A program made the position numbers and the translations under genes. Shown piece by piece: positions 1-64,000 of a DNA stretch of 64,000 bases. The notes beneath the pieces were generated by a model. That model saw only the letters and a program-made list of their open reading frames with translations, did no database searches and was not told where the DNA came from. Numbering within the stretch: position 1 is the first letter of the stretch; each line of letters starts with the position of its first letter. The stretch is from Clostridiales bacterium (GTDB taxonomy: Bacteria > Bacillota > Clostridia > Oscillospirales > Oscillospiraceae), in the NCBI GenBank assembly GCA_021202515.1, contig JAJQCW010000057.1, forward strand, positions 21,296 through 85,295, read 5' to 3'.

Positions 1-137
1 CCTGCCCTTTCAGGGGCGGCAAGAGGAGTGGTCAGATGCCGAGACGCGCTTCTTTGTGGAAAACATGATACTTGGCAAAAGTGCTGAGCAAAGGGGATAA
101 CCATAAAATCAAATCTCATCTGGGGGAGGAAAGCGCC

Positions 138-611
138 ATGAAGCTCCTTTTCCGACAGCGGCTCTTTTCCTGGTTCGACAGTTACGACATTTACAATGAG
201 ACGGAAGAGCCGGTTTTCACCGTGAAGGGCCAGTTGAGCTGGGGCCACTGTCTGCACATTTTGGACCAAAACGGCCTCCATGTGGGCACTGTGCGGGAGC
301 GGGTGATGTCCCTGCTCCCCCGGTTTGAGCTGTACGAGGCGGGGGACTACCTGGGTTCCTTCCGCAAGGAGCTGACCTTCCTGCGGCCCCGGTTCGAGTT
401 GGACTTCAACGGCTGGACCGTCCAGGGCGAGGTGTTCGAGTGGGATTACCGCATCTGGGACAGGGATGGGCGGCAGGTGGCCACCGTCTCCAAGGAGCTG
501 TTCCACCTGACCGACACCTATATCATCGACGTGGCAGACCCCGACGACGCCCTCCACGCTCTGATGGTGGTGCTGGCCATCGACGCGGAAAAATGCAGTC
601 GGGGGGATTGA
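138..611 (+). CDS. LURP-one-related / YxjI-like (tubby C-terminal-like) protein
   Basis: ORF track 72..611; ATG at 138 preceded by gggggaggaaa RBS; MKLLFRQRLFSWFDSYDIYNE...pattern of the LOR family. Confidence 0.7.
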   Translation: MKLLFRQRLFSWFDSYDIYNETEEPVFTVKGQLSWGHCLHILDQNGLHVGTVRERVMSLLPRFELYEAGDYLGSFRKELTFLRPRFELDFNGWTVQGEVFEWDYRIWDRDGRQVATVSKELFHLTDTYIIDVADPDDALHALMVVLAIDAEKCSRGD

Positions 612-821
612 CAATTAGCAATTTGCAATGTGCAATTTTAGCGATTGGCTATTCGTTCATCAAATTAATTTCCTGTAAATTCGCAAGATGGGTGTTTCTT
701 TTTTTAATACGGTGTGTTAGAATAGCTACTGCTAAAAATGAGGTCTGGTTATCCTCTTTCCCCCTCGTATGTGCAGGGGTGCGGATAACCCCCGCAAAAC
801 CAAAAACAGGAGCTGTACTTT

Positions 822-1844
822 GTGAAACTGATTACCTTTGCTGTGCCGTGCTACAACTCCGCAGCATATATGTCCCACTGCATCGAGACCCTGCTGGCCG
901 CCGGAGACGAGGCGGAGATCATCCTCGTGGACGACGGCTCCGTGGACGACACCGGCGCCATCGCCGACCAGTTCGCCGCCGACTACCCCGACATCGTCCG
1001 GGTCATCCACCAGCCCAACGGGGGCCATGGCGAGGGTGTCAACCAGGGCATCCGCAATGCCGCCGGCCTTTATTATAAGGTGGTGGACTCCGACGACTGG
1101 CTGAACACCGACTCGCTGGCGCGGGTCATGGCCAAGCTGCGGGAGTTCGCCGCCCAGCCTGAGCCGGTGGACCTGCTGGTGTGCAACTACGTCTATGAGC
1201 ACGTGGAGGACGGCACGGAGAACATCGTCCGCTACAACCACGTTTTCCCCGTGGACCAGGTCTTTGGCTGGAAGGATATGGGCCACTGGAGCCCCTCCAA
1301 GTACCTGCTGATGCACTCGGCCATCTACCGCACCCAACTGCTGCGGGACTGCGGCATGGTGCTGCCCAAGCACACCTTTTATGTGGACAACATTTTTGTC
1401 TATCAGCCACTGCCCATGGTCAAGACCCTCTACTACATGGACGAGGACCTGTACCGCTACTTCATTGGCCGCAGCGACCAGAGCGTCAACGAATCCGTCA
1501 TGATCAAGCGGGTGGACCAGCAGGTGCGCATCACCAAAATCATGATCGACGCCGTGGACCTGGCGGCGGTGAAGGAGACCGAACCGGACCTGTACCGGTA
1601 TATGGTCCGGTATCTGTCCATGATGATGCTCATTTCCTCCATCTTCCTCATCCTCTCCGAAAAGCCGGAGAACCTGGAGGAAAAGGACAACCTGTGGGAT
1701 TACCTGAAGGCCAAGGATGAGCACCTCTACCACAAGCTCAAGTACCGCAGCCTCTCCGCCGTCTCCAACTTGCCCGGCTACCAGGGCCGCAAGCTGTCCG
1801 TCAACCTGTACAAGCTGGCTCAGAAGGTGTATAAGTTCAACTGA
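822..1844 (+). CDS. Glycosyltransferase family 2
   Basis: N-terminus LITFAVPCYNSAAYMSHCIETLL...ILVDDGSVDDTG...VDSDDW typical of GT2. Confidence 0.9.
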   Translation: MKLITFAVPCYNSAAYMSHCIETLLAAGDEAEIILVDDGSVDDTGAIADQFAADYPDIVRVIHQPNGGHGEGVNQGIRNAAGLYYKVVDSDDWLNTDSLARVMAKLREFAAQPEPVDLLVCNYVYEHVEDGTENIVRYNHVFPVDQVFGWKDMGHWSPSKYLLMHSAIYRTQLLRDCGMVLPKHTFYVDNIFVYQPLPMVKTLYYMDEDLYRYFIGRSDQSVNESVMIKRVDQQVRITKIMIDAVDLAAVKETEPDLYRYMVRYLSMMMLISSIFLILSEKPENLEEKDNLWDYLKAKDEHLYHKLKYRSLSAVSNLPGYQGRKLSVNLYKLAQKVYKFN

Positions 1845-1955
1845 CGTTCCCTTTGCGCCGTTTCGAGAAGCGTCTCCGCCGCTGGCGACGCAGGCGCTCC
1901 CTGGGGAACCGTTGCATCGTGTGGGTCAAAAGCAAAAGATAGAACGTAAAAATCT

Positions 1956-1984
1956 GGGGTCAGGCGTTTCGCCTGACCCCGTTT
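1956..1984. terminator. Rho-independent-like hairpin between convergent genes
   Basis: ggggtcaggcg-ttt-cgcctgacccc perfect inverted repeat (1956-1980), flanked by aaaaa and gttt. Confidence 0.6.
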
Positions 1985-2067
1985 CAGAGCGGTGGAAACC
2001 AGAGATAACGCTGGCTTCCACCGCTGTTTTATGCTGTTTTACTGCCCAATATTTGGCGTGGGAAAGC

Positions 2068-3687
2068 TCACTCCGCCGGTTCCGGGTCGGTGACGCTGAC
2101 CACGTGGTCGTACCAGGTGCCCTTGGTGCCCAGAATGGCCAGGTCAAAGTCCTTGCCGATGGCGGCCACGGGGATGTCAAAGCCGTAGACCTCCTCGGAA
2201 GTGCCGTCGCTATAGGTGACGGTGTCAACGGTCGGCTCCAGCAAAACAGCATCCTCGGCCTGAGCGTCCTCCGCCAGACCCACATACAGGTTGACGATGT
2301 TCTGAGACACCAGAGAGACGTGAATGGTCATCTCGCCGTTCTCCACGGTGAGGGTCCCCTTGCCGTCGCAGGCTTCGTTGACGTGGAACATGGAGCTGTC
2401 AGTGTTAAACGTGGCGGTGTACACGCCGTCCTCCAGGGCAGCGTCGTCAGAGGCGGTGTCGCTGGTGGTGGAAGAAGCCAGGTCCTCCATGGCGGCGGCG
2501 GTGTGGGCCACGTAGAGCTGCTGAATGGCCTCGATGCGGCCCAGACCCTCGATTTGGCAGTCCACGCTCTCGAAGTACCCGGAGGCGGTGAACATGCTCA
2601 GCCAGGAGTCCTCGTCCTCCCCGGCCATGTCGTTGTTGGCGTGGTCGCCGGCCACCACCATCAGGGGCCGCAGAACGACCTTGGTGTACCCGGCGGCGAA
2701 CACGGTGTCGATGACGGCGGTACACTCCGTTTCCTCCGGCTCGCCCTCTACGGTGCCGATGAATACGTTTTCGTAGCCCAGGGCTTCCATCTGGGTCTGC
2801 ATCTGGCTGTAGGACACCTTCGCGGTGTGGGAAGTGCCGTGGCCCATAAACACATAAGCCACGCCGTCCTCGGCGGCGGCCTCCAGGGTCTCATAGCCGG
2901 AATCGGCCACGGCTTCGGCGGTGATGGCCTCGGCCACCGCCTGCTTGTCCTCGTTGACGACGGTGGCGTCGTCCCCCACCTCGCCCAGCAGCGGCTCGGC
3001 AATGGCGACGGTGTCGAAATACTCCGCGTATTCTTCGATGGCCTCGCACATCTCGTCATACTCCGCGCCGTGCATCAGGTGGGTGGGCTGCACCACCAGC
3101 GTTTTCACGCCGTTGTCCACCGCCCGCTGGAGGGCCTGCTCCATGTTGTCGATGTACTCCTCGTCACGGGCCTGAACGTGGTTGATGATGATCTGAGCGG
3201 TGAAGGCCCGGCGGACGGACCAGTCCGGGTAGGCTTCCGCCAGCGCGTCCTCTACGCCTTTGATGTCGGTGGCCCGGCTCTCGTTGTAGGAGGTGCCGAA
3301 GCTGACCACCAAAATCTCATACTCCCCGATTTCATCCTGGTTCCGGGGGTCGTCGTCGTCGGCGTCGCCGGTGTCCAGCCCGAAGTAATCCGGGTCGGCG
3401 TTTTCGCCCTCCACCAATGCCTTCTGCTCGTCGGTCAGGGCGTCCCAGGCGGCTTTGGCGGCGGCACACTGTTCGTCGGTTTCGTCGGTGCGGGTCTGAA
3501 CATAGATGGCGTCGATGAGGTCCGCGACGTTAGCGGCGATCTCCTCGTCAGTCAGCTCTGCCACGCTGGACTCCGCAGAGGTCGCAGCCTCAGCAGAAGC
3601 GTCGGCGCTGCTGGTGCTGCCGGAGCAGCCGGTCAGGGCGGCCAGCGCCAGGCTCAGGGCCAGCAGCAATGCGATTCCTTTTTTCAT
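2068..3687 (-). CDS. cbiK: Exported (lipoprotein) sirohydrochlorin cobaltochelatase CbiK-like, with extra C-terminal beta-rich domain
   Basis: MKKGIALLLALSLALAALTGCSG lipoprotein signal; ILVVSFGTSYNESR, HLMHGAEYDEM, FMGHGTSHTA, LMVVAGDHANNDMAGEDEDSW motifs of the CbiK family; RBS aggaggaaag upstream of ATG at 3687. Confidence 0.85.
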   Translation of the reverse strand: MKKGIALLLALSLALAALTGCSGSTSSADASAEAATSAESSVAELTDEEIAANVADLIDAIYVQTRTDETDEQCAAAKAAWDALTDEQKALVEGENADPDYFGLDTGDADDDDPRNQDEIGEYEILVVSFGTSYNESRATDIKGVEDALAEAYPDWSVRRAFTAQIIINHVQARDEEYIDNMEQALQRAVDNGVKTLVVQPTHLMHGAEYDEMCEAIEEYAEYFDTVAIAEPLLGEVGDDATVVNEDKQAVAEAITAEAVADSGYETLEAAAEDGVAYVFMGHGTSHTAKVSYSQMQTQMEALGYENVFIGTVEGEPEETECTAVIDTVFAAGYTKVVLRPLMVVAGDHANNDMAGEDEDSWLSMFTASGYFESVDCQIEGLGRIEAIQQLYVAHTAAAMEDLASSTTSDTASDDAALEDGVYTATFNTDSSMFHVNEACDGKGTLTVENGEMTIHVSLVSQNIVNLYVGLAEDAQAEDAVLLEPTVDTVTYSDGTSEEVYGFDIPVAAIGKDFDLAILGTKGTWYDHVVSVTDPEPAE

Positions 3688-3768
3688 GTCTTTCCTCCTG
3701 TATGGATCAATACAATTTATTTCAGACGATTTCCCAAGAGAAACGTTGAAACACAAGTGCAGGCCCGC

Positions 3769-4911
3769 TCAAACCAGCCGGTAGAAAAATTCCATCTCGT
3801 CCCCGGCGGTTCCGGCGAAGATTTGGTGCATTTCCTCAGTGACGGTGCCCAGCCGGGTCATGTCCTGGTAGAGGTTGGCGTTGGTACACCAGACGTTGCC
3901 CTCCTGCACCGCTTTGAAGTCCCCCAGCAGCTCATTCAGGGCCAAAAAGTCCTCCAGTGTGCTGAGCTGGCCGTCAATGGTGCTGTTGTAAAGAACGATG
4001 TCCGCGTCCTTCGCGGTGGCGTAGAATTCCTCCAGCGTCATGCTGACGGTGGCGGTGGCGGTCTCGTCGTCCCCCAGGTCGTCGAAGAGATACTCCCCGC
4101 CTGCCAATGAGATCATCTGGGTCACATAGTCGCCGCTTTTGCGCACCACAGCATAGCCGCCGGTGGAGCTGATGTAGAAATAGGCCACGGTCTTGCCAGT
4201 GGGTTCCTCGGAGGCCACGCTGTTCAGCGCCTCCTCTTGTTCCCGGAACAGTTCCTCCGCCTCGTCCTCCCTGCCCAGCAGGGCGGCGTAGAGCTTGACC
4301 CACTCGGTCCGACCCAGAGGGTGGGTCTCGTAGCTGGAGTAGTCCACCAGCACGGGGATACCCAGCTCCTCCAGCTTCTCCTTGACCTCCGGGCTGTGGT
4401 AGATCATGGTGGACTGAACGGACAGGCGGCACCCGGAGGAAACAATTAACTCATAATCCGGTTCGCTGTACTTCCCCGCATAAACGATGTCCCCCGATTC
4501 CATGGCAAGGCGGGCGTTGTCGATGGTCCACCCGTCGGCCTGGGTGCCGGAAAGGGTGATGGCGTCCAGCCCGTCCAGGGCGTCGAACAGGCACATGGCG
4601 GCGGTGGCCACCAGGTACACATCGGAGAGGGGCTGCTGAATCACAGGGATATCCGTCTCCGGTACGTCCGCTCCCTCCGGCGCCACCAGAAACTGGTCGC
4701 CGCTGGCGATGGAGAGCAGGGTGTACCCCCCCTCGTAGTAGTCCACCGCGAACTCGTGGGCGTAGGACAGCTCCAGACTGCCGGTGTAGGTCAGGCCGCA
4801 GAAGTCCTCCGCAGGGACGTGGCTCCACTCGCTGTCCTCACCGGCGCTCTGGCACCCAACCAAGGAAAACACCAGCGCCGCCGCCAGCAACAGGGCAAAA
4901 AAGCGTTTCAC
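3769..4911 (-). CDS. ABC transporter substrate-binding protein (Fe/B12-type, BtuF/FepB-like)
   Basis: Lipoprotein signal LVFSLVGCQS; periplasmic-binding fold residues (ELIVSSGCRLSVQSTMI...EKLEELGIPVLVDYSSYETHPLGRTEWVKLYAALLG). Confidence 0.75.
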   Translation of the reverse strand: MKRFFALLLAAALVFSLVGCQSAGEDSEWSHVPAEDFCGLTYTGSLELSYAHEFAVDYYEGGYTLLSIASGDQFLVAPEGADVPETDIPVIQQPLSDVYLVATAAMCLFDALDGLDAITLSGTQADGWTIDNARLAMESGDIVYAGKYSEPDYELIVSSGCRLSVQSTMIYHSPEVKEKLEELGIPVLVDYSSYETHPLGRTEWVKLYAALLGREDEAEELFREQEEALNSVASEEPTGKTVAYFYISSTGGYAVVRKSGDYVTQMISLAGGEYLFDDLGDDETATATVSMTLEEFYATAKDADIVLYNSTIDGQLSTLEDFLALNELLGDFKAVQEGNVWCTNANLYQDMTRLGTVTEEMHQIFAGTAGDEMEFFYRLV

Positions 4912-5414
4912 CGCCGGGATCTCCTGGCTCTGCTGAACCGTTCGGCGAGAATGAAAATGAGAAACAGGATGATGGCCCCGCCTGCGTCCACCATGGTGGA
5001 GGAAATGGTCACACCCTCGCTGACTTCCTCCAGCGTCTCGCTGTCGAAGTAGAGGATGTACTCGATGTCGTGGGGTTCGCTCATGGCCAGGGTCTCCGCC
5101 ATGACGACCATATCCTCATCTAACACGATGGGAATTTCAAAGGTGGAGCCGTCCTCGGTGGTGGTGGGTTCGTAGTCCACGCCGTCCACCGTCATCCGGT
5201 CATAGTTGGAGCTGGACCAGACCACCGTGGCGGTGATGGACCCGTCCTCCACCACGATGTCCACCGGGGAGGCGATGGAGGCTTTGCCGGTGCCGCCGGA
5301 CATGGTCAGTTCCACGGTATAGGTGCCGTCGGCGGGGGTCTCCGCGGCCAGGGCCGGGGCCGCCAGCAGCAGGCAGGACAGCAGGACGAGAAGAAGTTTT
5401 TGCATGGGTTTCAT
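4908..5414 (-). CDS. Exported single-domain protein with C-terminal TM anchor (NEAT-like/heme-binding-like candidate)
   Basis: Signal peptide, DGTYTVELTMSGGTGKASIASPVDIVVEDGSITATVVWSSSNYDRMTVDG, TM segment AIILFLIFILAERF; stop overlaps next start (ATGA). Confidence 0.65.
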   Translation of the reverse strand: MKPMQKLLLVLLSCLLLAAPALAAETPADGTYTVELTMSGGTGKASIASPVDIVVEDGSITATVVWSSSNYDRMTVDGVDYEPTTTEDGSTFEIPIVLDEDMVVMAETLAMSEPHDIEYILYFDSETLEEVSEGVTISSTMVDAGGAIILFLIFILAERFSRARRSRR

Positions 5415-5431
5415 AAGGGAACCTCCTACAG

Positions 5432-5472
5432 ACTATAAAACAGCCGTCCACGAAATGTTTCGCGGACGGCTT
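5432..5472 (-). terminator. Terminator hairpin in the leader between cobalamin riboswitch and first gene (probable expression platform)
   Basis: Minus strand AGCCGTCC-GCGAAACATTTCGT-GGACGGCT followed by GTTTTATAG. Confidence 0.65.
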
Positions 5473-5604
5473 ACATACGGAGAAACAGGAAAAAGAGCGC
5501 ACCAAACAAACCCGCTGCCACCCGGTCAAAATCGGGCGTCGGTGCGTTTTCCTTATATCCCCAGCTCCGGAAGTCCGCAGAGAATCGGATACTGCCGCGA
5601 TCGC

Positions 5605-5782
5605 GGCAGAGCGCAGGCAAGTATTCTGGCTTATCGCCTCAGCCCGAAAGGGGCGGCTCCGGCGTCTTCCCAGGGAGGCCCCCAGTGACATCTGTGCCAG
5701 AGTGTTTCGGCGAATTACAGCAACGGCCTTGCGTGGGACTTTCACCCAGCTTCCATGACCTGCGCCCTCATTGATTTTGTTT
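5605..5782 (-). ncRNA. Cobalamin (B12) riboswitch
   Basis: Minus strand contains GCTGGGTGAAAGTCCCACGCAAGGCCGTTGC...CACTGGGGGCC...GGGAAGACG...AAGCCAGAATACTTGCCTGCG, matching conserved blocks of the cobalamin riboswitch. Confidence 0.88.
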
Positions 5783-5788
5783 GGTTGG

Positions 5789-5817
5789 ATTATAGCACAC
5801 AGCATCACCAAAAGCAA
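5789..5817 (-). promoter_or_regulatory. SigA-type promoter for the cobalamin-riboswitch operon
   Basis: Minus strand TTGCTT-N17-TATAAT immediately upstream of the riboswitch. Confidence 0.6.
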
Positions 5818-6013
5818 GAGCGGCGTCAAAATCTCGTCAGACCGCTCATAAAATCTCACAATGTCAAAACAAACGGCTGTTCTTTGTGAAAATTTTATCA
5901 ATTTTTTCGACAGAAATTTTCCACAAACTAATTGACAAAATTCGGAGAAATTGGGATAATAAAAGAGCCAACCAATTTAGTGGTTTTTTACAGAATACAA
6001 AGAAGGTCTTGCT

Positions 6014-7294
6014 ATGAGTTACCAAGCCGCCCTGGATTACATCCACTCCGTCAAATGGCAAACCCGCAAGCCCGGCCTGAGCCGGACCCGCGCCCTGCTC
6101 TCCGCTCTGGGCAACCCGGAGCGAAAGCTGAAGTTTGTCCACATCGCCGGCACCAACGGCAAAGGCAGCACCGCCGCCTGCATTGCAAGCTGCCTTCGCG
6201 CCAGCGGCTACCGGGTGGGGCTTTACACCTCCCCCTATATCAACCGCTTCAATGAGCGCATCCAGGTCAACGGCGTTCCCATCAGCGACATGGCACTGGA
6301 GCAGGCGGTGAACGTTATCCGGCCCAAGGCGGACGCCATGGCCGACTCCCCCTCGGAGTTTGAGTTGATCACCGCCATCGCCTTTTACTATTTCCTGCGC
6401 CAGCGGTGTGACATCGTGGTGCTGGAGGTGGGGTTGGGCGGCGCGCTGGATTCCACCAACGTCATCGGCGTGCCGGAGTGCGCCGTCATCACCGCCATCG
6501 GCCTGGACCATATGCGGGAGCTGGGGCCGACCCTGACGGACATCGCCACCGCCAAGGCGGGCATCATCAAGCCCGGCGGCGTGGTAGTCTCCTACGGTGG
6601 ACAGCCGGAAGCCGACGCCGTCATCAACCGGGCGGTGCGGGAGCGGGGGGCCAGCCTCCGCACGGTGGATTTCAGTCTGCTGACTCTGCGGGACTTCGAC
6701 CTGGACGGCATCACCTTCGATTTCGGCCCGATGAAAAAGCTGCGCCTGCCCCTGATCGGCTCCTATCAGCCCAAAAACGCCGCCACCGCCATCACTGCGC
6801 TGCTGGCCCTGCGGGAGAAGGGCTGGGACATCCCCGACCAGTCCATCCGGGAGGGCCTGGAGAAGGTGCAGTGGCCGGGCCGGTTCGAGGTGCTGCGCAA
6901 ACAGCCCCTCTTCCTGCTGGACGGCAGCCACAACGCCCACGGGATGCAAGCCACAGTGGAGAGCCTGCGGATGAACTTCCCGGAGCAGCGCTTCACCTTC
7001 CTTTTTGCGGTTATGGCCGATAAGGACGTGGCGGAGATGATCCAACTGCTGGCGCCCCTGGCAGAGCGGTTTGTCACCGTCACGGCGGACAACCCGCGGG
7101 CCGTCCCCGCCGGGGAACTGGCCCGGATGCTGACGGAGGCGGGCGTGGCGGCTGTCGCCGCGCCCAGTGTAGAGGCGGGCGTGGCCCTGGCTCTGGAGCT
7201 TGCGGAGAAACGGCCTGTCTGCGCCCTGGGGACGCTGTATTTCAGCGGGGACGTGCGCCGGGCGCTGGAGGCGCTGACGAAGGAACAACCCTGA
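6014..7294 (+). CDS. folC: Folylpolyglutamate synthase / dihydrofolate synthase
   Basis: KFVHIAGTNGKGSTAACIASCLRASGYRVGLYTSPYINRFNERIQVNG FolC signature. Confidence 0.93.
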   Translation: MSYQAALDYIHSVKWQTRKPGLSRTRALLSALGNPERKLKFVHIAGTNGKGSTAACIASCLRASGYRVGLYTSPYINRFNERIQVNGVPISDMALEQAVNVIRPKADAMADSPSEFELITAIAFYYFLRQRCDIVVLEVGLGGALDSTNVIGVPECAVITAIGLDHMRELGPTLTDIATAKAGIIKPGGVVVSYGGQPEADAVINRAVRERGASLRTVDFSLLTLRDFDLDGITFDFGPMKKLRLPLIGSYQPKNAATAITALLALREKGWDIPDQSIREGLEKVQWPGRFEVLRKQPLFLLDGSHNAHGMQATVESLRMNFPEQRFTFLFAVMADKDVAEMIQLLAPLAERFVTVTADNPRAVPAGELARMLTEAGVAAVAAPSVEAGVALALELAEKRPVCALGTLYFSGDVRRALEALTKEQP

Positions 7295-7407
7295 GCCGGG
7301 CCTTTTTCCCCGCTTCTTCCGGTTTTTTCGCGGTTTTCGGTTGACGCTCCCTTCCAAAAACGGTATGATAGGTACTAGGATTTATACTTTGGAAAGGGCT
7401 TCCTGCT

Positions 7408-8394
7408 ATGAAACAACGGCAAAACGAGACAAACGATTTGCTCCACTGTAAAAACTGCGACGGGTACTATGACCCCTCCCTGCCCAACTGCCCCCGCTGT
7501 GGCGAAGAGACCGCCAACAACACCATGGAGGGCAACGGCGACCACCTCACCGTGGACCAGTATGGCGGCGGCTACGGCCCGCCGGGGAGCGCCATCTCCC
7601 GTGCCTCTCTGATCATCATCATCGTGCTGCTGCTCATCGCTCTGGTCACGGCAATTTGGCTGTGCGTCCAGGCTCTGTCCCAGGTGACCCCTGACACCGG
7701 CGCGACTTCTTCCCAGGTGGAAGAAGTGGACCCGGCGGACACCAGCGCTCAGGGGGATGTCTCCGACAGCGCCGCCGCCAGCAGCAGCGCCCCTGCCCAG
7801 CAGGAGCCGGAGGAAGAGGACGAAACCGTGGAGGCCGAGACTCTGACCCTGGACTTCTACGACCTGACCCTGTCCGAGGGCGAAGCCTATGACCTGACCG
7901 CCACCGTCTCCCCGGCAGAGTGGGAAGGCGACTTCACCTGGTTCAGCGACGACGAGGGCGTGGCCACGGTGAAGCAGAACGGCGTGGTCACCTATGTGGG
8001 TGAGGGACAGTGTACCGTCACCGTGTCCGCCGGTGGGCTGACCGCCCAGTGCGTCATTCGCTGCAATGCCCCCGCCCAGGTGGAAGAGACGCAACAGACA
8101 GAGGAAGAGACGACCAAGACCGATGAGGACGAGAAAGAGGATGAAACCGAGGCGGAGACCACCGGCAGCATCGTCGTGGAATTTGACGATATCACCCTGA
8201 CCAACGTTGGGGACGGCTACACCTTTAAGCCAACCGGCGGCAACGGCACTTATACCTGGTCCAGCGCGGATTCCTCCATCGCCACAGTCAACTCCAGTGG
8301 CTACGTGGTGGGCGTGAGCAAGGGCAACACCACCGTCACCTGCACCAGCGGCAGCGAGACGTTGACCATCATCGTCCGCGTGGCGCCCGATTGA
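7408..8394 (+). CDS. Zinc-ribbon + TM + BIG2 (Ig-like) domain protein
   Basis: N-terminal CKNCDGYYDPSLPNCPRCGEE zinc ribbon; TM IIIIVLLLIALVTAIWLC; BIG2-like repeats (ATVSPAEWEGDFTWFSDDEGVATVKQNGVVTYVGEGQCTVTVSA; TWSSADSSIATVNSSGYVVGVSKGNTTVTCTSGS). Confidence 0.8.
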   Translation: MKQRQNETNDLLHCKNCDGYYDPSLPNCPRCGEETANNTMEGNGDHLTVDQYGGGYGPPGSAISRASLIIIIVLLLIALVTAIWLCVQALSQVTPDTGATSSQVEEVDPADTSAQGDVSDSAAASSSAPAQQEPEEEDETVEAETLTLDFYDLTLSEGEAYDLTATVSPAEWEGDFTWFSDDEGVATVKQNGVVTYVGEGQCTVTVSAGGLTAQCVIRCNAPAQVEETQQTEEETTKTDEDEKEDETEAETTGSIVVEFDDITLTNVGDGYTFKPTGGNGTYTWSSADSSIATVNSSGYVVGVSKGNTTVTCTSGSETLTIIVRVAPD

Positions 8395-8474
8395 TGGGCT
8401 GGTCGCCAGGTGCTGCGAGCCAAAAGCGCAGAGCTGAAAAAGGCAGTATCCCCAAGCGAATATACAATTAAACC

Positions 8475-8508
8475 CGGCGGAGCCGTTCTCTGGCTCCGCC
8501 GTTTTTTC
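8475..8508 (+). terminator. Rho-independent terminator
   Basis: cggcggagcc-gttctct-ggctccgccg followed by tttttt. Confidence 0.85.
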
Positions 8509-8660
8509 GGATTTGGCGGTTTTTAAGGAAAAAATAATTTTTTTACACAACTAATAGGATTCCTCTTGCAATAATGTGAATTTTTTGTTAAACTGGGAGC
8601 GATACTTAGTCCAAAAACGGAAAAACGATAGTTTTTACCTATGAGAAAGAGGGAATGTAA

Positions 8661-9152
8661 ATGAAACTTCTAAGATTGATCGATGACAAACTGGAAGAGG
8701 TGCTGATGGTGCTGCTGCTCATCGGCATTGTGGTCTTTATGAGCGCCCAGGTCATCTCCCGGCGGGTGTTCAATAACTCCCTGACCTGGACCGATGAGCT
8801 GACCCGCTACCTGCTGGTGTGGTCCGCCTTCCTGTCCGTCAGCTACTGTGTCAAAAAACACATCTCCATCCGGATCAACCAGATACAGCACCTGCTGCCG
8901 CCCCGCGGCGCGGCCTGGATGAAGGTGGTCCGTCACACCGTCGTCATTGTGTTCTGCCTCATTATGCTGCCCTACTGCTTCACCTATGTGCAGCAGGCCA
9001 TCGCCAGCGGCGCCACCAGCTCTGCTCTCCATATCCCCATGTACTGCATCCAGTCCTCTCCACTGGTGGGCTTCCTGCTGTTGCTGTTCCGGGTGTGCCA
9101 GGCCTGGCTGGAGACCTTCCGCCTGGCCCTGAAAGGGGGCGTTGAAGCATGA
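8661..9152 (+). CDS. dctQ: TRAP transporter small permease (DctQ)
   Basis: RRVFNNSLTWTDELTRYLLVWSAFLSVSYCVKKHISI; adjacent to large permease. Confidence 0.9.
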   Translation: MKLLRLIDDKLEEVLMVLLLIGIVVFMSAQVISRRVFNNSLTWTDELTRYLLVWSAFLSVSYCVKKHISIRINQIQHLLPPRGAAWMKVVRHTVVIVFCLIMLPYCFTYVQQAIASGATSSALHIPMYCIQSSPLVGFLLLLFRVCQAWLETFRLALKGGVEA

Positions 9153-10435
9153 CAGCTCTGGTCATGATCATCTTTGTGGTGCTGCTGTGCCTGTCCGTCC
9201 CGGTGGGCATCGCCGTTGCCGTGGGCAGTATGCTGCCCAGCCTGCTCTCCTCCACCGTCACCGTCTCCGGTGTGTACGTCCTCCGGGCCATGGTGGGCGG
9301 CGTCAACCAGACCACTTTGCTGGCAATCCCGCTGTTCGTCCTCTCCGGCCTCATTATGACCCGGGGCGGCGTATCCAAGCGGCTGTTTGACGTGTTTTCC
9401 TACTTCATCGGTGACCGCACCGCCGGTATCCCCTGCGCGGTGGTCATCACCTGCCTGTTCTTCGGGGCCATCTCCGGCTCCGCCCCCGCGACTGTGGCGG
9501 CGGTGGGGTCCATGACCATCCCCATCATGCTGGACATGGGCTATGACAAGAAGTTTGCCGTGTCGCTGGTGGCGGTGGCTGGCGGCCTGGGCGTCATCAT
9601 CCCCCCGTCCATCCCCTTCATCCTCTACGGCCAGGCCTCCGGCGCGTCGGTCAGCTCCCTGTTCATCGCCGGCGTCATTCCCGGCCTGATGATCGCCGCC
9701 GTCCTCATCGGCTACTCCATCTTCTACTGCAAGCGCCACGGCGAGGACAAAGAAGCCATCGGCAAGGTGGTGGACGAGCTGCACGCGGAGGGCTTCCGCT
9801 CGGTGCTGTTCCGCTCCTTCTGGGCGCTGCTGACCCCCATCATCATCCTGGGCTGCATCTACACCGGCGTCACCTCCCCCACGGAGGCGGCCTGCATCGC
9901 CGTGCTGTATTCCCTCATCATCAGCCTGTTTGTCTACCGCACCCTGAAGATCCGGGACCTGTGGGGCATTATGGTGGAGGCAACCCGTACTTACGCACCC
10001 ATCCTGTTCCTGCTGGCCTCTTCCGTGGCCTTCTCCCGCATCCTGACCCTGATGCAGGTCCCCCAGATGGTCTCCACCTGGATCGCGAACAGCTTCACCA
10101 ACAAGATCGTCGTGCTGCTGCTCATCAACGTGCTGCTGCTGGTGGTGGGCATGGTGCTGGACACCTCCCCTGCCATCATGATTTTGACCCCCATCCTGCT
10201 GCCCATCGCCGAGTCCTTCGGCCTGGACGCGGTCCACTTCGGCGTCATTATGGTGGTCAACCTGGCCATCGGCTTTGTCACCCCGCCCATCGGCGTGAAC
10301 CTGTTTGTGGCCTCCTCCCTCAGCGATGTCCCCGTTATGTCCATCGCAAGGAAGGCCGTTCCCATGATTTTGCTGTTCCTGGTCGTGCTGCTGCTGGTGA
10401 CGTTTATCCCGGCCATCAGCATGTGCCTGGTGTAA
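9149..10435 (+). CDS. dctM: TRAP transporter large permease (DctM)
   Basis: GAISGSAPATVAAVGSMTIPIMLDMGYDKKFAVSLVAVAGGLGVIIPPSIPFILYG signature; overlaps dctQ. Confidence 0.93.
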   Translation: MTALVMIIFVVLLCLSVPVGIAVAVGSMLPSLLSSTVTVSGVYVLRAMVGGVNQTTLLAIPLFVLSGLIMTRGGVSKRLFDVFSYFIGDRTAGIPCAVVITCLFFGAISGSAPATVAAVGSMTIPIMLDMGYDKKFAVSLVAVAGGLGVIIPPSIPFILYGQASGASVSSLFIAGVIPGLMIAAVLIGYSIFYCKRHGEDKEAIGKVVDELHAEGFRSVLFRSFWALLTPIIILGCIYTGVTSPTEAACIAVLYSLIISLFVYRTLKIRDLWGIMVEATRTYAPILFLLASSVAFSRILTLMQVPQMVSTWIANSFTNKIVVLLLINVLLLVVGMVLDTSPAIMILTPILLPIAESFGLDAVHFGVIMVVNLAIGFVTPPIGVNLFVASSLSDVPVMSIARKAVPMILLFLVVLLLVTFIPAISMCLV

Positions 10436-10450
10436 AGGAGGAAGAACGAG

Positions 10451-11491
10451 ATGAAAAAACTGAGAAAATTCCTCCTGTGCCTTATGGCTGCGGCGCTGGC
10501 CTGCGGCATGGCCGCCGCCCTGACTGCCTGCGGCGATTCGGAGACCGACGCCGACGCCTGGGCGCACTCCTGGGTGCTGGGCACCGCCAGCCCGGAGGAC
10601 ACCGTTACCGGCCTCTACGCGGAGAAGTTCGCTGAGGCGGTAAATGAGCTGTCCGGCGGGGAAATGTCCATCACCGTCTACCACAACTCCACCCTGGGCA
10701 GCGACACGGAACTCATCGAGTCCTGCCAGTGGGGAGATATCCCCTTCGTGGTGCAGAACACCGCCCCCCAGGTCAGCTACCTGCCCCGGCTGTGCCTGTT
10801 TGACGCACCCTGCGTGTTCAGCACCCTGGACGAACTGCATGAGGTGCTGGACGATGACACCTTCATGACCAAAATCAACGAGATTTACGCCGAGGGCGGC
10901 TTCCGCCTGCTGGCCATGGCCGACCAGAACTTCCGGGTCATGACCACCAACAAGGAGATCACCTCCCTGTCCGACTTCTCCGGCATTAAAATCCGCACCA
11001 TGGAGAATTCCTACCATATGGCCTTCTGGAGCGCTCTGGGGGCCAACCCTTCCCCCATGGCGTTCAGTGAGCTGTACACCGGCCTGGAGCAGCACACCGT
11101 GGACGCCCAGGAGAACCCCTATGAGGTCATCGTGTCCAGCCGGTTCTACGAGGTGCAGAAGTACGTGGTGGAGACCAACCACCTGCCCCACCTGCTGTCC
11201 CTCATCACCAACGAGGAGTTCTACCAGAGCCTGACCGAAGAGCAGCAGGCCATCATCGACGAGGCCGCAGCCATCGCCCGTGACTACGCCCGTGAACAGG
11301 CCATCGCCCGCGCCGACCAGCGCATCGAGACCATCAATAACAGCGGCACCTGCCAGGTCATCTCCATCTCTGACGAGCTGTGGGAGGAGATGCAGGAGCA
11401 GTCCCAGAACCTCTACGAGGACATCCGCGAAGTGGTGGACGACGACGAGTTGTTCTTCGCCTACGTGGGCGACGCCTACGAGGGGGAGTAA
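10451..11491 (+). CDS. dctP: TRAP transporter substrate-binding protein (DctP)
   Basis: Lipoprotein signal; SDFSGIKIRTMENSYHMAFWSALGANPSPMAFSELYTGLEQHTVDAQENP typical of DctP. Confidence 0.92.
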   Translation: MKKLRKFLLCLMAAALACGMAAALTACGDSETDADAWAHSWVLGTASPEDTVTGLYAEKFAEAVNELSGGEMSITVYHNSTLGSDTELIESCQWGDIPFVVQNTAPQVSYLPRLCLFDAPCVFSTLDELHEVLDDDTFMTKINEIYAEGGFRLLAMADQNFRVMTTNKEITSLSDFSGIKIRTMENSYHMAFWSALGANPSPMAFSELYTGLEQHTVDAQENPYEVIVSSRFYEVQKYVVETNHLPHLLSLITNEEFYQSLTEEQQAIIDEAAAIARDYAREQAIARADQRIETINNSGTCQVISISDELWEEMQEQSQNLYEDIREVVDDDELFFAYVGDAYEGE

Positions 11492-11545
11492 GCCTCGTTA
11501 GAATAATCCTAAATGAAATGTGGTTCTTCCTTATGCTGCCATATG

Positions 11546-11615
11546 TGTAGGGGCGGCCCTCGGCCACCTGAAGAACCGCTCTCTGGACTGCGGGCGGCCA
11601 CGGGCCGCCCCTACA
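11546..11615. repeat. Family-1 palindromic repeat, copy 1
   Basis: tgtaggggcggccctcggcc...ggcggccacgggccgcccctaca inverted repeat. Confidence 0.85.
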
Positions 11616-11694
11616 GGCGTACAAAATCCGTTAAATGCAAATAACAGCGCCGGAACTAAACGCGGTTCCGGCGCTGTCGCGTAAAGATAAAACT

Positions 11695-11800
11695 GGTTAT
11701 CCTTTTTTACTCAGCCTTGTGCTAGAAACCCCTCCGCCACCGCCTAAAGGCGGCGGCCCTCTTCCCCTTTCAGGGGAGGCAAGAGGGGATAGTGCTTGTC
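11695..11800. repeat. Family-2 repeat, short version
   Basis: agaaacccctccgccaccgcctaaaggcggcggccctcttcccctttcaggggaggcaagaggggatagtgcttgtc. Confidence 0.75.
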
Positions 11801-11959
11801 ATCTGGTGTGATTTTTGTTCAACAGATGTGGAATTTCAGTAGAAAATCCCGCATTCTAGCCACTAATCACTAGCTACTAGCCACTAAAATGCGTGGCTGA
11901 TTCAAAGGGATAACCAGTTTAATTTAAATGAATATGGTTCTTCCTTATACTACCGTATG

Positions 11960-12028
11960 TGTAGGGGCGGCCCTCGGCCGCCCGAAGAACCTCTCTCTGG
12001 ACGCGGGCGGCCACGGGCCGCCCCTACA
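11960..12028. repeat. Family-1 palindromic repeat, copy 2
   Basis: tgtaggggcggccctcggccgccc...gggcggccacgggccgcccctaca. Confidence 0.85.
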
Positions 12029-12149
12029 GGCGTGCAAAATCCGTTAAATGCAAAATAACAGCGCCGGAACCGCGTTTGGTTCCGGCGCTGTCGCGCTTAA
12101 CGAGATTATTAAGCCCTTCGCCGTTCGTCAGGGACTGCCAAGCTAACAG

Positions 12150-12968
12150 CTAAAAAATCACCTCCGCGATCAAACTCACCGCCGCCAGCAGCCCCACGGC
12201 CAGCAACACGCCGCCCCAAATGGCAGTGCTGACTTTCACGCCCTTCTCCAGCACCCGTTTGTTCTTGGGGTCGTAGTATAGGGTCAGGGTGTCCCCCACG
12301 GGGAAGGCTTTCTCCCGGCTGTCGTTGATTTTGCACATGCGGATGTTCTCTTTTCCGTCCAGCTCGTAGCGGACGATGGGATAATAGGTGAACTTGGAGT
12401 CCCTGAGGATTTTGGTCCCCTTGGCGAGCTGGCGGGTAAATACGTCGATGATCTCCGCCTCTACCTTCACCAGACCCTGTTTTTTCAGGCCGAAGTAGCG
12501 ATAGAGCAGCACCGCGCCGGCCCCCACCAGCAGAAGCGCCAACATGGTCATGGCCAGCATCTCCCGGCCCTGGTTCTGGAACAGGGCCAGTAAAATCATC
12601 AGCGCGCCGCCCAGGGCGGTGGGCCAGGCAGTGAACAAAGGCTGTTCCTCGTCCTCCACGAGGGTGTATTTGTCGCCGTCCTTGAACAGCTTCACCTGCT
12701 GCCCCACGGCGTACTCCGAGGGGGCCTTGATCGTCTGTCGCTCCGCGCCGCCCCGGGGGTCGGGATACTCCACCACCACGTTGTAGTAGTTATAGACCTC
12801 GTTGCCCTGCTTGTCCTTTTTGACCACGTGGGGGCAGTTGACCACTGTGGCCTCGGTGCAGGCCCCCAGCCGCTTCATCCGTCGGTCCTTCCGGATGGCG
12901 CTGCCGCCCACCAGGAAGATGACGATACCGGGGATGTAGAGAAATAGCTGTGTAAAATCAAAATCCAT
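12150..12968 (-). CDS. DUF3592-like membrane protein
   Basis: TM segments plus repeated beta segments (ATVVNCPHVVKKDKQGNEVYNYYNVVVEYPDPRG; IVRYELDGKENIRM...GDTLTLYYDPKNKRVLE). Confidence 0.7.
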   Translation of the reverse strand: MDFDFTQLFLYIPGIVIFLVGGSAIRKDRRMKRLGACTEATVVNCPHVVKKDKQGNEVYNYYNVVVEYPDPRGGAERQTIKAPSEYAVGQQVKLFKDGDKYTLVEDEEQPLFTAWPTALGGALMILLALFQNQGREMLAMTMLALLLVGAGAVLLYRYFGLKKQGLVKVEAEIIDVFTRQLAKGTKILRDSKFTYYPIVRYELDGKENIRMCKINDSREKAFPVGDTLTLYYDPKNKRVLEKGVKVSTAIWGGVLLAVGLLAAVSLIAEVIF

Positions 12969-13286
12969 GGCGTACCCTTTCCTTTCGCTGGCGCAGCCAG
13001 GCGTATCCCGACAAACGCACGTTTTTTACGTTCAAATTTGGCGGAGAAATGGTCGTTTTCTGCGGCTTCCTCCGCTCTTTTGCCCTATTATACAGGGTTT
13101 TATCGCCGTTTTCAAGTGTTCGGCAGGTTTCTGTTCCGTCTTTTTAGGGGCGTTTGTTCGTATCCCGGAGGATGCGCCGACAATTGTGTTTTTTTCGCAC
13201 GTTTTGTACCGGGCGAGGTTGCTTCATTGGGCGGGATTGTGATATAATAGCGTGGAACTATCACGGAGACAAAGGACAAAACGAAT

Positions 13287-14102
13287 ATGAATCAGAAAAT
13301 CATCTTCCTCGACCTGGACGGCACCCTGCTCAACGACCGGAAGGAAATCACCCCCGGCAACCGCGCCGCCATTGACCGCGCCCTGGCCGCAGGGCATAAG
13401 GTGGTCATCGCCACGGGGCGGCCCCTGGTCAGCGCCATTCAGCAGGCGGAGAAGCTGTCTATGACGGCGCCGGGCTGCTACCTGATTGCCTACAACGGCG
13501 GTGTCCTCTACGACATGGGGCGGCGGGAGATCCTCTTTCAGGAGACCATCTCCCTGGACCTGGTGCGACAGGTCTTTGCCGAGGCCAACCGGCGGGGGCT
13601 GCACATCCAGACCTACAATGACCGGGATGTGCTGATAGAACCCCGCTGCGACGGCTACGCCGTGCGCCGCTACTGCGACCTGATCCACATGGAGTACCAG
13701 GTCATCCCCAGCGTGGAGGCGGTGACGGAGGAGCCGGTGAAAATGCTGCTCATCGACCTGGAGGACCGCGCCCCGCTGGAAGCCTTCCGGGACTGGGTCA
13801 TCGACTGGTCCGACGGCGTGCTGGACTCCTTTTTCTCCTCTCCCTACTATCTGGAGATCGTCCGCAAGGGGCTGAACAAGGGCAACGCCATCCGGCAGAT
13901 GTGCGCCCTGCTGGACATCCCCATCGAAAACTCTTGCGCCGTGGGCGACGCGGACAACGACCTGCCCATGCTGCGGGCCGCCCATGTGGGGGCAGCCATG
14001 GCCAACGCCACGGCGGAGGTCAAGGCCGCCGGGAACTACATCACCCAGCGGGACAACAACCACGACGGCGTGGCGGAAGTCATCGAACGCTTCCTGCTGT
14101 GA
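13287..14102 (+). CDS. Cof-type HAD-IIB hydrolase
   Basis: IIFLDLDGTLLNDRKEITPGNRAAIDRALAAGHKVVIATGRP...NKGNAIRQMC...VGDADNDLPMLRAA. Confidence 0.93.
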   Translation: MNQKIIFLDLDGTLLNDRKEITPGNRAAIDRALAAGHKVVIATGRPLVSAIQQAEKLSMTAPGCYLIAYNGGVLYDMGRREILFQETISLDLVRQVFAEANRRGLHIQTYNDRDVLIEPRCDGYAVRRYCDLIHMEYQVIPSVEAVTEEPVKMLLIDLEDRAPLEAFRDWVIDWSDGVLDSFFSSPYYLEIVRKGLNKGNAIRQMCALLDIPIENSCAVGDADNDLPMLRAAHVGAAMANATAEVKAAGNYITQRDNNHDGVAEVIERFLL

Positions 14103-14147
14103 CGCCGCCCCCTCAACCATTTTTTACGCGAAAGCTGGTGAACTCTC

Positions 14148-15635
14148 TTGGCCTCCTCTTCCAAACGCAGACCCAAACGGCGGTTTGAGCTGCCCTTCCT
14201 CTCCTGGACGAACCTGGAGCACCAGGGCCTGCGCCGCCGGTGGATGATCAACAGTCTGACCGCCGTGCTGCTGATCATGGTCATCATGGTGGTGGCGTTC
14301 GCCATGCTGTACAGCAGCTATTGCTATTCCAGTATGCGCTCCGGCCTGGAGAACAAGGCCAAGTCCGCCAGCGACTTTTTCTCCAGCTATGCCACCGACG
14401 AGACCACCTACCTGAGCATGGCCAACTACTACATCAGCGACTTTGACGACCGGGATACGCTGGAGCTGCAATTCATTAACACCCGCGGGCAGATCATCCT
14501 GTCCTCCTACGGCCTGACCGTGGGCGGCACCCCTGGCACCAGCGACATCGACAGCGCCATCACCAACCAGACCCTCTCCTACTGGGTGGGCCGAAACCCC
14601 GACACCAACGAGCGCATTATGGCCGTCTCCTCCCCCATCATCCACAACGGAGAGGTGCGGGGGGTCATGCGGCTGGTGACAAGCCTCTCCGTGGCGGACC
14701 GGCAGATCATCGTCATGGTTTTGCTGACCATGGCGGTGGCGGCGGTCATTTTGTGCCTGGTCTACCTTGTCAACATCTATTTTATCCGCTCCATCATCGA
14801 GCCGATCTCCCGCATCACCGACACCACCCGTGCCATCGCAGAGGGCAGCTACGGCATCCAAATCGAAAAACATTACAACGATGAGATCGGTTCCCTCATC
14901 GACGCCATTAACAACATGTCCACCAAAATCAGCGAGACCGAGCGGATGAAATCGGAGTTTATTTCCTCCGTCTCCCACGAGCTGCGCACCCCCCTGACCG
15001 CCATCAACGGCTGGGGCGAGACCCTGCTCACCGGCGAGATGACCGATGAGGAGAGCGTCCGCAAGGGCCTCTCCATCATCGTCAGCGAGAGCAAACGCCT
15101 TTCCAAGATGGTGGAGGAACTGTTGGAGTTCTCCCGCATCGAGGACGGGCGGTTCACCCTGAACGTGGAGCCGGTGGACATCCAGGCGGAGTTCGAGGAC
15201 GCGGTGTTCACCTACCGCCAGTTTTACCGAAAGCAAAACATCCGGCTGGAGTACACAGACCGGGCCGGAGAGCTGGACCCCATCCCCGGCGACCCGGAGC
15301 GGCTGCGCCAGGTGTTTTCCAACGTGCTGGACAACGCCGCCAAGCACGGCGGCGAGAACCAGCTCATCCAAACCGACCTGTCCGTTGACCCGGAGGAGGA
15401 GATGGTGGTCATCCGCATCCGGGACCACGGCCCCGGCGTGCCGGAAAAGGACCTGCCCCACGTCAAGGAGATGTTCTACAAAGGCTCCTCCAAGGTCCGG
15501 GGCAATGGCATCGGCCTGGCCGTCTGCGACGAGATCATCACCCACCTGGGCGGTGCGCTGGACATCTCCAATGCGCCTGGCGGCGGCTGTATGGTGGAGA
15601 TTCGGCTGCCCATGACATTGCCGGTGGCGCAGTGA
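14148..15635 (+). CDS. HAMP-domain sensor histidine kinase
   Basis: Two TM segments, HAMP region, MKSEFISSVSHELRTPLTAINGWGETL H-box, HATPase motifs (DNAAKHGGEN, RDHGPGVPEKDLPHV). Confidence 0.93.
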   Translation: MASSSKRRPKRRFELPFLSWTNLEHQGLRRRWMINSLTAVLLIMVIMVVAFAMLYSSYCYSSMRSGLENKAKSASDFFSSYATDETTYLSMANYYISDFDDRDTLELQFINTRGQIILSSYGLTVGGTPGTSDIDSAITNQTLSYWVGRNPDTNERIMAVSSPIIHNGEVRGVMRLVTSLSVADRQIIVMVLLTMAVAAVILCLVYLVNIYFIRSIIEPISRITDTTRAIAEGSYGIQIEKHYNDEIGSLIDAINNMSTKISETERMKSEFISSVSHELRTPLTAINGWGETLLTGEMTDEESVRKGLSIIVSESKRLSKMVEELLEFSRIEDGRFTLNVEPVDIQAEFEDAVFTYRQFYRKQNIRLEYTDRAGELDPIPGDPERLRQVFSNVLDNAAKHGGENQLIQTDLSVDPEEEMVVIRIRDHGPGVPEKDLPHVKEMFYKGSSKVRGNGIGLAVCDEIITHLGGALDISNAPGGGCMVEIRLPMTLPVAQ

Positions 15636-15649
15636 GTTTGACACATTGG

Positions 15650-15785
15650 TTATCCCCTTTGTTCAGTCATATGCCAGAAACCCCTCCTCCACCGCCTAAA
15701 GGCGGCGGCCCTCCTCCGCCGTCAAGCGGCACTTCCGCTTCGCTCCCTGCCCTTTCAGGGGAGGCAAGGGGGATAGTGCTTGTCG
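15650..15785. repeat. Family-2 repeat, full-length version
   Basis: agaaacccctcctccaccgcctaaaggcggcggccctcctccgccgtcaagcggcacttccgcttcgctccctgccctttcaggggaggcaag. Confidence 0.85.
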
Positions 15786-15957
15786 CTTGGTACCGGTTTT
15801 GTTCGACAGATACATAATTTTTAGTAAAAATCGTTATTTCTAACCACTAGCCACTGAAAAAGGCTGATTTAAGGTGTCAACTAGATTTACCAATTCCCTC
15901 TTGCATATAGAACGAATGTTTGATATACTATCTCATTGGTAAGGAGCGCTTCCAACC

Positions 15958-16917
15958 ATGCAAAAGCAAAGCAATTCCCCTTCCGACAGCAGCTTCCGCA
16001 CCTCCATCGGCGGGCAGGCCCTCATCGAGGGCATCCTCATGCGCGGCCCCCACAAGCAGGCCATCGTCGTCCGCCGCCCGGACGGAGAAATGGAGGTCAA
16101 AGAGGAACCTCTCAAACTCATCAAAGACCGACACCCCATTTTGGGGGTCCCCTTCATCCGCGGCACCGTGAACTTTCTGGACTCTATGGTCAAGGGCGTC
16201 CAGGCGCTGATGTTCTCCGCCGAGTTCTACCCGGAGGAAGAGGAAGAAGAACCCTCCAAGTTCGAACTCTGGCTGGAGAAGCACCTGGGCACCGACGCCT
16301 TCAACCAGGCCATCATCTACCTGGCGGTGGTGCTGGGCGTGGGCTTCTCCGTGGTGCTGTTCATCCTGCTGCCGGCCCTGGTGTTCGGTCTGCTGCAAAA
16401 CGTCATCCCCAGCTTTTTCATCCGCAACCTGCTGGAGGGGGCCACCCGTATCGTCATCTTTTTCATTTATCTCATTCTCTGCTCCAAACAGCAGGACATG
16501 AAGCGGGTGTTCGCCTACCACGGCGCGGAACACAAGACCATCTTCTGTTATGAGCGGCGACTGCCCCTGACGGTGGAGAACGTGCGGGATATGCCCCGGC
16601 ACCATCCCCGCTGCGGCACCAGCTTCCTGTTTGTGGTCATGGTCATCGCCATTCTGATTTTCTCGGTGGTACAGGTGGAGAACGTGGTGCTCCAACTGGT
16701 CATCAAATTGCTGCTGCTGCCGGTGGTGGTGGGCATCACCTACGAGATCAACCGCTGGATGGGCCGACACGACAACCTGCTCTCCCGCGTTTGCACCGCG
16801 CCGGGGCTTTGGATGCAGAATTTCACCACCAACGAGCCGGACGACAGCATGATCGAGTGCGCCATTGAAGCGCTGAAACGGGTCATCCCGGAAGAGGACG
16901 GCGCGGACGCCTGGTAA
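15958..16917 (+). CDS. DUF1385 (YqhQ-like) membrane protein
   Basis: SIGGQALIEGILMRGPHKQAIVVR...FAYHGAEHKTIFCYE...HHPRCGTSFLFVV. Confidence 0.92.
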   Translation: MQKQSNSPSDSSFRTSIGGQALIEGILMRGPHKQAIVVRRPDGEMEVKEEPLKLIKDRHPILGVPFIRGTVNFLDSMVKGVQALMFSAEFYPEEEEEEPSKFELWLEKHLGTDAFNQAIIYLAVVLGVGFSVVLFILLPALVFGLLQNVIPSFFIRNLLEGATRIVIFFIYLILCSKQQDMKRVFAYHGAEHKTIFCYERRLPLTVENVRDMPRHHPRCGTSFLFVVMVIAILIFSVVQVENVVLQLVIKLLLLPVVVGITYEINRWMGRHDNLLSRVCTAPGLWMQNFTTNEPDDSMIECAIEALKRVIPEEDGADAW

Positions 16918-16939
16918 GAGCAGGAGAGGAGGGGACGCT

Positions 16940-17800
16940 ATGGCAAAAATCTACAACACCATCTATATGGACATCCGCCAGCGGCTGCGCAAAGCCGGGG
17001 TGGAGGAGGCCCAGTTGGAGGCGCGGGAACTGATTTGCTGTGCCACTGGCAAGAGCCGGGAGGAGTTTTACCGCTGTATGCAGCTCTACGCCACCACGGA
17101 GACCGAGGCGGCCATTGAGGTTCTGGTCCGGCGGCGGCTGTCCGGCGAACCCCTGGCCTACATCCTGGGCCACTGGGACTTCTATGGCCTGGACCTGCTG
17201 GTGAACAGCAGCGTTCTCATCCCCCGGCCTGACACGGAGCGGGTGGCGGAGCGGGCCATCGAAATTGCCAGAGGCTCCGGCGAACACGCCAGAGTGTTGG
17301 ACCTCTGCTGCGGCACCGGCTGCATTGGGCTGGCGGTGGCCAAACACGCCCCCAACTGCCGGGTAGTGCTGGCCGACCTCTCCGAAGAGGCCCTGGCCGT
17401 GGCCCGGAAGAATATGGTGCGCACCGGCCTCAGCGGGCAGATCACCACCTTCCGCGCCGACGCGTTGGAGCGTCCCCCGGAGCTGATTTGGGATTTCAAC
17501 CTGATCGTCTGCAACCCCCCTTACGTCCGCTCCGGCGACATGGCCGGGCTGGACCCCTCTGTTCGGGACTTTGAACCCGCCCTGGCCCTGGACGGTGGCC
17601 CTGACGGGCTGGAATTTTACCGCCGGGTGGCGGCGAATTGGCGCAAGGCCATGCGCTCCACCTGCATCCTGCTCTTTGAGGTGGGGGACGACCAGGCCGA
17701 CGACGTGGAACACGTCCTGGCCGTCAATGGCTACCGCAACCTCCGCCGCCACAAGGACGCCTTCGGCCACTGGCGGACGGTCGAGGGGTCGGTCATGTGA
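16940..17800 (+). CDS. prmC: Peptide chain release factor N5-glutamine methyltransferase
   Basis: LDLCCGTGCIGLAVAKH...LIVCNPPYVRSGDM NPPY methyltransferase motif; DUF1385-prmC neighbourhood. Confidence 0.92.
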   Translation: MAKIYNTIYMDIRQRLRKAGVEEAQLEARELICCATGKSREEFYRCMQLYATTETEAAIEVLVRRRLSGEPLAYILGHWDFYGLDLLVNSSVLIPRPDTERVAERAIEIARGSGEHARVLDLCCGTGCIGLAVAKHAPNCRVVLADLSEEALAVARKNMVRTGLSGQITTFRADALERPPELIWDFNLIVCNPPYVRSGDMAGLDPSVRDFEPALALDGGPDGLEFYRRVAANWRKAMRSTCILLFEVGDDQADDVEHVLAVNGYRNLRRHKDAFGHWRTVEGSVM

Positions 17801-17804
17801 GCAA

Positions 17805-17955
17805 AACCCCTCCGCCGTCAAGCGGCACTTCCGGGGCTTTGCCCCTCCCTGCGCCACCGCCTAAAGGCGGCGGTCCTCCTCCGCCGTCAAGCGGCACTTC
17901 CGGGGCTTTGCCCCTCCCTGCCCTTTCAGGGGAGGCAAGAGGGAGAGTGCTTGTT
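17805..17955. repeat. Family-2 repeat with internal duplication
   Basis: ccgccgtcaagcggcacttccggggctttgcccctccctg occurs twice flanking ccaccgcctaaaggcggcgg. Confidence 0.85.
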
Positions 17956-18046
17956 TTTGGCAACTTCTTTCTCAACAAGCACAGTTCTTTACAAATGGTT
18001 GTTTCCAACTGCCACTCATAAACTCTTGTGACGCAAGGAGGTCAAA

Positions 18047-18625
18047 ATGGTACGCTGCACCAGTGAGCGCGGCCCGGAGGAACAGGCTCTGTTGCAGGAG
18101 CTGGCCCTCCAGGAGGTTTTTGCCGCCCGTCAAAAATCCCGGCGCAAGGGTTCCTCTGTCCTGCGCTGGGTTCTCCCCGTCCTCTGCGCTGTGGTTGCCG
18201 GGTTCTGTGTTTGGTATGGGCAGCGGATGCGCAGTTTTGGCCGTACCCAGATGTCCAATGCCTTTTTTGCCTTTTGCGCAGTCTATGTGGTGCTGGCGGT
18301 CTGGGCGCTGCCCCCTGTGCGGGACGCTCTGACCAAAGCGGGCACTCGCATTGCCCTGCGGCGGCAGCTTCGGAGCAGCCCCATGGCGTACGACGGCCCC
18401 ATCGAGTACCGCTTTGACGCGGCGGGGGTGGAAACCGTCTCCGCCCACAGCCAGACGACCAACGACTGGAGCGTTTACCGCTGCTGGGGGGAGCAGGGGC
18501 ATTATCTTTACCTGCGGATGCCCACCGGCGGAGTGTCGGTGTTGGTGGACCGGGCGCGGCTCTCCCCGGAGGAAGAGGCGGAGTTGCTGGGGCTGCTGGC
18601 GGCGCTGCCGAAGGAAGAAATGTGA
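18047..18625 (+). CDS. YcxB-like membrane protein
   Basis: Two TM segments followed by SPMAYDGPIEYRFDAAGVETVSAHSQTTNDWSVYRCWGEQGHYLYLRMPTGGVSVLVDRARLSPEEEAEL, typical of the YcxB C-terminal domain. Confidence 0.6.
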   Translation: MVRCTSERGPEEQALLQELALQEVFAARQKSRRKGSSVLRWVLPVLCAVVAGFCVWYGQRMRSFGRTQMSNAFFAFCAVYVVLAVWALPPVRDALTKAGTRIALRRQLRSSPMAYDGPIEYRFDAAGVETVSAHSQTTNDWSVYRCWGEQGHYLYLRMPTGGVSVLVDRARLSPEEEAELLGLLAALPKEEM

Positions 18626-18668
18626 CTGGTTAGCTCCATCAGCTTGCTCTGGATTGTTCCCTCACGCC

Positions 18669-18738
18669 TGTAGGGGCGGCCCTTGGCCGCCCGCAGGAAC
18701 CGCCTGCTTATCTTGGGCGGCCAAGGGCCGCCCCTACA
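18669..18738. repeat. Family-1 palindromic repeat, copy 3
   Basis: tgtaggggcggcccttggccgccc...gggcggccaagggccgcccctaca. Confidence 0.85.
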
Positions 18739-18804
18739 CATAAAACAGCAAAAGAAAAATCAAAGTTTTATTCTATACACCGGTTCAGGAAAGGTAGAAC
18801 ACTT

Positions 18805-20001
18805 ATGGCTGCAAAGAAATCCTCCAATTCCTCAGTGAAGGTCGTCCCGCCCTCTGACAAGAGCAAGGCGCTGGAGACCGCCATCTCCCAAATCGAGCGG
18901 GCTTACGGCAAAGGCTCCATCATGCGCATGGGGGACAACGCCTCCATCCAGGTGGAGGCCATTCCCACAGGCTCCCTGGGGCTGGACCTGGCTCTGGGCA
19001 TCGGCGGCGTCCCCCGCGGGCGCATCGTGGAAATCTACGGGCCGGAGTCCTCCGGTAAGACCACTTTGGCCCTGCACATCGTGGCCCAGGCCCAGAAGCT
19101 GGGCGGCGAGGTGGCCTATATCGACGCGGAACACGCCATGGACCCCAGCTATGCCCGCGCCCTGGGCGTGGACATCGACTCCATGCTCATCTCCCAGCCG
19201 GACACCGGCGAGCAGGGGCTCGAAATCTGCGAGCAGTTGGTGCGCTCCGGCGCGCTGGACGTGGTAGTCGTGGACTCCGTGGCGGCGTTGGTGCCCCGCG
19301 CTGAAATCGAGGGCGAGATGGGCGACAGCTTCGTGGGCCTCCAGGCCCGGCTGATGAGCCAGGCCCTGCGGAAGCTGGCCGGCTGCATCTCCAAGACCAA
19401 CTGCGTGGTCATCTTCATCAACCAGCTCCGGGAAAAAATCGGCGTCATGTATGGCAACCCGGAGACCACTACCGGCGGCCGGGCGCTGAAATTCTACGCC
19501 TCCGTCCGCATCGACATCCGCCGTATCCAGTCCCTGAAGGTGGGCGGCGAGGTCGTCGGCAACCACACCCGCGCCAAGGTGGTCAAAAACAAAGTCGCGC
19601 CCCCCTTCCGGGAGGCGGAGTTCGACATCATGTACGGCGAGGGCATCTCCCAGATGGGCGAGCTGGTGGACCTGGGCGTGCAGTTGGGACTGGTGGAGAA
19701 GTCCGGCAGTTGGTTCTCCATGGGGGAGACCCGTTTGGGCCAGGGCCGGGACAGCGCCAAGCTCTACTTCCAAGAGCACCCGGACGAGGCCGCCAAGCTG
19801 GACGCGGCCATTCGCGCCAATTCCTACAAGCTGCTCAGCCGTCAGGGGCTGGCTGCCGCCAGAGCCGCAGGCCGCGCCCCCGTGGAGGAGACAGCGGCAG
19901 CTCCCGCCGAGCCTGCGCCTGCTCCCGCCCCCAGGGACATGGACGACTTCGACAAGCTGATGAACGGGCTGGACATCTCCGCCGAGGACTTTGAGGGCTG
20001 A
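18805..20001 (+). CDS. recA: Recombinase RecA
   Basis: [53 protein letters not shown]. Confidence 0.98.
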
Positions 20002-20615
20002 TGCCTAGAATCATACGGCTGGAAGCCTCCAAGCACGTCAGGGGTCGGGTGCTGGTCTTTTTCCAGGACAGAGAACTGGTCAAACTCACCGAGGACGAGG
20101 TGCTGCTCCGGGGCCTTTTTGCCGGGCAGGAGCTTTCCGAAGAGGAATACGCCGCCCTGGTGCAGGATGGCAGGCTGTCCTCTGCTAAAACTGCCGCCGC
20201 CCGGCTCTGCTCCAGCAAGCTGCTCTCCCGGGGGGAGCTGCTGCAAAAGCTCCGGGACAAGGGGGAGGACCCCGCCTGTGCGCAGCAGGCGGCGGACTGG
20301 CTGGAAGAGCTGGGGGTGCTGGACGACAGCCGCTATGCCGCCTCCGTCGCCCGGCATTACGCCGCCCGGGGCTACGGGCGCAAAAAGCTGGAGCAGGAGT
20401 TTTTTCGCCGGAAAATCCCCCGTGAACTCTGGCCCCAGGCCCTGGAGGAGCTGCCCGACAGCGCCGGGACCATCGACCGTTTGATTGCCCAGCGGCTCGC
20501 TGACCCTTCCGACCCCAAAGAGGTAAACCGGGTGCAGAACTTCCTGCTCCGCCGGGGGTTTTCCTGGGGAGAGGTCAGAGAGGGGCTGGAGCGGTATCTG
20601 GCGGAACAGGGGTAA
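20001..20615 (+). CDS. recX: Regulatory protein RecX
   Basis: Immediately downstream of recA with overlapping stop/start; SRGELLQKLRDKGEDPACAQQAADWLEELGVLDDSRYAASVARHYAARGYGRKKLEQEFFRRKI. Confidence 0.9.
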   Translation: MPRIIRLEASKHVRGRVLVFFQDRELVKLTEDEVLLRGLFAGQELSEEEYAALVQDGRLSSAKTAAARLCSSKLLSRGELLQKLRDKGEDPACAQQAADWLEELGVLDDSRYAASVARHYAARGYGRKKLEQEFFRRKIPRELWPQALEELPDSAGTIDRLIAQRLADPSDPKEVNRVQNFLLRRGFSWGEVREGLERYLAEQG

Positions 20616-20649
20616 GACCCCTGTGTTAAGAATAAATCTTGCTTGTCTG

Positions 20650-20765
20650 GTATCTGACCACCCCTCTTGCCTCCCCTGAAAGGGCAGGGAGGGGCAAAGC
20701 CCCGGAAGTGCCGCTTGACGGCGGAGGAGGGCCGCCGCCTTTAGGCGGTGGCGGATGGGTTTCCC
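20650..20765. repeat. Family-2 repeat, inverted orientation
   Basis: ccctgaaagggcagggaggggcaaagccccggaagtgccgcttgacggcggaggagggccgccgcctttaggcggtggcgg. Confidence 0.85.
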
Positions 20766-20835
20766 GCTGGAATCACTGACAACGTTGATTCACACGAATC
20801 CCCAAATCAATTTCCATCCCAAAAGAGGAATCCAC

Positions 20836-22176
20836 ATGAACCACTACAAAATCGCCTTCATCTCCCTGGGCTGCGACAAAAACCGGGTGAACCTGGAACA
20901 GATGATGAGCCTGGTGCAGGACGCGGGCCACACAATCGTCTCCCAGCCGGAGGGGGCGGACGTCTGCGTCATCAACACCTGCGGCTTCATCGACGCCGCC
21001 AAGGAGGAGGGCATTGCCAACATTTTGGCTATGGCCCACCTGAAAGAAGAAGGTTCCCTGACCAAAATTCTGGTCACCGGCTGCCTGAGCCAGCGCTATC
21101 GGGAGGAAATCAAGGAATCCCTCCCGGAGGTGGACGGTATCCTCGGCACCGGCAGCTACACCGACATCGTCGCCGCCATCGAGGACGTAATGGGGGAGCG
21201 CTTTCCCGAATACTACGGGGACATCAACCACACCGACGACGAGGGCCTGCGGGTGCTGACCACCGAGCCGTATTTCGCCTATCTCAAGGTGGCGGAGGGC
21301 TGCAACAACAACTGCGCCTTCTGCGCCATCCCCCGCATCCGGGGCCGCTACCGCAGCCGCCCCATGGAAAACCTGCTGGCGGAGGCCCGGTATCTCTCCG
21401 AGCAGGGGGTGCAGGAGCTGATTTTGATCGCGCAGGACGTGACCCGCTACGGCACCGACCTGTACCACACCCACAAGCTGCCCGACCTGCTGCGGGAGCT
21501 GTGCAAACTGGACTTCCACTGGATACGGCTCCACTACCTCTACCCCAACGACCTGACCGACGAAATGCTGGAGGTCATCGCCACGGAGCCGAAAATCGTC
21601 CACTATTTGGACATCCCCCTCCAGCACTGCAACGACGAGCTGCTCTCCGTTATGCACCGGCGGGGCACCAAGGCGGAAATCATCAACTTGCTGGATAAAA
21701 TTCGACAAAAAATACCGGATGTAGTCTTTCGGACCTCCCTCATCACCGGTCTCCCCGGCGAGGACGAGGAAAAATTCGACGAGCTGTGTGACTTCCTCCG
21801 TGAGCAGAAGTTGGTGCGGGCGGGAGTGTTCCAGTTCTCCCCGGAGGAGGGGACTCGCGCCGCCACCATGCCAAATCAGGTGGAGCCGGAGGTGGCCGCC
21901 CGGCGGCTGGAGCTGCTGGTGGACCTCCAGAGCGACGTGATGGACGAATACAACGAATCCCGCCTGGGCGAGACGGTAGAGGTGCTGGTGGAGGGCTTCG
22001 ATGAGGAAATGGGCTGCTGGCGGGGCCGCACCTACGCCGACGCCCCGGACATCGACGGCCACGTCTACTTCACCGCCGCGGGAGAAATTCCCGCCGGCAG
22101 CTTCGTCCCCGTCCTGTTGACGGACACGGTGGATGGTGATATGATGGGGGAAATCCAAGACGACGCTGAGGAGTAA
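20836..22176 (+). CDS. rimO: Ribosomal protein S12 methylthiotransferase RimO
   Basis: KIAFISLGCDKNRVNLEQM...CVINTCGFIDAAKEE...VAEGCNNNCAFCAIPRIRGRYRSRP radical SAM/MTTase signatures. Confidence 0.95.
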   Translation: MNHYKIAFISLGCDKNRVNLEQMMSLVQDAGHTIVSQPEGADVCVINTCGFIDAAKEEGIANILAMAHLKEEGSLTKILVTGCLSQRYREEIKESLPEVDGILGTGSYTDIVAAIEDVMGERFPEYYGDINHTDDEGLRVLTTEPYFAYLKVAEGCNNNCAFCAIPRIRGRYRSRPMENLLAEARYLSEQGVQELILIAQDVTRYGTDLYHTHKLPDLLRELCKLDFHWIRLHYLYPNDLTDEMLEVIATEPKIVHYLDIPLQHCNDELLSVMHRRGTKAEIINLLDKIRQKIPDVVFRTSLITGLPGEDEEKFDELCDFLREQKLVRAGVFQFSPEEGTRAATMPNQVEPEVAARRLELLVDLQSDVMDEYNESRLGETVEVLVEGFDEEMGCWRGRTYADAPDIDGHVYFTAAGEIPAGSFVPVLLTDTVDGDMMGEIQDDAEE

Positions 22177-22244
22177 GCCCCAAGTGCTGCCGCCCCACCC
22201 TTTCCCCGCGCAATGCCGGAACCGTTCTTTAGGAGAGTTGAAAT

Positions 22245-22772
22245 ATGAACACTGCTAACAAAATCACAATGGTTCGGGTCGTTCTGATCCCTGTTTTTCT
22301 CGTCGTCCTCTATTTGGACTTTCCCTATCACATCTGGGTGGGGCTGGCCGTCTTTCTCATCGCCAGCCTCAGCGACTTTCTGGACGGCTATATCGCCCGC
22401 TCCCGGAACATGATCACCGACTTCGGCAAGTTCATGGACCCCATCGCGGACAAGATGCTGGTCACCTCCGCCATGTGTATGTTCGTGGCCTGGGGCCGGA
22501 TGGAGGCGTGGATGCTGCTGGTGGTGCTGACGCGGGAGTTCGCCGTCTCCGCCATGCGGCTGGTGGCGGCCAGCGAGGGCAAGGTCATTGCCGCCGCCTG
22601 GTCCGGCAAGGTGAAAACCGCCTCCACCATGGTCTGCATCATCCTGATGCTGGCGGTGTCCATCCCCGTGCTGGATACCCTTTGCTGCTGGGTCATCGTG
22701 GTGACCACGGTATATTCCGGCGTGGAATACTTCGTCAAGAACAAGGATGTCATCAATTGGGCGGATATGTGA
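22245..22772 (+). CDS. pgsA: CDP-diacylglycerol--glycerol-3-phosphate 3-phosphatidyltransferase
   Basis: NKITMVRVVLIPVFLVVLY...ASLSDFLDGYIARSRNMITDFGKFMDPIADKMLV CDP-alcohol phosphatidyltransferase motif. Confidence 0.95.
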   Translation: MNTANKITMVRVVLIPVFLVVLYLDFPYHIWVGLAVFLIASLSDFLDGYIARSRNMITDFGKFMDPIADKMLVTSAMCMFVAWGRMEAWMLLVVLTREFAVSAMRLVAASEGKVIAAAWSGKVKTASTMVCIILMLAVSIPVLDTLCCWVIVVTTVYSGVEYFVKNKDVINWADM

Positions 22773-23337
22773 CGCCGTGAAGGTGCTGAAAAAGGGGCTG
22801 CTGGCCCTGTTGGGAGTGGTTTTCGCGGGAGCGGTCCTCTTGTTCGTGGTGTTCCCCCTGGCCGCGCCCTATCAATACCACAATGTCTGCTATAAAATCT
22901 CCAACCTGACCATGCTTCGCATCCCCAGCCTGTGGAGCCGGGGCGTGGCTCTCTCTGGGGAGGAAGTCGCCCAGGCGTCGGAGGACATCGCCGCGTGGCT
23001 GGCCACAGAGGGGCTGGACACCTCTGTGGACCCTGATTATCCTGACGTGACCATGACCGCACTCCAGGGCCGCTGGATGTGGAAAAATCTCGGCGGGGAT
23101 TCGGAGGAGCTGTATTTCAACGGCAACCAGTGTACCGTCACCATCTCCTATCTGGACATGGAGGAGGAGACCTACGACTGCGCCATTCTAAACCGCTCGG
23201 CGGCGGGGCTTTGTCCCAAGCTGGTAATTTTCAACTACCCCGGCGAGACCGCCGGGCTGACCTACTACATCACCGAGGTCAGCGACGACACCTTTTACTG
23301 CGCCGCCCAGGAGATGTTGTTCTACCGGGTGGAGTAG
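22747..23337 (+). CDS. Hypothetical membrane-anchored protein
   Basis: Overlaps pgsA end; N-terminal TM; start uncertain (an alternative GTG near 22777). Confidence 0.55.
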   Translation: MSSIGRICDAVKVLKKGLLALLGVVFAGAVLLFVVFPLAAPYQYHNVCYKISNLTMLRIPSLWSRGVALSGEEVAQASEDIAAWLATEGLDTSVDPDYPDVTMTALQGRWMWKNLGGDSEELYFNGNQCTVTISYLDMEEETYDCAILNRSAAGLCPKLVIFNYPGETAGLTYYITEVSDDTFYCAAQEMLFYRVE

Positions 23338-23361
23338 CGACAAAAAATGCAAACTGCCCCC

Positions 23362-23390
23362 TTGCGTTTGCCGAACGAATATGGTATGAT
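23362..23390 (+). promoter_or_regulatory. Promoter TTGCGT-N17-TATGAT upstream of mntP riboswitch
   Basis: ttgcgt at 23362-23367, tatgat at 23385-23390. Confidence 0.5.
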
Positions 23391-23393
23391 GTA

Positions 23394-23530
23394 AAGGAAT
23401 AAGGGAGTAGTCGGCACAGCTATGGCAAGTGTGCGCCGGGGTCAACAGCCTGGAAGAGATTCCTGGCCCCGGCTGAAATGACGAGACTTATCTGCATGAG
23501 GAGCAGATAGGTCTCGCCTTTTTTTATTCT
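23394..23530 (+). ncRNA. yybP-ykoY (Mn2+) riboswitch with terminator
   Basis: aaggaataagggagtag...ggggtcaacagcc...ctggccccggctgaaatgacgagactt followed by gagacttatctgcatgaggagcagataggtctcgcctttttt; located upstream of mntP. Confidence 0.88.
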
Positions 23531-23655
23531 GACTATCCCGGCGCAAAAAAATGCGGCGCGTTATGCCGCGCCGCAGAGGAGAAATGAGGAAACGCTGCGC
23601 AATCGACCTTGCCGAACGGTACGGAGTTTCCTCAACAAATGAGGAGGAGAACAAC

Positions 23656-24219
23656 ATGGGATTGTGGGAATTGTTTGTCATTGCGGTGGGCCTGTCCATG
23701 GACGCTTTCGCGGTGGCGGTGTGCAAGGGCCTTTCTGTGGAGAAAGTGCGGCCCAGGCATCTGCTGTGCGTGGGGCTGTGGTTCGGCGGCTTTCAGGCGC
23801 TGATGCCCCTCATCGGCTACCTGCTGGGCAGCGGCTTCCAGAGCCTGGTGGAGCATGTGGACCACTGGATCGCCTTTGTGCTGCTGGCGCTGATCGGCGG
23901 CAACATGGTCCGAGAGTCCCGGGGTGAGGCGGAGGAAGTGGACGCCTCCTTCGCGGTCGGGGCGATGCTGGCCCTGGCGGTGGCCACCAGCATCGACGCG
24001 CTGGCCGTGGGCGTAACTTTTGCCTTTTTGCAGGTGGACATCCTCCCGGCGGTGTGCTTCATCGGCTGTATCACCTTCGTGCTGTCCTGTGTGGGCTTGC
24101 AGGTGGGCAACGTGTTCGGCGCCCGGTACAAGTCGCGTGCGGAGTTGGTCGGGGGGCTGGTGCTGATTCTGATGGGCGTCAAGATTTTGCTGGAGCATTT
24201 GGGGGTCATCGGGTTTTAA
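23656..24219 (+). CDS. mntP: Manganese efflux pump MntP
   Basis: [34 protein letters not shown]...[17 protein letters not shown]; preceded by a yybP-ykoY element. Confidence 0.93.
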
Positions 24220-24226
24220 GCCGCAC

Positions 24227-25030
24227 TCACTCCAAATACGTCATGGGGTCCACCGCCTCCCCGTCCTGTTCCACGGCGAAGTGGAGCCACGCGGTCTCGT
24301 TGCGCTCGCCGGAGGCGGTCTCCCCCACTGTGCCGATGACATCACCGGCGGAAACGGTGTCCCCGGCGGTGACGGCCACGTCCTCCGCCAGGTTGCCGTA
24401 TAAGGTGGTCAGGCCGCTGCCGCAGTCCACCGTCACCGTCCGGCCCAGCAGCACGTCGTCCTGGACGGAGATAACCGTGCCGGAGCAGGCGGCCACCACC
24501 TCCTGCCCCACCTCAGCGGAGAGGTCTACCCCGCTGTGGGTGCGCCAGTCGCCCAGGGCTTCGTTATAGGTCAGGGTGTCGCTGGAAAAGGCGGCCACCA
24601 CCGCCCCCTCCAGGGGCCAGACCCACTCTGAGACCTCGGCGGCGGTCTCCGTCACTGGCTCCAGGGTCTCGGCAGATTCTTCTGTCACGGCAGCTTCCGC
24701 CGCAGTTTCGGCGGTTTCGGTGTTCGCCGTTTCCTCTGCGTCAGAGGCGGCTGGGGCGTCGCTGGGAGCGTCCTCCTCGGTGATGTCCTCGGTGTCCGCC
24801 GGGTCGGTGGAACTGTCCGCGTCACCGGCAGTTTCCTCGGATTCCTCCGGCTCCAGGGTGACGGTCTCCACCGCGCTGGCTTCCTCCGCCATCTCGCTTG
24901 CCAGGGTCGCCCCCTGCCACAAATACCAGCAGGACACGCCGATGGCGGCCAGGCACAGGGCCAGGGCGATGTAGAAGCCCCTGCCGTTGAGGAAATTGGT
25001 CAGCTTTTGGGTAAAAGAATGTTTTTTCAT
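24227..25030 (-). CDS. M23 family peptidase (SpoIIQ-like)
   Basis: MKKHSFTQKLTNFLNGRGFYIALALCLAAIGVSCWYLW; acidic linker; HSGVDLSAEVGQEVVAACSGTVISVQDDVLLGRTVTVDCGSGLTTLYGNL. Confidence 0.85.
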   Translation of the reverse strand: MKKHSFTQKLTNFLNGRGFYIALALCLAAIGVSCWYLWQGATLASEMAEEASAVETVTLEPEESEETAGDADSSTDPADTEDITEEDAPSDAPAASDAEETANTETAETAAEAAVTEESAETLEPVTETAAEVSEWVWPLEGAVVAAFSSDTLTYNEALGDWRTHSGVDLSAEVGQEVVAACSGTVISVQDDVLLGRTVTVDCGSGLTTLYGNLAEDVAVTAGDTVSAGDVIGTVGETASGERNETAWLHFAVEQDGEAVDPMTYLE

Positions 25031-25110
25031 GGTCAAATTACCTCCATGCAGGAAGGATAACCCGATTTTTCCAGAATTATACCCAAAAGCCCGAAAAGCT
25101 GCGTTCCCGT

Positions 25111-25263
25111 TTACGAGGCGTACCGCTCCTGCTGATTCAGCCAATCCTCCTCCTCCCGCAGCTCCGCCCAGGCTTCGCTGACGGTGTCGGCGGAGAAGAG
25201 GAACTGACCGGACAAATCATAGACTTCCACATGGCCGCGAACATTGCGCATTTCAACTGACAT
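25111..25263 (-). CDS. Small 50-aa hypothetical protein
   Basis: Hand translation MSVEMRNVRGHVEVYDLSGQFLFSADTVSEAWAELREEEDWLNQQERYAS*; RBS AAGGAGGTTCCGTT upstream; below ORF-track cutoff. Confidence 0.6.
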   Translation of the reverse strand: MSVEMRNVRGHVEVYDLSGQFLFSADTVSEAWAELREEEDWLNQQERYAS

Positions 25264-25440
25264 AACGGAACCTCCTTATCGTGTGAAAACGGTTGGTTTT
25301 TTGATAAGGATAGTATACCAAAGTCAAAGTCCCGAAAACCGGACTATGCGGCCGGTTTGCAAAAAATTTTTGAGAAAAAACAACAGGAACGGCGGCTCCC
25401 TTCCACGGGGAACCGCCGCCGTTTTGTTGTTGCGCAACGT

Positions 25441-25788
25441 TTATAAATCCTGAATCCGCATTTTGTCCATCTGGTTCTGCCTGCGGTACTTTCTCCGGCA
25501 GACGTAGTAAATGAGCAGCAGCAGAGCGATGGGCAGAACCAGCGCCAAAGCCACAAAAATATGGGAAAACAGAAGCGGAAGAAATACCGAAACCACGGCC
25601 TTTAGAGTGGGCGCGCCGGTAGCGTACAGCGTCCCGACAACGAACCCCACCAGGTACAGCACCGGCAGAATCAGGCCGGGGATTCGGCTCTCCATCCGGG
25701 AGAGAAAAATTTGCAGGACGATGGCCCCAATGGGCAGCACCAGGAAAAAGACGAGCAGTATCGTAACGCTGGCAGCACTGATAGCCAT
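25441..25788 (-). CDS. Hypothetical multi-TM membrane protein
   Basis: 115 aa, three or more hydrophobic segments, basic C-terminus; directly downstream of the DUF2089-like gene. Confidence 0.65.
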   Translation of the reverse strand: MAISAASVTILLVFFLVLPIGAIVLQIFLSRMESRIPGLILPVLYLVGFVVGTLYATGAPTLKAVVSVFLPLLFSHIFVALALVLPIALLLLIYYVCRRKYRRQNQMDKMRIQDL

Positions 25789-25815
25789 ATGGATTCCTCC
25801 TTTACAGTTGGGTCT

Positions 25816-26124
25816 TTACCTCGCTTGACCGGGGGATTTCGATTTTTTGTACTCGTTGATGAGCAGTTTGGCCGTGTCGAAGTCCAGCTTCTCGTTGACG
25901 GCCAGCCGCTTGACCAGGGCGATGTAGGGGTCCTTTTCGCCGCTCTCCCCCAGCTCGATTTTCTGAATGAGCCGGTCCAGCCGCAGCCGGACGGTGGGGT
26001 AGGAGACGCCGTACTCGGCGGCGACCTTTTTCAGCGAGCCGGAGGCCAGCACGAAGCGCCGGACAAAGGCCAAATCTTCCTCGTCCAGATTTACCATCCA
26101 TTCCGGCAGAAATTCAATGGCCAT
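25816..26124 (-). CDS. DUF2089-like HTH regulator
   Basis: VRRFVLASGSLKKVAAEYGVSYPTVRLRLDRLIQKIEL helix-turn-helix; RBS ggagggc upstream of MAIEFLPEWM. Confidence 0.75.
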   Translation of the reverse strand: MAIEFLPEWMVNLDEEDLAFVRRFVLASGSLKKVAAEYGVSYPTVRLRLDRLIQKIELGESGEKDPYIALVKRLAVNEKLDFDTAKLLINEYKKSKSPGQAR

Positions 26125-26155
26125 GGACAGCCCTCCTTTCATTAAATTTAGTATA

Positions 26156-26174
26156 TACTTTAATATTATTAAAG
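26156..26174. promoter_or_regulatory. Perfect palindrome, candidate operator upstream of DUF2089-like regulator
   Basis: ACTTTAATA-t-TATTAAAGT, about 32 bp upstream of the start codon. Confidence 0.5.
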
Positions 26175-26505
26175 TCAATAGCAAAGAATGATTTTATAAA
26201 ATTTATTTTCCCGTCTTGCCAGAGGCGGCACGGGCGACAGTGAAGAGGACGCCAAGCCAAAATCGGACAGTGACTCCTGACCCTAATTCCATCCCATCCA
26301 AATCCGGCAATCCGTTCTTCGATGGGTGGGTTGCTTTTTTAAGAGCCTGTAGCACGGTTCATGTGGCATTGCCGGAAATTTCAATATGGCCTGGGTCAGA
26401 AGCGACATGTCCAACGAAACATAGCCTTGCGTTATAGCCGGATATTTTATTTAACCATTGGACAGTTTTTGCATGAGATAGTACGATGACAGTGCCATTT
26501 GAAGC

Positions 26506-26590
26506 GTTTTTGCGCCGCCGGGGCCGCATGTTCGACCAAAATCCGAGATTTTGGTCGAGAGTCTGTCGTTTTTCGACAGGCTCAACGAAC
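26506..26590. repeat. Family-3 repeat fragment
   Basis: ggggccgcatgttcgaccaaaatccgagattttggtcgagagtctgtcgtttttcgacaggctcaa; matches the reverse complement of 63889-63945. Confidence 0.75.
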
Positions 26591-26757
26591 AGAGTGAAAT
26601 GCGTGGTTCATCCTGTATTTTACGACACTTGTCTGATTTTGTCCATTGATGAACGTCTCACAGGAGGGTAAAATATAAATCGTGCGATACATGTCGCACG
26701 ATAAATACGTCAGCCAGGGAGATGCACCTGGATGGAACAGGCAGAGGGAACACAGCC

Positions 26758-27627
26758 ATGATGGAACACGACAAGCAATCAGAAAGCGGTGTCAACGTCC
26801 TGTACTGTGGGGACAGAAACATCGAGGACGGCCTGATCCTGTCTGTCTTGTCGCTGCTCAGACACACGGCGGAGCCGCTGCATATCTTTGTGATGACGAT
26901 GAATCTGACCTTGGGGGAGCGTCAGATTTTACCTGTCACCCAGGGGACCATTCAATATCTGGATGGCTATGTCAAACAGAAAAATAAGGATAACTCCATC
27001 ACACGCATTGATGCAACCAGTCTGTTCCAGGCGGAGCCGCCCACGGCCAACCTGGGCACCCGCTTCACTCCCTGCTGTATGCTGCGGCTGTATGCCGACC
27101 AGGTGCCAGAGCTGCCGGAGCGCATCCTGTATTTGGACAACGACGTGCTGTGCCGGGGGGATTACAGCGCCTTTTACCACCAGGACATGGAGGGGTGTGA
27201 GCTGGCCGGCGTGCTGGACTATTATGGGAAGTGGTTCTTCCGAAACCGCTTGTTCCACATGGATTACCTCAACTCCGGGGTGCTGCTGCTGAACCTGAGA
27301 CACATCCGGGAGACCGGCCTGTTCGCCCGGTGCAGGGCCATGTGCCGTGATAAACAAATGTTCATGCCGGATCAGTCCGCTATCAACAAGCTGGCCCAGT
27401 CCAAAAAGCACTGGGGCCGGGCCTACAACGAGCAGCGGAAGCTGCATCAAAACACCGTTTTTCAACATTTCACCACCAGCTTTCGCTTTTTCCCCTGGAT
27501 ACACACCCTGACGGTGAAGCCCTGGCAGATCGAGCAGGTGCACCAAAAGCTGAAGCTGCATGAATATGATGACATTTTTCAGGAGTATACTGATGTCACC
27601 ACGACAATGAAAGGATACTTGCTATGA
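26758..27627 (+). CDS. Glycosyltransferase family 8
   Basis: VLYCGDRNIEDGLILSVLSLLRHT...RILYLDNDVLCRGDYSAFY...YLNSGVLLLNLRHIRETGLF. Confidence 0.88.
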   Translation: MMEHDKQSESGVNVLYCGDRNIEDGLILSVLSLLRHTAEPLHIFVMTMNLTLGERQILPVTQGTIQYLDGYVKQKNKDNSITRIDATSLFQAEPPTANLGTRFTPCCMLRLYADQVPELPERILYLDNDVLCRGDYSAFYHQDMEGCELAGVLDYYGKWFFRNRLFHMDYLNSGVLLLNLRHIRETGLFARCRAMCRDKQMFMPDQSAINKLAQSKKHWGRAYNEQRKLHQNTVFQHFTTSFRFFPWIHTLTVKPWQIEQVHQKLKLHEYDDIFQEYTDVTTTMKGYLL

Positions 27628-28703
27628 AGCAGGATGAAATTCCAATCTTTTTCACCGTAGACGAGAGCTATGCCCCCTATCTGGACTGTGCAATTCGCTC
27701 CATGCAGGGAGGCACGGAGCGCCGCAAGGAGAAGCGCAGCTTCGGAAGTGCTGCCCGACAGCAGAAGTACCCCTTGAGGGTAATGGAAAATGCGTCCAAA
27801 TCCCACACGTATCAAATCATCGTCCTCCATGAGGACTTGACCGAGGAAAGTCAGGAAAAGCTCTCCGCCGGTGTAAAGCCTCCCTTCCAGATACGCTTTC
27901 TTGAGATGCAGGGAGCGAAGCGGAAGTACCGCTTGACGGTAAAAGACAAACTGGCAGGTATCACAGACCGAGCCGAGAATAGATTGCGGTGCGATTACTT
28001 TACACTAACAATCTATTTTCGGCTCTTTATTGCCGATTTGTTCCCCGAATACGACAAGGGCATCTATCTGGACAGCGATATTGTGGTGCCGGGCGACATC
28101 TCCCAGCTCTTCCAGACCGAGCTGGGGGACAACCTCATCGCCGCCTGCGCTGACCGCTCCATCACGCCAGTGCCCGAACTGGTGGAGTATGTGGAGAATG
28201 CCGTGGGCGTTCCCATCGACCAGTATATCAACTCTGGCGTTCTGGTGATGAATCTGAAAAAAATGCGGGAGGTGGACTTCTCCGGGCATTTCCTCCACCT
28301 GCTCCAAACCTATCACTTTGACTGCCTCGCGCCCGATCAGGACTACTTCAACGCCATGTGCAACGGGAAAATCGTCTACCTGGACGAGAGCTGGGACGCC
28401 ATGCCGCCGGAGGGCGGCGGAACGGGTGCGATATTGGAGCATCCCAACCTGATCCACTACAACCTGTTTCAGAAGCCCTGGTGCTATGACAATATCCCGT
28501 ATGCGGACTACTTCTGGCGCTATGCAGAGGGTTCTCCCTTCTATGAGGACATCGTGCGGCACAAGGAGACTTATTCTGAGGAGCAGAAGCTGTCTGACCG
28601 CACCTGTCTGGGCAACATGGTGCGCAAGGGGCCGGAAGTGTGCAAACAGCCCATCACCTTCCGCAAAATGCAGGAAAAGGGAGAGAGGATTCGCGTATGT
28701 TGA
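27624..28703 (+). CDS. Glycosyltransferase family 8 carrying two in-frame repeat insertions
   Basis: IPIFFTVDESYAPYLDCAIRSM...CDYFTLTIYFRLFIADLFPEYDKGIYLDSDIVVPGDISQLF...YINSGVLVMNLKKMREVDF. Confidence 0.9.
   Translation: MKQDEIPIFFTVDESYAPYLDCAIRSMQGGTERRKEKRSFGSAARQQKYPLRVMENASKSHTYQIIVLHEDLTEESQEKLSAGVKPPFQIRFLEMQGAKRKYRLTVKDKLAGITDRAENRLRCDYFTLTIYFRLFIADLFPEYDKGIYLDSDIVVPGDISQLFQTELGDNLIAACADRSITPVPELVEYVENAVGVPIDQYINSGVLVMNLKKMREVDFSGHFLHLLQTYHFDCLAPDQDYFNAMCNGKIVYLDESWDAMPPEGGGTGAILEHPNLIHYNLFQKPWCYDNIPYADYFWRYAEGSPFYEDIVRHKETYSEEQKLSDRTCLGNMVRKGPEVCKQPITFRKMQEKGERIRVC
27705..27782 (+). repeat. In-frame 78-nt repeat insertion (26 codons) in GT8 gene
   Basis: cagggaggcacggagcgccgcaaggagaagcgcagcttcggaagtgctgcccgacagcagaagtaccccttgagggta; related to family-2 core. 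Confidence 0.75.
27909..27941 (+). repeat. In-frame 33-nt family-2 core insertion (11 codons) in GT8 gene
   Basis: cagggagcgaagcggaagtaccgcttgacggta; near-identical to the family-2 core cagggagcgaagcggaagtgccgcttgacggcgg (reverse complement of 15718-15752). Confidence 0.85.
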
Positions 28704-29569
28704 TCGGAGGCAACAAAGAGCAGGTAGTGGCCAATATGCGCGCCGCCGCGGAGCGCGGTGACCTGAACTGCAAAGTAGAGGTGGATGACCCTGATTTGTC
28801 CAAAGAGGAACAGGACGCCATCACCCAGCATTTTCTGGACAACTATAAGACCTTTGGCTATCGGTTCTGCAACGTCTGCGCCAGAGCGCTGACGGACACC
28901 GTTACCAAATACCTGAACCGAAGCACCAAAATCGAGGGGCTGGAAAACCTGGCCGGGGTTCACGGCGGCGTCATCGTGACCAGCAACCACTTCAGTCCGC
29001 TGGACAATACAGCGGTGCGCAGCGCCATCAACAAGGCGGGCTGGCGGCGGCTTTTCATGGTCAGCCAGGAGACGAACCTGGCCATGAAGGGGTGGATCGG
29101 CTTTCTGATGAATCACGAGGACATCATTCCTCTGGCCAACAACACCACCTATCTCCGCAAGCACTTTGCCCCCATGCTCCACGAGCGGCTGGCACAGGGG
29201 CACGCTGTTCTGATTTATCCGGAGCAGGAGATGTGGTTCCACTACCGGAAGCCCCGGCCACCCAAGCGGGGCGCCTACTACTATGCCGCCGTCAACCGTG
29301 TTCCCGTGGTCTCCTGCTTTGTGGAGATCCGGGACTTACCGGGGCAGGAGAACGACCAGTTTCACAAGACCCGGTATGTCATGCACATTCTCCCGCCCAT
29401 CTACCCCGACCCGGCCAAAAGTGACCGGGAGAACAGCGAGGAAATGATGGCGCAGGACTACCGCCAGAAGGTGGCCGCCTATGAACAGTCCTACGGAAAA
29501 AAGCTGACCTATGACTTTGACGAGAGCGACATCGCCGGCTGGATTTCACGGTCTCAAAGGGGCGAATAG
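28697..29569 (+). CDS. Lysophospholipid/1-acyl-glycerol-3-phosphate acyltransferase (PlsC-like)
   Basis: GGVIVTSNHFSPLDNTAVRSA (NHxxxxD-type motif); AVLIYPEQEMW. Confidence 0.85.
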   Translation: MLIGGNKEQVVANMRAAAERGDLNCKVEVDDPDLSKEEQDAITQHFLDNYKTFGYRFCNVCARALTDTVTKYLNRSTKIEGLENLAGVHGGVIVTSNHFSPLDNTAVRSAINKAGWRRLFMVSQETNLAMKGWIGFLMNHEDIIPLANNTTYLRKHFAPMLHERLAQGHAVLIYPEQEMWFHYRKPRPPKRGAYYYAAVNRVPVVSCFVEIRDLPGQENDQFHKTRYVMHILPPIYPDPAKSDRENSEEMMAQDYRQKVAAYEQSYGKKLTYDFDESDIAGWISRSQRGE

Positions 29570-29593
29570 CCCGCACAGAAAGGAAGGATCGTT

Positions 29594-32500
29594 GTGGAAG
29601 AGACAGTCAAAACCCTTCGCCTTGGTATCGACGTGGGTTCCACAACCGTCAAAGTGGTTGTCACCGACCCGGAAACCGGGAAAATGCTCCACGCACGCTA
29701 TGTTCGGCACAACGCCAGGCAGCAGGAAACAGTAGAAAGTCTGCTTCGGGAGGCGGCGGGGCTTTTCCCTGCGGCGCAGTTCCGGGCGGCGGTCTGCGGC
29801 TCCGGCGGCAGGCCGATTGCGCAAAAGCTGGGTGTCCCGTACATACAGGAAGTGGTGGCCAACTCCGCCGCCGTCCGGGCGCTGTACCCCAATGTAAAAA
29901 CCGCCGTGGAGCTGGGCGGACAGGACGCAAAGGTCGTGTTTTTCTACTACGACGAGCAAAAGGGCCAGCTCCAAACCTCGGATATGCGGATGAACGGCAG
30001 TTGTGCCGGTGGCACCGGCGCATTCATTGACGAGGTGGCGGCGTTGCTGAACGTGGAGCCGGAGCAGTTTGAAGTTCTGGCGGAGCAGGGCCGCACGGTT
30101 TACGACATCTCCGGCAGGTGTGGCGTGTTCGCCAAGACGGACATTCAGCCGCTGCTCCTCTCTGGAGCCAGGAAGGAGGACATCGCCCTGTCCACCTTCC
30201 ACGCCATCGTGAAGCAGACCATCGGCGGACTGGCCCAGGGGTTGGAGCTGACAGCTCCTATCATTTTTGAAGGTGGTCCGCTGACCTTTCATCCCACTTT
30301 GATGCGGGTGTTTGTGGAGCGGCTGCATCTGTCGGAAAATGACGTTGTCCGCCCGGAGCATCCGGAGACCATCGTGGCCTACGGCACAGCCATCGCCATC
30401 GACCAGCTTTTCCCCAACGAGGGGGACACAGCCACCCTGGGGGAGCTGTTGGAACGGCTGGCGCAGTCAGAGGAAACCTCCAGCGCAGACGAGGACGTGC
30501 AGAAGCCCTTTTTCCCCTCTTGGGAGGCACAGCAGACCTTTCAGGCGCGGCATGACTGGGAGTTGAAAGACCTGTGTCAGCCAATGCCGGTGAACGGGGA
30601 GCTGCGGGTCTGGCTGGGCATCGACTCCGGCAGCACTACCTCCAAGTTTGTCCTGCTGGACGAGGAGGAGCGGGTCATTGACCGGTTCTACGCAAACAAC
30701 AAAGGGGAGCCTTTGCTGGTGGTGCGGGACGGGCTGAACGCCCTCAAGCGGAAGTATGACGCACAGGGCACCAAGCTGACGGTTCTGGGCCTGGGCACCA
30801 CCGGCTACGGTGAACAGCTATTGGCCCAGGCATTTGGCGCGGACTACCACACCGTTGAGACTGTGGCCCACGCGATGGGCTGCACCCAGTACTACCCGGA
30901 GGCCACCTTCCTGTTGGACATCGGCGGCCAGGACATGAAGGCCATCTGGCTGGAGGACGGCATCATCACCAACATCATGCTGAACGAAGCCTGTTCCTCC
31001 GGGTGCGGCTCCTTTCTGGAAAATTTCGCGGTGAACCTGAATCTCCCCGTGGAGAAAATCGCAGAGGCGGCGTTCCGGTCAGAAGCCCCGGCCCATCTGG
31101 GCAGCCGCTGCACCGTGTTTATGAACAGCACCATCATCAACGAGCAGCGGCGGGGCAAAGGCCCGGATGACATTATGGCGGGGCTGTGCCGTTCCATCAT
31201 TGAGAACGTGTTCACCAAGGTGGTGCGCATCTCCAACACCGCCCAGTTGGGAGACTGCATTGTGGTGCAGGGCGGCACCTTCCGCAACCGGGCGGTGCTG
31301 CGGGCGCTGGAGGAATATCTGGGCGCGGAGGTGAAGCTGGCTCCCTACCCAGGCGAGATGGGGGCCATCGGCGCAGCCCTGGCGGTGAAGCGGCAGGTGG
31401 CGGAATCCGGCTATGGTCACGGCAGCTCGTCCTCCTTCATCGGCTTTGACGCGGTGGAACGCTTCAACTACGAGACGCAGACCGGCGTTCCCTGTCTGGG
31501 CTGCGGTAACCGGTGCAATCGCACCATCGTTCGCTTCTCCACCGGAAAACAGTGGATCTCCGGCAACCGGTGCGAGAAGGGAGCGGCGGAGGCGCAGGAC
31601 AGCTCCGCGCCGGAGAAACCGGCAAAGGAAAAACCGGCAGACCTGTTTGCGGAGCGGGAAAAACTGCTGTTTCAGGACTACCCTTATCAGCAGGCCGCCC
31701 CGGATAAGGGGGAGGTCGTCGGCCTGCCCAGGGTGCTGGAGTTCTGGGACAGTATGCCCTTCTGGAGCACCTTCTTCCGGTCGCTGGGCTATCAGGTGAA
31801 ATTCTCCCACAAAAGTTCCCGCAAACTGTATGAGCAGGGGCTGCAATATGTGGCCTCCGATACGGTCTGTTTCCCGGCCAAGCTGGTACACGGCCACATC
31901 ATGGACTTGGCGCAGGCGGGGGTTGACTGCATCTTTTTTCCCTATGTGATGCACATGCCCCCGGAGGGGGTGGACAAGCTCAGCCCCTATGTCTGCTCCG
32001 TCCTCCAGGGCTACCCTATGGTGGTACGGAACTCCCAGGACCCGGCGCGGGGCGGGAAGGTCGTCTTTGACACCCCTGTCTTTCACTGGTTCGCGGAGAA
32101 GGACCGGAAGAAGCAGATTTGCCGCTACGCGGTGGAGACGTTGGGCGTCACCAAAGGGGAGGCGGAGTCCGCCTTCCGGGACGGCGAACAGGCGCTGTGC
32201 ACCTTCCGCAATGCCCTGACCGGGCGGGGCGAGGAAGTGCTGCGCCAGGTGCATGAAAACGGCTCCTATGCGGTGGTGCTGGCAGGGCGTCCCTACCACA
32301 CCGACCCCTTCATCTGCCACGACATCTTCAAGCGGTTCGAGGAGCGGGGCGTGCCGGTGCTGACCGTGGACAGCCTGCCCCATCTCAGCGAGCAGGATTT
32401 GAAAAACACCACCATTGAAATCACCAACAACTTCCACACCCGGATGCTGGAGGGCGCGATGGTGGCGGCGAAAGACCCGGCGCTGGAGTACGTGCAGATC

Positions 32501-33955
32501 GTCAGCTTCGGCTGCGGCCACGACGCCATTTTGTCTGACGAGATCAGCCGTATTCTTACCGAGAGCGGGGGCAAGTCCCCGCTGATCCTCAAGGTGGACG
32601 AGAGCGACGCCACCGGCTCCCTGGGAATCCGCATCCAGTCCTTCCTGGAGACCATTGAAATCAAGCGGCGGGACGCCCGACTGCGGGAGAATATGCTGCA
32701 CTGGTATAAAGAGTTGCCCGAACCCAGCCCGACCAAATTCTACAAGCAGGACAAGAAAACCCGCACCATCCTGGTCCCCAATATTTCCAAAGAGGTGTCC
32801 GTCCTGCTCTCCGCCATCATGGAGAAGGAGCATTATAAGGTTCAGACGCTGCCCATCGGCGGACGGGAGCAAATCGCGCTGGGCAAGAAGTATGTCCACA
32901 ACGACATCTGTTTCCCCTGCCAGATGGTGATCGGGGAGCTTATCAGCGCCTTGCAGGAGGGACACTACCGGCAGGACGAAGTGGCCGTGGCGATGGTGAA
33001 GTTCCAGTGCGACTGCCGGATGTCCCACTATGCGGGGCTGCTGCGCAAGGGCCTGGACAGAGCTGGGTTCACGGAGGTCCCCATCGTCACCACGGACATG
33101 GGCGACACAAAGGAGATGCACCCCGGCGTAGCCGTCCTTGGGGTCAGCGCGGTCTGGGAGGCAGTCTGGACGTTTCTGATGCTGGACATCCTCACCGACC
33201 TGTGCCGGAAGATACGTCCCTATGAGCTGCATCCCGGCGAGACGGACGAGGTTTATCAGGACTGCGTCGCGCAGATCGCAGAAGGCATCCGCGGCGGCGT
33301 AGGCAGCGCCCGGCGTGCTTTTGCCCACTGTATCGACCAGATGGGGCAGATCCCCTATGACCGGAGCCACCTGAAGCCAAAGGTGTTCGTCACCGGCGAG
33401 CTGCTGGTGACCTACCACCCAGGCTCCAACTTCAACATCGAGCGGTATTTGGAGGCCAACGGCATGGAGACGGCCTTTCCCAGAATCACCGACCAGCTAC
33501 GAAAGGATTTCCGGGCGACGGAGTGTGAAATCAAGGACTACCACGCCAACATCCCGCCCTATCCCCAACTGGTGGAGGGCCTGTTTGACTATGTGCAAAG
33601 GCAGTTGGAGAAGGTCGCCGTCCGGCACCCGCTCTATGAATACGCCAAAAAGCCTAAGGAGCTGTATCAGGAGGTCAACGACATCATCCCGGAGACGCTG
33701 AGCTGCGGCGAGGGCTGGCTGATGGCGGCGGAAATCGCCCACAACGCCAAAGAGGGCGTCAAATCCTTCATCATTTTGCAGCCCTTTGGCTGCCTGCCCA
33801 ACCATGTCTGTGGCCGGGGCGTCATCAAGCGGCTCAAGGAGGAGTATCCAGGCATCTCCATCCTGCCGCTGGATTTGGACCCGGACACCAGCTATGCCAA
33901 CGTGGAGAACCGTCTGCAAATGCTCATCATGAATCATGGGGCGCAGGGAGCGTAG
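29594..33955 (+). CDS. Acyl-CoA dehydratase activase / BadF-BadG-HgdC ATPase tandem domain + DUF2229-like giant protein
   Basis: Two ASKHA ATPase starts (RLGIDVGSTTVKVVVTD; VWLGIDSGSTTSKFVLLDEEE), LDIGGQDMKAIWLEDG, GCGSFLENFA, C-terminal QPFGCLPNHVCGRG. Confidence 0.92.
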   Translation: MEETVKTLRLGIDVGSTTVKVVVTDPETGKMLHARYVRHNARQQETVESLLREAAGLFPAAQFRAAVCGSGGRPIAQKLGVPYIQEVVANSAAVRALYPNVKTAVELGGQDAKVVFFYYDEQKGQLQTSDMRMNGSCAGGTGAFIDEVAALLNVEPEQFEVLAEQGRTVYDISGRCGVFAKTDIQPLLLSGARKEDIALSTFHAIVKQTIGGLAQGLELTAPIIFEGGPLTFHPTLMRVFVERLHLSENDVVRPEHPETIVAYGTAIAIDQLFPNEGDTATLGELLERLAQSEETSSADEDVQKPFFPSWEAQQTFQARHDWELKDLCQPMPVNGELRVWLGIDSGSTTSKFVLLDEEERVIDRFYANNKGEPLLVVRDGLNALKRKYDAQGTKLTVLGLGTTGYGEQLLAQAFGADYHTVETVAHAMGCTQYYPEATFLLDIGGQDMKAIWLEDGIITNIMLNEACSSGCGSFLENFAVNLNLPVEKIAEAAFRSEAPAHLGSRCTVFMNSTIINEQRRGKGPDDIMAGLCRSIIENVFTKVVRISNTAQLGDCIVVQGGTFRNRAVLRALEEYLGAEVKLAPYPGEMGAIGAALAVKRQVAESGYGHGSSSSFIGFDAVERFNYETQTGVPCLGCGNRCNRTIVRFSTGKQWISGNRCEKGAAEAQDSSAPEKPAKEKPADLFAEREKLLFQDYPYQQAAPDKGEVVGLPRVLEFWDSMPFWSTFFRSLGYQVKFSHKSSRKLYEQGLQYVASDTVCFPAKLVHGHIMDLAQAGVDCIFFPYVMHMPPEGVDKLSPYVCSVLQGYPMVVRNSQDPARGGKVVFDTPVFHWFAEKDRKKQICRYAVETLGVTKGEAESAFRDGEQALCTFRNALTGRGEEVLRQVHENGSYAVVLAGRPYHTDPFICHDIFKRFEERGVPVLTVDSLPHLSEQDLKNTTIEITNNFHTRMLEGAMVAAKDPALEYVQIVSFGCGHDAILSDEISRILTESGGKSPLILKVDESDATGSLGIRIQSFLETIEIKRRDARLRENMLHWYKELPEPSPTKFYKQDKKTRTILVPNISKEVSVLLSAIMEKEHYKVQTLPIGGREQIALGKKYVHNDICFPCQMVIGELISALQEGHYRQDEVAVAMVKFQCDCRMSHYAGLLRKGLDRAGFTEVPIVTTDMGDTKEMHPGVAVLGVSAVWEAVWTFLMLDILTDLCRKIRPYELHPGETDEVYQDCVAQIAEGIRGGVGSARRAFAHCIDQMGQIPYDRSHLKPKVFVTGELLVTYHPGSNFNIERYLEANGMETAFPRITDQLRKDFRATECEIKDYHANIPPYPQLVEGLFDYVQRQLEKVAVRHPLYEYAKKPKELYQEVNDIIPETLSCGEGWLMAAEIAHNAKEGVKSFIILQPFGCLPNHVCGRGVIKRLKEEYPGISILPLDLDPDTSYANVENRLQMLIMNHGAQGA

Positions 33956-34016
33956 CGCAGGGAGAAGCGCAGCTTCGGAAGTACCCCTTGAGGGTAGAAG
34001 TGCCTCTTGAGGGTAG
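33944..34016 (+). repeat. Family-2-related repeat at the 3' end of the activase gene
   Basis: cagggagcgtagcgcagggagaagcgcagcttcggaagtaccccttgagggtagaagtgcctcttgagggtag; the annotated stop (33953-33955) lies inside it. Confidence 0.75.
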
Positions 34017-34078
34017 AGCAGGCCGCCGCCAGTTGAGGAGGGAACGTCCCTTCTGGTCCTTACACCAAGGTAAAACGA

Positions 34079-34120
34079 ACGAGCGAGAACTTTCTACAGG
34101 GAAGTCCTCGCTCGTTTTTT
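34079..34120. terminator. Rho-independent terminator
   Basis: acgagcgag...ctcgctcgttttttt 9-bp stem with T-tract. Confidence 0.75.
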
Positions 34121-34127
34121 GGCTCTC

Positions 34128-34934
34128 TTATTTGTCCATTGTCCCGTTTTCCTCCGCCGCCGGACGGTACTCCACATACACATAGGTACTCTGCTCGCTC
34201 CGCTTCTGCATACAGGCGTAAACCTGAGCCCGCAGCGCTTCCTTTTGCGCCTGGGGCGAGAGGTTGGCGTCAGCGTAAAATGGGCCGTCCAGATATACGG
34301 TAGTTCTCGGCTTTTTCGAGAACCTTCGGCGCTGGTAAGTGGTGGTCATGCAAAAGGCCGGGACCTCGTTTTTGACTACGTAGTCGAATGAGGTGGCAGG
34401 GTACGGCCTGATTTGGGTGCAGTACGGCCAGACGTGCTGTTCCGGGTAAACGACGACGCAGTTGTTTTCCCGCAGCCGCTGGCGGACCGCGCCGAGGAAT
34501 TTTTTCATCTGCCGGAAGTCCGCTGGAATCGGCAGCGCGCCCATCCACGGCAGCAGCGCGCCAATGACCGGAATCCCCAGGTTGGCAGGGCTTGCAATCG
34601 TGTAGCACCGTTTGGGGGCGCATACCAGGCCGGGGACAAACACATCTCCGATGGGCTGCGTGTGGTTGCCATAGACCACTGCGCCGGTAGTGCGATAGTC
34701 CTTCATGTCAACGGCCCTGACGATTTTCAGGTGGAGGACGAGCTTCCCGTAGAGCAGCGCGAACAGGTAGCCGATGGCGTACAAAACTGGCCGGGCGAAT
34801 CTGGCCCCTTTGCTCTCCCGTATCCAGACATAATCATCTGGCAAAGTGTGCTCCTGGTCGGAGCTTTCTACGAAGTCGTCCTGGAGCGTTTTGTAATATC
34901 GGATTTGTTTCTTAGACGGCATTTCTGTTTTCAT
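34128..34934 (-). CDS. PlsC-like acyltransferase
   Basis: GAVVYGNHTQPIGDVFVPGLV; CVVVYPEQHVWPYC. Confidence 0.8.
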   Translation of the reverse strand: MKTEMPSKKQIRYYKTLQDDFVESSDQEHTLPDDYVWIRESKGARFARPVLYAIGYLFALLYGKLVLHLKIVRAVDMKDYRTTGAVVYGNHTQPIGDVFVPGLVCAPKRCYTIASPANLGIPVIGALLPWMGALPIPADFRQMKKFLGAVRQRLRENNCVVVYPEQHVWPYCTQIRPYPATSFDYVVKNEVPAFCMTTTYQRRRFSKKPRTTVYLDGPFYADANLSPQAQKEALRAQVYACMQKRSEQSTYVYVEYRPAAEENGTMDK

Positions 34935-35402
34935 CTCGGTCCTTTCCAAAGGGAGTTCAGTGATGGCGAAATTGGAAAGGCTCAAAAGCGAGTCTCCTCC
35001 TGGCTTGCTGTTCGTCTGAGTATAGTATATCACAAGCAGCGGTCATTTGGTGAACCGGAGCAGATTTTTTCATCTATATTATAATCTTCATGAGCTTCCC
35101 GTCCAATATCAGTGTGCCTGAACGGTCAGCGGCCAAAGAGTTGTGCGTACCGTTCCCTGACCGCTGCATTGCAATTGAAAATGGGAAATTCTACAGGACA
35201 GTGGAAAAGTTACCCCTGCCAAAACGCGCCCCAAAATGAAAAAACGGGGGATGTCCCTCGAAAAAAATCGGAGAAAAGCAAATTTTCCTGGGCATTCTTT
35301 GAAATTCCCCCTTTTTTCTTGGCGCAGTTTATGGTATAATGCCCCCTGTATGAATACCCCTCTCTTTCTCAAGAGGGATCAAGATAGAAAGGAACATCAC
35401 TT

Positions 35403-38345
35403 ATGGGTGTGCTTAAAACATTGTTTGGCAGCAATTCCAAGCGGGAGGTCAAGAAGATCCTCCCCATTGTGGATAAAATCGAATCCATGGCCGACGAGTA
35501 CAAGGCCCTCAGCGACGCGGAGCTGCGGGCCAAGACCGACGAGTTCAAGGCACGTCTTGCCGACGGCGAAACGCTGGACGAGCTTCTCCCGGAGGCGTTT
35601 GCCACCTGCCGGGAGGCGGCGGACCGCGTGCTGGGTCTGCGGCCCTACCGGGTGCAGCTCATCGGCGGCATCATCCTCCATCAGGGCCGTATCGCCGAGA
35701 TGAAAACCGGTGAAGGCAAGACCCTGGTGGCCACCCTGCCCGCTTACCTGAACGCGCTGGCCGGGAACGGCGTCCATATCGTCACCGTCAACGACTACCT
35801 GGCCAAGCGCGACTCCGAGTGGATGGGCAAGGTCTACCGGTTCCTGGGCCTGAATGTGGGCCTCATCGTCCACGGCCTGACCAAAAAGGAGCGCCAGGAC
35901 GCCTATGCCGCCGACATCACCTATGGCACCAACAACGAGATCGGTTTCGATTACCTGCGGGACAACATGGCGGTCTATGACCGGGACGTGGTGCAGCGTC
36001 ACCTGTCCTTCGCCATCGTGGACGAGGTGGACTCCATCCTCATCGACGAGGCCCGTACCCCCCTCATCATCTCCGGCAGGGGCGAGGAATCCACCCAGCT
36101 CTACCAGCAGGCGGACCTGTTCGCCAAGAGCCTGGACTGCTACACCATCGCTGAGACTGAGGACAAGGAAATCGACGAGACCGTCGAGCAGAATTACGAC
36201 TACGTGGTGGAGGAAAAGCGCAAGACCGCTACCCTGACCGCCCGCGGCATCGCCAAGGCGGAACAGTTCTTCCATGTGGACAACCTGGCCGACGAGGACA
36301 ACACCACCCTGAACCACCACATCAACCAGGCCATCCGCGCCCGGGGCGTGATGAAGAAGGACATCGACTATGTGGTGAAGGACAACCAGATCATCATCGT
36401 GGACGAGTTCACCGGCCGACTGATGTTTGGCCGCCGGTTCAACGAGGGCCTGCACCAGGCCATCGAAGCCAAGGAAGCCGTCAAGGTTCAGAACGAGTCC
36501 AAGACCCTGGCCACCATCACCTTTCAGAACTTCTTCCGGCTGTACGACAAGCTCTCCGGCATGACCGGCACCGCCATGACCGAGGAGGACGAGTTCAGCT
36601 CCATCTACAACCTGGACATCGTGGAGATCCCCACCAACAAGCCCGTCATCCGCAAGGACAACCCCGACGTGGTTTACAAGACCGAGGAGGGCAAGTACCG
36701 CGCCATCGTCGCCCAGATTCAGGAGTGCTATGACCGCAGCCAGCCCGTGCTGGTGGGTACCGTCTCCATCGAGAAGTCCGAGCACCTGTCCAAGCTGCTG
36801 CGCAAGGCGGGCATCCCCCACAACGTCCTCAACGCCAAGAACCACGAGAAGGAAGCCGAGATCATCGCTCAGGCCGGCAAGCTGAAAACCGTCACCGTGG
36901 CCACCAACATGGCTGGCCGTGGTACGGATATCATGCTGGGCGGCAACGCCGAGTACCTGGCCAAGGCCGACCTGCGCCGGGCCGGTTACAACGGCGAGGT
37001 CATCGCCGAGGCCACCGGCTACGCCGACACCAACAACGAGGACGTGCTGGCCGCCCGAAAGATGTTCGTGGAGAGCCAGGCCAAGTATAAGGCTGAGATC
37101 GCGGATGAGGCCCAGCAGGTTTGCGACGTGGGCGGCCTGTTCATCCTGGGCACCGAGCGCCACGAGGCCCGTCGTATCGACAACCAGCTCCGTGGTCGTT
37201 CCGGTCGTCAGGGCGACCCCGGCGAGAGCCGCTTCTTCCTGTCTCTGGAGGACGACATCCTCCGTCTCTTTGGGTCTGATAAGATCCAGAAGATGATGGA
37301 CAACCTGAACATCGACGAGGACACCCCCATCGACGCGAAAATGCTGTCCAACGCCATCGAAAAGGCCCAGATGAAGGTGGAGTCCCGGAACTTCCAGACC
37401 CGTAAGAACGTGCTGGACTACGATGACGTGATGAACACCCAGCGGGAGGTCATCTACGCCGACCGGCGCAAGGTGCTGGCCGGGGAGAACATGAAGGACA
37501 GCATCCTGGAGATGATCTCCGCCAGCATCACCAACGCCATCAACGCCAAGGTGGGCGAGCAGCACCACCTGACCGTGGAGGACTTCCAGGACGCCATCGA
37601 GAAATACCGCGCCATGTTCCTGACGGCGGACGAGCTGAACTACACCGAGGAGGAAATGGCCCAGAAGACCCCGGAGGAGTTGATCGAGGCGGTCAAGGCC
37701 CGCGCGCTGGACATCTACGCCCAGAAAGAGGCCATTGTCAACGAGAAGATGCCCGGCGACGGCGGTATGCGGGAGGCCGAGCGCGTCATCCTGCTGGGCG
37801 TCGTGGACGAGTACTGGATGGAACACCTGGACGCCATGGACGACCTGAAGCAGAGCATCCGGCTCCGGGCCTACGGCCAGGAGGACCCGGTGGTCGCCTT
37901 CAAGAAGGCTGGCTTCGAGGCCTTTGAACTGATGATGGACGAGATCCGGGAGGAGACGGTGCGCCGCCTGTACCTGTTCCGGCTGCGGGAGCGCTCCCTC
38001 CAGCGGCGGGCGGTGGCCCGTGTCACCTCCGAGGGCCGCGGTTACACCAACGCCGCCACTGACCCCCGTACCCAGAACATCCAGACCCGCGGCGTGGCCC
38101 GCCGTCAGGCGGCTCCCACCGATGCGGAGCACGGCAAGGTGGACAAAGTCGCCGCCAACGAGTCCGAAAAGCCCAAGCGGATGCCCATCGTGAAGGGCGC
38201 CAAGGTGGGTCCCAACGACCCCTGCCCCTGCGGTTCCGGCCTGAAGTTCAAGAAGTGCCACGGCAAAAACGGCGCTAAGCGCTACATCCCCGACGAGGTG
38301 GACGAGGCCGCCCAGGAGGCCGTCAGCGAGAACAAGGAAGCCTGA
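35403..38345 (+). CDS. secA: Preprotein translocase SecA
   Basis: [21 protein letters not shown]...[19 protein letters not shown]...[10 protein letters not shown]-terminal [14 protein letters not shown]. Confidence 0.98.
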
Positions 38346-38419
38346 GAACGGCGCCTGGTTGTCCCTTCGGATGTTTCTTCTATGAGTAAGCTGGCCAGTT
38401 TCTGAGTACTGTTATTCAA

Positions 38420-38580
38420 AAAATTAGCAATTAGCAATGTGCAGTGTGCAATGATATGGAAACCCAATCATCTTCTATCGCCTTGCGGCGAGGGGGGCGA
38501 ACTGTTTTCCAAACCGTTCCTGTGAGGACTGCGGCTGAAACCCCAGTCATTGCACATTGCGAATTGCACATTGCACATTG
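38420..38580. repeat. MITE-like element bounded by inverted GCAATGTG-rich repeats
   Basis: aattagcaattagcaatgtgcagtgtgcaatga (left) and tcattgcacattgcgaattgcacattgcacattg (right) are inverted relative to each other. Confidence 0.6.
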
Positions 38581-38647
38581 ACCAAAGCCAATTTTTTCAG
38601 CCGCAGGCGGTTTGTCTGCGGCTGTCTTTTACGCGGAAGGAGACGCG

Positions 38648-39463
38648 ATGTATTTTATCCACAGACAGGGGGAAGCCGGTCCCGATTGGCTCAGCGCGGA
38701 GGGCCTCACCGACGAGGGCGCGACCCACGGCTTCTCCACCCGGCTGGGCGGGGTCAGCGAAGGACACCTCGCCAGCCTGAACCTGGGCATTGCCCGCGGG
38801 GACGACCCGGCCAACGTCCGGGAGAACTACCGCCGCTTCTGCGGCGCGCTGGGCGCTCGAATGGACAAAATGGTCTTTTCCCACCAGGTCCACGGGGACG
38901 AGATCCGGGTCTGCACCCTGGCGGACGCAGGAAAAGGGCTGGACCGCCCCCGGGACTACGAGGCCGACGGGCTGGTGACGGACGTCCCCGGCCTGCCGCT
39001 GATGATTTTCTCCGCCGACTGCATCCCCATCCTGTTCTATGACCCGGCGCGCCGGGTGGTGGGGGCCTGCCACGCCGGTTGGCGGGGCACCGCCCTGGGT
39101 ATCGCCGGGAAAACCGTGCGGACCATGGCGGCGGTCTACGGCTGCCGCCCGGCGGACATTCGCTGCGCCATTGGGCCGGGTATCTCCCGCTGCTGCTTCG
39201 AGACCCACGGCGATGTGCCCCAGGCCATGGAGCGGGCCATAGGCGCGGCGGCTGCGGCCCCGTTCATCGACCTGCTGCCGGGCGGCAAGTTTCGGGTGGA
39301 TTTGAAGGGGATCAATGGTTACTGGCTTGAAAAAGCCGGGGTTTTGCCGGAAAAAATCGTTATTTCTGACGATTGCACCTCCTGTCATCCTGATATATAC
39401 TGGAGCCATAGGCACACCGGCCCTGCACGGGGGTCGATGGCTGCCATCATTCAACTGTTGTAA
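38648..39463 (+). CDS. pgeF: Peptidoglycan editing factor PgeF (YfiH / laccase-domain)
   Basis: HGFSTRLGGVSEG...FSHQVHGDEIRVCT...SADCIPILFYDPARRVVGACHAGWRGTA. Confidence 0.93.
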   Translation: MYFIHRQGEAGPDWLSAEGLTDEGATHGFSTRLGGVSEGHLASLNLGIARGDDPANVRENYRRFCGALGARMDKMVFSHQVHGDEIRVCTLADAGKGLDRPRDYEADGLVTDVPGLPLMIFSADCIPILFYDPARRVVGACHAGWRGTALGIAGKTVRTMAAVYGCRPADIRCAIGPGISRCCFETHGDVPQAMERAIGAAAAAPFIDLLPGGKFRVDLKGINGYWLEKAGVLPEKIVISDDCTSCHPDIYWSHRHTGPARGSMAAIIQLL

Positions 39464-39493
39464 GCATTTCTTCCCTGCGTTGAGGTTTCTCCC

Positions 39494-41335
39494 ATGAAAA
39501 AACGTTCGATTCTCTCCCTTGTGCTGGTCCTTTCGATGCTGCTGGGCCTGACGGCCTGCTCCCGTCAGGGGGACAGCTCTGCCGACAGGGACACCTCTGC
39601 CGAAGGCTCGGCGGACGCCTCTGTGGAGGAGGTGGTGGAGGAACCGGAGGAGACGGAAGAGCTGTCCGCCTTCGGCCTGGGGTACTACAAGGGAGTGGGC
39701 ATCAACCCCTACTTTTGCGACAACGCCCAGAACCAGACCATCGCCGGGCTGGTCTATGAGACGCTGTTCGAGGTCAACGAGTCCTTCCAGGCCATCCCAT
39801 GCCTGGCGGAGTCGGTGACGGCGGAGGTGCGCTCCACTGGCACCACCACCATGAAGAGCGACGAGGACGAAGAGAACGAGAAAAATACCGATACCCAGAC
39901 CGGGGACGAGAACACCGAAACCGACCCCGGCACGGACGAGGAAGAGGGCGACGGCTCCGCCAGCGCCGAAGCGCAGGAAAGCACCGAGACCGCCATCACT
40001 ACCTACGAGACGGATGTGACCATCACCCTCCGCAGCGGCGTGACCTTCTCCGACGGCAGCACCATGGACGCGGACGACGTGGTCTATTCCATCGAGCGGG
40101 CCATGGATTCCGACAGCGTCTATTATAACCGCCTCTCCACCGTCACCAACGTGTGGCAGGGCAGCAGCACCACCGTTTACCTGACCATCACCGGGGCCAA
40201 CACCAACGTGGCTGTCTTTTTGGACATCCCCATCGTGAAATATGGCACCGGCGAGGACCTGTTTCCTGTGGGAACGGGGCCGTATATCCCCAAGCGGAAC
40301 AAGAACGGCCTGCCCACCAAACTGACCACCAACACGAGCTGGTGGCAGTTGACGCGGGAGTACGAGGAAGAGGTGGAGAACCTGAACAGCACCAGCGGTT
40401 CAGATACCACCATGCTGGTGACGAAAACCATCACCCAGCCTCTGGAGGAAATCAAAATTTACGCCGTGGAGGACAGCGATGAGCTGGTCTTTGGGTTCAG
40501 CAGCGGCAACGTCTCCGTGGTCTCCACCGATATGACGGGGAACGACTCCCTGACCTACACCGGCAGCTATTCCGTCACTGACTACGCCACCACCAACATG
40601 ATTTACCTGGGGTGTAACACCAGCGAGGGGGCCTGTGCCGACCAGTCCCTCCGGGCTGCCATTTACCGCTCGTTGAACCGGGAGACGTTGGTCACCCGGA
40701 TGCTGGCGGGCCACGCGGAGGCGGCGGTGCTGCCCGTCTCCCCCAGTTCCGCCCTTTACGACGAGGAACTGGCGGCGGAGCTGGCCTATGACCGTTCTGC
40801 GGCGGAGGAGCTGTGCGGGGCGGCAGACCCCGGCTCCACCCTGACCCTGGTGGTCAACTCCAACTCCAGCTTTAAGGTGTCCCTGGCGAAGGAGATCGCC
40901 CAGGAGCTGAAAGATGCGGGGGTGGACGTGGAGGTGGAGACCCTCTCCTGGTCCAAGTACAAAAAAGCCCTGCGAAATGGGGACTACGACCTCTATCTGG
41001 GCGAGGTGAAGATGAAGGGCAACTTCGACCTGACCCAGTTCATCGGCTACGGCGGCAGCCTGAATTACAGCGGCTACTATGACGCCGACCTGTCGGAGCT
41101 GTCCCGGCTGTTCAACTGCGCCAGCAGCGAGGAACGGGCCTCCGCCGCCTCCGAGTTTTATCAGGCGCTGGCGGAGCAGGCTCCGTTTATCCCCGTCTGC
41201 TTCAAGACCTACTCCCTGCTCAGCCGGGAGGGGTATCTGACCAGCCAAAAGCCCACCCAGCAGAATCTGTTTTTCCACTTCTGGGATTGGTCCTTCACCG
41301 AAGAAGCGGTAGAGGCCAGCAAGGGCGAAGAATGA
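39494..41335 (+). CDS. ABC transporter substrate-binding protein, family 5 (peptide-type)
   Basis: Lipoprotein signal LLGLTACSRQ; ITLRSGVTFSDGSTMDADDVVYSIERAMDS. Confidence 0.88.
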   Translation: MKKRSILSLVLVLSMLLGLTACSRQGDSSADRDTSAEGSADASVEEVVEEPEETEELSAFGLGYYKGVGINPYFCDNAQNQTIAGLVYETLFEVNESFQAIPCLAESVTAEVRSTGTTTMKSDEDEENEKNTDTQTGDENTETDPGTDEEEGDGSASAEAQESTETAITTYETDVTITLRSGVTFSDGSTMDADDVVYSIERAMDSDSVYYNRLSTVTNVWQGSSTTVYLTITGANTNVAVFLDIPIVKYGTGEDLFPVGTGPYIPKRNKNGLPTKLTTNTSWWQLTREYEEEVENLNSTSGSDTTMLVTKTITQPLEEIKIYAVEDSDELVFGFSSGNVSVVSTDMTGNDSLTYTGSYSVTDYATTNMIYLGCNTSEGACADQSLRAAIYRSLNRETLVTRMLAGHAEAAVLPVSPSSALYDEELAAELAYDRSAAEELCGAADPGSTLTLVVNSNSSFKVSLAKEIAQELKDAGVDVEVETLSWSKYKKALRNGDYDLYLGEVKMKGNFDLTQFIGYGGSLNYSGYYDADLSELSRLFNCASSEERASAASEFYQALAEQAPFIPVCFKTYSLLSREGYLTSQKPTQQNLFFHFWDWSFTEEAVEASKGEE

Positions 41336-41401
41336 TAGAATCATCTGGTCGTCTCTTTGAATCAGCTTTAGGCACTTTGCATGGAACGATTACTGCACAC
41401 C

Positions 41402-41470
41402 TGTAGGGGCGGCCCGTGGCCGCCCGGGTAAGTAGGCGGTTCCTGCGGGCGGCGAAGCGCCGCCCCTACA
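41402..41470. repeat. Family-1 palindromic repeat, copy 4
   Basis: tgtaggggcggcccgtggccgccc...gggcggcgaagcgccgcccctaca. Confidence 0.8.
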
Positions 41471-41617
41471 CTTACAACAGCAAAAGAGAAACCATGCGCC
41501 TAGTGGCGGAGGGGTTTCTGGCACACAAATTAGCAATCAAAAACATCCCAACGCGCACTTTTCCAGCACTTCCAACCTTGAACAGTTTCAACAGACAGCA
41601 ACAGGAGGAACGGAATT

Positions 41618-44600
41618 ATGAGCAACCAAGTGTACCGCTGCTACGCGGAAAAACGCCCCGGCTTTGACCTGGAGGCCAGCCACCTGCTGGCCGAACTGCA
41701 GGAGCAGTTGGGCCTGACGAACCTGGAGGGCGTTCGCATCATCCACCGCTACGACGTGGACCAGATCGACGCCGCCGTCTACGAAAAGGCCAAGACCACC
41801 GTCTTTTCTGAGCCGATGGTAGACGACTTCTACGACGAAACGCTGCCCGAACTGCCGGAGGATCACTCCATCCTGGCGGTGGAGGCCCTGCCGGGCCAGT
41901 TCGACCAGCGGGCGGATTCCTGTGCCCAGTGCGTTCAGCTTTTGGCGGGCTGTGACCGGCCTCTGGTCAGCGCCGCCACCCTCTATGTGCTGCTGCCCGC
42001 CGTCTCCCCGGCGGAGCTGGACCGGGTGCGCCGCTACCTCATCAACCCGGTGGAGCGCCGGGAGGCCGCCATGGACAAGCCGGAGACCCTGGTGCAGACC
42101 TACGACATCCCCACCTCTGTCGCCACCGTGGAGGGCTTCATCGGCATGGATCGGGAGGCTCTGGCAGCGCTGCTGAAGCGGCTGGGCCTGGCGATGGACC
42201 TGGACGACCTGACCTTCCTCCAGTCCTACTTCCAGAACGAGGAACACCGGGACCCCACCATCACGGAAATTCGCGTGGTGGACACCTACTGGTCCGACCA
42301 CTGCCGCCACACCACCTTTGGCACCCATCTGGATTCCGCCGACATTCAGGACCCCGCCGTCAAAGCGGCCTATGACCGCTATAAGGCGGACCGGGTGGAG
42401 GTCTACGGCCAGGAGAAGGCCGCAAAGCGCCCGGAGACCCTGATGGACATCGCCACCGCCGGAACCAAGGTGCTGAAAAAGCGGGGCGGCCTTGCCAACA
42501 TCGACCAGTCCGAGGAGATCAATGCCTGCTCCATCCACATCCCCGTGGACGTGGACGGCGCAGAGGAGGACTGGCTGCTCCAGTTCAAAAACGAGACCCA
42601 TAACCACCCCACGGAAATCGAGCCTTTCGGCGGCGCGGCCACCTGCATCGGCGGCGCCATCCGGGACCCCCTCTCCGGGCGGGCGTATATCTATCAGGCC
42701 ATGCGCATCACCGGCTGCGGCGACCCCCGCGTCCCCATGAGCGAGACCATCGAGGGCCGTCTGCCCCAGCGGAAGCTGGCCACCACCGCCGCCGCCGGGT
42801 ATTCCTCCTACGGCAACCAAATCGGCCTGGCTACCGGCATCGTCAACGAGTATTATCACCCCGGCTATGTAGCCAAGCACATGGAGCTGGGCGCTGTGGT
42901 GGGCGCGGTGCGCTCTGACGCAGTGGTGCGGGAAGTCCCCACCCCCGGCGACATCGTCATTCTGCTGGGTGGCCGCACCGGGCGGGACGGCATCGGCGGG
43001 GCCACCGGTTCCTCCAAGACCCACAACATGGACTCCCTCCAGACCATGGGGTCCGAGGTGCAGAAGGGCAACGCCCCGGAGGAACGCAAAATCCAGCGGC
43101 TGTTCCGCAACGGCGACGTGACCCGGATGATCAAGCGCTGCAACGACTTCGGCGCGGGCGGCGTCTCCGTGGCCATCGGCGAGCTGGCCGACGGTTTGCA
43201 GATCGACCTGAACGCCGTGCGCAAGAAGTACGAGGGCCTGGACGGGACCGAGCTGTCCATCTCCGAGTCCCAGGAGCGGATGGCCGTGGTGGTGGCCCCG
43301 GAGGACGTGGACAAGTTCATCGCCGCCGCCACCGCCGAGAACCTGGAGGCGTACACCGTGGCCGTGGTCACGGAGGAACCCCGCATGGTCATCAACTGGA
43401 ACGGCGCGGCCATTGCCAACCTGTCCCGCTCCTTCCTGAACTCCAACGGCGCGGTGAAGCACGCTGCCGTAGCGGTTCCCGCCCTCCCCGGCAAGCCGGA
43501 GGACGACCAGACCGCCGACGTAAAGAACCGCTTCTTCGCCTTGGCCGAGAACCCCAACACCGCCTCCCAGCGGGGCCTGACCGAGCGGTTCGACGCCTCC
43601 ATCGGGGCCGGTTCCGTGCTGTTCCCCTACGGCGGCAAAAAGCAGTTGACCCCCACCCAGGCCATGGTGGGCCTGCTGCCCGTGGGTCCCGGCCACACCA
43701 CCACCACCTGCTCCATCATGGCCTCCGGCTTCGACCCGGAGCTGATGGCCCGGAACCCCTTCCTGGGGGCGCAATGCTCCGTCATCGAGAGCGTCGCCAA
43801 GCTGGTGGCCGCCGGCGGCGACAACGAGCAGGTTTATCTGACTTTACAAGAATACTTTGAGCGGCTCCACGAGGACCCCCACCGCTGGGGCAAGCCCTTC
43901 TCCGCCCTGCTGGGCGCGTATCAGGCTCAGTTGGAGCTGGGCTGCGCCGCCATCGGCGGCAAGGACTCCATGTCTGGGTCCTTTATGGATCTGGACGTGC
44001 CGCCCACCCTGGTCTCCTTCGCCATTGCGCCGGAGAAGGTGGAGAACATCGTCTCCAATGAGTTCAAGGCCCCCGGACATCCGGTGTACCTCTTCGCCGC
44101 CCCGGAGGGGGACTACCCCGCCATGAAAGCCGTGTGGCAGCAGTACCACCGGTTGGTGCTGGACGGCAAGGTGGCCGGTTCCTGGGCGCTGACCTCCGGC
44201 GGCGTGGCCGAGGGCCTGATGAAAATGGCCTTTGGCAACGGCATCGGCTTTATCGGCGGGGACAACCTGTCCGGCGCGAAGCTCTTTGACCGGCACTACG
44301 GCGCAATTATCGCGGAATTGACCGAGGATGTGGACTTTGCCGAGAAGATCGGCGAGACCACCGGCCTGCCCATCCTCCGGGTAGCCGGGGAAGAGCTGCC
44401 CCTGGACGACCTGCGCGCCGCCTGGGAGGGGACGCTGGAAAAGGTCTATCCCACCGTGGCGAAGGTGGAGCACCCCTATGACATCCCCAACGTGGACTGC
44501 GCCCAGCGCAGCACCCACGCCCCCGCCACCAAGCTGGCCCGGCCTCGTGCGGTCATCCCCGTGTTCCCCGGCACCAACTGCGAGTACGACACCGCTAACG

Positions 44601-45337
44601 CCTGCCTGCGGGCGGGCATTGAGCCGGAGATTTTGGTCATCCGCAACCTGACCACCGGACTGCTGACCGAGAGCGAAACGGCGCTGGAACAGGCCATTCA
44701 GGGGGCGCAGATGATCGTGCTGCCCGGCGGCTTCTCTGGCGGCGACGAGCCGGAAGGCTCCGGCAAGTTCATCGCCTCCTTCTTCCGCAATCCCCGCATC
44801 AAGGACGCGGTGCATGACCTGCTGAAAAACCGGGACGGCCTGATGCTGGGCATTTGCAACGGCTTCCAGGCGCTGGTCAAGCTGGGTCTGGTGCCTTACG
44901 GCGAGATCCGTGACCTGGACGAGAGCTGCCCCACTCTGACCTTCAACCTGATTGGCCGCCACCAGAGCCGCTATTGCGACATTCGCGTGGCCTCGGTCAA
45001 GTCCCCGTGGATGCTCAAGTCCGAGGTGGGCAGCGTGTACAGCGTTCCCATCTCCCACGGCGAGGGCCGCTTCGTGGCTCCCGCCCCCATCCTGGAGCAG
45101 ATGGTACAGAATGGGCAAATCGCTACCCAGTATGTGGACACCCAGGGCCGTCCTTCGTTGGACATTGCCGCCAACCCCAACGGCTCCCTTTACGCCATTG
45201 AGGGCATTTTCAGCCCCGACGGGCGGGTATTCGGCAAGATGGGCCATACCGAGCGGTGGAACCCCGGCGTGGCGAAGAACATCCCTGGCGAGAAGCTGAT
45301 GCCCATTTTCGAGTCTGGCGCGGCATATTTTAAGTAA
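41618..45337 (+). CDS. purL: Phosphoribosylformylglycinamidine synthase (fused PurL/PurQ)
   Basis: 1239 aa; TYWSDHCRHTTFGTHL, NETHNHPTEIEPFGGAATCIGGAIRDPLSGRAYIYQAMRITG; C-terminal glutaminase GTNCEYDTANACLRAG...LPGGFSGGDEPEGSGKFIA...GICNGFQALVKLGLVP. Confidence 0.97.
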   Translation: MSNQVYRCYAEKRPGFDLEASHLLAELQEQLGLTNLEGVRIIHRYDVDQIDAAVYEKAKTTVFSEPMVDDFYDETLPELPEDHSILAVEALPGQFDQRADSCAQCVQLLAGCDRPLVSAATLYVLLPAVSPAELDRVRRYLINPVERREAAMDKPETLVQTYDIPTSVATVEGFIGMDREALAALLKRLGLAMDLDDLTFLQSYFQNEEHRDPTITEIRVVDTYWSDHCRHTTFGTHLDSADIQDPAVKAAYDRYKADRVEVYGQEKAAKRPETLMDIATAGTKVLKKRGGLANIDQSEEINACSIHIPVDVDGAEEDWLLQFKNETHNHPTEIEPFGGAATCIGGAIRDPLSGRAYIYQAMRITGCGDPRVPMSETIEGRLPQRKLATTAAAGYSSYGNQIGLATGIVNEYYHPGYVAKHMELGAVVGAVRSDAVVREVPTPGDIVILLGGRTGRDGIGGATGSSKTHNMDSLQTMGSEVQKGNAPEERKIQRLFRNGDVTRMIKRCNDFGAGGVSVAIGELADGLQIDLNAVRKKYEGLDGTELSISESQERMAVVVAPEDVDKFIAAATAENLEAYTVAVVTEEPRMVINWNGAAIANLSRSFLNSNGAVKHAAVAVPALPGKPEDDQTADVKNRFFALAENPNTASQRGLTERFDASIGAGSVLFPYGGKKQLTPTQAMVGLLPVGPGHTTTTCSIMASGFDPELMARNPFLGAQCSVIESVAKLVAAGGDNEQVYLTLQEYFERLHEDPHRWGKPFSALLGAYQAQLELGCAAIGGKDSMSGSFMDLDVPPTLVSFAIAPEKVENIVSNEFKAPGHPVYLFAAPEGDYPAMKAVWQQYHRLVLDGKVAGSWALTSGGVAEGLMKMAFGNGIGFIGGDNLSGAKLFDRHYGAIIAELTEDVDFAEKIGETTGLPILRVAGEELPLDDLRAAWEGTLEKVYPTVAKVEHPYDIPNVDCAQRSTHAPATKLARPRAVIPVFPGTNCEYDTANACLRAGIEPEILVIRNLTTGLLTESETALEQAIQGAQMIVLPGGFSGGDEPEGSGKFIASFFRNPRIKDAVHDLLKNRDGLMLGICNGFQALVKLGLVPYGEIRDLDESCPTLTFNLIGRHQSRYCDIRVASVKSPWMLKSEVGSVYSVPISHGEGRFVAPAPILEQMVQNGQIATQYVDTQGRPSLDIAANPNGSLYAIEGIFSPDGRVFGKMGHTERWNPGVAKNIPGEKLMPIFESGAAYFK

Positions 45338-45379
45338 AAACTTACCTGGACTTATCCGTTTAACCAGCCATGTCAATTA

Positions 45380-45462
45380 TCCCAACGGGAAACCCCTCCG
45401 TCGCGGCTTACGCCGCGCCACCTCCCCTTTCAGGGGAGGCAAGAGGGGACAGTGCTTAACAG
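45380..45462. repeat. Family-2 repeat, diverged/short version
   Basis: gaaacccctccgtcgcggcttacgccgcgccacctcccctttcaggggaggcaagaggggacagtgctta. Confidence 0.65.
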
Positions 45463-45556
45463 CAGAAATATCTATAATATGGCTGAATAAAAGGAACAAC
45501 ATATCATTTTATTACAAAATCAACAACTCAGGGCTGCCGCGTTTGCGGCGGCCCTT

Positions 45557-46201
45557 TTGGGAGAACGTATGAGTTACGACGCAATCGTGTTTGACATCGA
45601 CGGCACCCTCTGGGACGCCAGAGAGAGCATCACCGCCGGGTGGAACCTGGCCATTGAGGAAATCACCGGCGTCCCCGGCACGCTGGAGAGCGAGACCTTC
45701 GGGCAGCTCTTTGGCAAGCCCCTGGACGATTTAATTGACTTTGCCTTCCCCGGCGTGCCGCCGGAGCGGCAGGCGGTGCTGGGGGACTACTGCCTGCGCC
45801 GGGAAAATGATATGCTGCTGGAGCGGCCCGGCACTCTCTACCCCGGCGTGGAGGAGACGTTGGAGACGCTGGCGGAGCGATATCCCCTGTTCATCGTCTC
45901 CAACTGCGGCAAGGGCTACATCGAGGCCATGCTCCAGGGCACCGGCCTGAGAAACTATTTCCGGGGCTGGCTGTGCTACGCGGACACCAACGCCCCCAAG
46001 GACGTGACCCTGGGGGTGCTGGCGGAACAATACAAGCTGAAAAACCCCGTTTATGTGGGGGACATTCAGGCGGACGCGGACGCCTGCGCCAGAGCCGGGG
46101 TAGACATCATCTATGCCGCCTACGGCCTGGGGGAGATTCAGAACCCCGCCGCCACCATCCACCGGTTCCCCGACCTGCTGACTTTGGAGAAGCTGTTATG
46201 A
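45557..46201 (+). CDS. HAD family hydrolase
   Basis: DAIVFDIDGTLWDARESI...LFIVSNCGKGYIEAML...VYVGDIQADADACARAGVDIIYAAYGLG. Confidence 0.9.
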   Translation: MGERMSYDAIVFDIDGTLWDARESITAGWNLAIEEITGVPGTLESETFGQLFGKPLDDLIDFAFPGVPPERQAVLGDYCLRRENDMLLERPGTLYPGVEETLETLAERYPLFIVSNCGKGYIEAMLQGTGLRNYFRGWLCYADTNAPKDVTLGVLAEQYKLKNPVYVGDIQADADACARAGVDIIYAAYGLGEIQNPAATIHRFPDLLTLEKLL

Positions 46202-46824
46202 ACGGATACGACAGCATCATCTTCGACGTGGACGGAACCCTGTGGTACTCCTGCCATAAGGTGGCTAAAATCTGGTCTGCCGAGGCGCAAAAGTATACCG
46301 GCAAACCCTACTGCTGGGACGGCAAGACCCTGGAAAAGGAGTTCGGCAAGACCATGGACGACATCATGCTGGACCTGGTGCCGGAGCTGTCCCCCGCCCA
46401 GCGCCACGAGCTGGGGGAACGGTGCTACGCACAGGAGAACATCGGCCTGGCGAAAGATCCCGGCGTGCTTTACCCCGGCGTGGTGGCGACGCTGGGGGTG
46501 CTGGCGAAGCGACATCGGCTGTTCATTGTCTCCAACTGCCAGCGGGGGTATATCGAAATTTTGCTGGACAGCTATGGCCTGCGCCGCTGCTTCGAGGGGT
46601 GGCTCTCCTGGGGAAACACCCTGGCGGAGAAGGACGAGACCATCCGTGTCCTGATGGAGCGGTACGGTCTGCGAAACCCCGTCTACGTGGGGGACACCCA
46701 GGGCGACGCAAATTCCTGCGCCAAGGCAGGGGTGGACTTTGTGTTCGCCGCCTATGGGCTGGGCCAGGCGGAGGGATATGTGGCGAAGGTGGAGAGCTTT
46801 GCGGAATTGGCAGAACTTTTCTGA
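46198..46824 (+). CDS. HAD family hydrolase (tandem paralog)
   Basis: DSIIFDVDGTLWYSCHKV...LFIVSNCQRGYIEILL...VYVGDTQGDANSCAKAGVDFVFAAYGLG; ATG overlaps upstream stop. Confidence 0.9.
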   Translation: MNGYDSIIFDVDGTLWYSCHKVAKIWSAEAQKYTGKPYCWDGKTLEKEFGKTMDDIMLDLVPELSPAQRHELGERCYAQENIGLAKDPGVLYPGVVATLGVLAKRHRLFIVSNCQRGYIEILLDSYGLRRCFEGWLSWGNTLAEKDETIRVLMERYGLRNPVYVGDTQGDANSCAKAGVDFVFAAYGLGQAEGYVAKVESFAELAELF

Positions 46825-46851
46825 ACTTTTGCGCTTTTTGAAAATTCCCTC

Positions 46852-46879
46852 TTGCGTTTTCCGAAAAAGATGATATAAT
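46852..46879 (+). promoter_or_regulatory. Promoter of the aro operon
   Basis: TTGCGT-N16-TATAAT. Confidence 0.6.
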
Positions 46880-46948
46880 GGCTATACTGTTCCATTGGTT
46901 TTTTCGATGGGACGCAAGCTCCACCTGATGATTGAGGCGTATTGAACG

Positions 46949-47029
46949 ATGCTGTATTCTTCCACTTTCTCTTTTACCGGTAGCTGGAATCGATTTTTCG
47001 GTTTCGGCTATTACGCATGGGTAAAATGA
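46949..47029 (+). CDS. Aromatic-rich leader peptide (attenuator)
   Basis: Hand translation MLYSSTFSFTGSWNRFFGFGYYAWVK*; 5 Phe, 3 Tyr, 2 Trp in 26 aa; between promoter and terminator upstream of aroF. Confidence 0.75.
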   Translation: MLYSSTFSFTGSWNRFFGFGYYAWVK

Positions 47030-47096
47030 GATAGCGGGACTGTGAGCGTCTAAAGCCGCCTTTGTCAAAAGGCAGGATTCTATACACGGTAATTTT

Positions 47097-47127
47097 AGGC
47101 TCATTGTCGCAAGGCAATGGGCCTTTT
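47097..47127 (+). terminator. Attenuator terminator upstream of aroF
   Basis: aggctcattg-tcgcaagg-caatgggcct followed by ttttt. Confidence 0.75.
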
Positions 47128-47156
47128 TGCGCGCTAAAATTGAAAGGAGTATTTTT

Positions 47157-48176
47157 ATGGTAGTCATTATGAAGCCCGGCACCAGCCAGAAGGAAATTCG
47201 CAAGCTGGCGGCCTGGTTCGAGGCCCGGAACCTGCGGGTGGGCATCACCAACGGCGTGGACTGTTCCATTCTGGGTCTGGTGGGGGACACCACCCACCTG
47301 GACGAGGACAAGATTTTGCTCAATGACCATGTGGAGCGGGTCATGCGGGTGTCGGAACCCTTCAAAAAGGCCAACCGCAAATTTCACCCGGCGGACACGG
47401 TGGTCAACGTCAATGGCGTGGAGATCGGCGGCGGCAAGTTCGCGGTCATGGCGGGTCCCTGCTCCGTGGAGTCCAGAGAGCAGATAATCACCATCGCCGA
47501 TGAGGTCCAGCAGGCGGGCGCCGCCATCCTTCGGGGCGGCGCCTTCAAGCCCCGCACCAGCCCCTATTCCTTCCAGGGCATGGGCACCCCCGGCCTGAAC
47601 CTGCTGCTGGAGGCCAAGGCAGAGACGGGGATGCCCATCGTCACCGAAATCATGAGCCCCAAATACTGCGAACTGTTCGAGGAAAAGGTGGACTTGGTGC
47701 AGATCGGGGCGCGGAATATGCAGAACTTCGACCTGCTGAAGGAAGTGGGCAAGATGTCCAAGCCGGTGCTGCTGAAGCGGGGCCTCTCCAGCTCTTACGA
47801 GGAGTGGATCATGTCCGCCGAGTACATCATGAGCGAGGGCAACGAAAACGTCATCCTCTGCGAGCGGGGCATCCGCACCTTCGAGAAGTACACCCGCAAC
47901 ACGCTGGATGTCTCCGCCATCCCCGCCGTCAAGCGGATGAGCCACCTGCCCGTGGTGGTGGACCCCTCCCACTCCGGCGGCTATAGCTGGCTGGTGGAGC
48001 CGCTGACCATGGCGGCGGTGGCGGCGGGGGCCGACGGCCTCATCATCGAGGTCCACAACGACCCCAAACACGCCCTCTGCGACGGCCAGCAGTCCCTGAC
48101 CCCCATGCAGTTCGGCCAGCTCATGGGCAAGGTGCAGAAAATTGTTGACCTGATGGGTAAAACAGTAGTATTATAA
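47157..48176 (+). CDS. aroF: 3-deoxy-7-phosphoheptulonate synthase
   Basis: MAGPCSVESREQIITIADEVQQAGAAILRGGAFKPRTSPYSFQG...PVVVDPSHSGG. Confidence 0.95.
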   Translation: MVVIMKPGTSQKEIRKLAAWFEARNLRVGITNGVDCSILGLVGDTTHLDEDKILLNDHVERVMRVSEPFKKANRKFHPADTVVNVNGVEIGGGKFAVMAGPCSVESREQIITIADEVQQAGAAILRGGAFKPRTSPYSFQGMGTPGLNLLLEAKAETGMPIVTEIMSPKYCELFEEKVDLVQIGARNMQNFDLLKEVGKMSKPVLLKRGLSSSYEEWIMSAEYIMSEGNENVILCERGIRTFEKYTRNTLDVSAIPAVKRMSHLPVVVDPSHSGGYSWLVEPLTMAAVAAGADGLIIEVHNDPKHALCDGQQSLTPMQFGQLMGKVQKIVDLMGKTVVL

Positions 48177-48283
48177 AAAGGATAGAATTTGCTTTAAACC
48201 GATAAAGTATGGTAGGGGAAAGCGAAAGCTGCGGGAAATCGTTTGGTTTTGCCTGTGCATTGCTGCCCCGGAAGGGAAGCGTC

Positions 48284-49354
48284 ATGAACCGACTGAATGT
48301 GGCTCTGCCCGGCAGAGAATATGAGATTTTGATTGAACGGGGCCTGCTGGACGCGGTGGGCAAGCGGTGCCGGGTGGTGCTGATGCGGGCCACCCGTATT
48401 GCCCTGGTGACGGACAGCACCGTCGGTCCCCTGTACGCCCAGCGGGTAGTGGACAGCCTGGAGGCCGCCCGGTTTCAGGTGAAGGTGTTCACCATCCCGG
48501 CGGGAGAGTCCTCCAAGAACCCGGAGATGCTGGCCTGGCTGTGGGAGGAACTGATGGCCTTCGGCCTGACCCGCACCGACGCAGTGGTGGCCCTGGGCGG
48601 CGGCGTGGTAGGCGACCTGGCGGGCTTTGCCGCCGCCACCATCCTCCGGGGCATTGATTACGTCCAAATCCCCACAACCCTCCTGGCCCAAGTGGATTCC
48701 TCCGTGGGCGGCAAGGTGGCAGTGGACCTCCAGGCCGGGAAGAACCTGGCCGGGGCCTTCTGGCAGCCCCGGATGGTGGTCATTGACCCGGACGTGCTGG
48801 AGACGCTGCCCGACCCGGTCTTTGCCGACGGCATGGCCGAGGTCATCAAGTACGGCTGCATCTGGGACGCAGAGTTTTTCGACATGCTGGACCAGTGCGG
48901 CAGCCGGGAGCGGGTCATGGCGGCCATCGAGCAGGTCATCCACATCTGCTGCGCCATCAAAGCGGAGGTCGTCCTCCAGGACGAGCACGACCGGGGCCTG
49001 CGCATGATTTTGAACTTTGGCCACACCCTGGGCCACGCCTACGAGAAGGCGTACCACTACGAGACCTATACCCACGGCCAGGCCGTGGCCGCCGGTATGT
49101 GCCGGGCGGCGGAAATTGGCGTCCACATGGGCGTCACCCCGGCGGAGGTCCCCGGCAAAATCCAGTCCATCGTGAAGAAGTTCGGTCTGCCGGATGCCAT
49201 CCCCTGCACCCAGGCCGACTACGAGGAGGCCGTGGGCCTGGACAAAAAGGGACAGGGCGGCGATATCAGCGTCATTTTGCTGCCGGAACTGGGCAAGGCG
49301 GAGGCCGTCCGGCTGAAAAAATCGGAATTGATGGAACAAATCAAAGCACTTTGA
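48284..49354 (+). CDS. aroB: 3-dehydroquinate synthase
   Basis: VALGGGVVGDLAGFAAATILRGIDYVQIPTTLLAQVDSSVGGKVAVD. Confidence 0.96.
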   Translation: MNRLNVALPGREYEILIERGLLDAVGKRCRVVLMRATRIALVTDSTVGPLYAQRVVDSLEAARFQVKVFTIPAGESSKNPEMLAWLWEELMAFGLTRTDAVVALGGGVVGDLAGFAAATILRGIDYVQIPTTLLAQVDSSVGGKVAVDLQAGKNLAGAFWQPRMVVIDPDVLETLPDPVFADGMAEVIKYGCIWDAEFFDMLDQCGSRERVMAAIEQVIHICCAIKAEVVLQDEHDRGLRMILNFGHTLGHAYEKAYHYETYTHGQAVAAGMCRAAEIGVHMGVTPAEVPGKIQSIVKKFGLPDAIPCTQADYEEAVGLDKKGQGGDISVILLPELGKAEAVRLKKSELMEQIKAL

Positions 49355-49439
49355 GAAAGAATTGCCGGCGGGCGTTTTTCGGTGACACAACGCCGCCGAA
49401 TGTGCTCATAGGGAACCCAGCCAAAGCCTCCCCTCTGGG

Positions 49440-49562
49440 GATTTCCTTCGGTCACAGCAGAAGCGGGTTTGGCTGGGAGAGGAGCCGCAGCCGGAATGAG
49501 TGACCTTTCGCGCTTTGCGCGGAAGGGAGCGATATGGAGCTTGTGGCGACGAGGTGCGGAAA
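49440..49562. repeat. Family-3 repeat
   Basis: gcgggtttggctgggagaggag...ggaatgagtgacctttcgcgctttgcgcggaagggagcgatatggagcttgtggcgacgaggtgcgg. Confidence 0.75.
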
Positions 49563-49576
49563 GGACAGATAGAAAC

Positions 49577-50803
49577 ATGGATTTAGCGATTTATCCCCAC
49601 AAGCTACAGGGGACGGTGACGCCGCCCCCTTCCAAGAGCCAGGCCCACCGCGCCATCATCTGCGCGGCGCTGGCCGAGGGGGAGAGCCTAATTTTGAACT
49701 TGCAGCTCTCCCAGGATATCCACGCCACCCTGAACTGTATGCGCGCCCTGGGCGCGGAGGCTGCGGAGCATGGCGGCATCATCACCGGGGCCAACGCCCG
49801 CCGGGGCAAAATGCGGCCCCTGCCGGAACTGGACTGCTGTGAATCCGGCTCCACCCTGCGGTTCCTCATCCCCATCGCCCTGGTGGTGGCGGGAGGCGGC
49901 GTGTTCAGTGGCCGCGGGCGGCTGATGGAGCGGCCTCAGCGCCCCTACCGGGAGCTGTTCCAGGAGCGGGGCATCCGCTTTGAGCGGCGAAACGGCAAAA
50001 TCGAGGTGGAAGGAGAATTACAGCCCGGCACCTTCCGCATTGCGGGCAACGTGTCCTCCCAGTTCATCACGGGGCTGCTCTTCGCCCTGCCTCTGCTGGA
50101 GGCCGATTCCGACATCGTCCTCACCACGGAGCTGGAATCCGCCGGGTATATCGACTCCACCATCGTGGCCCAAAAGCTGTTCGGCGTCACAGTGGAGCGG
50201 ACAGAGACCGGTTGGCACGTCCCCGGAAACCAGCATTACCGGGCCGCCAAGGGGCCGGTGATGATCGACGCGGACTACTCCAACGCCGCCTTTTATATCA
50301 TCGCCAACGGCCTGGGCAACGACATCCAGGTCTGCGACATGAACCCCATGACCTGTCAGGGGGACAAAATCATCGTGGAGCAGGAGGCGCTGCTGGACCA
50401 GCCTGGCGAGGTGGTCATCGACGTGCGGCAATGCCCCGACCTGGTCCCCGCCCTGGCGGGACGGGCGGCTCTCCGGGACGGACAGGTGACAAAAATCGTC
50501 AACGCCGCCCGGCTGCGCATCAAGGAGAGCGACCGGCTGGATACCGTCACCACCGAGCTGAACAAGCTGGGGGCCAAAGTGGAGCAGACCCCCGACTCCC
50601 TCATCATCACCGGGGTGAAACAGCTCCACGGCGGCGTGGTGAACAGCCACAACGACCACCGCATCGCCATGATGCTGGCGATGGTGGCCAGCGCCGCCAC
50701 CGACCGGGTGATTTTGCAGGACGCGGGCAGCGTCGCCAAGTCCCACCCCGGCTTTTGGGAACATTACTACCGGCTGGGCGGACAGTTCAGCATCTGGGAT
50801 TAA
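49577..50803 (+). CDS. aroA: 3-phosphoshikimate 1-carboxyvinyltransferase (EPSP synthase)
   Basis: MDLAIYPHKLQGTVTPPPSKSQAHRAIICAALAEG...CCESGSTLRFLIPIAL...RLRIKESDRLDTVTTEL...SHNDHRIAMMLAM. Confidence 0.96.
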   Translation: MDLAIYPHKLQGTVTPPPSKSQAHRAIICAALAEGESLILNLQLSQDIHATLNCMRALGAEAAEHGGIITGANARRGKMRPLPELDCCESGSTLRFLIPIALVVAGGGVFSGRGRLMERPQRPYRELFQERGIRFERRNGKIEVEGELQPGTFRIAGNVSSQFITGLLFALPLLEADSDIVLTTELESAGYIDSTIVAQKLFGVTVERTETGWHVPGNQHYRAAKGPVMIDADYSNAAFYIIANGLGNDIQVCDMNPMTCQGDKIIVEQEALLDQPGEVVIDVRQCPDLVPALAGRAALRDGQVTKIVNAARLRIKESDRLDTVTTELNKLGAKVEQTPDSLIITGVKQLHGGVVNSHNDHRIAMMLAMVASAATDRVILQDAGSVAKSHPGFWEHYYRLGGQFSIWD

Positions 50804-50815
50804 GGAGAGAGCGAT

Positions 50816-51877
50816 ATGAAACACACGATTTTTGGCGAGTCCCACGGCCTCGCCGTGGGCGTGTCCCTGTCCGGCGTGCCGTCGGGCATCGAGCTGGACA
50901 TGGACGAAATTGCCTTTGAGATGAGCCGCCGCGCCCCCGGCAAAAGTCCCCTCTCCACCGCCCGGAAGGAGGCGGACGTGCCGGAAATTCTCTCCGGCGT
51001 GTTCGAGGGCATGACCACGGGGACCCCCCTCTGCGCCATCATCCACAACACCGACACCCGCAGCAAGGACTACGCCAAAACCAAGGATCTGGCCCGGCCC
51101 GGTCACGCCGATTACGCTGGATTCATGCGCTATCAGGGCTATAACGACTACCGGGGCGGCGGACACTTCTCCGCCCGGCTGACGGCTCCGCTGGTGTTCG
51201 CTGGGGCGGTGGCCAAGCAGATTCTGGCCCAGGAGGGTGTCAAGGTGGGCGCGCACATCCAGCAGGTGGCGGGCATTGAGGATGCGGCCTTCGACGCCGA
51301 GGCGTATCCCCTCTGCGGCGACCTGTTTTACACCGTGGCCCACAAGGACTTCCCCGTTCTGGTGGACGAGCAGGGCCAGAAAATGCAGGAGGCCATTCTC
51401 GCTGCCAAGAACGACTGCGACTCGGTGGGCGGCGTTATCGAGTGCGCCGTGCTGGGCCTGCCCGCCGGACTGGGCGCGCCGGACTACGGCGAAAACGTGG
51501 AGGGCATCTTTGCGCAGCAGCTCTTTGCCGTCCCGGCGGTGAAGGGCGTGGCCTTTGGCGTGGGCTACGGCTGCGCCGGGCTGCGAGGCAGCCAGATGAA
51601 CGACCCCCTCTATATGCGGGGCGGCGACGTGCGCACCCGCACCAACTACAACGGCGGCGTCAACGGCGGCATCACCAACGGAATGCCCGTCACCTTCACG
51701 GTGGCCGTCCGGCCCACCCCGTCCATCGCCAAGGAGCAGGACACGGTGAACCTGGACACCATGCAGAACGCCAAGCTCCGCATCGAGGGGCGGCACGACC
51801 CCTGCGTGGTCCACCGGGCGGTGCCGGTCATCGAGGCGGCGGCGGCGCTGGCCACCTGCGAGCTGCTGGGCATCTGA
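50816..51877 (+). CDS. aroC: Chorismate synthase
   Basis: HTIFGESHGLAVGVSLSGVPSG...RPGHADYAGFMRYQGYNDYRGGGHFSARLTAPLVFAGAVAKQIL. Confidence 0.97.
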   Translation: MKHTIFGESHGLAVGVSLSGVPSGIELDMDEIAFEMSRRAPGKSPLSTARKEADVPEILSGVFEGMTTGTPLCAIIHNTDTRSKDYAKTKDLARPGHADYAGFMRYQGYNDYRGGGHFSARLTAPLVFAGAVAKQILAQEGVKVGAHIQQVAGIEDAAFDAEAYPLCGDLFYTVAHKDFPVLVDEQGQKMQEAILAAKNDCDSVGGVIECAVLGLPAGLGAPDYGENVEGIFAQQLFAVPAVKGVAFGVGYGCAGLRGSQMNDPLYMRGGDVRTRTNYNGGVNGGITNGMPVTFTVAVRPTPSIAKEQDTVNLDTMQNAKLRIEGRHDPCVVHRAVPVIEAAAALATCELLGI

Positions 51878-51909
51878 TTGCATACAGGGAAAGGAATCGG
51901 TAAGAGAAA

Positions 51910-53073
51910 ATGACTGAATTAGACGAACTGCGGGGAAAAATTGACGAAATCGACCGTCAAATCGTGGCCCTTTACGAGGAGCGGATGGATTGCTGCCGCC
52001 AGGTGGGGCTGTACAAGCTGCGCACCCAAATGCCCATCTTGGACTCCGGGCGGGAGACCGAGGTGCTGCGGGGCAAGACCGACCTGGTCAGCGACCCGGA
52101 GATGAAACCCTACGTCATCGCCCTGTTTGAGCAGATCATGGCCCAGAGCCGCATGATCCAGACCAAGCTCATCAACGCCTGGAGCCCCGCCAAGGAGCGG
52201 GCTTACAGCGAGTACCAGGAGGCCATGAACAGCGGCAACTGGTTCCCGGAGTCGGACCGCATCATCTACCAGGGCCAGCCGGGAGCCTACGGCGAAGAGG
52301 CCACCATCCAGCTCTTTGGCGAGGACTGCGACCGCACCCCGGCACGGAGCTTCGAGGGCGTGTTTGTGGCCATCCGGGAGGGGCTGGGCGGTTACGGCGT
52401 GCTGCCCATTGAGAACAGCTCCACCGGCTCCATCAACGATGTGTATGACCTGCTGGGCAAATATGGCTGCTCCATCGTGGGCGAGACCATTGTGCGGGTG
52501 GAGCACTGCCTGATGGGGGTCCCCGGCTCCAGCCTGGGCAGCATCACCGACGTGTACTCCCACGAGCAGGGCTTCTCCCAGTGCCGGGAGTTTTTGAACA
52601 CCTTCCCCCAGTGGAACCAGAACGTGGAGGCCAACACCGCCGCCTCCGCCAAGATGGTGGCCAAGCTGAACGACCCCTCCAGGGCAGCCATCGCCAGCCG
52701 CCGGGCGGCCAAGCTCTACGGGCTGGACATCCTGGCGGAGAAGATCAACTACAACTCCAACAACTACACCCGCTTCGTGGTAGTGGCGGAAAAGCCCCGC
52801 ATCAGCCAGAAGGCGGACAAGATCAGCGTGATTTTCACCGTTCCCCACACAGAGGGCAGTCTGCACCGCATTTTGTCCGTGTTCGCCGCCAACGGCCTGA
52901 ACCTGCTGAAGCTGGAGTCCCGCCCCATTCCGGGCAGAAGCTGGGAGTACAACTTCTTTGCGGACTTCGCCGGAAACCTCCACAACGAGGGGATGGACGC
53001 GGTCATTCACCAGCTCATCGACGAGACGCTGAGCTTCCATATCCTCGGTAACTACGAAAAGAGCGCGGATTAA
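51910..53073 (+). CDS. pheA: Bifunctional chorismate mutase / prephenate dehydratase
   Basis: ELDELRGKIDEIDRQIVALYEERM (CM); YQGQPGAYGEEATIQLFG...GVLPIENSSTGSINDVYDLLGKY (PDT); C-terminal ACT ESRPIPGRSWEYNFFADF. Confidence 0.95.
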   Translation: MTELDELRGKIDEIDRQIVALYEERMDCCRQVGLYKLRTQMPILDSGRETEVLRGKTDLVSDPEMKPYVIALFEQIMAQSRMIQTKLINAWSPAKERAYSEYQEAMNSGNWFPESDRIIYQGQPGAYGEEATIQLFGEDCDRTPARSFEGVFVAIREGLGGYGVLPIENSSTGSINDVYDLLGKYGCSIVGETIVRVEHCLMGVPGSSLGSITDVYSHEQGFSQCREFLNTFPQWNQNVEANTAASAKMVAKLNDPSRAAIASRRAAKLYGLDILAEKINYNSNNYTRFVVVAEKPRISQKADKISVIFTVPHTEGSLHRILSVFAANGLNLLKLESRPIPGRSWEYNFFADFAGNLHNEGMDAVIHQLIDETLSFHILGNYEKSAD

Positions 53074-53104
53074 ACCATACTGGTTTGCCGTTTCAATCAG
53101 CCTT

Positions 53105-53141
53105 GCCCCCTCCGCCATGCGAAGCATGGCGGAGGGGGTTT
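53105..53141 (+). terminator. Rho-independent terminator after pheA
   Basis: ccccctccgccatgc-gaa-gcatggcggaggggg followed by tttt. Confidence 0.8.
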
Positions 53142-53265
53142 TAGCACATAAATGAGGAAACGAGATGACCAGAAAAATTTTCTGTGTTTTCCGGCTGCAA
53201 TGACAGACAAGGCCGCTGCAAAGAAATACCCGACAAAAAAATTTCTGAAAACCGGCAAAAACCAC

Positions 53266-53294
53266 TTGCGTTCGTTGGAAAAATGTTGTATGAT
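53266..53294 (+). promoter_or_regulatory. Promoter of rpsB-tsf
   Basis: TTGCGT-N17-TATGAT. Confidence 0.5.
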
Positions 53295-53410
53295 AGCAAC
53301 CGTGATTACGCACACCAGGGGGATTCTGCGCCCTGTGCCGTCCCAAAGGGGTGGTGGACGCGGGAGATGAACCGGGTGGAGGTAACAACAAAACAAGGAG
53401 GAATTTATCC

Positions 53411-54112
<702 letters not shown>

Positions 54113-54184
54113 TAGAAGTAACTGTACCATTTTCATGCCCGCCTGCGGGCGGGCATTTACCAACCGATACAGGAGGTTATAACA

Positions 54185-55120
54185 ATGGCAATTTCCGCTA
54201 AGACTGTAAAAGAGCTCCGGGAAATGACCGGCGTGGGCATGATGAAGTGCAAAGAGGCCCTGGTCGCCTGTGACGGCGACATGGACAAGGCCGTTGACTG
54301 GCTGCGGGAAAAGGGCCTGGCTGCTCAGGCCAAGAAGGCTTCCAAGGTCGCCTCTGAGGGCGTTTCCAAGGCGTATGTCATCGACGGCGTGGGCGTCATC
54401 ATCGAGGTCAACTCCCAGACCGACTTTGTCTCCAAGAACGCCACCTTCCAGGCTTTTGTGGACGATGTGGCTACCGTGGTTGCCACCGAGAACCCCGCCG
54501 ACGTGGAGGCCCTGAAAGCCGCCAACTATCCCGGCGAGGACCGCTCCGTGGACGCCGTCACCGCTGACCGTGTCCTCTCCATCGGCGAGAACATCCAGAT
54601 CCGCCGCTTCGTCCGCTATGACGACGGCATCAACGTGGCCTATGTCCACATGGGCGGCAAGATCGGCGTGCTGGTCAACCTGAAGGCCGAGGGCATTGAG
54701 GACACCGCTGCTGTCGCTGAGCTGGGCAAGGACCTGGCTATGCAGATTGCCGCTATGAGCCCCTCCTATGTCTCCTCCGACGAGATCCCTGCTGAGGAAG
54801 TGGAGAAGGAGAAGGCCGTTCAGTTGGCCAAGGCCATCGAAGAGGGCAAGGGCAACACCAAGGTCCCCGAGGCCAAGCGCAAGATGATCGCCGAGAACAA
54901 GGTCAAGGGCCGTATGAACAACTTCTACGCCGAGGTCTGCCTGCTGAACCAGCAGTATGTCAAGGAGAACAAGACCACCGTGGAGCAGCACGTCAAGGCC
55001 GTCGCCAAGCAGTTGGGCGGCAAGATCCAGGTCGTCAAGTTCACCCGCTTCGTCACCGGCGAGGGCATCGAGAAGAAAGAGGAGAACTTCGCGGACGAAG
55101 TTGCCTCTATGATCAAGTAA
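54185..55120 (+). CDS. tsf: Translation elongation factor Ts
   Basis: VKELREMTGVGMMKCKEALVACDGDMDKAVDWLREKGL. Confidence 0.98.
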   Translation: MAISAKTVKELREMTGVGMMKCKEALVACDGDMDKAVDWLREKGLAAQAKKASKVASEGVSKAYVIDGVGVIIEVNSQTDFVSKNATFQAFVDDVATVVATENPADVEALKAANYPGEDRSVDAVTADRVLSIGENIQIRRFVRYDDGINVAYVHMGGKIGVLVNLKAEGIEDTAAVAELGKDLAMQIAAMSPSYVSSDEIPAEEVEKEKAVQLAKAIEEGKGNTKVPEAKRKMIAENKVKGRMNNFYAEVCLLNQQYVKENKTTVEQHVKAVAKQLGGKIQVVKFTRFVTGEGIEKKEENFADEVASMIK

Positions 55121-55229
55121 TCAGGAACTCACCGTTCCACACAAAAATTTCAGCGCCTGTCCCTGAAAATGGGGCAGGCGCTTTTTTCGCGGTTTTTGGT
55201 TCGCGGCTTTTCCACTTTTTCTTTCCACC

Positions 55230-55299
55230 TGTAGGGGCGGCCCTTGGCCGCCCTGGGTAAGCAGGTGCTTTCTGCGGGCGGCCAAGGGCCGCCCCTACA
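55230..55299. repeat. Family-1 palindromic repeat, copy 5
   Basis: tgtaggggcggcccttggccgccc...gggcggccaagggccgcccctaca. Confidence 0.85.
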
Positions 55300-55322
55300 T
55301 ATACGGCAGAAAAAATGTCGTT

Positions 55323-56588
55323 TTACCGCCCCAAATCCACGCTATTCTGCACGATTTGAAATACCTCCGGGTAAGCCCGCCCGGTCTGACGGCAGAGGGC
55401 CGCCACGCTGTCATACTCCGGGTAGGCCCGCCGGGTGCCGTCAGGCAGGGTGCAAATTTTTACCTGGGCCGCCCCCAGAGGGGTGGAGACAGTCCGGTTC
55501 TCCCTGGGGAGGACCGTCCGCTCCATCTTCATCCGGCGGATGCCGATGGTGGTGGTCTCCGCGAAGAGAATACCCTCCAGAGTGGAGATGTCCTCCTCGT
55601 CACACAGCACGTCCAACTGATAGGCCGGGCGGTTTTTCTTCATATACACCGGGAAGAAGTGGACCTCCCTGGCTCCTGCGGCTTGCAGCCGCTCCATGGC
55701 ATAGCCCAGGGCCTCGCCGGTGCAGTCGTCCACGTTGGTCTCCAGCTTCCACACCGTCTCCTGGTGGACGTCCTCGCTGATGAGCATGGCCCGGAGCAGG
55801 CTGGGCCGTTCATAGGCCCGCTTCCCCGCGCCAATGCCGGTTTTCTCCACCTGGAACCGGTCGGGCAGGCGGAACTCCGTGGCAACGGCGGCGGCAATGG
55901 CCGCGCCGGTGGGGGTGACAAGCTCCCCCTCCGTGTCGCCAATGTGGAGGGGCAGGCCGTGGGCCTGGACAATGGCCAGCGTCGCCGGCACCGGTACCGG
56001 GATGACCCCGTGCTGGCAGCGGACAAACCCCCGCCCTTCGTTCAGGCGGGGCAGGATGACCCGCTCGATGTCCAAATCGTCGAAGCAGACCGCCGCCGCC
56101 ACGATATCCACAATGGAGTCCACTGCGCCCACCTCGTGGAAGTGGACCTCGTCCAGCGGCACACCGTGGGCCTTGGCCTCGGCCTGGGCCAGGATGGTGA
56201 AGATGCGCTCCGCCAATTCCCTGGCCCTGGGCGTCAGGTCCCCGTGGCGGATGATGTGCAAAATTTCCGGCAGGTTCCGGTGGGGGTGGTCGTGGGTGTG
56301 GTGTTCTCCGTGATCGTGGGGGTGTTCATGGGGATGTTCCCCGTGACCGTAGAGGTATACCATATCGTGGTCGTGGTTCTCGTGGGCCTCGTCCAGCAGC
56401 ACGGCGAAGTCACAGGCGTCCAGGCCGGATTTTTTCACCCGGCTGATGCGCAGTTGATAGCCCGTCAGCGGCAGACTGTTCAGGGCCTTGTGCAGCACCG
56501 CCACATCCGCGCCCAGGTCCAGCAGGGCGGCCACGGTCATGTCGCCGCTGATGCCGGTGGAGCAGTCCAGATAGAGCGTTTTTCCCAT
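55323..56588 (-). CDS. larC: Nickel pincer cofactor biosynthesis protein LarC (DUF111)
   Basis: LYLDCSTGISGDMTVAALLDLG; His-rich insert HGEHPHEHPHDHGEHHTHDHPHR; VHFHEVGAVDSIVDIVAAA. Confidence 0.93.
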   Translation of the reverse strand: MGKTLYLDCSTGISGDMTVAALLDLGADVAVLHKALNSLPLTGYQLRISRVKKSGLDACDFAVLLDEAHENHDHDMVYLYGHGEHPHEHPHDHGEHHTHDHPHRNLPEILHIIRHGDLTPRARELAERIFTILAQAEAKAHGVPLDEVHFHEVGAVDSIVDIVAAAVCFDDLDIERVILPRLNEGRGFVRCQHGVIPVPVPATLAIVQAHGLPLHIGDTEGELVTPTGAAIAAAVATEFRLPDRFQVEKTGIGAGKRAYERPSLLRAMLISEDVHQETVWKLETNVDDCTGEALGYAMERLQAAGAREVHFFPVYMKKNRPAYQLDVLCDEEDISTLEGILFAETTTIGIRRMKMERTVLPRENRTVSTPLGAAQVKICTLPDGTRRAYPEYDSVAALCRQTGRAYPEVFQIVQNSVDLGR

Positions 56589-56594
56589 CGCGGT

Positions 56595-57713
56595 TTACCC
56601 CTCCAACTGCTTCGCCACGGCCTTGAGCTGGTCCACGATGTGGATGTGCTGGGGGCAGTGCCGCTCGCACTGGCGGCAGGCGATGCAGTCTGACGCCTTG
56701 CCCTTGCCCTGCTCCTGCTGGAAGCTGCGGTACTGGGCCAGGGTGTCGTCGCTGGGACGGCCCTCTTTCAGGCTCTGGTTGTAGAGGGCGAAGTAGTCGG
56801 GGATGGCAATTTGCTTGGGGCAGCCCTCTGTGCAGTAGCGGCAGGCGGTGCAGGGTACCTGCATGTCCTCCTGGATGATTCTGGTCACCTGGCGGAGCAT
56901 AGCAGTCTCGCCGGCGGTCAGGGGCTGGAAGTCCCGCATATAGCTGGTGTTGTCCTGCATCTGGCCCAGGTCGGACATGCCGGAGAGCACCATAAACACG
57001 TTCTCCTGGCTGGCGGCGTAGCGCACCGCCCAGGAAGCCACGCTCATGTCCGGCTCTGCGGCCTTCATCAGGGCCTCCGCCGCCGCGGGGACCTTGGCCA
57101 GTGTGCCGCCCTTCACCGGCTCCATGACCACGATGGGCTTGCCGTGGCGGACACAGACCTCCTGGCACCGCCGGGACTGAACGGAGACGCTGTCCCAGTC
57201 CAGATAGTTGAGCTGGAGCTGAACGAACTCCACCTCTGGGTGCTCGGTGAGGATCTGGTCCAGCAGCTCCGGGCTGTCGTGGAAGGAGAAGCCCATTTTG
57301 CGGATCTTGCCCTCTTTTTTCATCTGGGACTGGAACCCAAAGCTGTCCAGCCGCTGGGCGGTGGCGTAGTTCTCCTGATTCAGACAGTGGAGCAGGTAGT
57401 AGTCGAAGTAGTCCACCCCCAGCTTTTCCATCTGCTCGTTGAAAATGCGGGGCTGGTCCTCCGGCTCCTTCAGCATCATGGTGGGCAGCTTGGTGGCGAT
57501 GGTGTAGCTGTCCCTGGGGTGCCGCTCCACCAGCACCTTGCGGAGCACTCTCTCGCTGGCGTAATTGTGGTACATATAGGCGGTGTCAAAATACGTAAAG
57601 CCCTGCTCCAGGAAGGAGTCCACCATCTGGCAGACCTGCTCCATGTCCACCGCCGTCTGGTCGGCGGCGTCGGTCAGGGGGAGGCGCATGGCGCCGAAGC
57701 CTAATTTTTTCAT
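56595..57713 (-). CDS. Aldo/keto reductase with C-terminal 4Fe-4S motifs
   Basis: KLGFGAMRLPLTD...YFDTAYMYHNYASE; CTACRYCTEGCPKQIAIP and CIACRQCERHCPQHI. Confidence 0.93.
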   Translation of the reverse strand: MKKLGFGAMRLPLTDAADQTAVDMEQVCQMVDSFLEQGFTYFDTAYMYHNYASERVLRKVLVERHPRDSYTIATKLPTMMLKEPEDQPRIFNEQMEKLGVDYFDYYLLHCLNQENYATAQRLDSFGFQSQMKKEGKIRKMGFSFHDSPELLDQILTEHPEVEFVQLQLNYLDWDSVSVQSRRCQEVCVRHGKPIVVMEPVKGGTLAKVPAAAEALMKAAEPDMSVASWAVRYAASQENVFMVLSGMSDLGQMQDNTSYMRDFQPLTAGETAMLRQVTRIIQEDMQVPCTACRYCTEGCPKQIAIPDYFALYNQSLKEGRPSDDTLAQYRSFQQEQGKGKASDCIACRQCERHCPQHIHIVDQLKAVAKQLEG

Positions 57714-57892
57714 AACGTATATCTCCTTTTGCGTATTCAGCCATAGTGTGGGTTGCGCGCTTATTCCTTTCCATAGTGTAGCACATTGGGGCGGGGCCGC
57801 GTCAAGTCCTGTTCGAGGGAAAGTGAGTGTTTGGTAAGAGCCGATTCGAAATAACCAACAAACATGATGCAAAGGGACAGTCTCGCAAATTG

Positions 57893-58198
57893 CTAAAACG
57901 GCCCGTGGTTATATTTGATTTGCGCGTACAACATCACGCCAAGGCCCACCACACAGCCGCCGATGATGACCGCGTCCAGGTTCCGGCTCGTCGCGGCTTC
58001 CAGCGCCGCCGTCACGATGGCGCACAGCCCGATAATGCCGGTGCCGACGCCCATCGCCCTGCCGTATTTGGGCGCGTCCTCGGCTGTCACCTTCCGGCGG
58101 TGATACCAGTGGATGGAGGAAATGTTGCCGCTAAAATTCATTCCGGCGAGAATCAGGAGAACCACCCCCAGCGCCAGAATGACCGCTGTTTTTCCCAT
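57893..58198 (-). CDS. Small membrane protein (DUF3784-like)
   Basis: 101 aa, TM segments, NISSIHWYHRRKVTAEDAPKYGRAMGVGTGIIGL. Confidence 0.7.
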   Translation of the reverse strand: MGKTAVILALGVVLLILAGMNFSGNISSIHWYHRRKVTAEDAPKYGRAMGVGTGIIGLCAIVTAALEAATSRNLDAVIIGGCVVGLGVMLYAQIKYNHGPF

Positions 58199-58230
58199 GT
58201 TTGCACCCCTTTCCCGTCATTGTGCATTGC

Positions 58231-58908
58231 TCATTCGATGGGCGGCTCCAGCTCCAGCGCCTTAAAATACTCATAATAGGGCAGCAGCCACTCGAACCCC
58301 TGGGCCACCTCGTCCACCAGCTCCGGGCCGAAGAAGGGGCTGTTTTCCTCGTACTCCTTCTCCGCGTGGAGACCCACGTTTTTCCGGTTGAACCAGGGCT
58401 GCAACAGGGGCGAGACCTCCCCCTTGCTGCGCTTGTACTCGTCCCCTTCCAGGGCAAACACCTTCTGGCGGTTCAGCCGCCGGGCCAGCTTCTCCAGCTT
58501 TTCCGGCTCCCGCAGGATGCGCCGCCGGTACTGCTCCATCATGGTGGGCGTGACCCGCCAGTAGCCCATACCATAGCCGTAGCCCTCCGGCCGGGCCTCG
58601 AAGTAAAAGCAGGGGAAACACGTCCAGTTTTCCACCGGGGGCCGCAGGGTGAACCACAGGTGGTCCTTGTACAGCCCGCCGTACTTCACCCGCCGGGCGT
58701 CCCGGTAAATGCGCGTCACCTTGACGTTCAACTCCAGATTTTTGTGTCCCTCCAGCAGACGCTCCTGCACGTCCGCCGCCAGCTCCTTCATGGGCTGGTA
58801 CAGTTCCCGCTCGTAGATTGGCTTGTGCTCCAAAAACCAGTCCCGCCGGTTGTTGAACCGGATGCCCCACATAAAAGAGATGGTCTCGTCTGTGAATCCC
58901 TGAAACAT
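58231..58908 (-). CDS. DUF2461 family protein
   Basis: MFQGFTDETISFMWGIRFNNRRDWFLEHKPIYERELYQPMKELAADV...RIYRDARRVKYGGLYKDHLWF. Confidence 0.85.
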   Translation of the reverse strand: MFQGFTDETISFMWGIRFNNRRDWFLEHKPIYERELYQPMKELAADVQERLLEGHKNLELNVKVTRIYRDARRVKYGGLYKDHLWFTLRPPVENWTCFPCFYFEARPEGYGYGMGYWRVTPTMMEQYRRRILREPEKLEKLARRLNRQKVFALEGDEYKRSKGEVSPLLQPWFNRKNVGLHAEKEYEENSPFFGPELVDEVAQGFEWLLPYYEYFKALELEPPIE

Positions 58909-58987
58909 TGTTTTTTCTCTCCTGTTTCTTTCCCGTATAGTTACGGCCCCGGCAAAACGCCGGAGCCGTTTGTTCTATCTCGCGCGG

Positions 58988-60754
58988 TCAGTTGGTGGTG
59001 GTCGTCGTGGTGGTGGTCGTGTCGTCAGTGGTGGTCGTTGTGCCGTCGCCGGTTGACGTACCTGTGGACGTGCCGTCACCTGACGTACTGTCGCTGGCAG
59101 TGGCCGTGTCGTCGGTGGTGGTGGTCGTCTCCTTCTTCTTGGTGCCCACATAGACGATCTCGTCGTGCTTGGAGTAGACGCTGTACGCCTCCTCTGTCTC
59201 AGAAATCAGATTGCCGTCACCATCGTACACCTGGCGGTAGGTCTGCACCTTATAGCCGTTCTCGCCCTTCTGGGTGACGGTGGACTCCCCCTCGTACTGG
59301 CTGGAGTCCTCCTTGGTGATGGTGCTGTAGTAGGTGGTATCCAGCGTCTCGCTGACCATCTTCACATAGTTTTCGTTGGTCTTGGTGCCCAGAATGGTGA
59401 CGGTCAGGTAGCCGTCGGCGTAGTCCGCCACGATTTTGATGGGATAAACCGTGTTGTTGCAGAACTGATAATCCGGCCCGCCCCAGGAGACGGTGGCGTC
59501 CAGCCCCAGGTCGATGTAGCTGGAGGCATAGGTGTGGTTCTGCCGCTGGACGATCTCCAGGTTGGAATACAGACAGGCGGCGTAGAGCGTGGAGGACACT
59601 TGGCAAATGCCGCCGCCCAGCTCCTGGACGGTGTCGCCGTTCAGGTAGGCCGCGGCCTCCTTAAAGCCGTTGGCCGCCGTCCGCTCCCCCACGGTGTCGT
59701 TGTAGGAGAACACCTCGCCGCTGAGCAAAATCGTCCCACTGATTTTTTCCGCCGCCAGCTTCACGTTGGAGATGCGGTTGGTGGTGCCGCTGACCTTGGT
59801 GGTGTAGGTCCCCAGGTAGTTGGCGAACAGACCGTCCTCCAGCTTCTGGGTGGTGACCTCCGGCTCCTCGTAATCCAGGTCGATGGCCACGGTCTCGCCC
59901 TCCGCCGCCGCGTCCAGGGCGGTCTGCACGGTGTCCTTGTCAAAGCTGACGCCGGTGACAGATTCTACGATGGAATAGTCGTTCTCTGGGTCCAGGGTGG
60001 CGTTGGCAGCCTCCACGTAAAGCTCCTCATAGACCGCGTCCACGTCCACCGCTTCCACCGTCCCGGTGACCATGGGACAGTCAATGGCGCTTTCGTAGTC
60101 CCCCGCTTCGATGGCGGTTGTGAGCTGCTCCAGCAGTCCGTCCTCGTCCACGCTGTTGCCGGTGGTGCCCATGGTGAACACCAGTTGCCCGTCCTTCACC
60201 TCATAGCTGGTTTGTACGGTGGTGTTGATGTCCAGCAGGCCGCTGTCCTCCACCGCCTGGGCCAGGGCTTCGCTGTCCCCCACGGTGGGCAGCACCGTCC
60301 ACTGGGTGCCGAAGAGATACGCCCGCACCAAATAGGCTCCCCGGGTGAAAAAAGCTCGCTGGGTCAATGCGTCCTGTACCGCCGTCTCAATGTCCATGGT
60401 CAGGGACTCCCCCACGGCCACGGTGTAGTCCTCGCCGTTGGCGGTCACGGTGAGCTGGCTGTCGCTGTACCGGGCCTCAAAATCCGTCTCCAGCGCGGCG
60501 GTGGCCTCCTCCTGGTTCATGCCGCCCAGGGCTACGTCGTTCACCACTGTTTTGGGAAGGACCTGCGCCGTGTTCACCGCGGCGCACAGAGCGGTGTACC
60601 CGCCCAACAGCAGGACCAGCACCACGGCGGCAAGGATCAGCTTGCCCCGCGTCCCCAGGCCCAGGGTGACGCCTTTGGCCCGTTTGGGCTGGTGTTTTTC
60701 TTTCTGTTCGTCCAAACTCATTGCCTCCATCGCTTTGAAAAGGGGCCGATACAA
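58988..60754 (-). CDS. VanW family protein with Thr/Asp-rich C-terminal tail
   Basis: TM anchor, repeated peptidoglycan-binding-like domain, VanW core AAYLNGDTVQELGGGICQVSSTLYAACLYSNLEIVQRQNHTYASSYIDLGLDATVSWGGPDYQFCN. Confidence 0.92.
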   Translation of the reverse strand: MYRPLFKAMEAMSLDEQKEKHQPKRAKGVTLGLGTRGKLILAAVVLVLLLGGYTALCAAVNTAQVLPKTVVNDVALGGMNQEEATAALETDFEARYSDSQLTVTANGEDYTVAVGESLTMDIETAVQDALTQRAFFTRGAYLVRAYLFGTQWTVLPTVGDSEALAQAVEDSGLLDINTTVQTSYEVKDGQLVFTMGTTGNSVDEDGLLEQLTTAIEAGDYESAIDCPMVTGTVEAVDVDAVYEELYVEAANATLDPENDYSIVESVTGVSFDKDTVQTALDAAAEGETVAIDLDYEEPEVTTQKLEDGLFANYLGTYTTKVSGTTNRISNVKLAAEKISGTILLSGEVFSYNDTVGERTAANGFKEAAAYLNGDTVQELGGGICQVSSTLYAACLYSNLEIVQRQNHTYASSYIDLGLDATVSWGGPDYQFCNNTVYPIKIVADYADGYLTVTILGTKTNENYVKMVSETLDTTYYSTITKEDSSQYEGESTVTQKGENGYKVQTYRQVYDGDGNLISETEEAYSVYSKHDEIVYVGTKKKETTTTTDDTATASDSTSGDGTSTGTSTGDGTTTTTDDTTTTTTTTTN

Positions 60755-61039
60755 CGGGATATCCCCTTCAAGAAGAAGTCGTAATCAACACTGACGCTAT
60801 TATACCGCGTACCGGACAAGGCCGCAAGGCCCCAGCTCCGCCAAACAATGCCAAATTTCCACAAAAATGGGCGGGTGGGCAGAATTGGCTCTGTCACCCG
60901 TCCATTATACTGCCTTTCTGCGATAAAAGCAAGAAAAGTTCGCCAAATGGAAACCCAGCCCCCAGATCATGTTCCAGAGGCTTGCAATTTGTCGTTTTCC
61001 GTGGGTGGTTCTTTTCGGAGAACCGGGGCGCTGTTTTTC

Positions 61040-61170
61040 GGGGTCCCCGCCAAAGCTCAGCGAAGCGGGTTTGGTGGGGAGAGGAGGTGTGACGGAATGG
61101 ATGAGCTTTCGGCTTTCGCCGGAAGCGAGGGATATGAAGTCCACACCGACGAGGCGGCGGTTTGCCCCCT
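61040..61170. repeat. Family-3 repeat
   Basis: gaagcgggtttggtggggagaggagg...ggaatggatgagctttcggctttcgccggaagcgagggatatgaagtccacaccgacgaggcggcgg. Confidence 0.75.
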
Positions 61171-61221
61171 TCACAGGGGCGCCTTCTTGCCCCTGATCTG
61201 AAAAGAAAGGGGGCCTGCCTT

Positions 61222-61311
61222 ATGACGACTTCGGAATTTTATCAATTCTGTTTGGTAATCATCGGCTTGTGTGGGTTGTTTCTAACAATCTATTACAACA
61301 AAAAGAAGTAA
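61222..61311 (+). CDS. 29-aa holin-like / type I toxin-like peptide
   Basis: Hand translation MTTSEFYQFCLVIIGLCGLFLTIYYNKKK*; RBS aaaggggg; single TM with lysine tail. Confidence 0.7.
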   Translation: MTTSEFYQFCLVIIGLCGLFLTIYYNKKK

Positions 61312-61392
61312 CCGCCCATAGCCTTCCAAGCGAGCGGTTACATCTTGTAACTAACGAAAGGGGCTAACCGTTGTCGGACAGCGCCTGTTCTC
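61308..61392 (-). ncRNA. Candidate antisense RNA (type I antitoxin)
   Basis: Minus-strand promoter TTGACA(61428-61423)-N18-TATAAT(61404-61399) reading toward the peptide gene; gtaaccgc...gcggttac hairpin at 61308-61341 as a candidate terminator. Confidence 0.6.
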
Positions 61393-61619
61393 ATGCTTAT
61401 TATAGCCCCTCAGCGGACGTTCTGTCAAGTCCCCGGCTGGGGGCTTTTTGCTTTGCATCTGCTGAACCTTTTGTTCTGAAAAGGCGACCACCCACACCAG
61501 ATTTCTCCGGTTCGGGCGGTCTATTGTAAGCCTTATGGCTTGGGGCCTATTGAAAACCGTGTTTACTGGGGAAAAGCGTTGAGCTAAAAGCTAACCATTC
61601 ATTGCTAATTGCAAATTGT

Positions 61620-63674
61620 TCACGGTTCCTCCACCTGGAAATCCTCCCAGGCGTCCACAGAGGACGCGCCGGAGACATCCGCGCTGTCAGAGTAGCTCTC
61701 CACGGTGACGGTGTAGGCGCTGGTGCCTTCCACGTAGACGGTGCCGTCGCTGCCCACGACGGAGACAGTGTTGCCGCTTTCGTCCACGATGGTCCCTGCG
61801 CACTGAAGCTCGGTCAGGACGCTGTCGCCGGTGACCACCCAGGTGCTGGTGGAGTCGATATAGAGGTTAGCGTAACCGCTGCCGCCGTCCCCGGCGTTGG
61901 ATTCATCGTCCACCACCGCGCCGGTCAGGGTGCTGCCCTCGGTCAGGTAGAAGTCCAGTTGGCTGATGGTGTCCCAGATCACATCGCCCTCCAGCGCCTG
62001 GTCGATGGCGGTAAAATTGCAGTCCGCGCCGTTGGAGCCGGTGGATCCCCACCCTCTGGCGTTGCTGTTGCCGGTGCATTTCAGCAGGAAGTCGCTGTCG
62101 GCGGCATAGGTGATATCCACGCCGGAAATGATGAAGGTGGATTCGGTGTTGGTGGTGTAGAACATGCCGCCGTTTGCTGCGGTCAGGCTGCCGCCCACCA
62201 TCTCAAAGGTGCTGTTGCCCTCCTCGGAGTCACCGGACATGCTCTGGTAGAGGATGACGTTCCAGGTGCAGTCGTTTTGCTCGGAATCGGCCATGGCACC
62301 GGACAGGTCGCAGTCGAACAGCCGGATGGTGTTCAGACCCTCGATGCAGATGGCCTCGGAGCCGGTGGCGGTGAGCGTAGCGTCATTGACGGTGATATCC
62401 GCGGTGCTATACACGGCGGGGGAGCCGGTGCCGTTGGAGGTGTAGCTGCCACCGTCCACCACCATGGTGCCGCTGCCCCGGTCAGAGCGGATGGCGGCGG
62501 AGGACTCGCCGGAGGTCTCCACGGTCAGGTCCCAGGCGTAAAGGGTGCCGCCCCCGGCCACGTGGATGCCGCCGGAGGTGTCCTGCTGGGTGGTGATGGC
62601 AGTGTCGGAGACGTAGACCACGCCGTCGCCGTAGGCGAACACGCCAGCGCCGCCCGCCGCGTTGGTGGTGATGATGCTGTCCTCAATGGTCAGCGTCCCC
62701 AGAGCCGCCAGCGCAGCAGCTCCCACGCCGTAGAAGCTGGAGTTGTCGCCGCCGGTGCTGTCATCGGAGGTGCGGGTGATGGTCACGTTGTCCAGGTCCA
62801 CGGTGATGCCCTCGGTGGCCACCAGTACGGCGTTTTCGTCGGTGCCGGTGCTGGTCAGTTCGGTGTCGGAAACGCTGGTGTCCTCGGTGTACTCGTTGGC
62901 CGCGTCGTAGTCGTCCACGCCGGAGGACTGGCTGCTGTCGCCGCCCATGTCGCCGCCTGCGGTGCCGGTATCGCCGGAGGAGATGGTGACGCTCTCCGCC
63001 ACGCCGTCAGAACCTACCACGATGGTCACAGTGTCCCCCAGGGACAAGTCCTGATAGGTCAGCGTCTCGCTCATGCTACCCATGCCGCCGCCGCCCATGT
63101 CGGAGGGCATGGAGCCGCTGTTGCCGGAAGGTGCTTCTCCGCCGTCACCGGAAGGCATTTCCCCGCCTGCGCCGTCGGGCAGGTCGTCGGGGACCTCGCC
63201 GCCCTCGGCGGCAGCGTCGTCCTCGCTGTCGTCAGTGGTTTCGGCAGCATCATTCACTTCGGCGGAAGTCTCGGAGAGGACGGTGTTGCCGTTGCCAGTG
63301 GCAGTATTGGCTTCGGCGCTGTCGTCGGAAGTTGTGCTGTCACTGTCGGTACTTTCCCCGTCATCGGAAGGGGCCTCCCCGTCCGGGACGGAGCCGCCGC
63401 CGGAGGTCATGTCGCCGCCGCCCATGCCGCCCTCGCGGGTGAAGGTGGTGTCCTCGGAGTAGGGAATTTCCACTTCCTCGTCGTCGTCGGTGGTGATGGT
63501 GATGCTTTCCAGCGTCAGAGCGATGACGGTGCCCGTGTAGGTGGTGGAAGCGTCGGTTTCCCCGGCGACACTGGTATCTTCGCTGTCAGTGTCGGCGGAG
63601 GAGGTCGTGCTGCCGCAGGCCGCCAGGCTCAGCGCCATGGCCAGGGCCAGCACCAGACTGAGAATTTTTTTCAT
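61620..63674 (-). CDS. Secreted lipoprotein with beta-helix-like repeats and Gly/Met/Ser/Asp-rich region
   Basis: MKKILSLVLALAMALSLAACGS signal; TGTVIALTLESITITTDDDEEVEIPYSEDTTFT; repeated short T/V/I-rich segments (GTLTIEDSIITTNAAGGAGVFAYGDGVVYVSDTAITTQQDTSGGIHVAGGGTLYAWDLTVET). Confidence 0.7.
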   Translation of the reverse strand: MKKILSLVLALAMALSLAACGSTTSSADTDSEDTSVAGETDASTTYTGTVIALTLESITITTDDDEEVEIPYSEDTTFTREGGMGGGDMTSGGGSVPDGEAPSDDGESTDSDSTTSDDSAEANTATGNGNTVLSETSAEVNDAAETTDDSEDDAAAEGGEVPDDLPDGAGGEMPSGDGGEAPSGNSGSMPSDMGGGGMGSMSETLTYQDLSLGDTVTIVVGSDGVAESVTISSGDTGTAGGDMGGDSSQSSGVDDYDAANEYTEDTSVSDTELTSTGTDENAVLVATEGITVDLDNVTITRTSDDSTGGDNSSFYGVGAAALAALGTLTIEDSIITTNAAGGAGVFAYGDGVVYVSDTAITTQQDTSGGIHVAGGGTLYAWDLTVETSGESSAAIRSDRGSGTMVVDGGSYTSNGTGSPAVYSTADITVNDATLTATGSEAICIEGLNTIRLFDCDLSGAMADSEQNDCTWNVILYQSMSGDSEEGNSTFEMVGGSLTAANGGMFYTTNTESTFIISGVDITYAADSDFLLKCTGNSNARGWGSTGSNGADCNFTAIDQALEGDVIWDTISQLDFYLTEGSTLTGAVVDDESNAGDGGSGYANLYIDSTSTWVVTGDSVLTELQCAGTIVDESGNTVSVVGSDGTVYVEGTSAYTVTVESYSDSADVSGASSVDAWEDFQVEEP

Positions 63675-63879
63675 AGATACACCTCGTTGAAAGAATATTG
63701 GTTGGTCAACTTGGTGGGGACAGGGTCCTCCCACTGCTGTACGTAGTATATGCGCCCAAACTTAAACGAGGATGAAACCGCTCACCTGCAATAGCGCCAC
63801 ATCTGAGAGGAAAATTTCGCGCCGCTTTGTGCAGTTTTCCTTCCAGACAAAAAAGCGCTGCACCGACAGGCGCAGCGCT

Positions 63880-64000
63880 TGAGCCTGTCGTAAAACGACA
63901 GGCTCTCGACCAAAATCACGGATTTTGGTCGAAAATGCGGCCCCAGCAGCGCACATCGTCGCCGCAAGCTCCATATCGCTCCCTTCCGCGCAAAGCGCGA
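63880..64000. repeat. Family-3 repeat (reverse orientation, runs off the window)
   Basis: reverse complement tcgcgctttgcgcggaagggagcgatatggagcttgcggcgacg matches 49508-49552; the other side matches 26521-26586. Confidence 0.8.

Follow-up and report, generated by a model that had tools for sequence, protein, structure and literature searches.

The two in-frame segments within the GT8 family glycosyltransferase gene of the window (the whole 64,000-nucleotide stretch of DNA analysed here) most probably represent a non-autonomous mobile repeat, built of two hairpins, that is moved in trans, inserts seamlessly, nests within itself and is kept where its copies fall in protein loops. We put the probability of this reading at about 0.85. 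The preliminary description had proposed a mobile palindromic repeat tolerated in frame as in Rickettsia, and this is borne out by empty and filled sites, by the dispersal of the repeat and by purifying selection on the GT8 gene. In-frame selfish palindromes, best known from Rickettsia, are now seen in an uncultured clostridial gut genus.

The host gene belongs to the GT8 family by its match to PF01501 and by an LgtC-like fold with a DxD motif; the nearest solved folds are WbbM and LgtC. An ORF at 27624-28703 with inserts of 78 nt (27705-27782) and 33 nt (27909-27941) had been described, and the ORF, both inserts and their peptides were found at exactly these positions. Both inserts start with CAGGGAG, are preceded by ATG, end with GGTA and have a length divisible by three, as had been noted. 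The 78-nt insert does consist of repeat sequence; it is not the single repeat it had been taken for, but one 39-mer within another 39-mer, and with insert 2 the gene holds three units. Without the two segments the GT8 sequence had been said to read continuously, and that reading equals exactly the one found in congeners. Six congeners matched by tblastn lack exactly residues 28-53, and the neighbouring GT8 gene (26722-27627) has no unit, again as described.

Table 1. Repeat units in the window and host genes with empty and filled sites. Positions are those of the window unless a locus is named.
Feature	Position	Strand	Description	Basis
33-nt unit	15717..15749	-	part of intergenic composite palindrome	
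39-nt unit outside GT8	17813..17851	-		
39-nt unit outside GT8	17882..17920	-		
39-nt unit outside GT8	20685..20723	+		
GT8 family glycosyltransferase ORF	27624..28703	+	359 aa, holds both inserts	PF01501 Glyco_transf_8, 3e-40; LgtC/WbbM-like fold
Insert 1, outer 39-nt unit, left half	27705..27724	+	CAGGGAGGCACGGAGCGCCG	direct reading; seven orthologues with empty site
Insert 1, inner 39-nt unit within outer	27725..27763	+	CAAGGAGAAGCGCAGCTTCGGAAGTGCTGCCCGACAGCA	direct reading; nesting point as at other loci
Insert 1, outer unit, right half	27764..27782	+	GAAGTACCCCTTGAGGGTA	direct reading
Insert 2, single 33-nt unit	27909..27941	+	CAGGGAGCGAAGCGGAAGTACCGCTTGACGGTA; aa 96-106	orthologue alignment
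Nested pair, 3' end of 1453-aa ORF (29594-33955)	33944..34015	+	33-nt unit (33944-33957 and 33997-34015) around 39-nt unit (33958-33996)	
Response regulator			39-nt insert	empty and filled sites
GH130			39-nt insert	empty and filled sites
AI-2E transporter			33-nt insert	empty and filled sites
Amidase			33-nt insert	empty and filled sites
Alpha-rhamnosidase			78-nt insert	empty and filled sites
LysR regulator	L079 (G000:C23:4225-6318)		78-nt nested insert within helix-turn-helix	empty and filled sites
Cas3	L067 (G000:C10:18776-22542)		two 39-nt units	empty and filled sites
GH3	L078 (G000:C23:1-2709)		inserts of 39, 39, 111, 111 and 112 nt, absent from G042	empty and filled sites
Conserved membrane protein			72-nt insert	empty and filled sites

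The repeat unit is 33 or 39 nt long and consists of CAGGGA, hairpin 1, GGAAG and hairpin 2; it starts with CA[AG]GGAG and ends with GG[CT][AG]. The stem of hairpin 1 has 2 bp in the 33-mer and 5 bp in the 39-mer, and hairpin 2 has a 5-bp stem with the loop CTTGA. We inspected 103 clusters, about half of all copies. Parsing yielded 49 units of 33 nt, 57 of 39 nt, one of 38 nt and none of 34-37 nt, the longer strings being nested copies, and the loci of relatives gave 12 units of 33 nt and 16 of 39 nt. Covariation was examined in 35 distinct 39-nt units. In these, 99.1% of stem cells were paired compared to 85.9% in shuffled units, and 55 stem cells carried double changes compared to 15 expected from the shuffles. 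The covariation score was 0.506 against 0.236 when shuffled and was reached by 0 of 500 shuffles; both stems covary strongly and the slid controls collapse. Selection therefore acts on the pair of hairpins, as DNA or as RNA, and not on a peptide. The unit is free of stops in five of six frames, the exception being +1. Copies between genes are as long as those within genes, so divisibility by three is built into the 33/39-nt unit and alone is no evidence for selection on the GT8 gene. The unit matches no curated structured-RNA family in Rfam, and a search of the window gave no match at the repeat site; its only match was a cobalamin riboswitch elsewhere (RF00174, 67 bits, 5599-5778 on the minus strand).

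The predicted dispersal of the repeat was confirmed: at ≤3 mismatches, the 2.63-Mb host genome has 64 occurrences of the 31-nt motif CAGGGAGCGAAGCGGAAGTNCCGCTTGACGG, compared to 0 for the reversed control. The core module GGAAGTNCCSCTTGASGG gave 223 matches at ≤2 mismatches in the same genome (control, 5), and the motif count within the window was reached by 0 of 100 shuffles. Copies outside the GT8 gene are listed in Table 1; the 1453-aa ORF ends inside one of them, the first 12 nt of the unit encoding QGA and the stop codon TAG. Among 98 relatives tested, 20 had the core module, and all 20 belong to the same genus as the window; the 66 genomes from other genera had no copy. Copy numbers within this one genus range over 159, 134, 94, 90, 77 and so on down to 0 per genome, a spread that points to bursts.

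Insertion occurs mainly at G^GARG, as judged from the target logo, and no target-site duplication was seen at the empty and filled sites compared. A third of the units (35 of 105) have as their target GAAAGGG^GAGG within another, unlike intergenic palindrome. In the window, a separate family of palindromes (TGTAGGGGCGGCCCTTGGCCGCCC...) occurs at 11540-12054, 18663-18764, 41376-41486 and 55219-55314, and members of this family at other places in the genome have received the unit (GGCCA^AGGGCCG). The usual place of a nested insertion is the stretch that separates hairpin 1 from hairpin 2 (..CG^GAAG). The resulting order of left, left, right, right recurs at other loci, and this grammar accounts for the 78-nt insert in the window as nested 39-mers. 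In the alpha-rhamnosidase gene the insert is 39 nt long in G015 and 78 nt in this genome, the additional 39 nt lying within the older copy, a case of nesting caught between two species.

Seventy loci were fetched from named genomes, and 43 GT8 sequences were aligned. DNA alignment of eight congeneric genes revealed three independent, precise insertions, and congeneric orthologues provide the empty sites that had been called for at both inserts. The 78-nt insertion, after the ATG ending at 27704, is present in this genome only. Insert 2, after the ATG ending at 27908, is shared by G000, G015, G001 and loci L121-L124 and is absent from the other aligned orthologues. The third insertion, 39 nt in frame (TGRGAAPEVPLDG), lies between the positions of inserts 1 and 2 and occurs only in another species, G004. 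Among the sister-group orthologues aligned there are two more in-frame events, built from other sequences, and therefore the GT8 gene alone has taken at least five independent in-frame insertions among the relatives aligned. The sister-group loci L146, L148, L151, L152 and L153 carry in-frame inserts of 25-56 aa with a common GGAAACgCCC start; the one that was searched, 75 nt long and from L148, is similar to a dispersed repeat of these genomes, with 1 to 26 matches in each. The MAG Zagget6, which by its name and contig labels matches a koala faecal study (PMC5697889), supplied one GT8 locus close to the gene in the window. Comparison of close relatives shows sites prior to insertion, in its course (first single, then nested) and afterwards.

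Other genes provide further empty and filled sites (Table 1). These hosts were first chosen for open ORFs, so the in-frame count is biased. Of 73 modules within long ORFs, many fall in ORFs that are probably spurious, and these were left out of the genic count. In a Pfam scan of 20 ORFs, six had no match, and every host gene with empty and filled sites has Pfam support except the conserved membrane protein. The 111-nt inserts of the GH3 gene are a different 78-nt element with a 33-nt unit inside. A second GH3 ORF (L029, G000:C8:1-1602) enters tandem 33-mer left ends (QAGSAA repeated) at the contig end. The LysR insert should impair DNA binding, given its place in the helix-turn-helix. Many insertions in these other genes stay in frame, because the units are multiples of three and free of stops in all frames but one; unit length largely explains the in-frame state, and function has to be judged by how selection acts on the remainder of the gene.

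Among five GT8 genes with insert 2, dN/dS was 0.08-0.13 at dS of up to 0.41, much as in comparisons of relatives that lack the insert, and the GT8 gene remains under purifying selection with its insert at dN/dS of about 0.1. In the AF2 model, pLDDT exceeds 90 across most of the core, and the core and DxD motif are retained. Insert 1 is placed between the first helix (14-28) and the second strand (62-69) with pLDDT of about 36-41 over most of its length, and is predicted to be disordered; insert 2 follows the third strand (88-94), and both inserts are predicted to lie in loops. The gene could alternatively be a decaying copy, open merely because the repeat is a multiple of three. Openness does prove little for a repeat of such length, and some other hosts are decaying: the Cas3 gene has lost the stretch around its nucleotide-binding motif and adjoins sequence of another repeat family, probably as part of a decaying CRISPR system, and the last, fifth insert of the GH3 gene L078 (112 nt) shifts the frame in a gene cut by the contig end. 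Set against the dN/dS values across five species and the intact core, decay of the GT8 gene is unlikely, and for insert 2 it is largely refuted. Judged by its conservation in relatives, the GT8 gene still appears to work. Purifying selection and the predicted loop positions together suggest that the inserts are tolerated rather than beneficial; for insert 1, which this genome alone carries, tolerance is read from the gene as a whole.

The preliminary description had offered decay or the diversification of proteins as the two options, and neither fits the GT8 gene well, with unrelated peptides and dN/dS of about 0.1. If the repeat usefully diversified proteins, the encoded peptide itself would be selected. 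The five or more insertions in one gene are in keeping with this, as is the single base difference in insert 2 among its five carriers while synonymous divergence reaches about 0.4. With 33 bases, this near-identity is a hint that falls short of significance; it could stem from selection, from gene conversion or from transfer. Selection for the peptide is nevertheless distinctly improbable, because no fewer than four of the six frames, in both orientations, are in use among the verified host genes, which yield unrelated peptides (EVPLDG, KYRLTV, VKRHFR, SSGT); conservation follows hairpin pairing rather than codons, and the disorder predicted for insert 1 also speaks against it.

The frames used bear as well on whether the inserts reach the protein. 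Hairpins this strong and conserved might allow excision from the mRNA or bypass in translation, leaving the protein uninterrupted, and some inserts lie where 26 residues should do damage, as in the LysR helix-turn-helix. We screened 79 isolated units, ignoring stops inside the unit and requiring both flanks to be open for ≥80 codons. Nine were in +2, three in +0 and one in the stop-containing +1 frame, and this sole +1 case is the AI-2E gene, which is actually read in +2. Though small in number, these counts argue for inserts that are translated rather than removed. No verified insertion is in the stop-containing frame and the GT8 inserts are at loop positions, as expected if translated, which makes removal or bypass very hard to sustain. 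An assembly or binning artefact is scarcely credible: the genomes are draft assemblies throughout (the named ones MAGs) and some copies are at contig ends, but insert 2 occurs at the identical base in several separately named assemblies and the window lies deep inside an 85-kb contig.

For the mobile, loop-tolerated repeat we propose the following mechanism. An enzyme acting in trans would move the unit, probably by recognising its hairpins, and would insert it precisely, for the most part at G^GARG-like sites, which are not duplicated in the process. The unit has such a site of its own between its hairpins, so copies nest. Within a gene, insertion would usually add 11-13 codons, or 24-26 when nested, because the unit is a multiple of three and stop-free in five of six frames. 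Selection would then purge damaging insertions and retain those in loops, as in the GT8 gene.

Several candidates for the mobiliser were examined and set aside. Y1_Tnp (PF01797) was found in none of six copy-rich genomes tested (G000, G001, G015, G022, G041 and G042) and was present in four congeners with zero copies; a Y1/RAYT transposase is thus missing where copies abound, and its loss after a burst is possible. Reverse transcriptases showed no association with copy number. Serine recombinases do not track it either. The most closely related of them, small enzymes encoded at L245-L250, do occur in the four genomes with the most copies, but they are surrounded by accessory DNA that lacks the unit, which leaves them a weak lead. 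An autonomous partner was rejected too: the two ends lie next to each other in nearly all units sampled, and in the stretches read no pair of ends brackets an ORF. Viral contigs contained no exact match that would indicate a viral source. It is conceivable, though we hold this only tentatively, that the repeat represents a new class: a transposase-less 33/39-nt two-hairpin unit moved by a type of enzyme not yet linked to REPs, seamless at G^GARG and in itself, and with a geometry of 3n length and five open frames that was shaped by repeated passage through coding genes. The system offers a tractable search for the mobilising enzyme. It also provides a natural insertion scan of real proteins and a clean measure of the number of insertions that genes can bear.

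The repeat is a new family of protein-tolerated palindromic element, of a known kind, and stands outside the RPEs, REPs and MITEs because it departs from the RPE size and single peptide, the REP tag and the MITE ends. Its novelty for the lineage rests on our having found no description in clostridia in the open-access literature, which is not proof of absence. Rickettsia palindromic elements are ~150 bp long, each with a conserved peptide (Ogata 2000, 2002; reviewed in PMC10969869). Like them, the unit is dispersed palindromic DNA, in frame in unrelated and probably functional genes whose orthologues have empty sites. Unlike them, it comes from an uncultured clostridial genus, measures 33/39 nt rather than ~100-150 bp, has two short hairpins, nests in itself and is read in four or more frames among the verified genes, with no one conserved peptide. 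MITEs such as ERIC, Correia and RUP (reviewed in PMC10969869) are likewise short, dispersed and probably moved in trans. In contrast to these, the unit is much shorter, its ends are not inverted repeats (MITEs have terminal ones of 15-30 bp) and no duplication accompanies it at the sites compared. Intragenic GTAG/CGTC REPs are hairpin units of 20-40 nt in ORFs, sometimes twice per gene, as in uvrA and uvrB (PMC3733652). The present unit resembles them in placing hairpins inside ORFs and in sometimes hitting one gene twice; it differs in having two different hairpins per unit, ends without an invariant GTAG or CGTC tetranucleotide and no RAYT gene in the copy-rich genomes tested. By their description as protein-coding palindromic repeats (Ogata 2005, as cited in PMC3733652), the WPE of Wolbachia are a further likeness, being palindromic repeats with coding potential.
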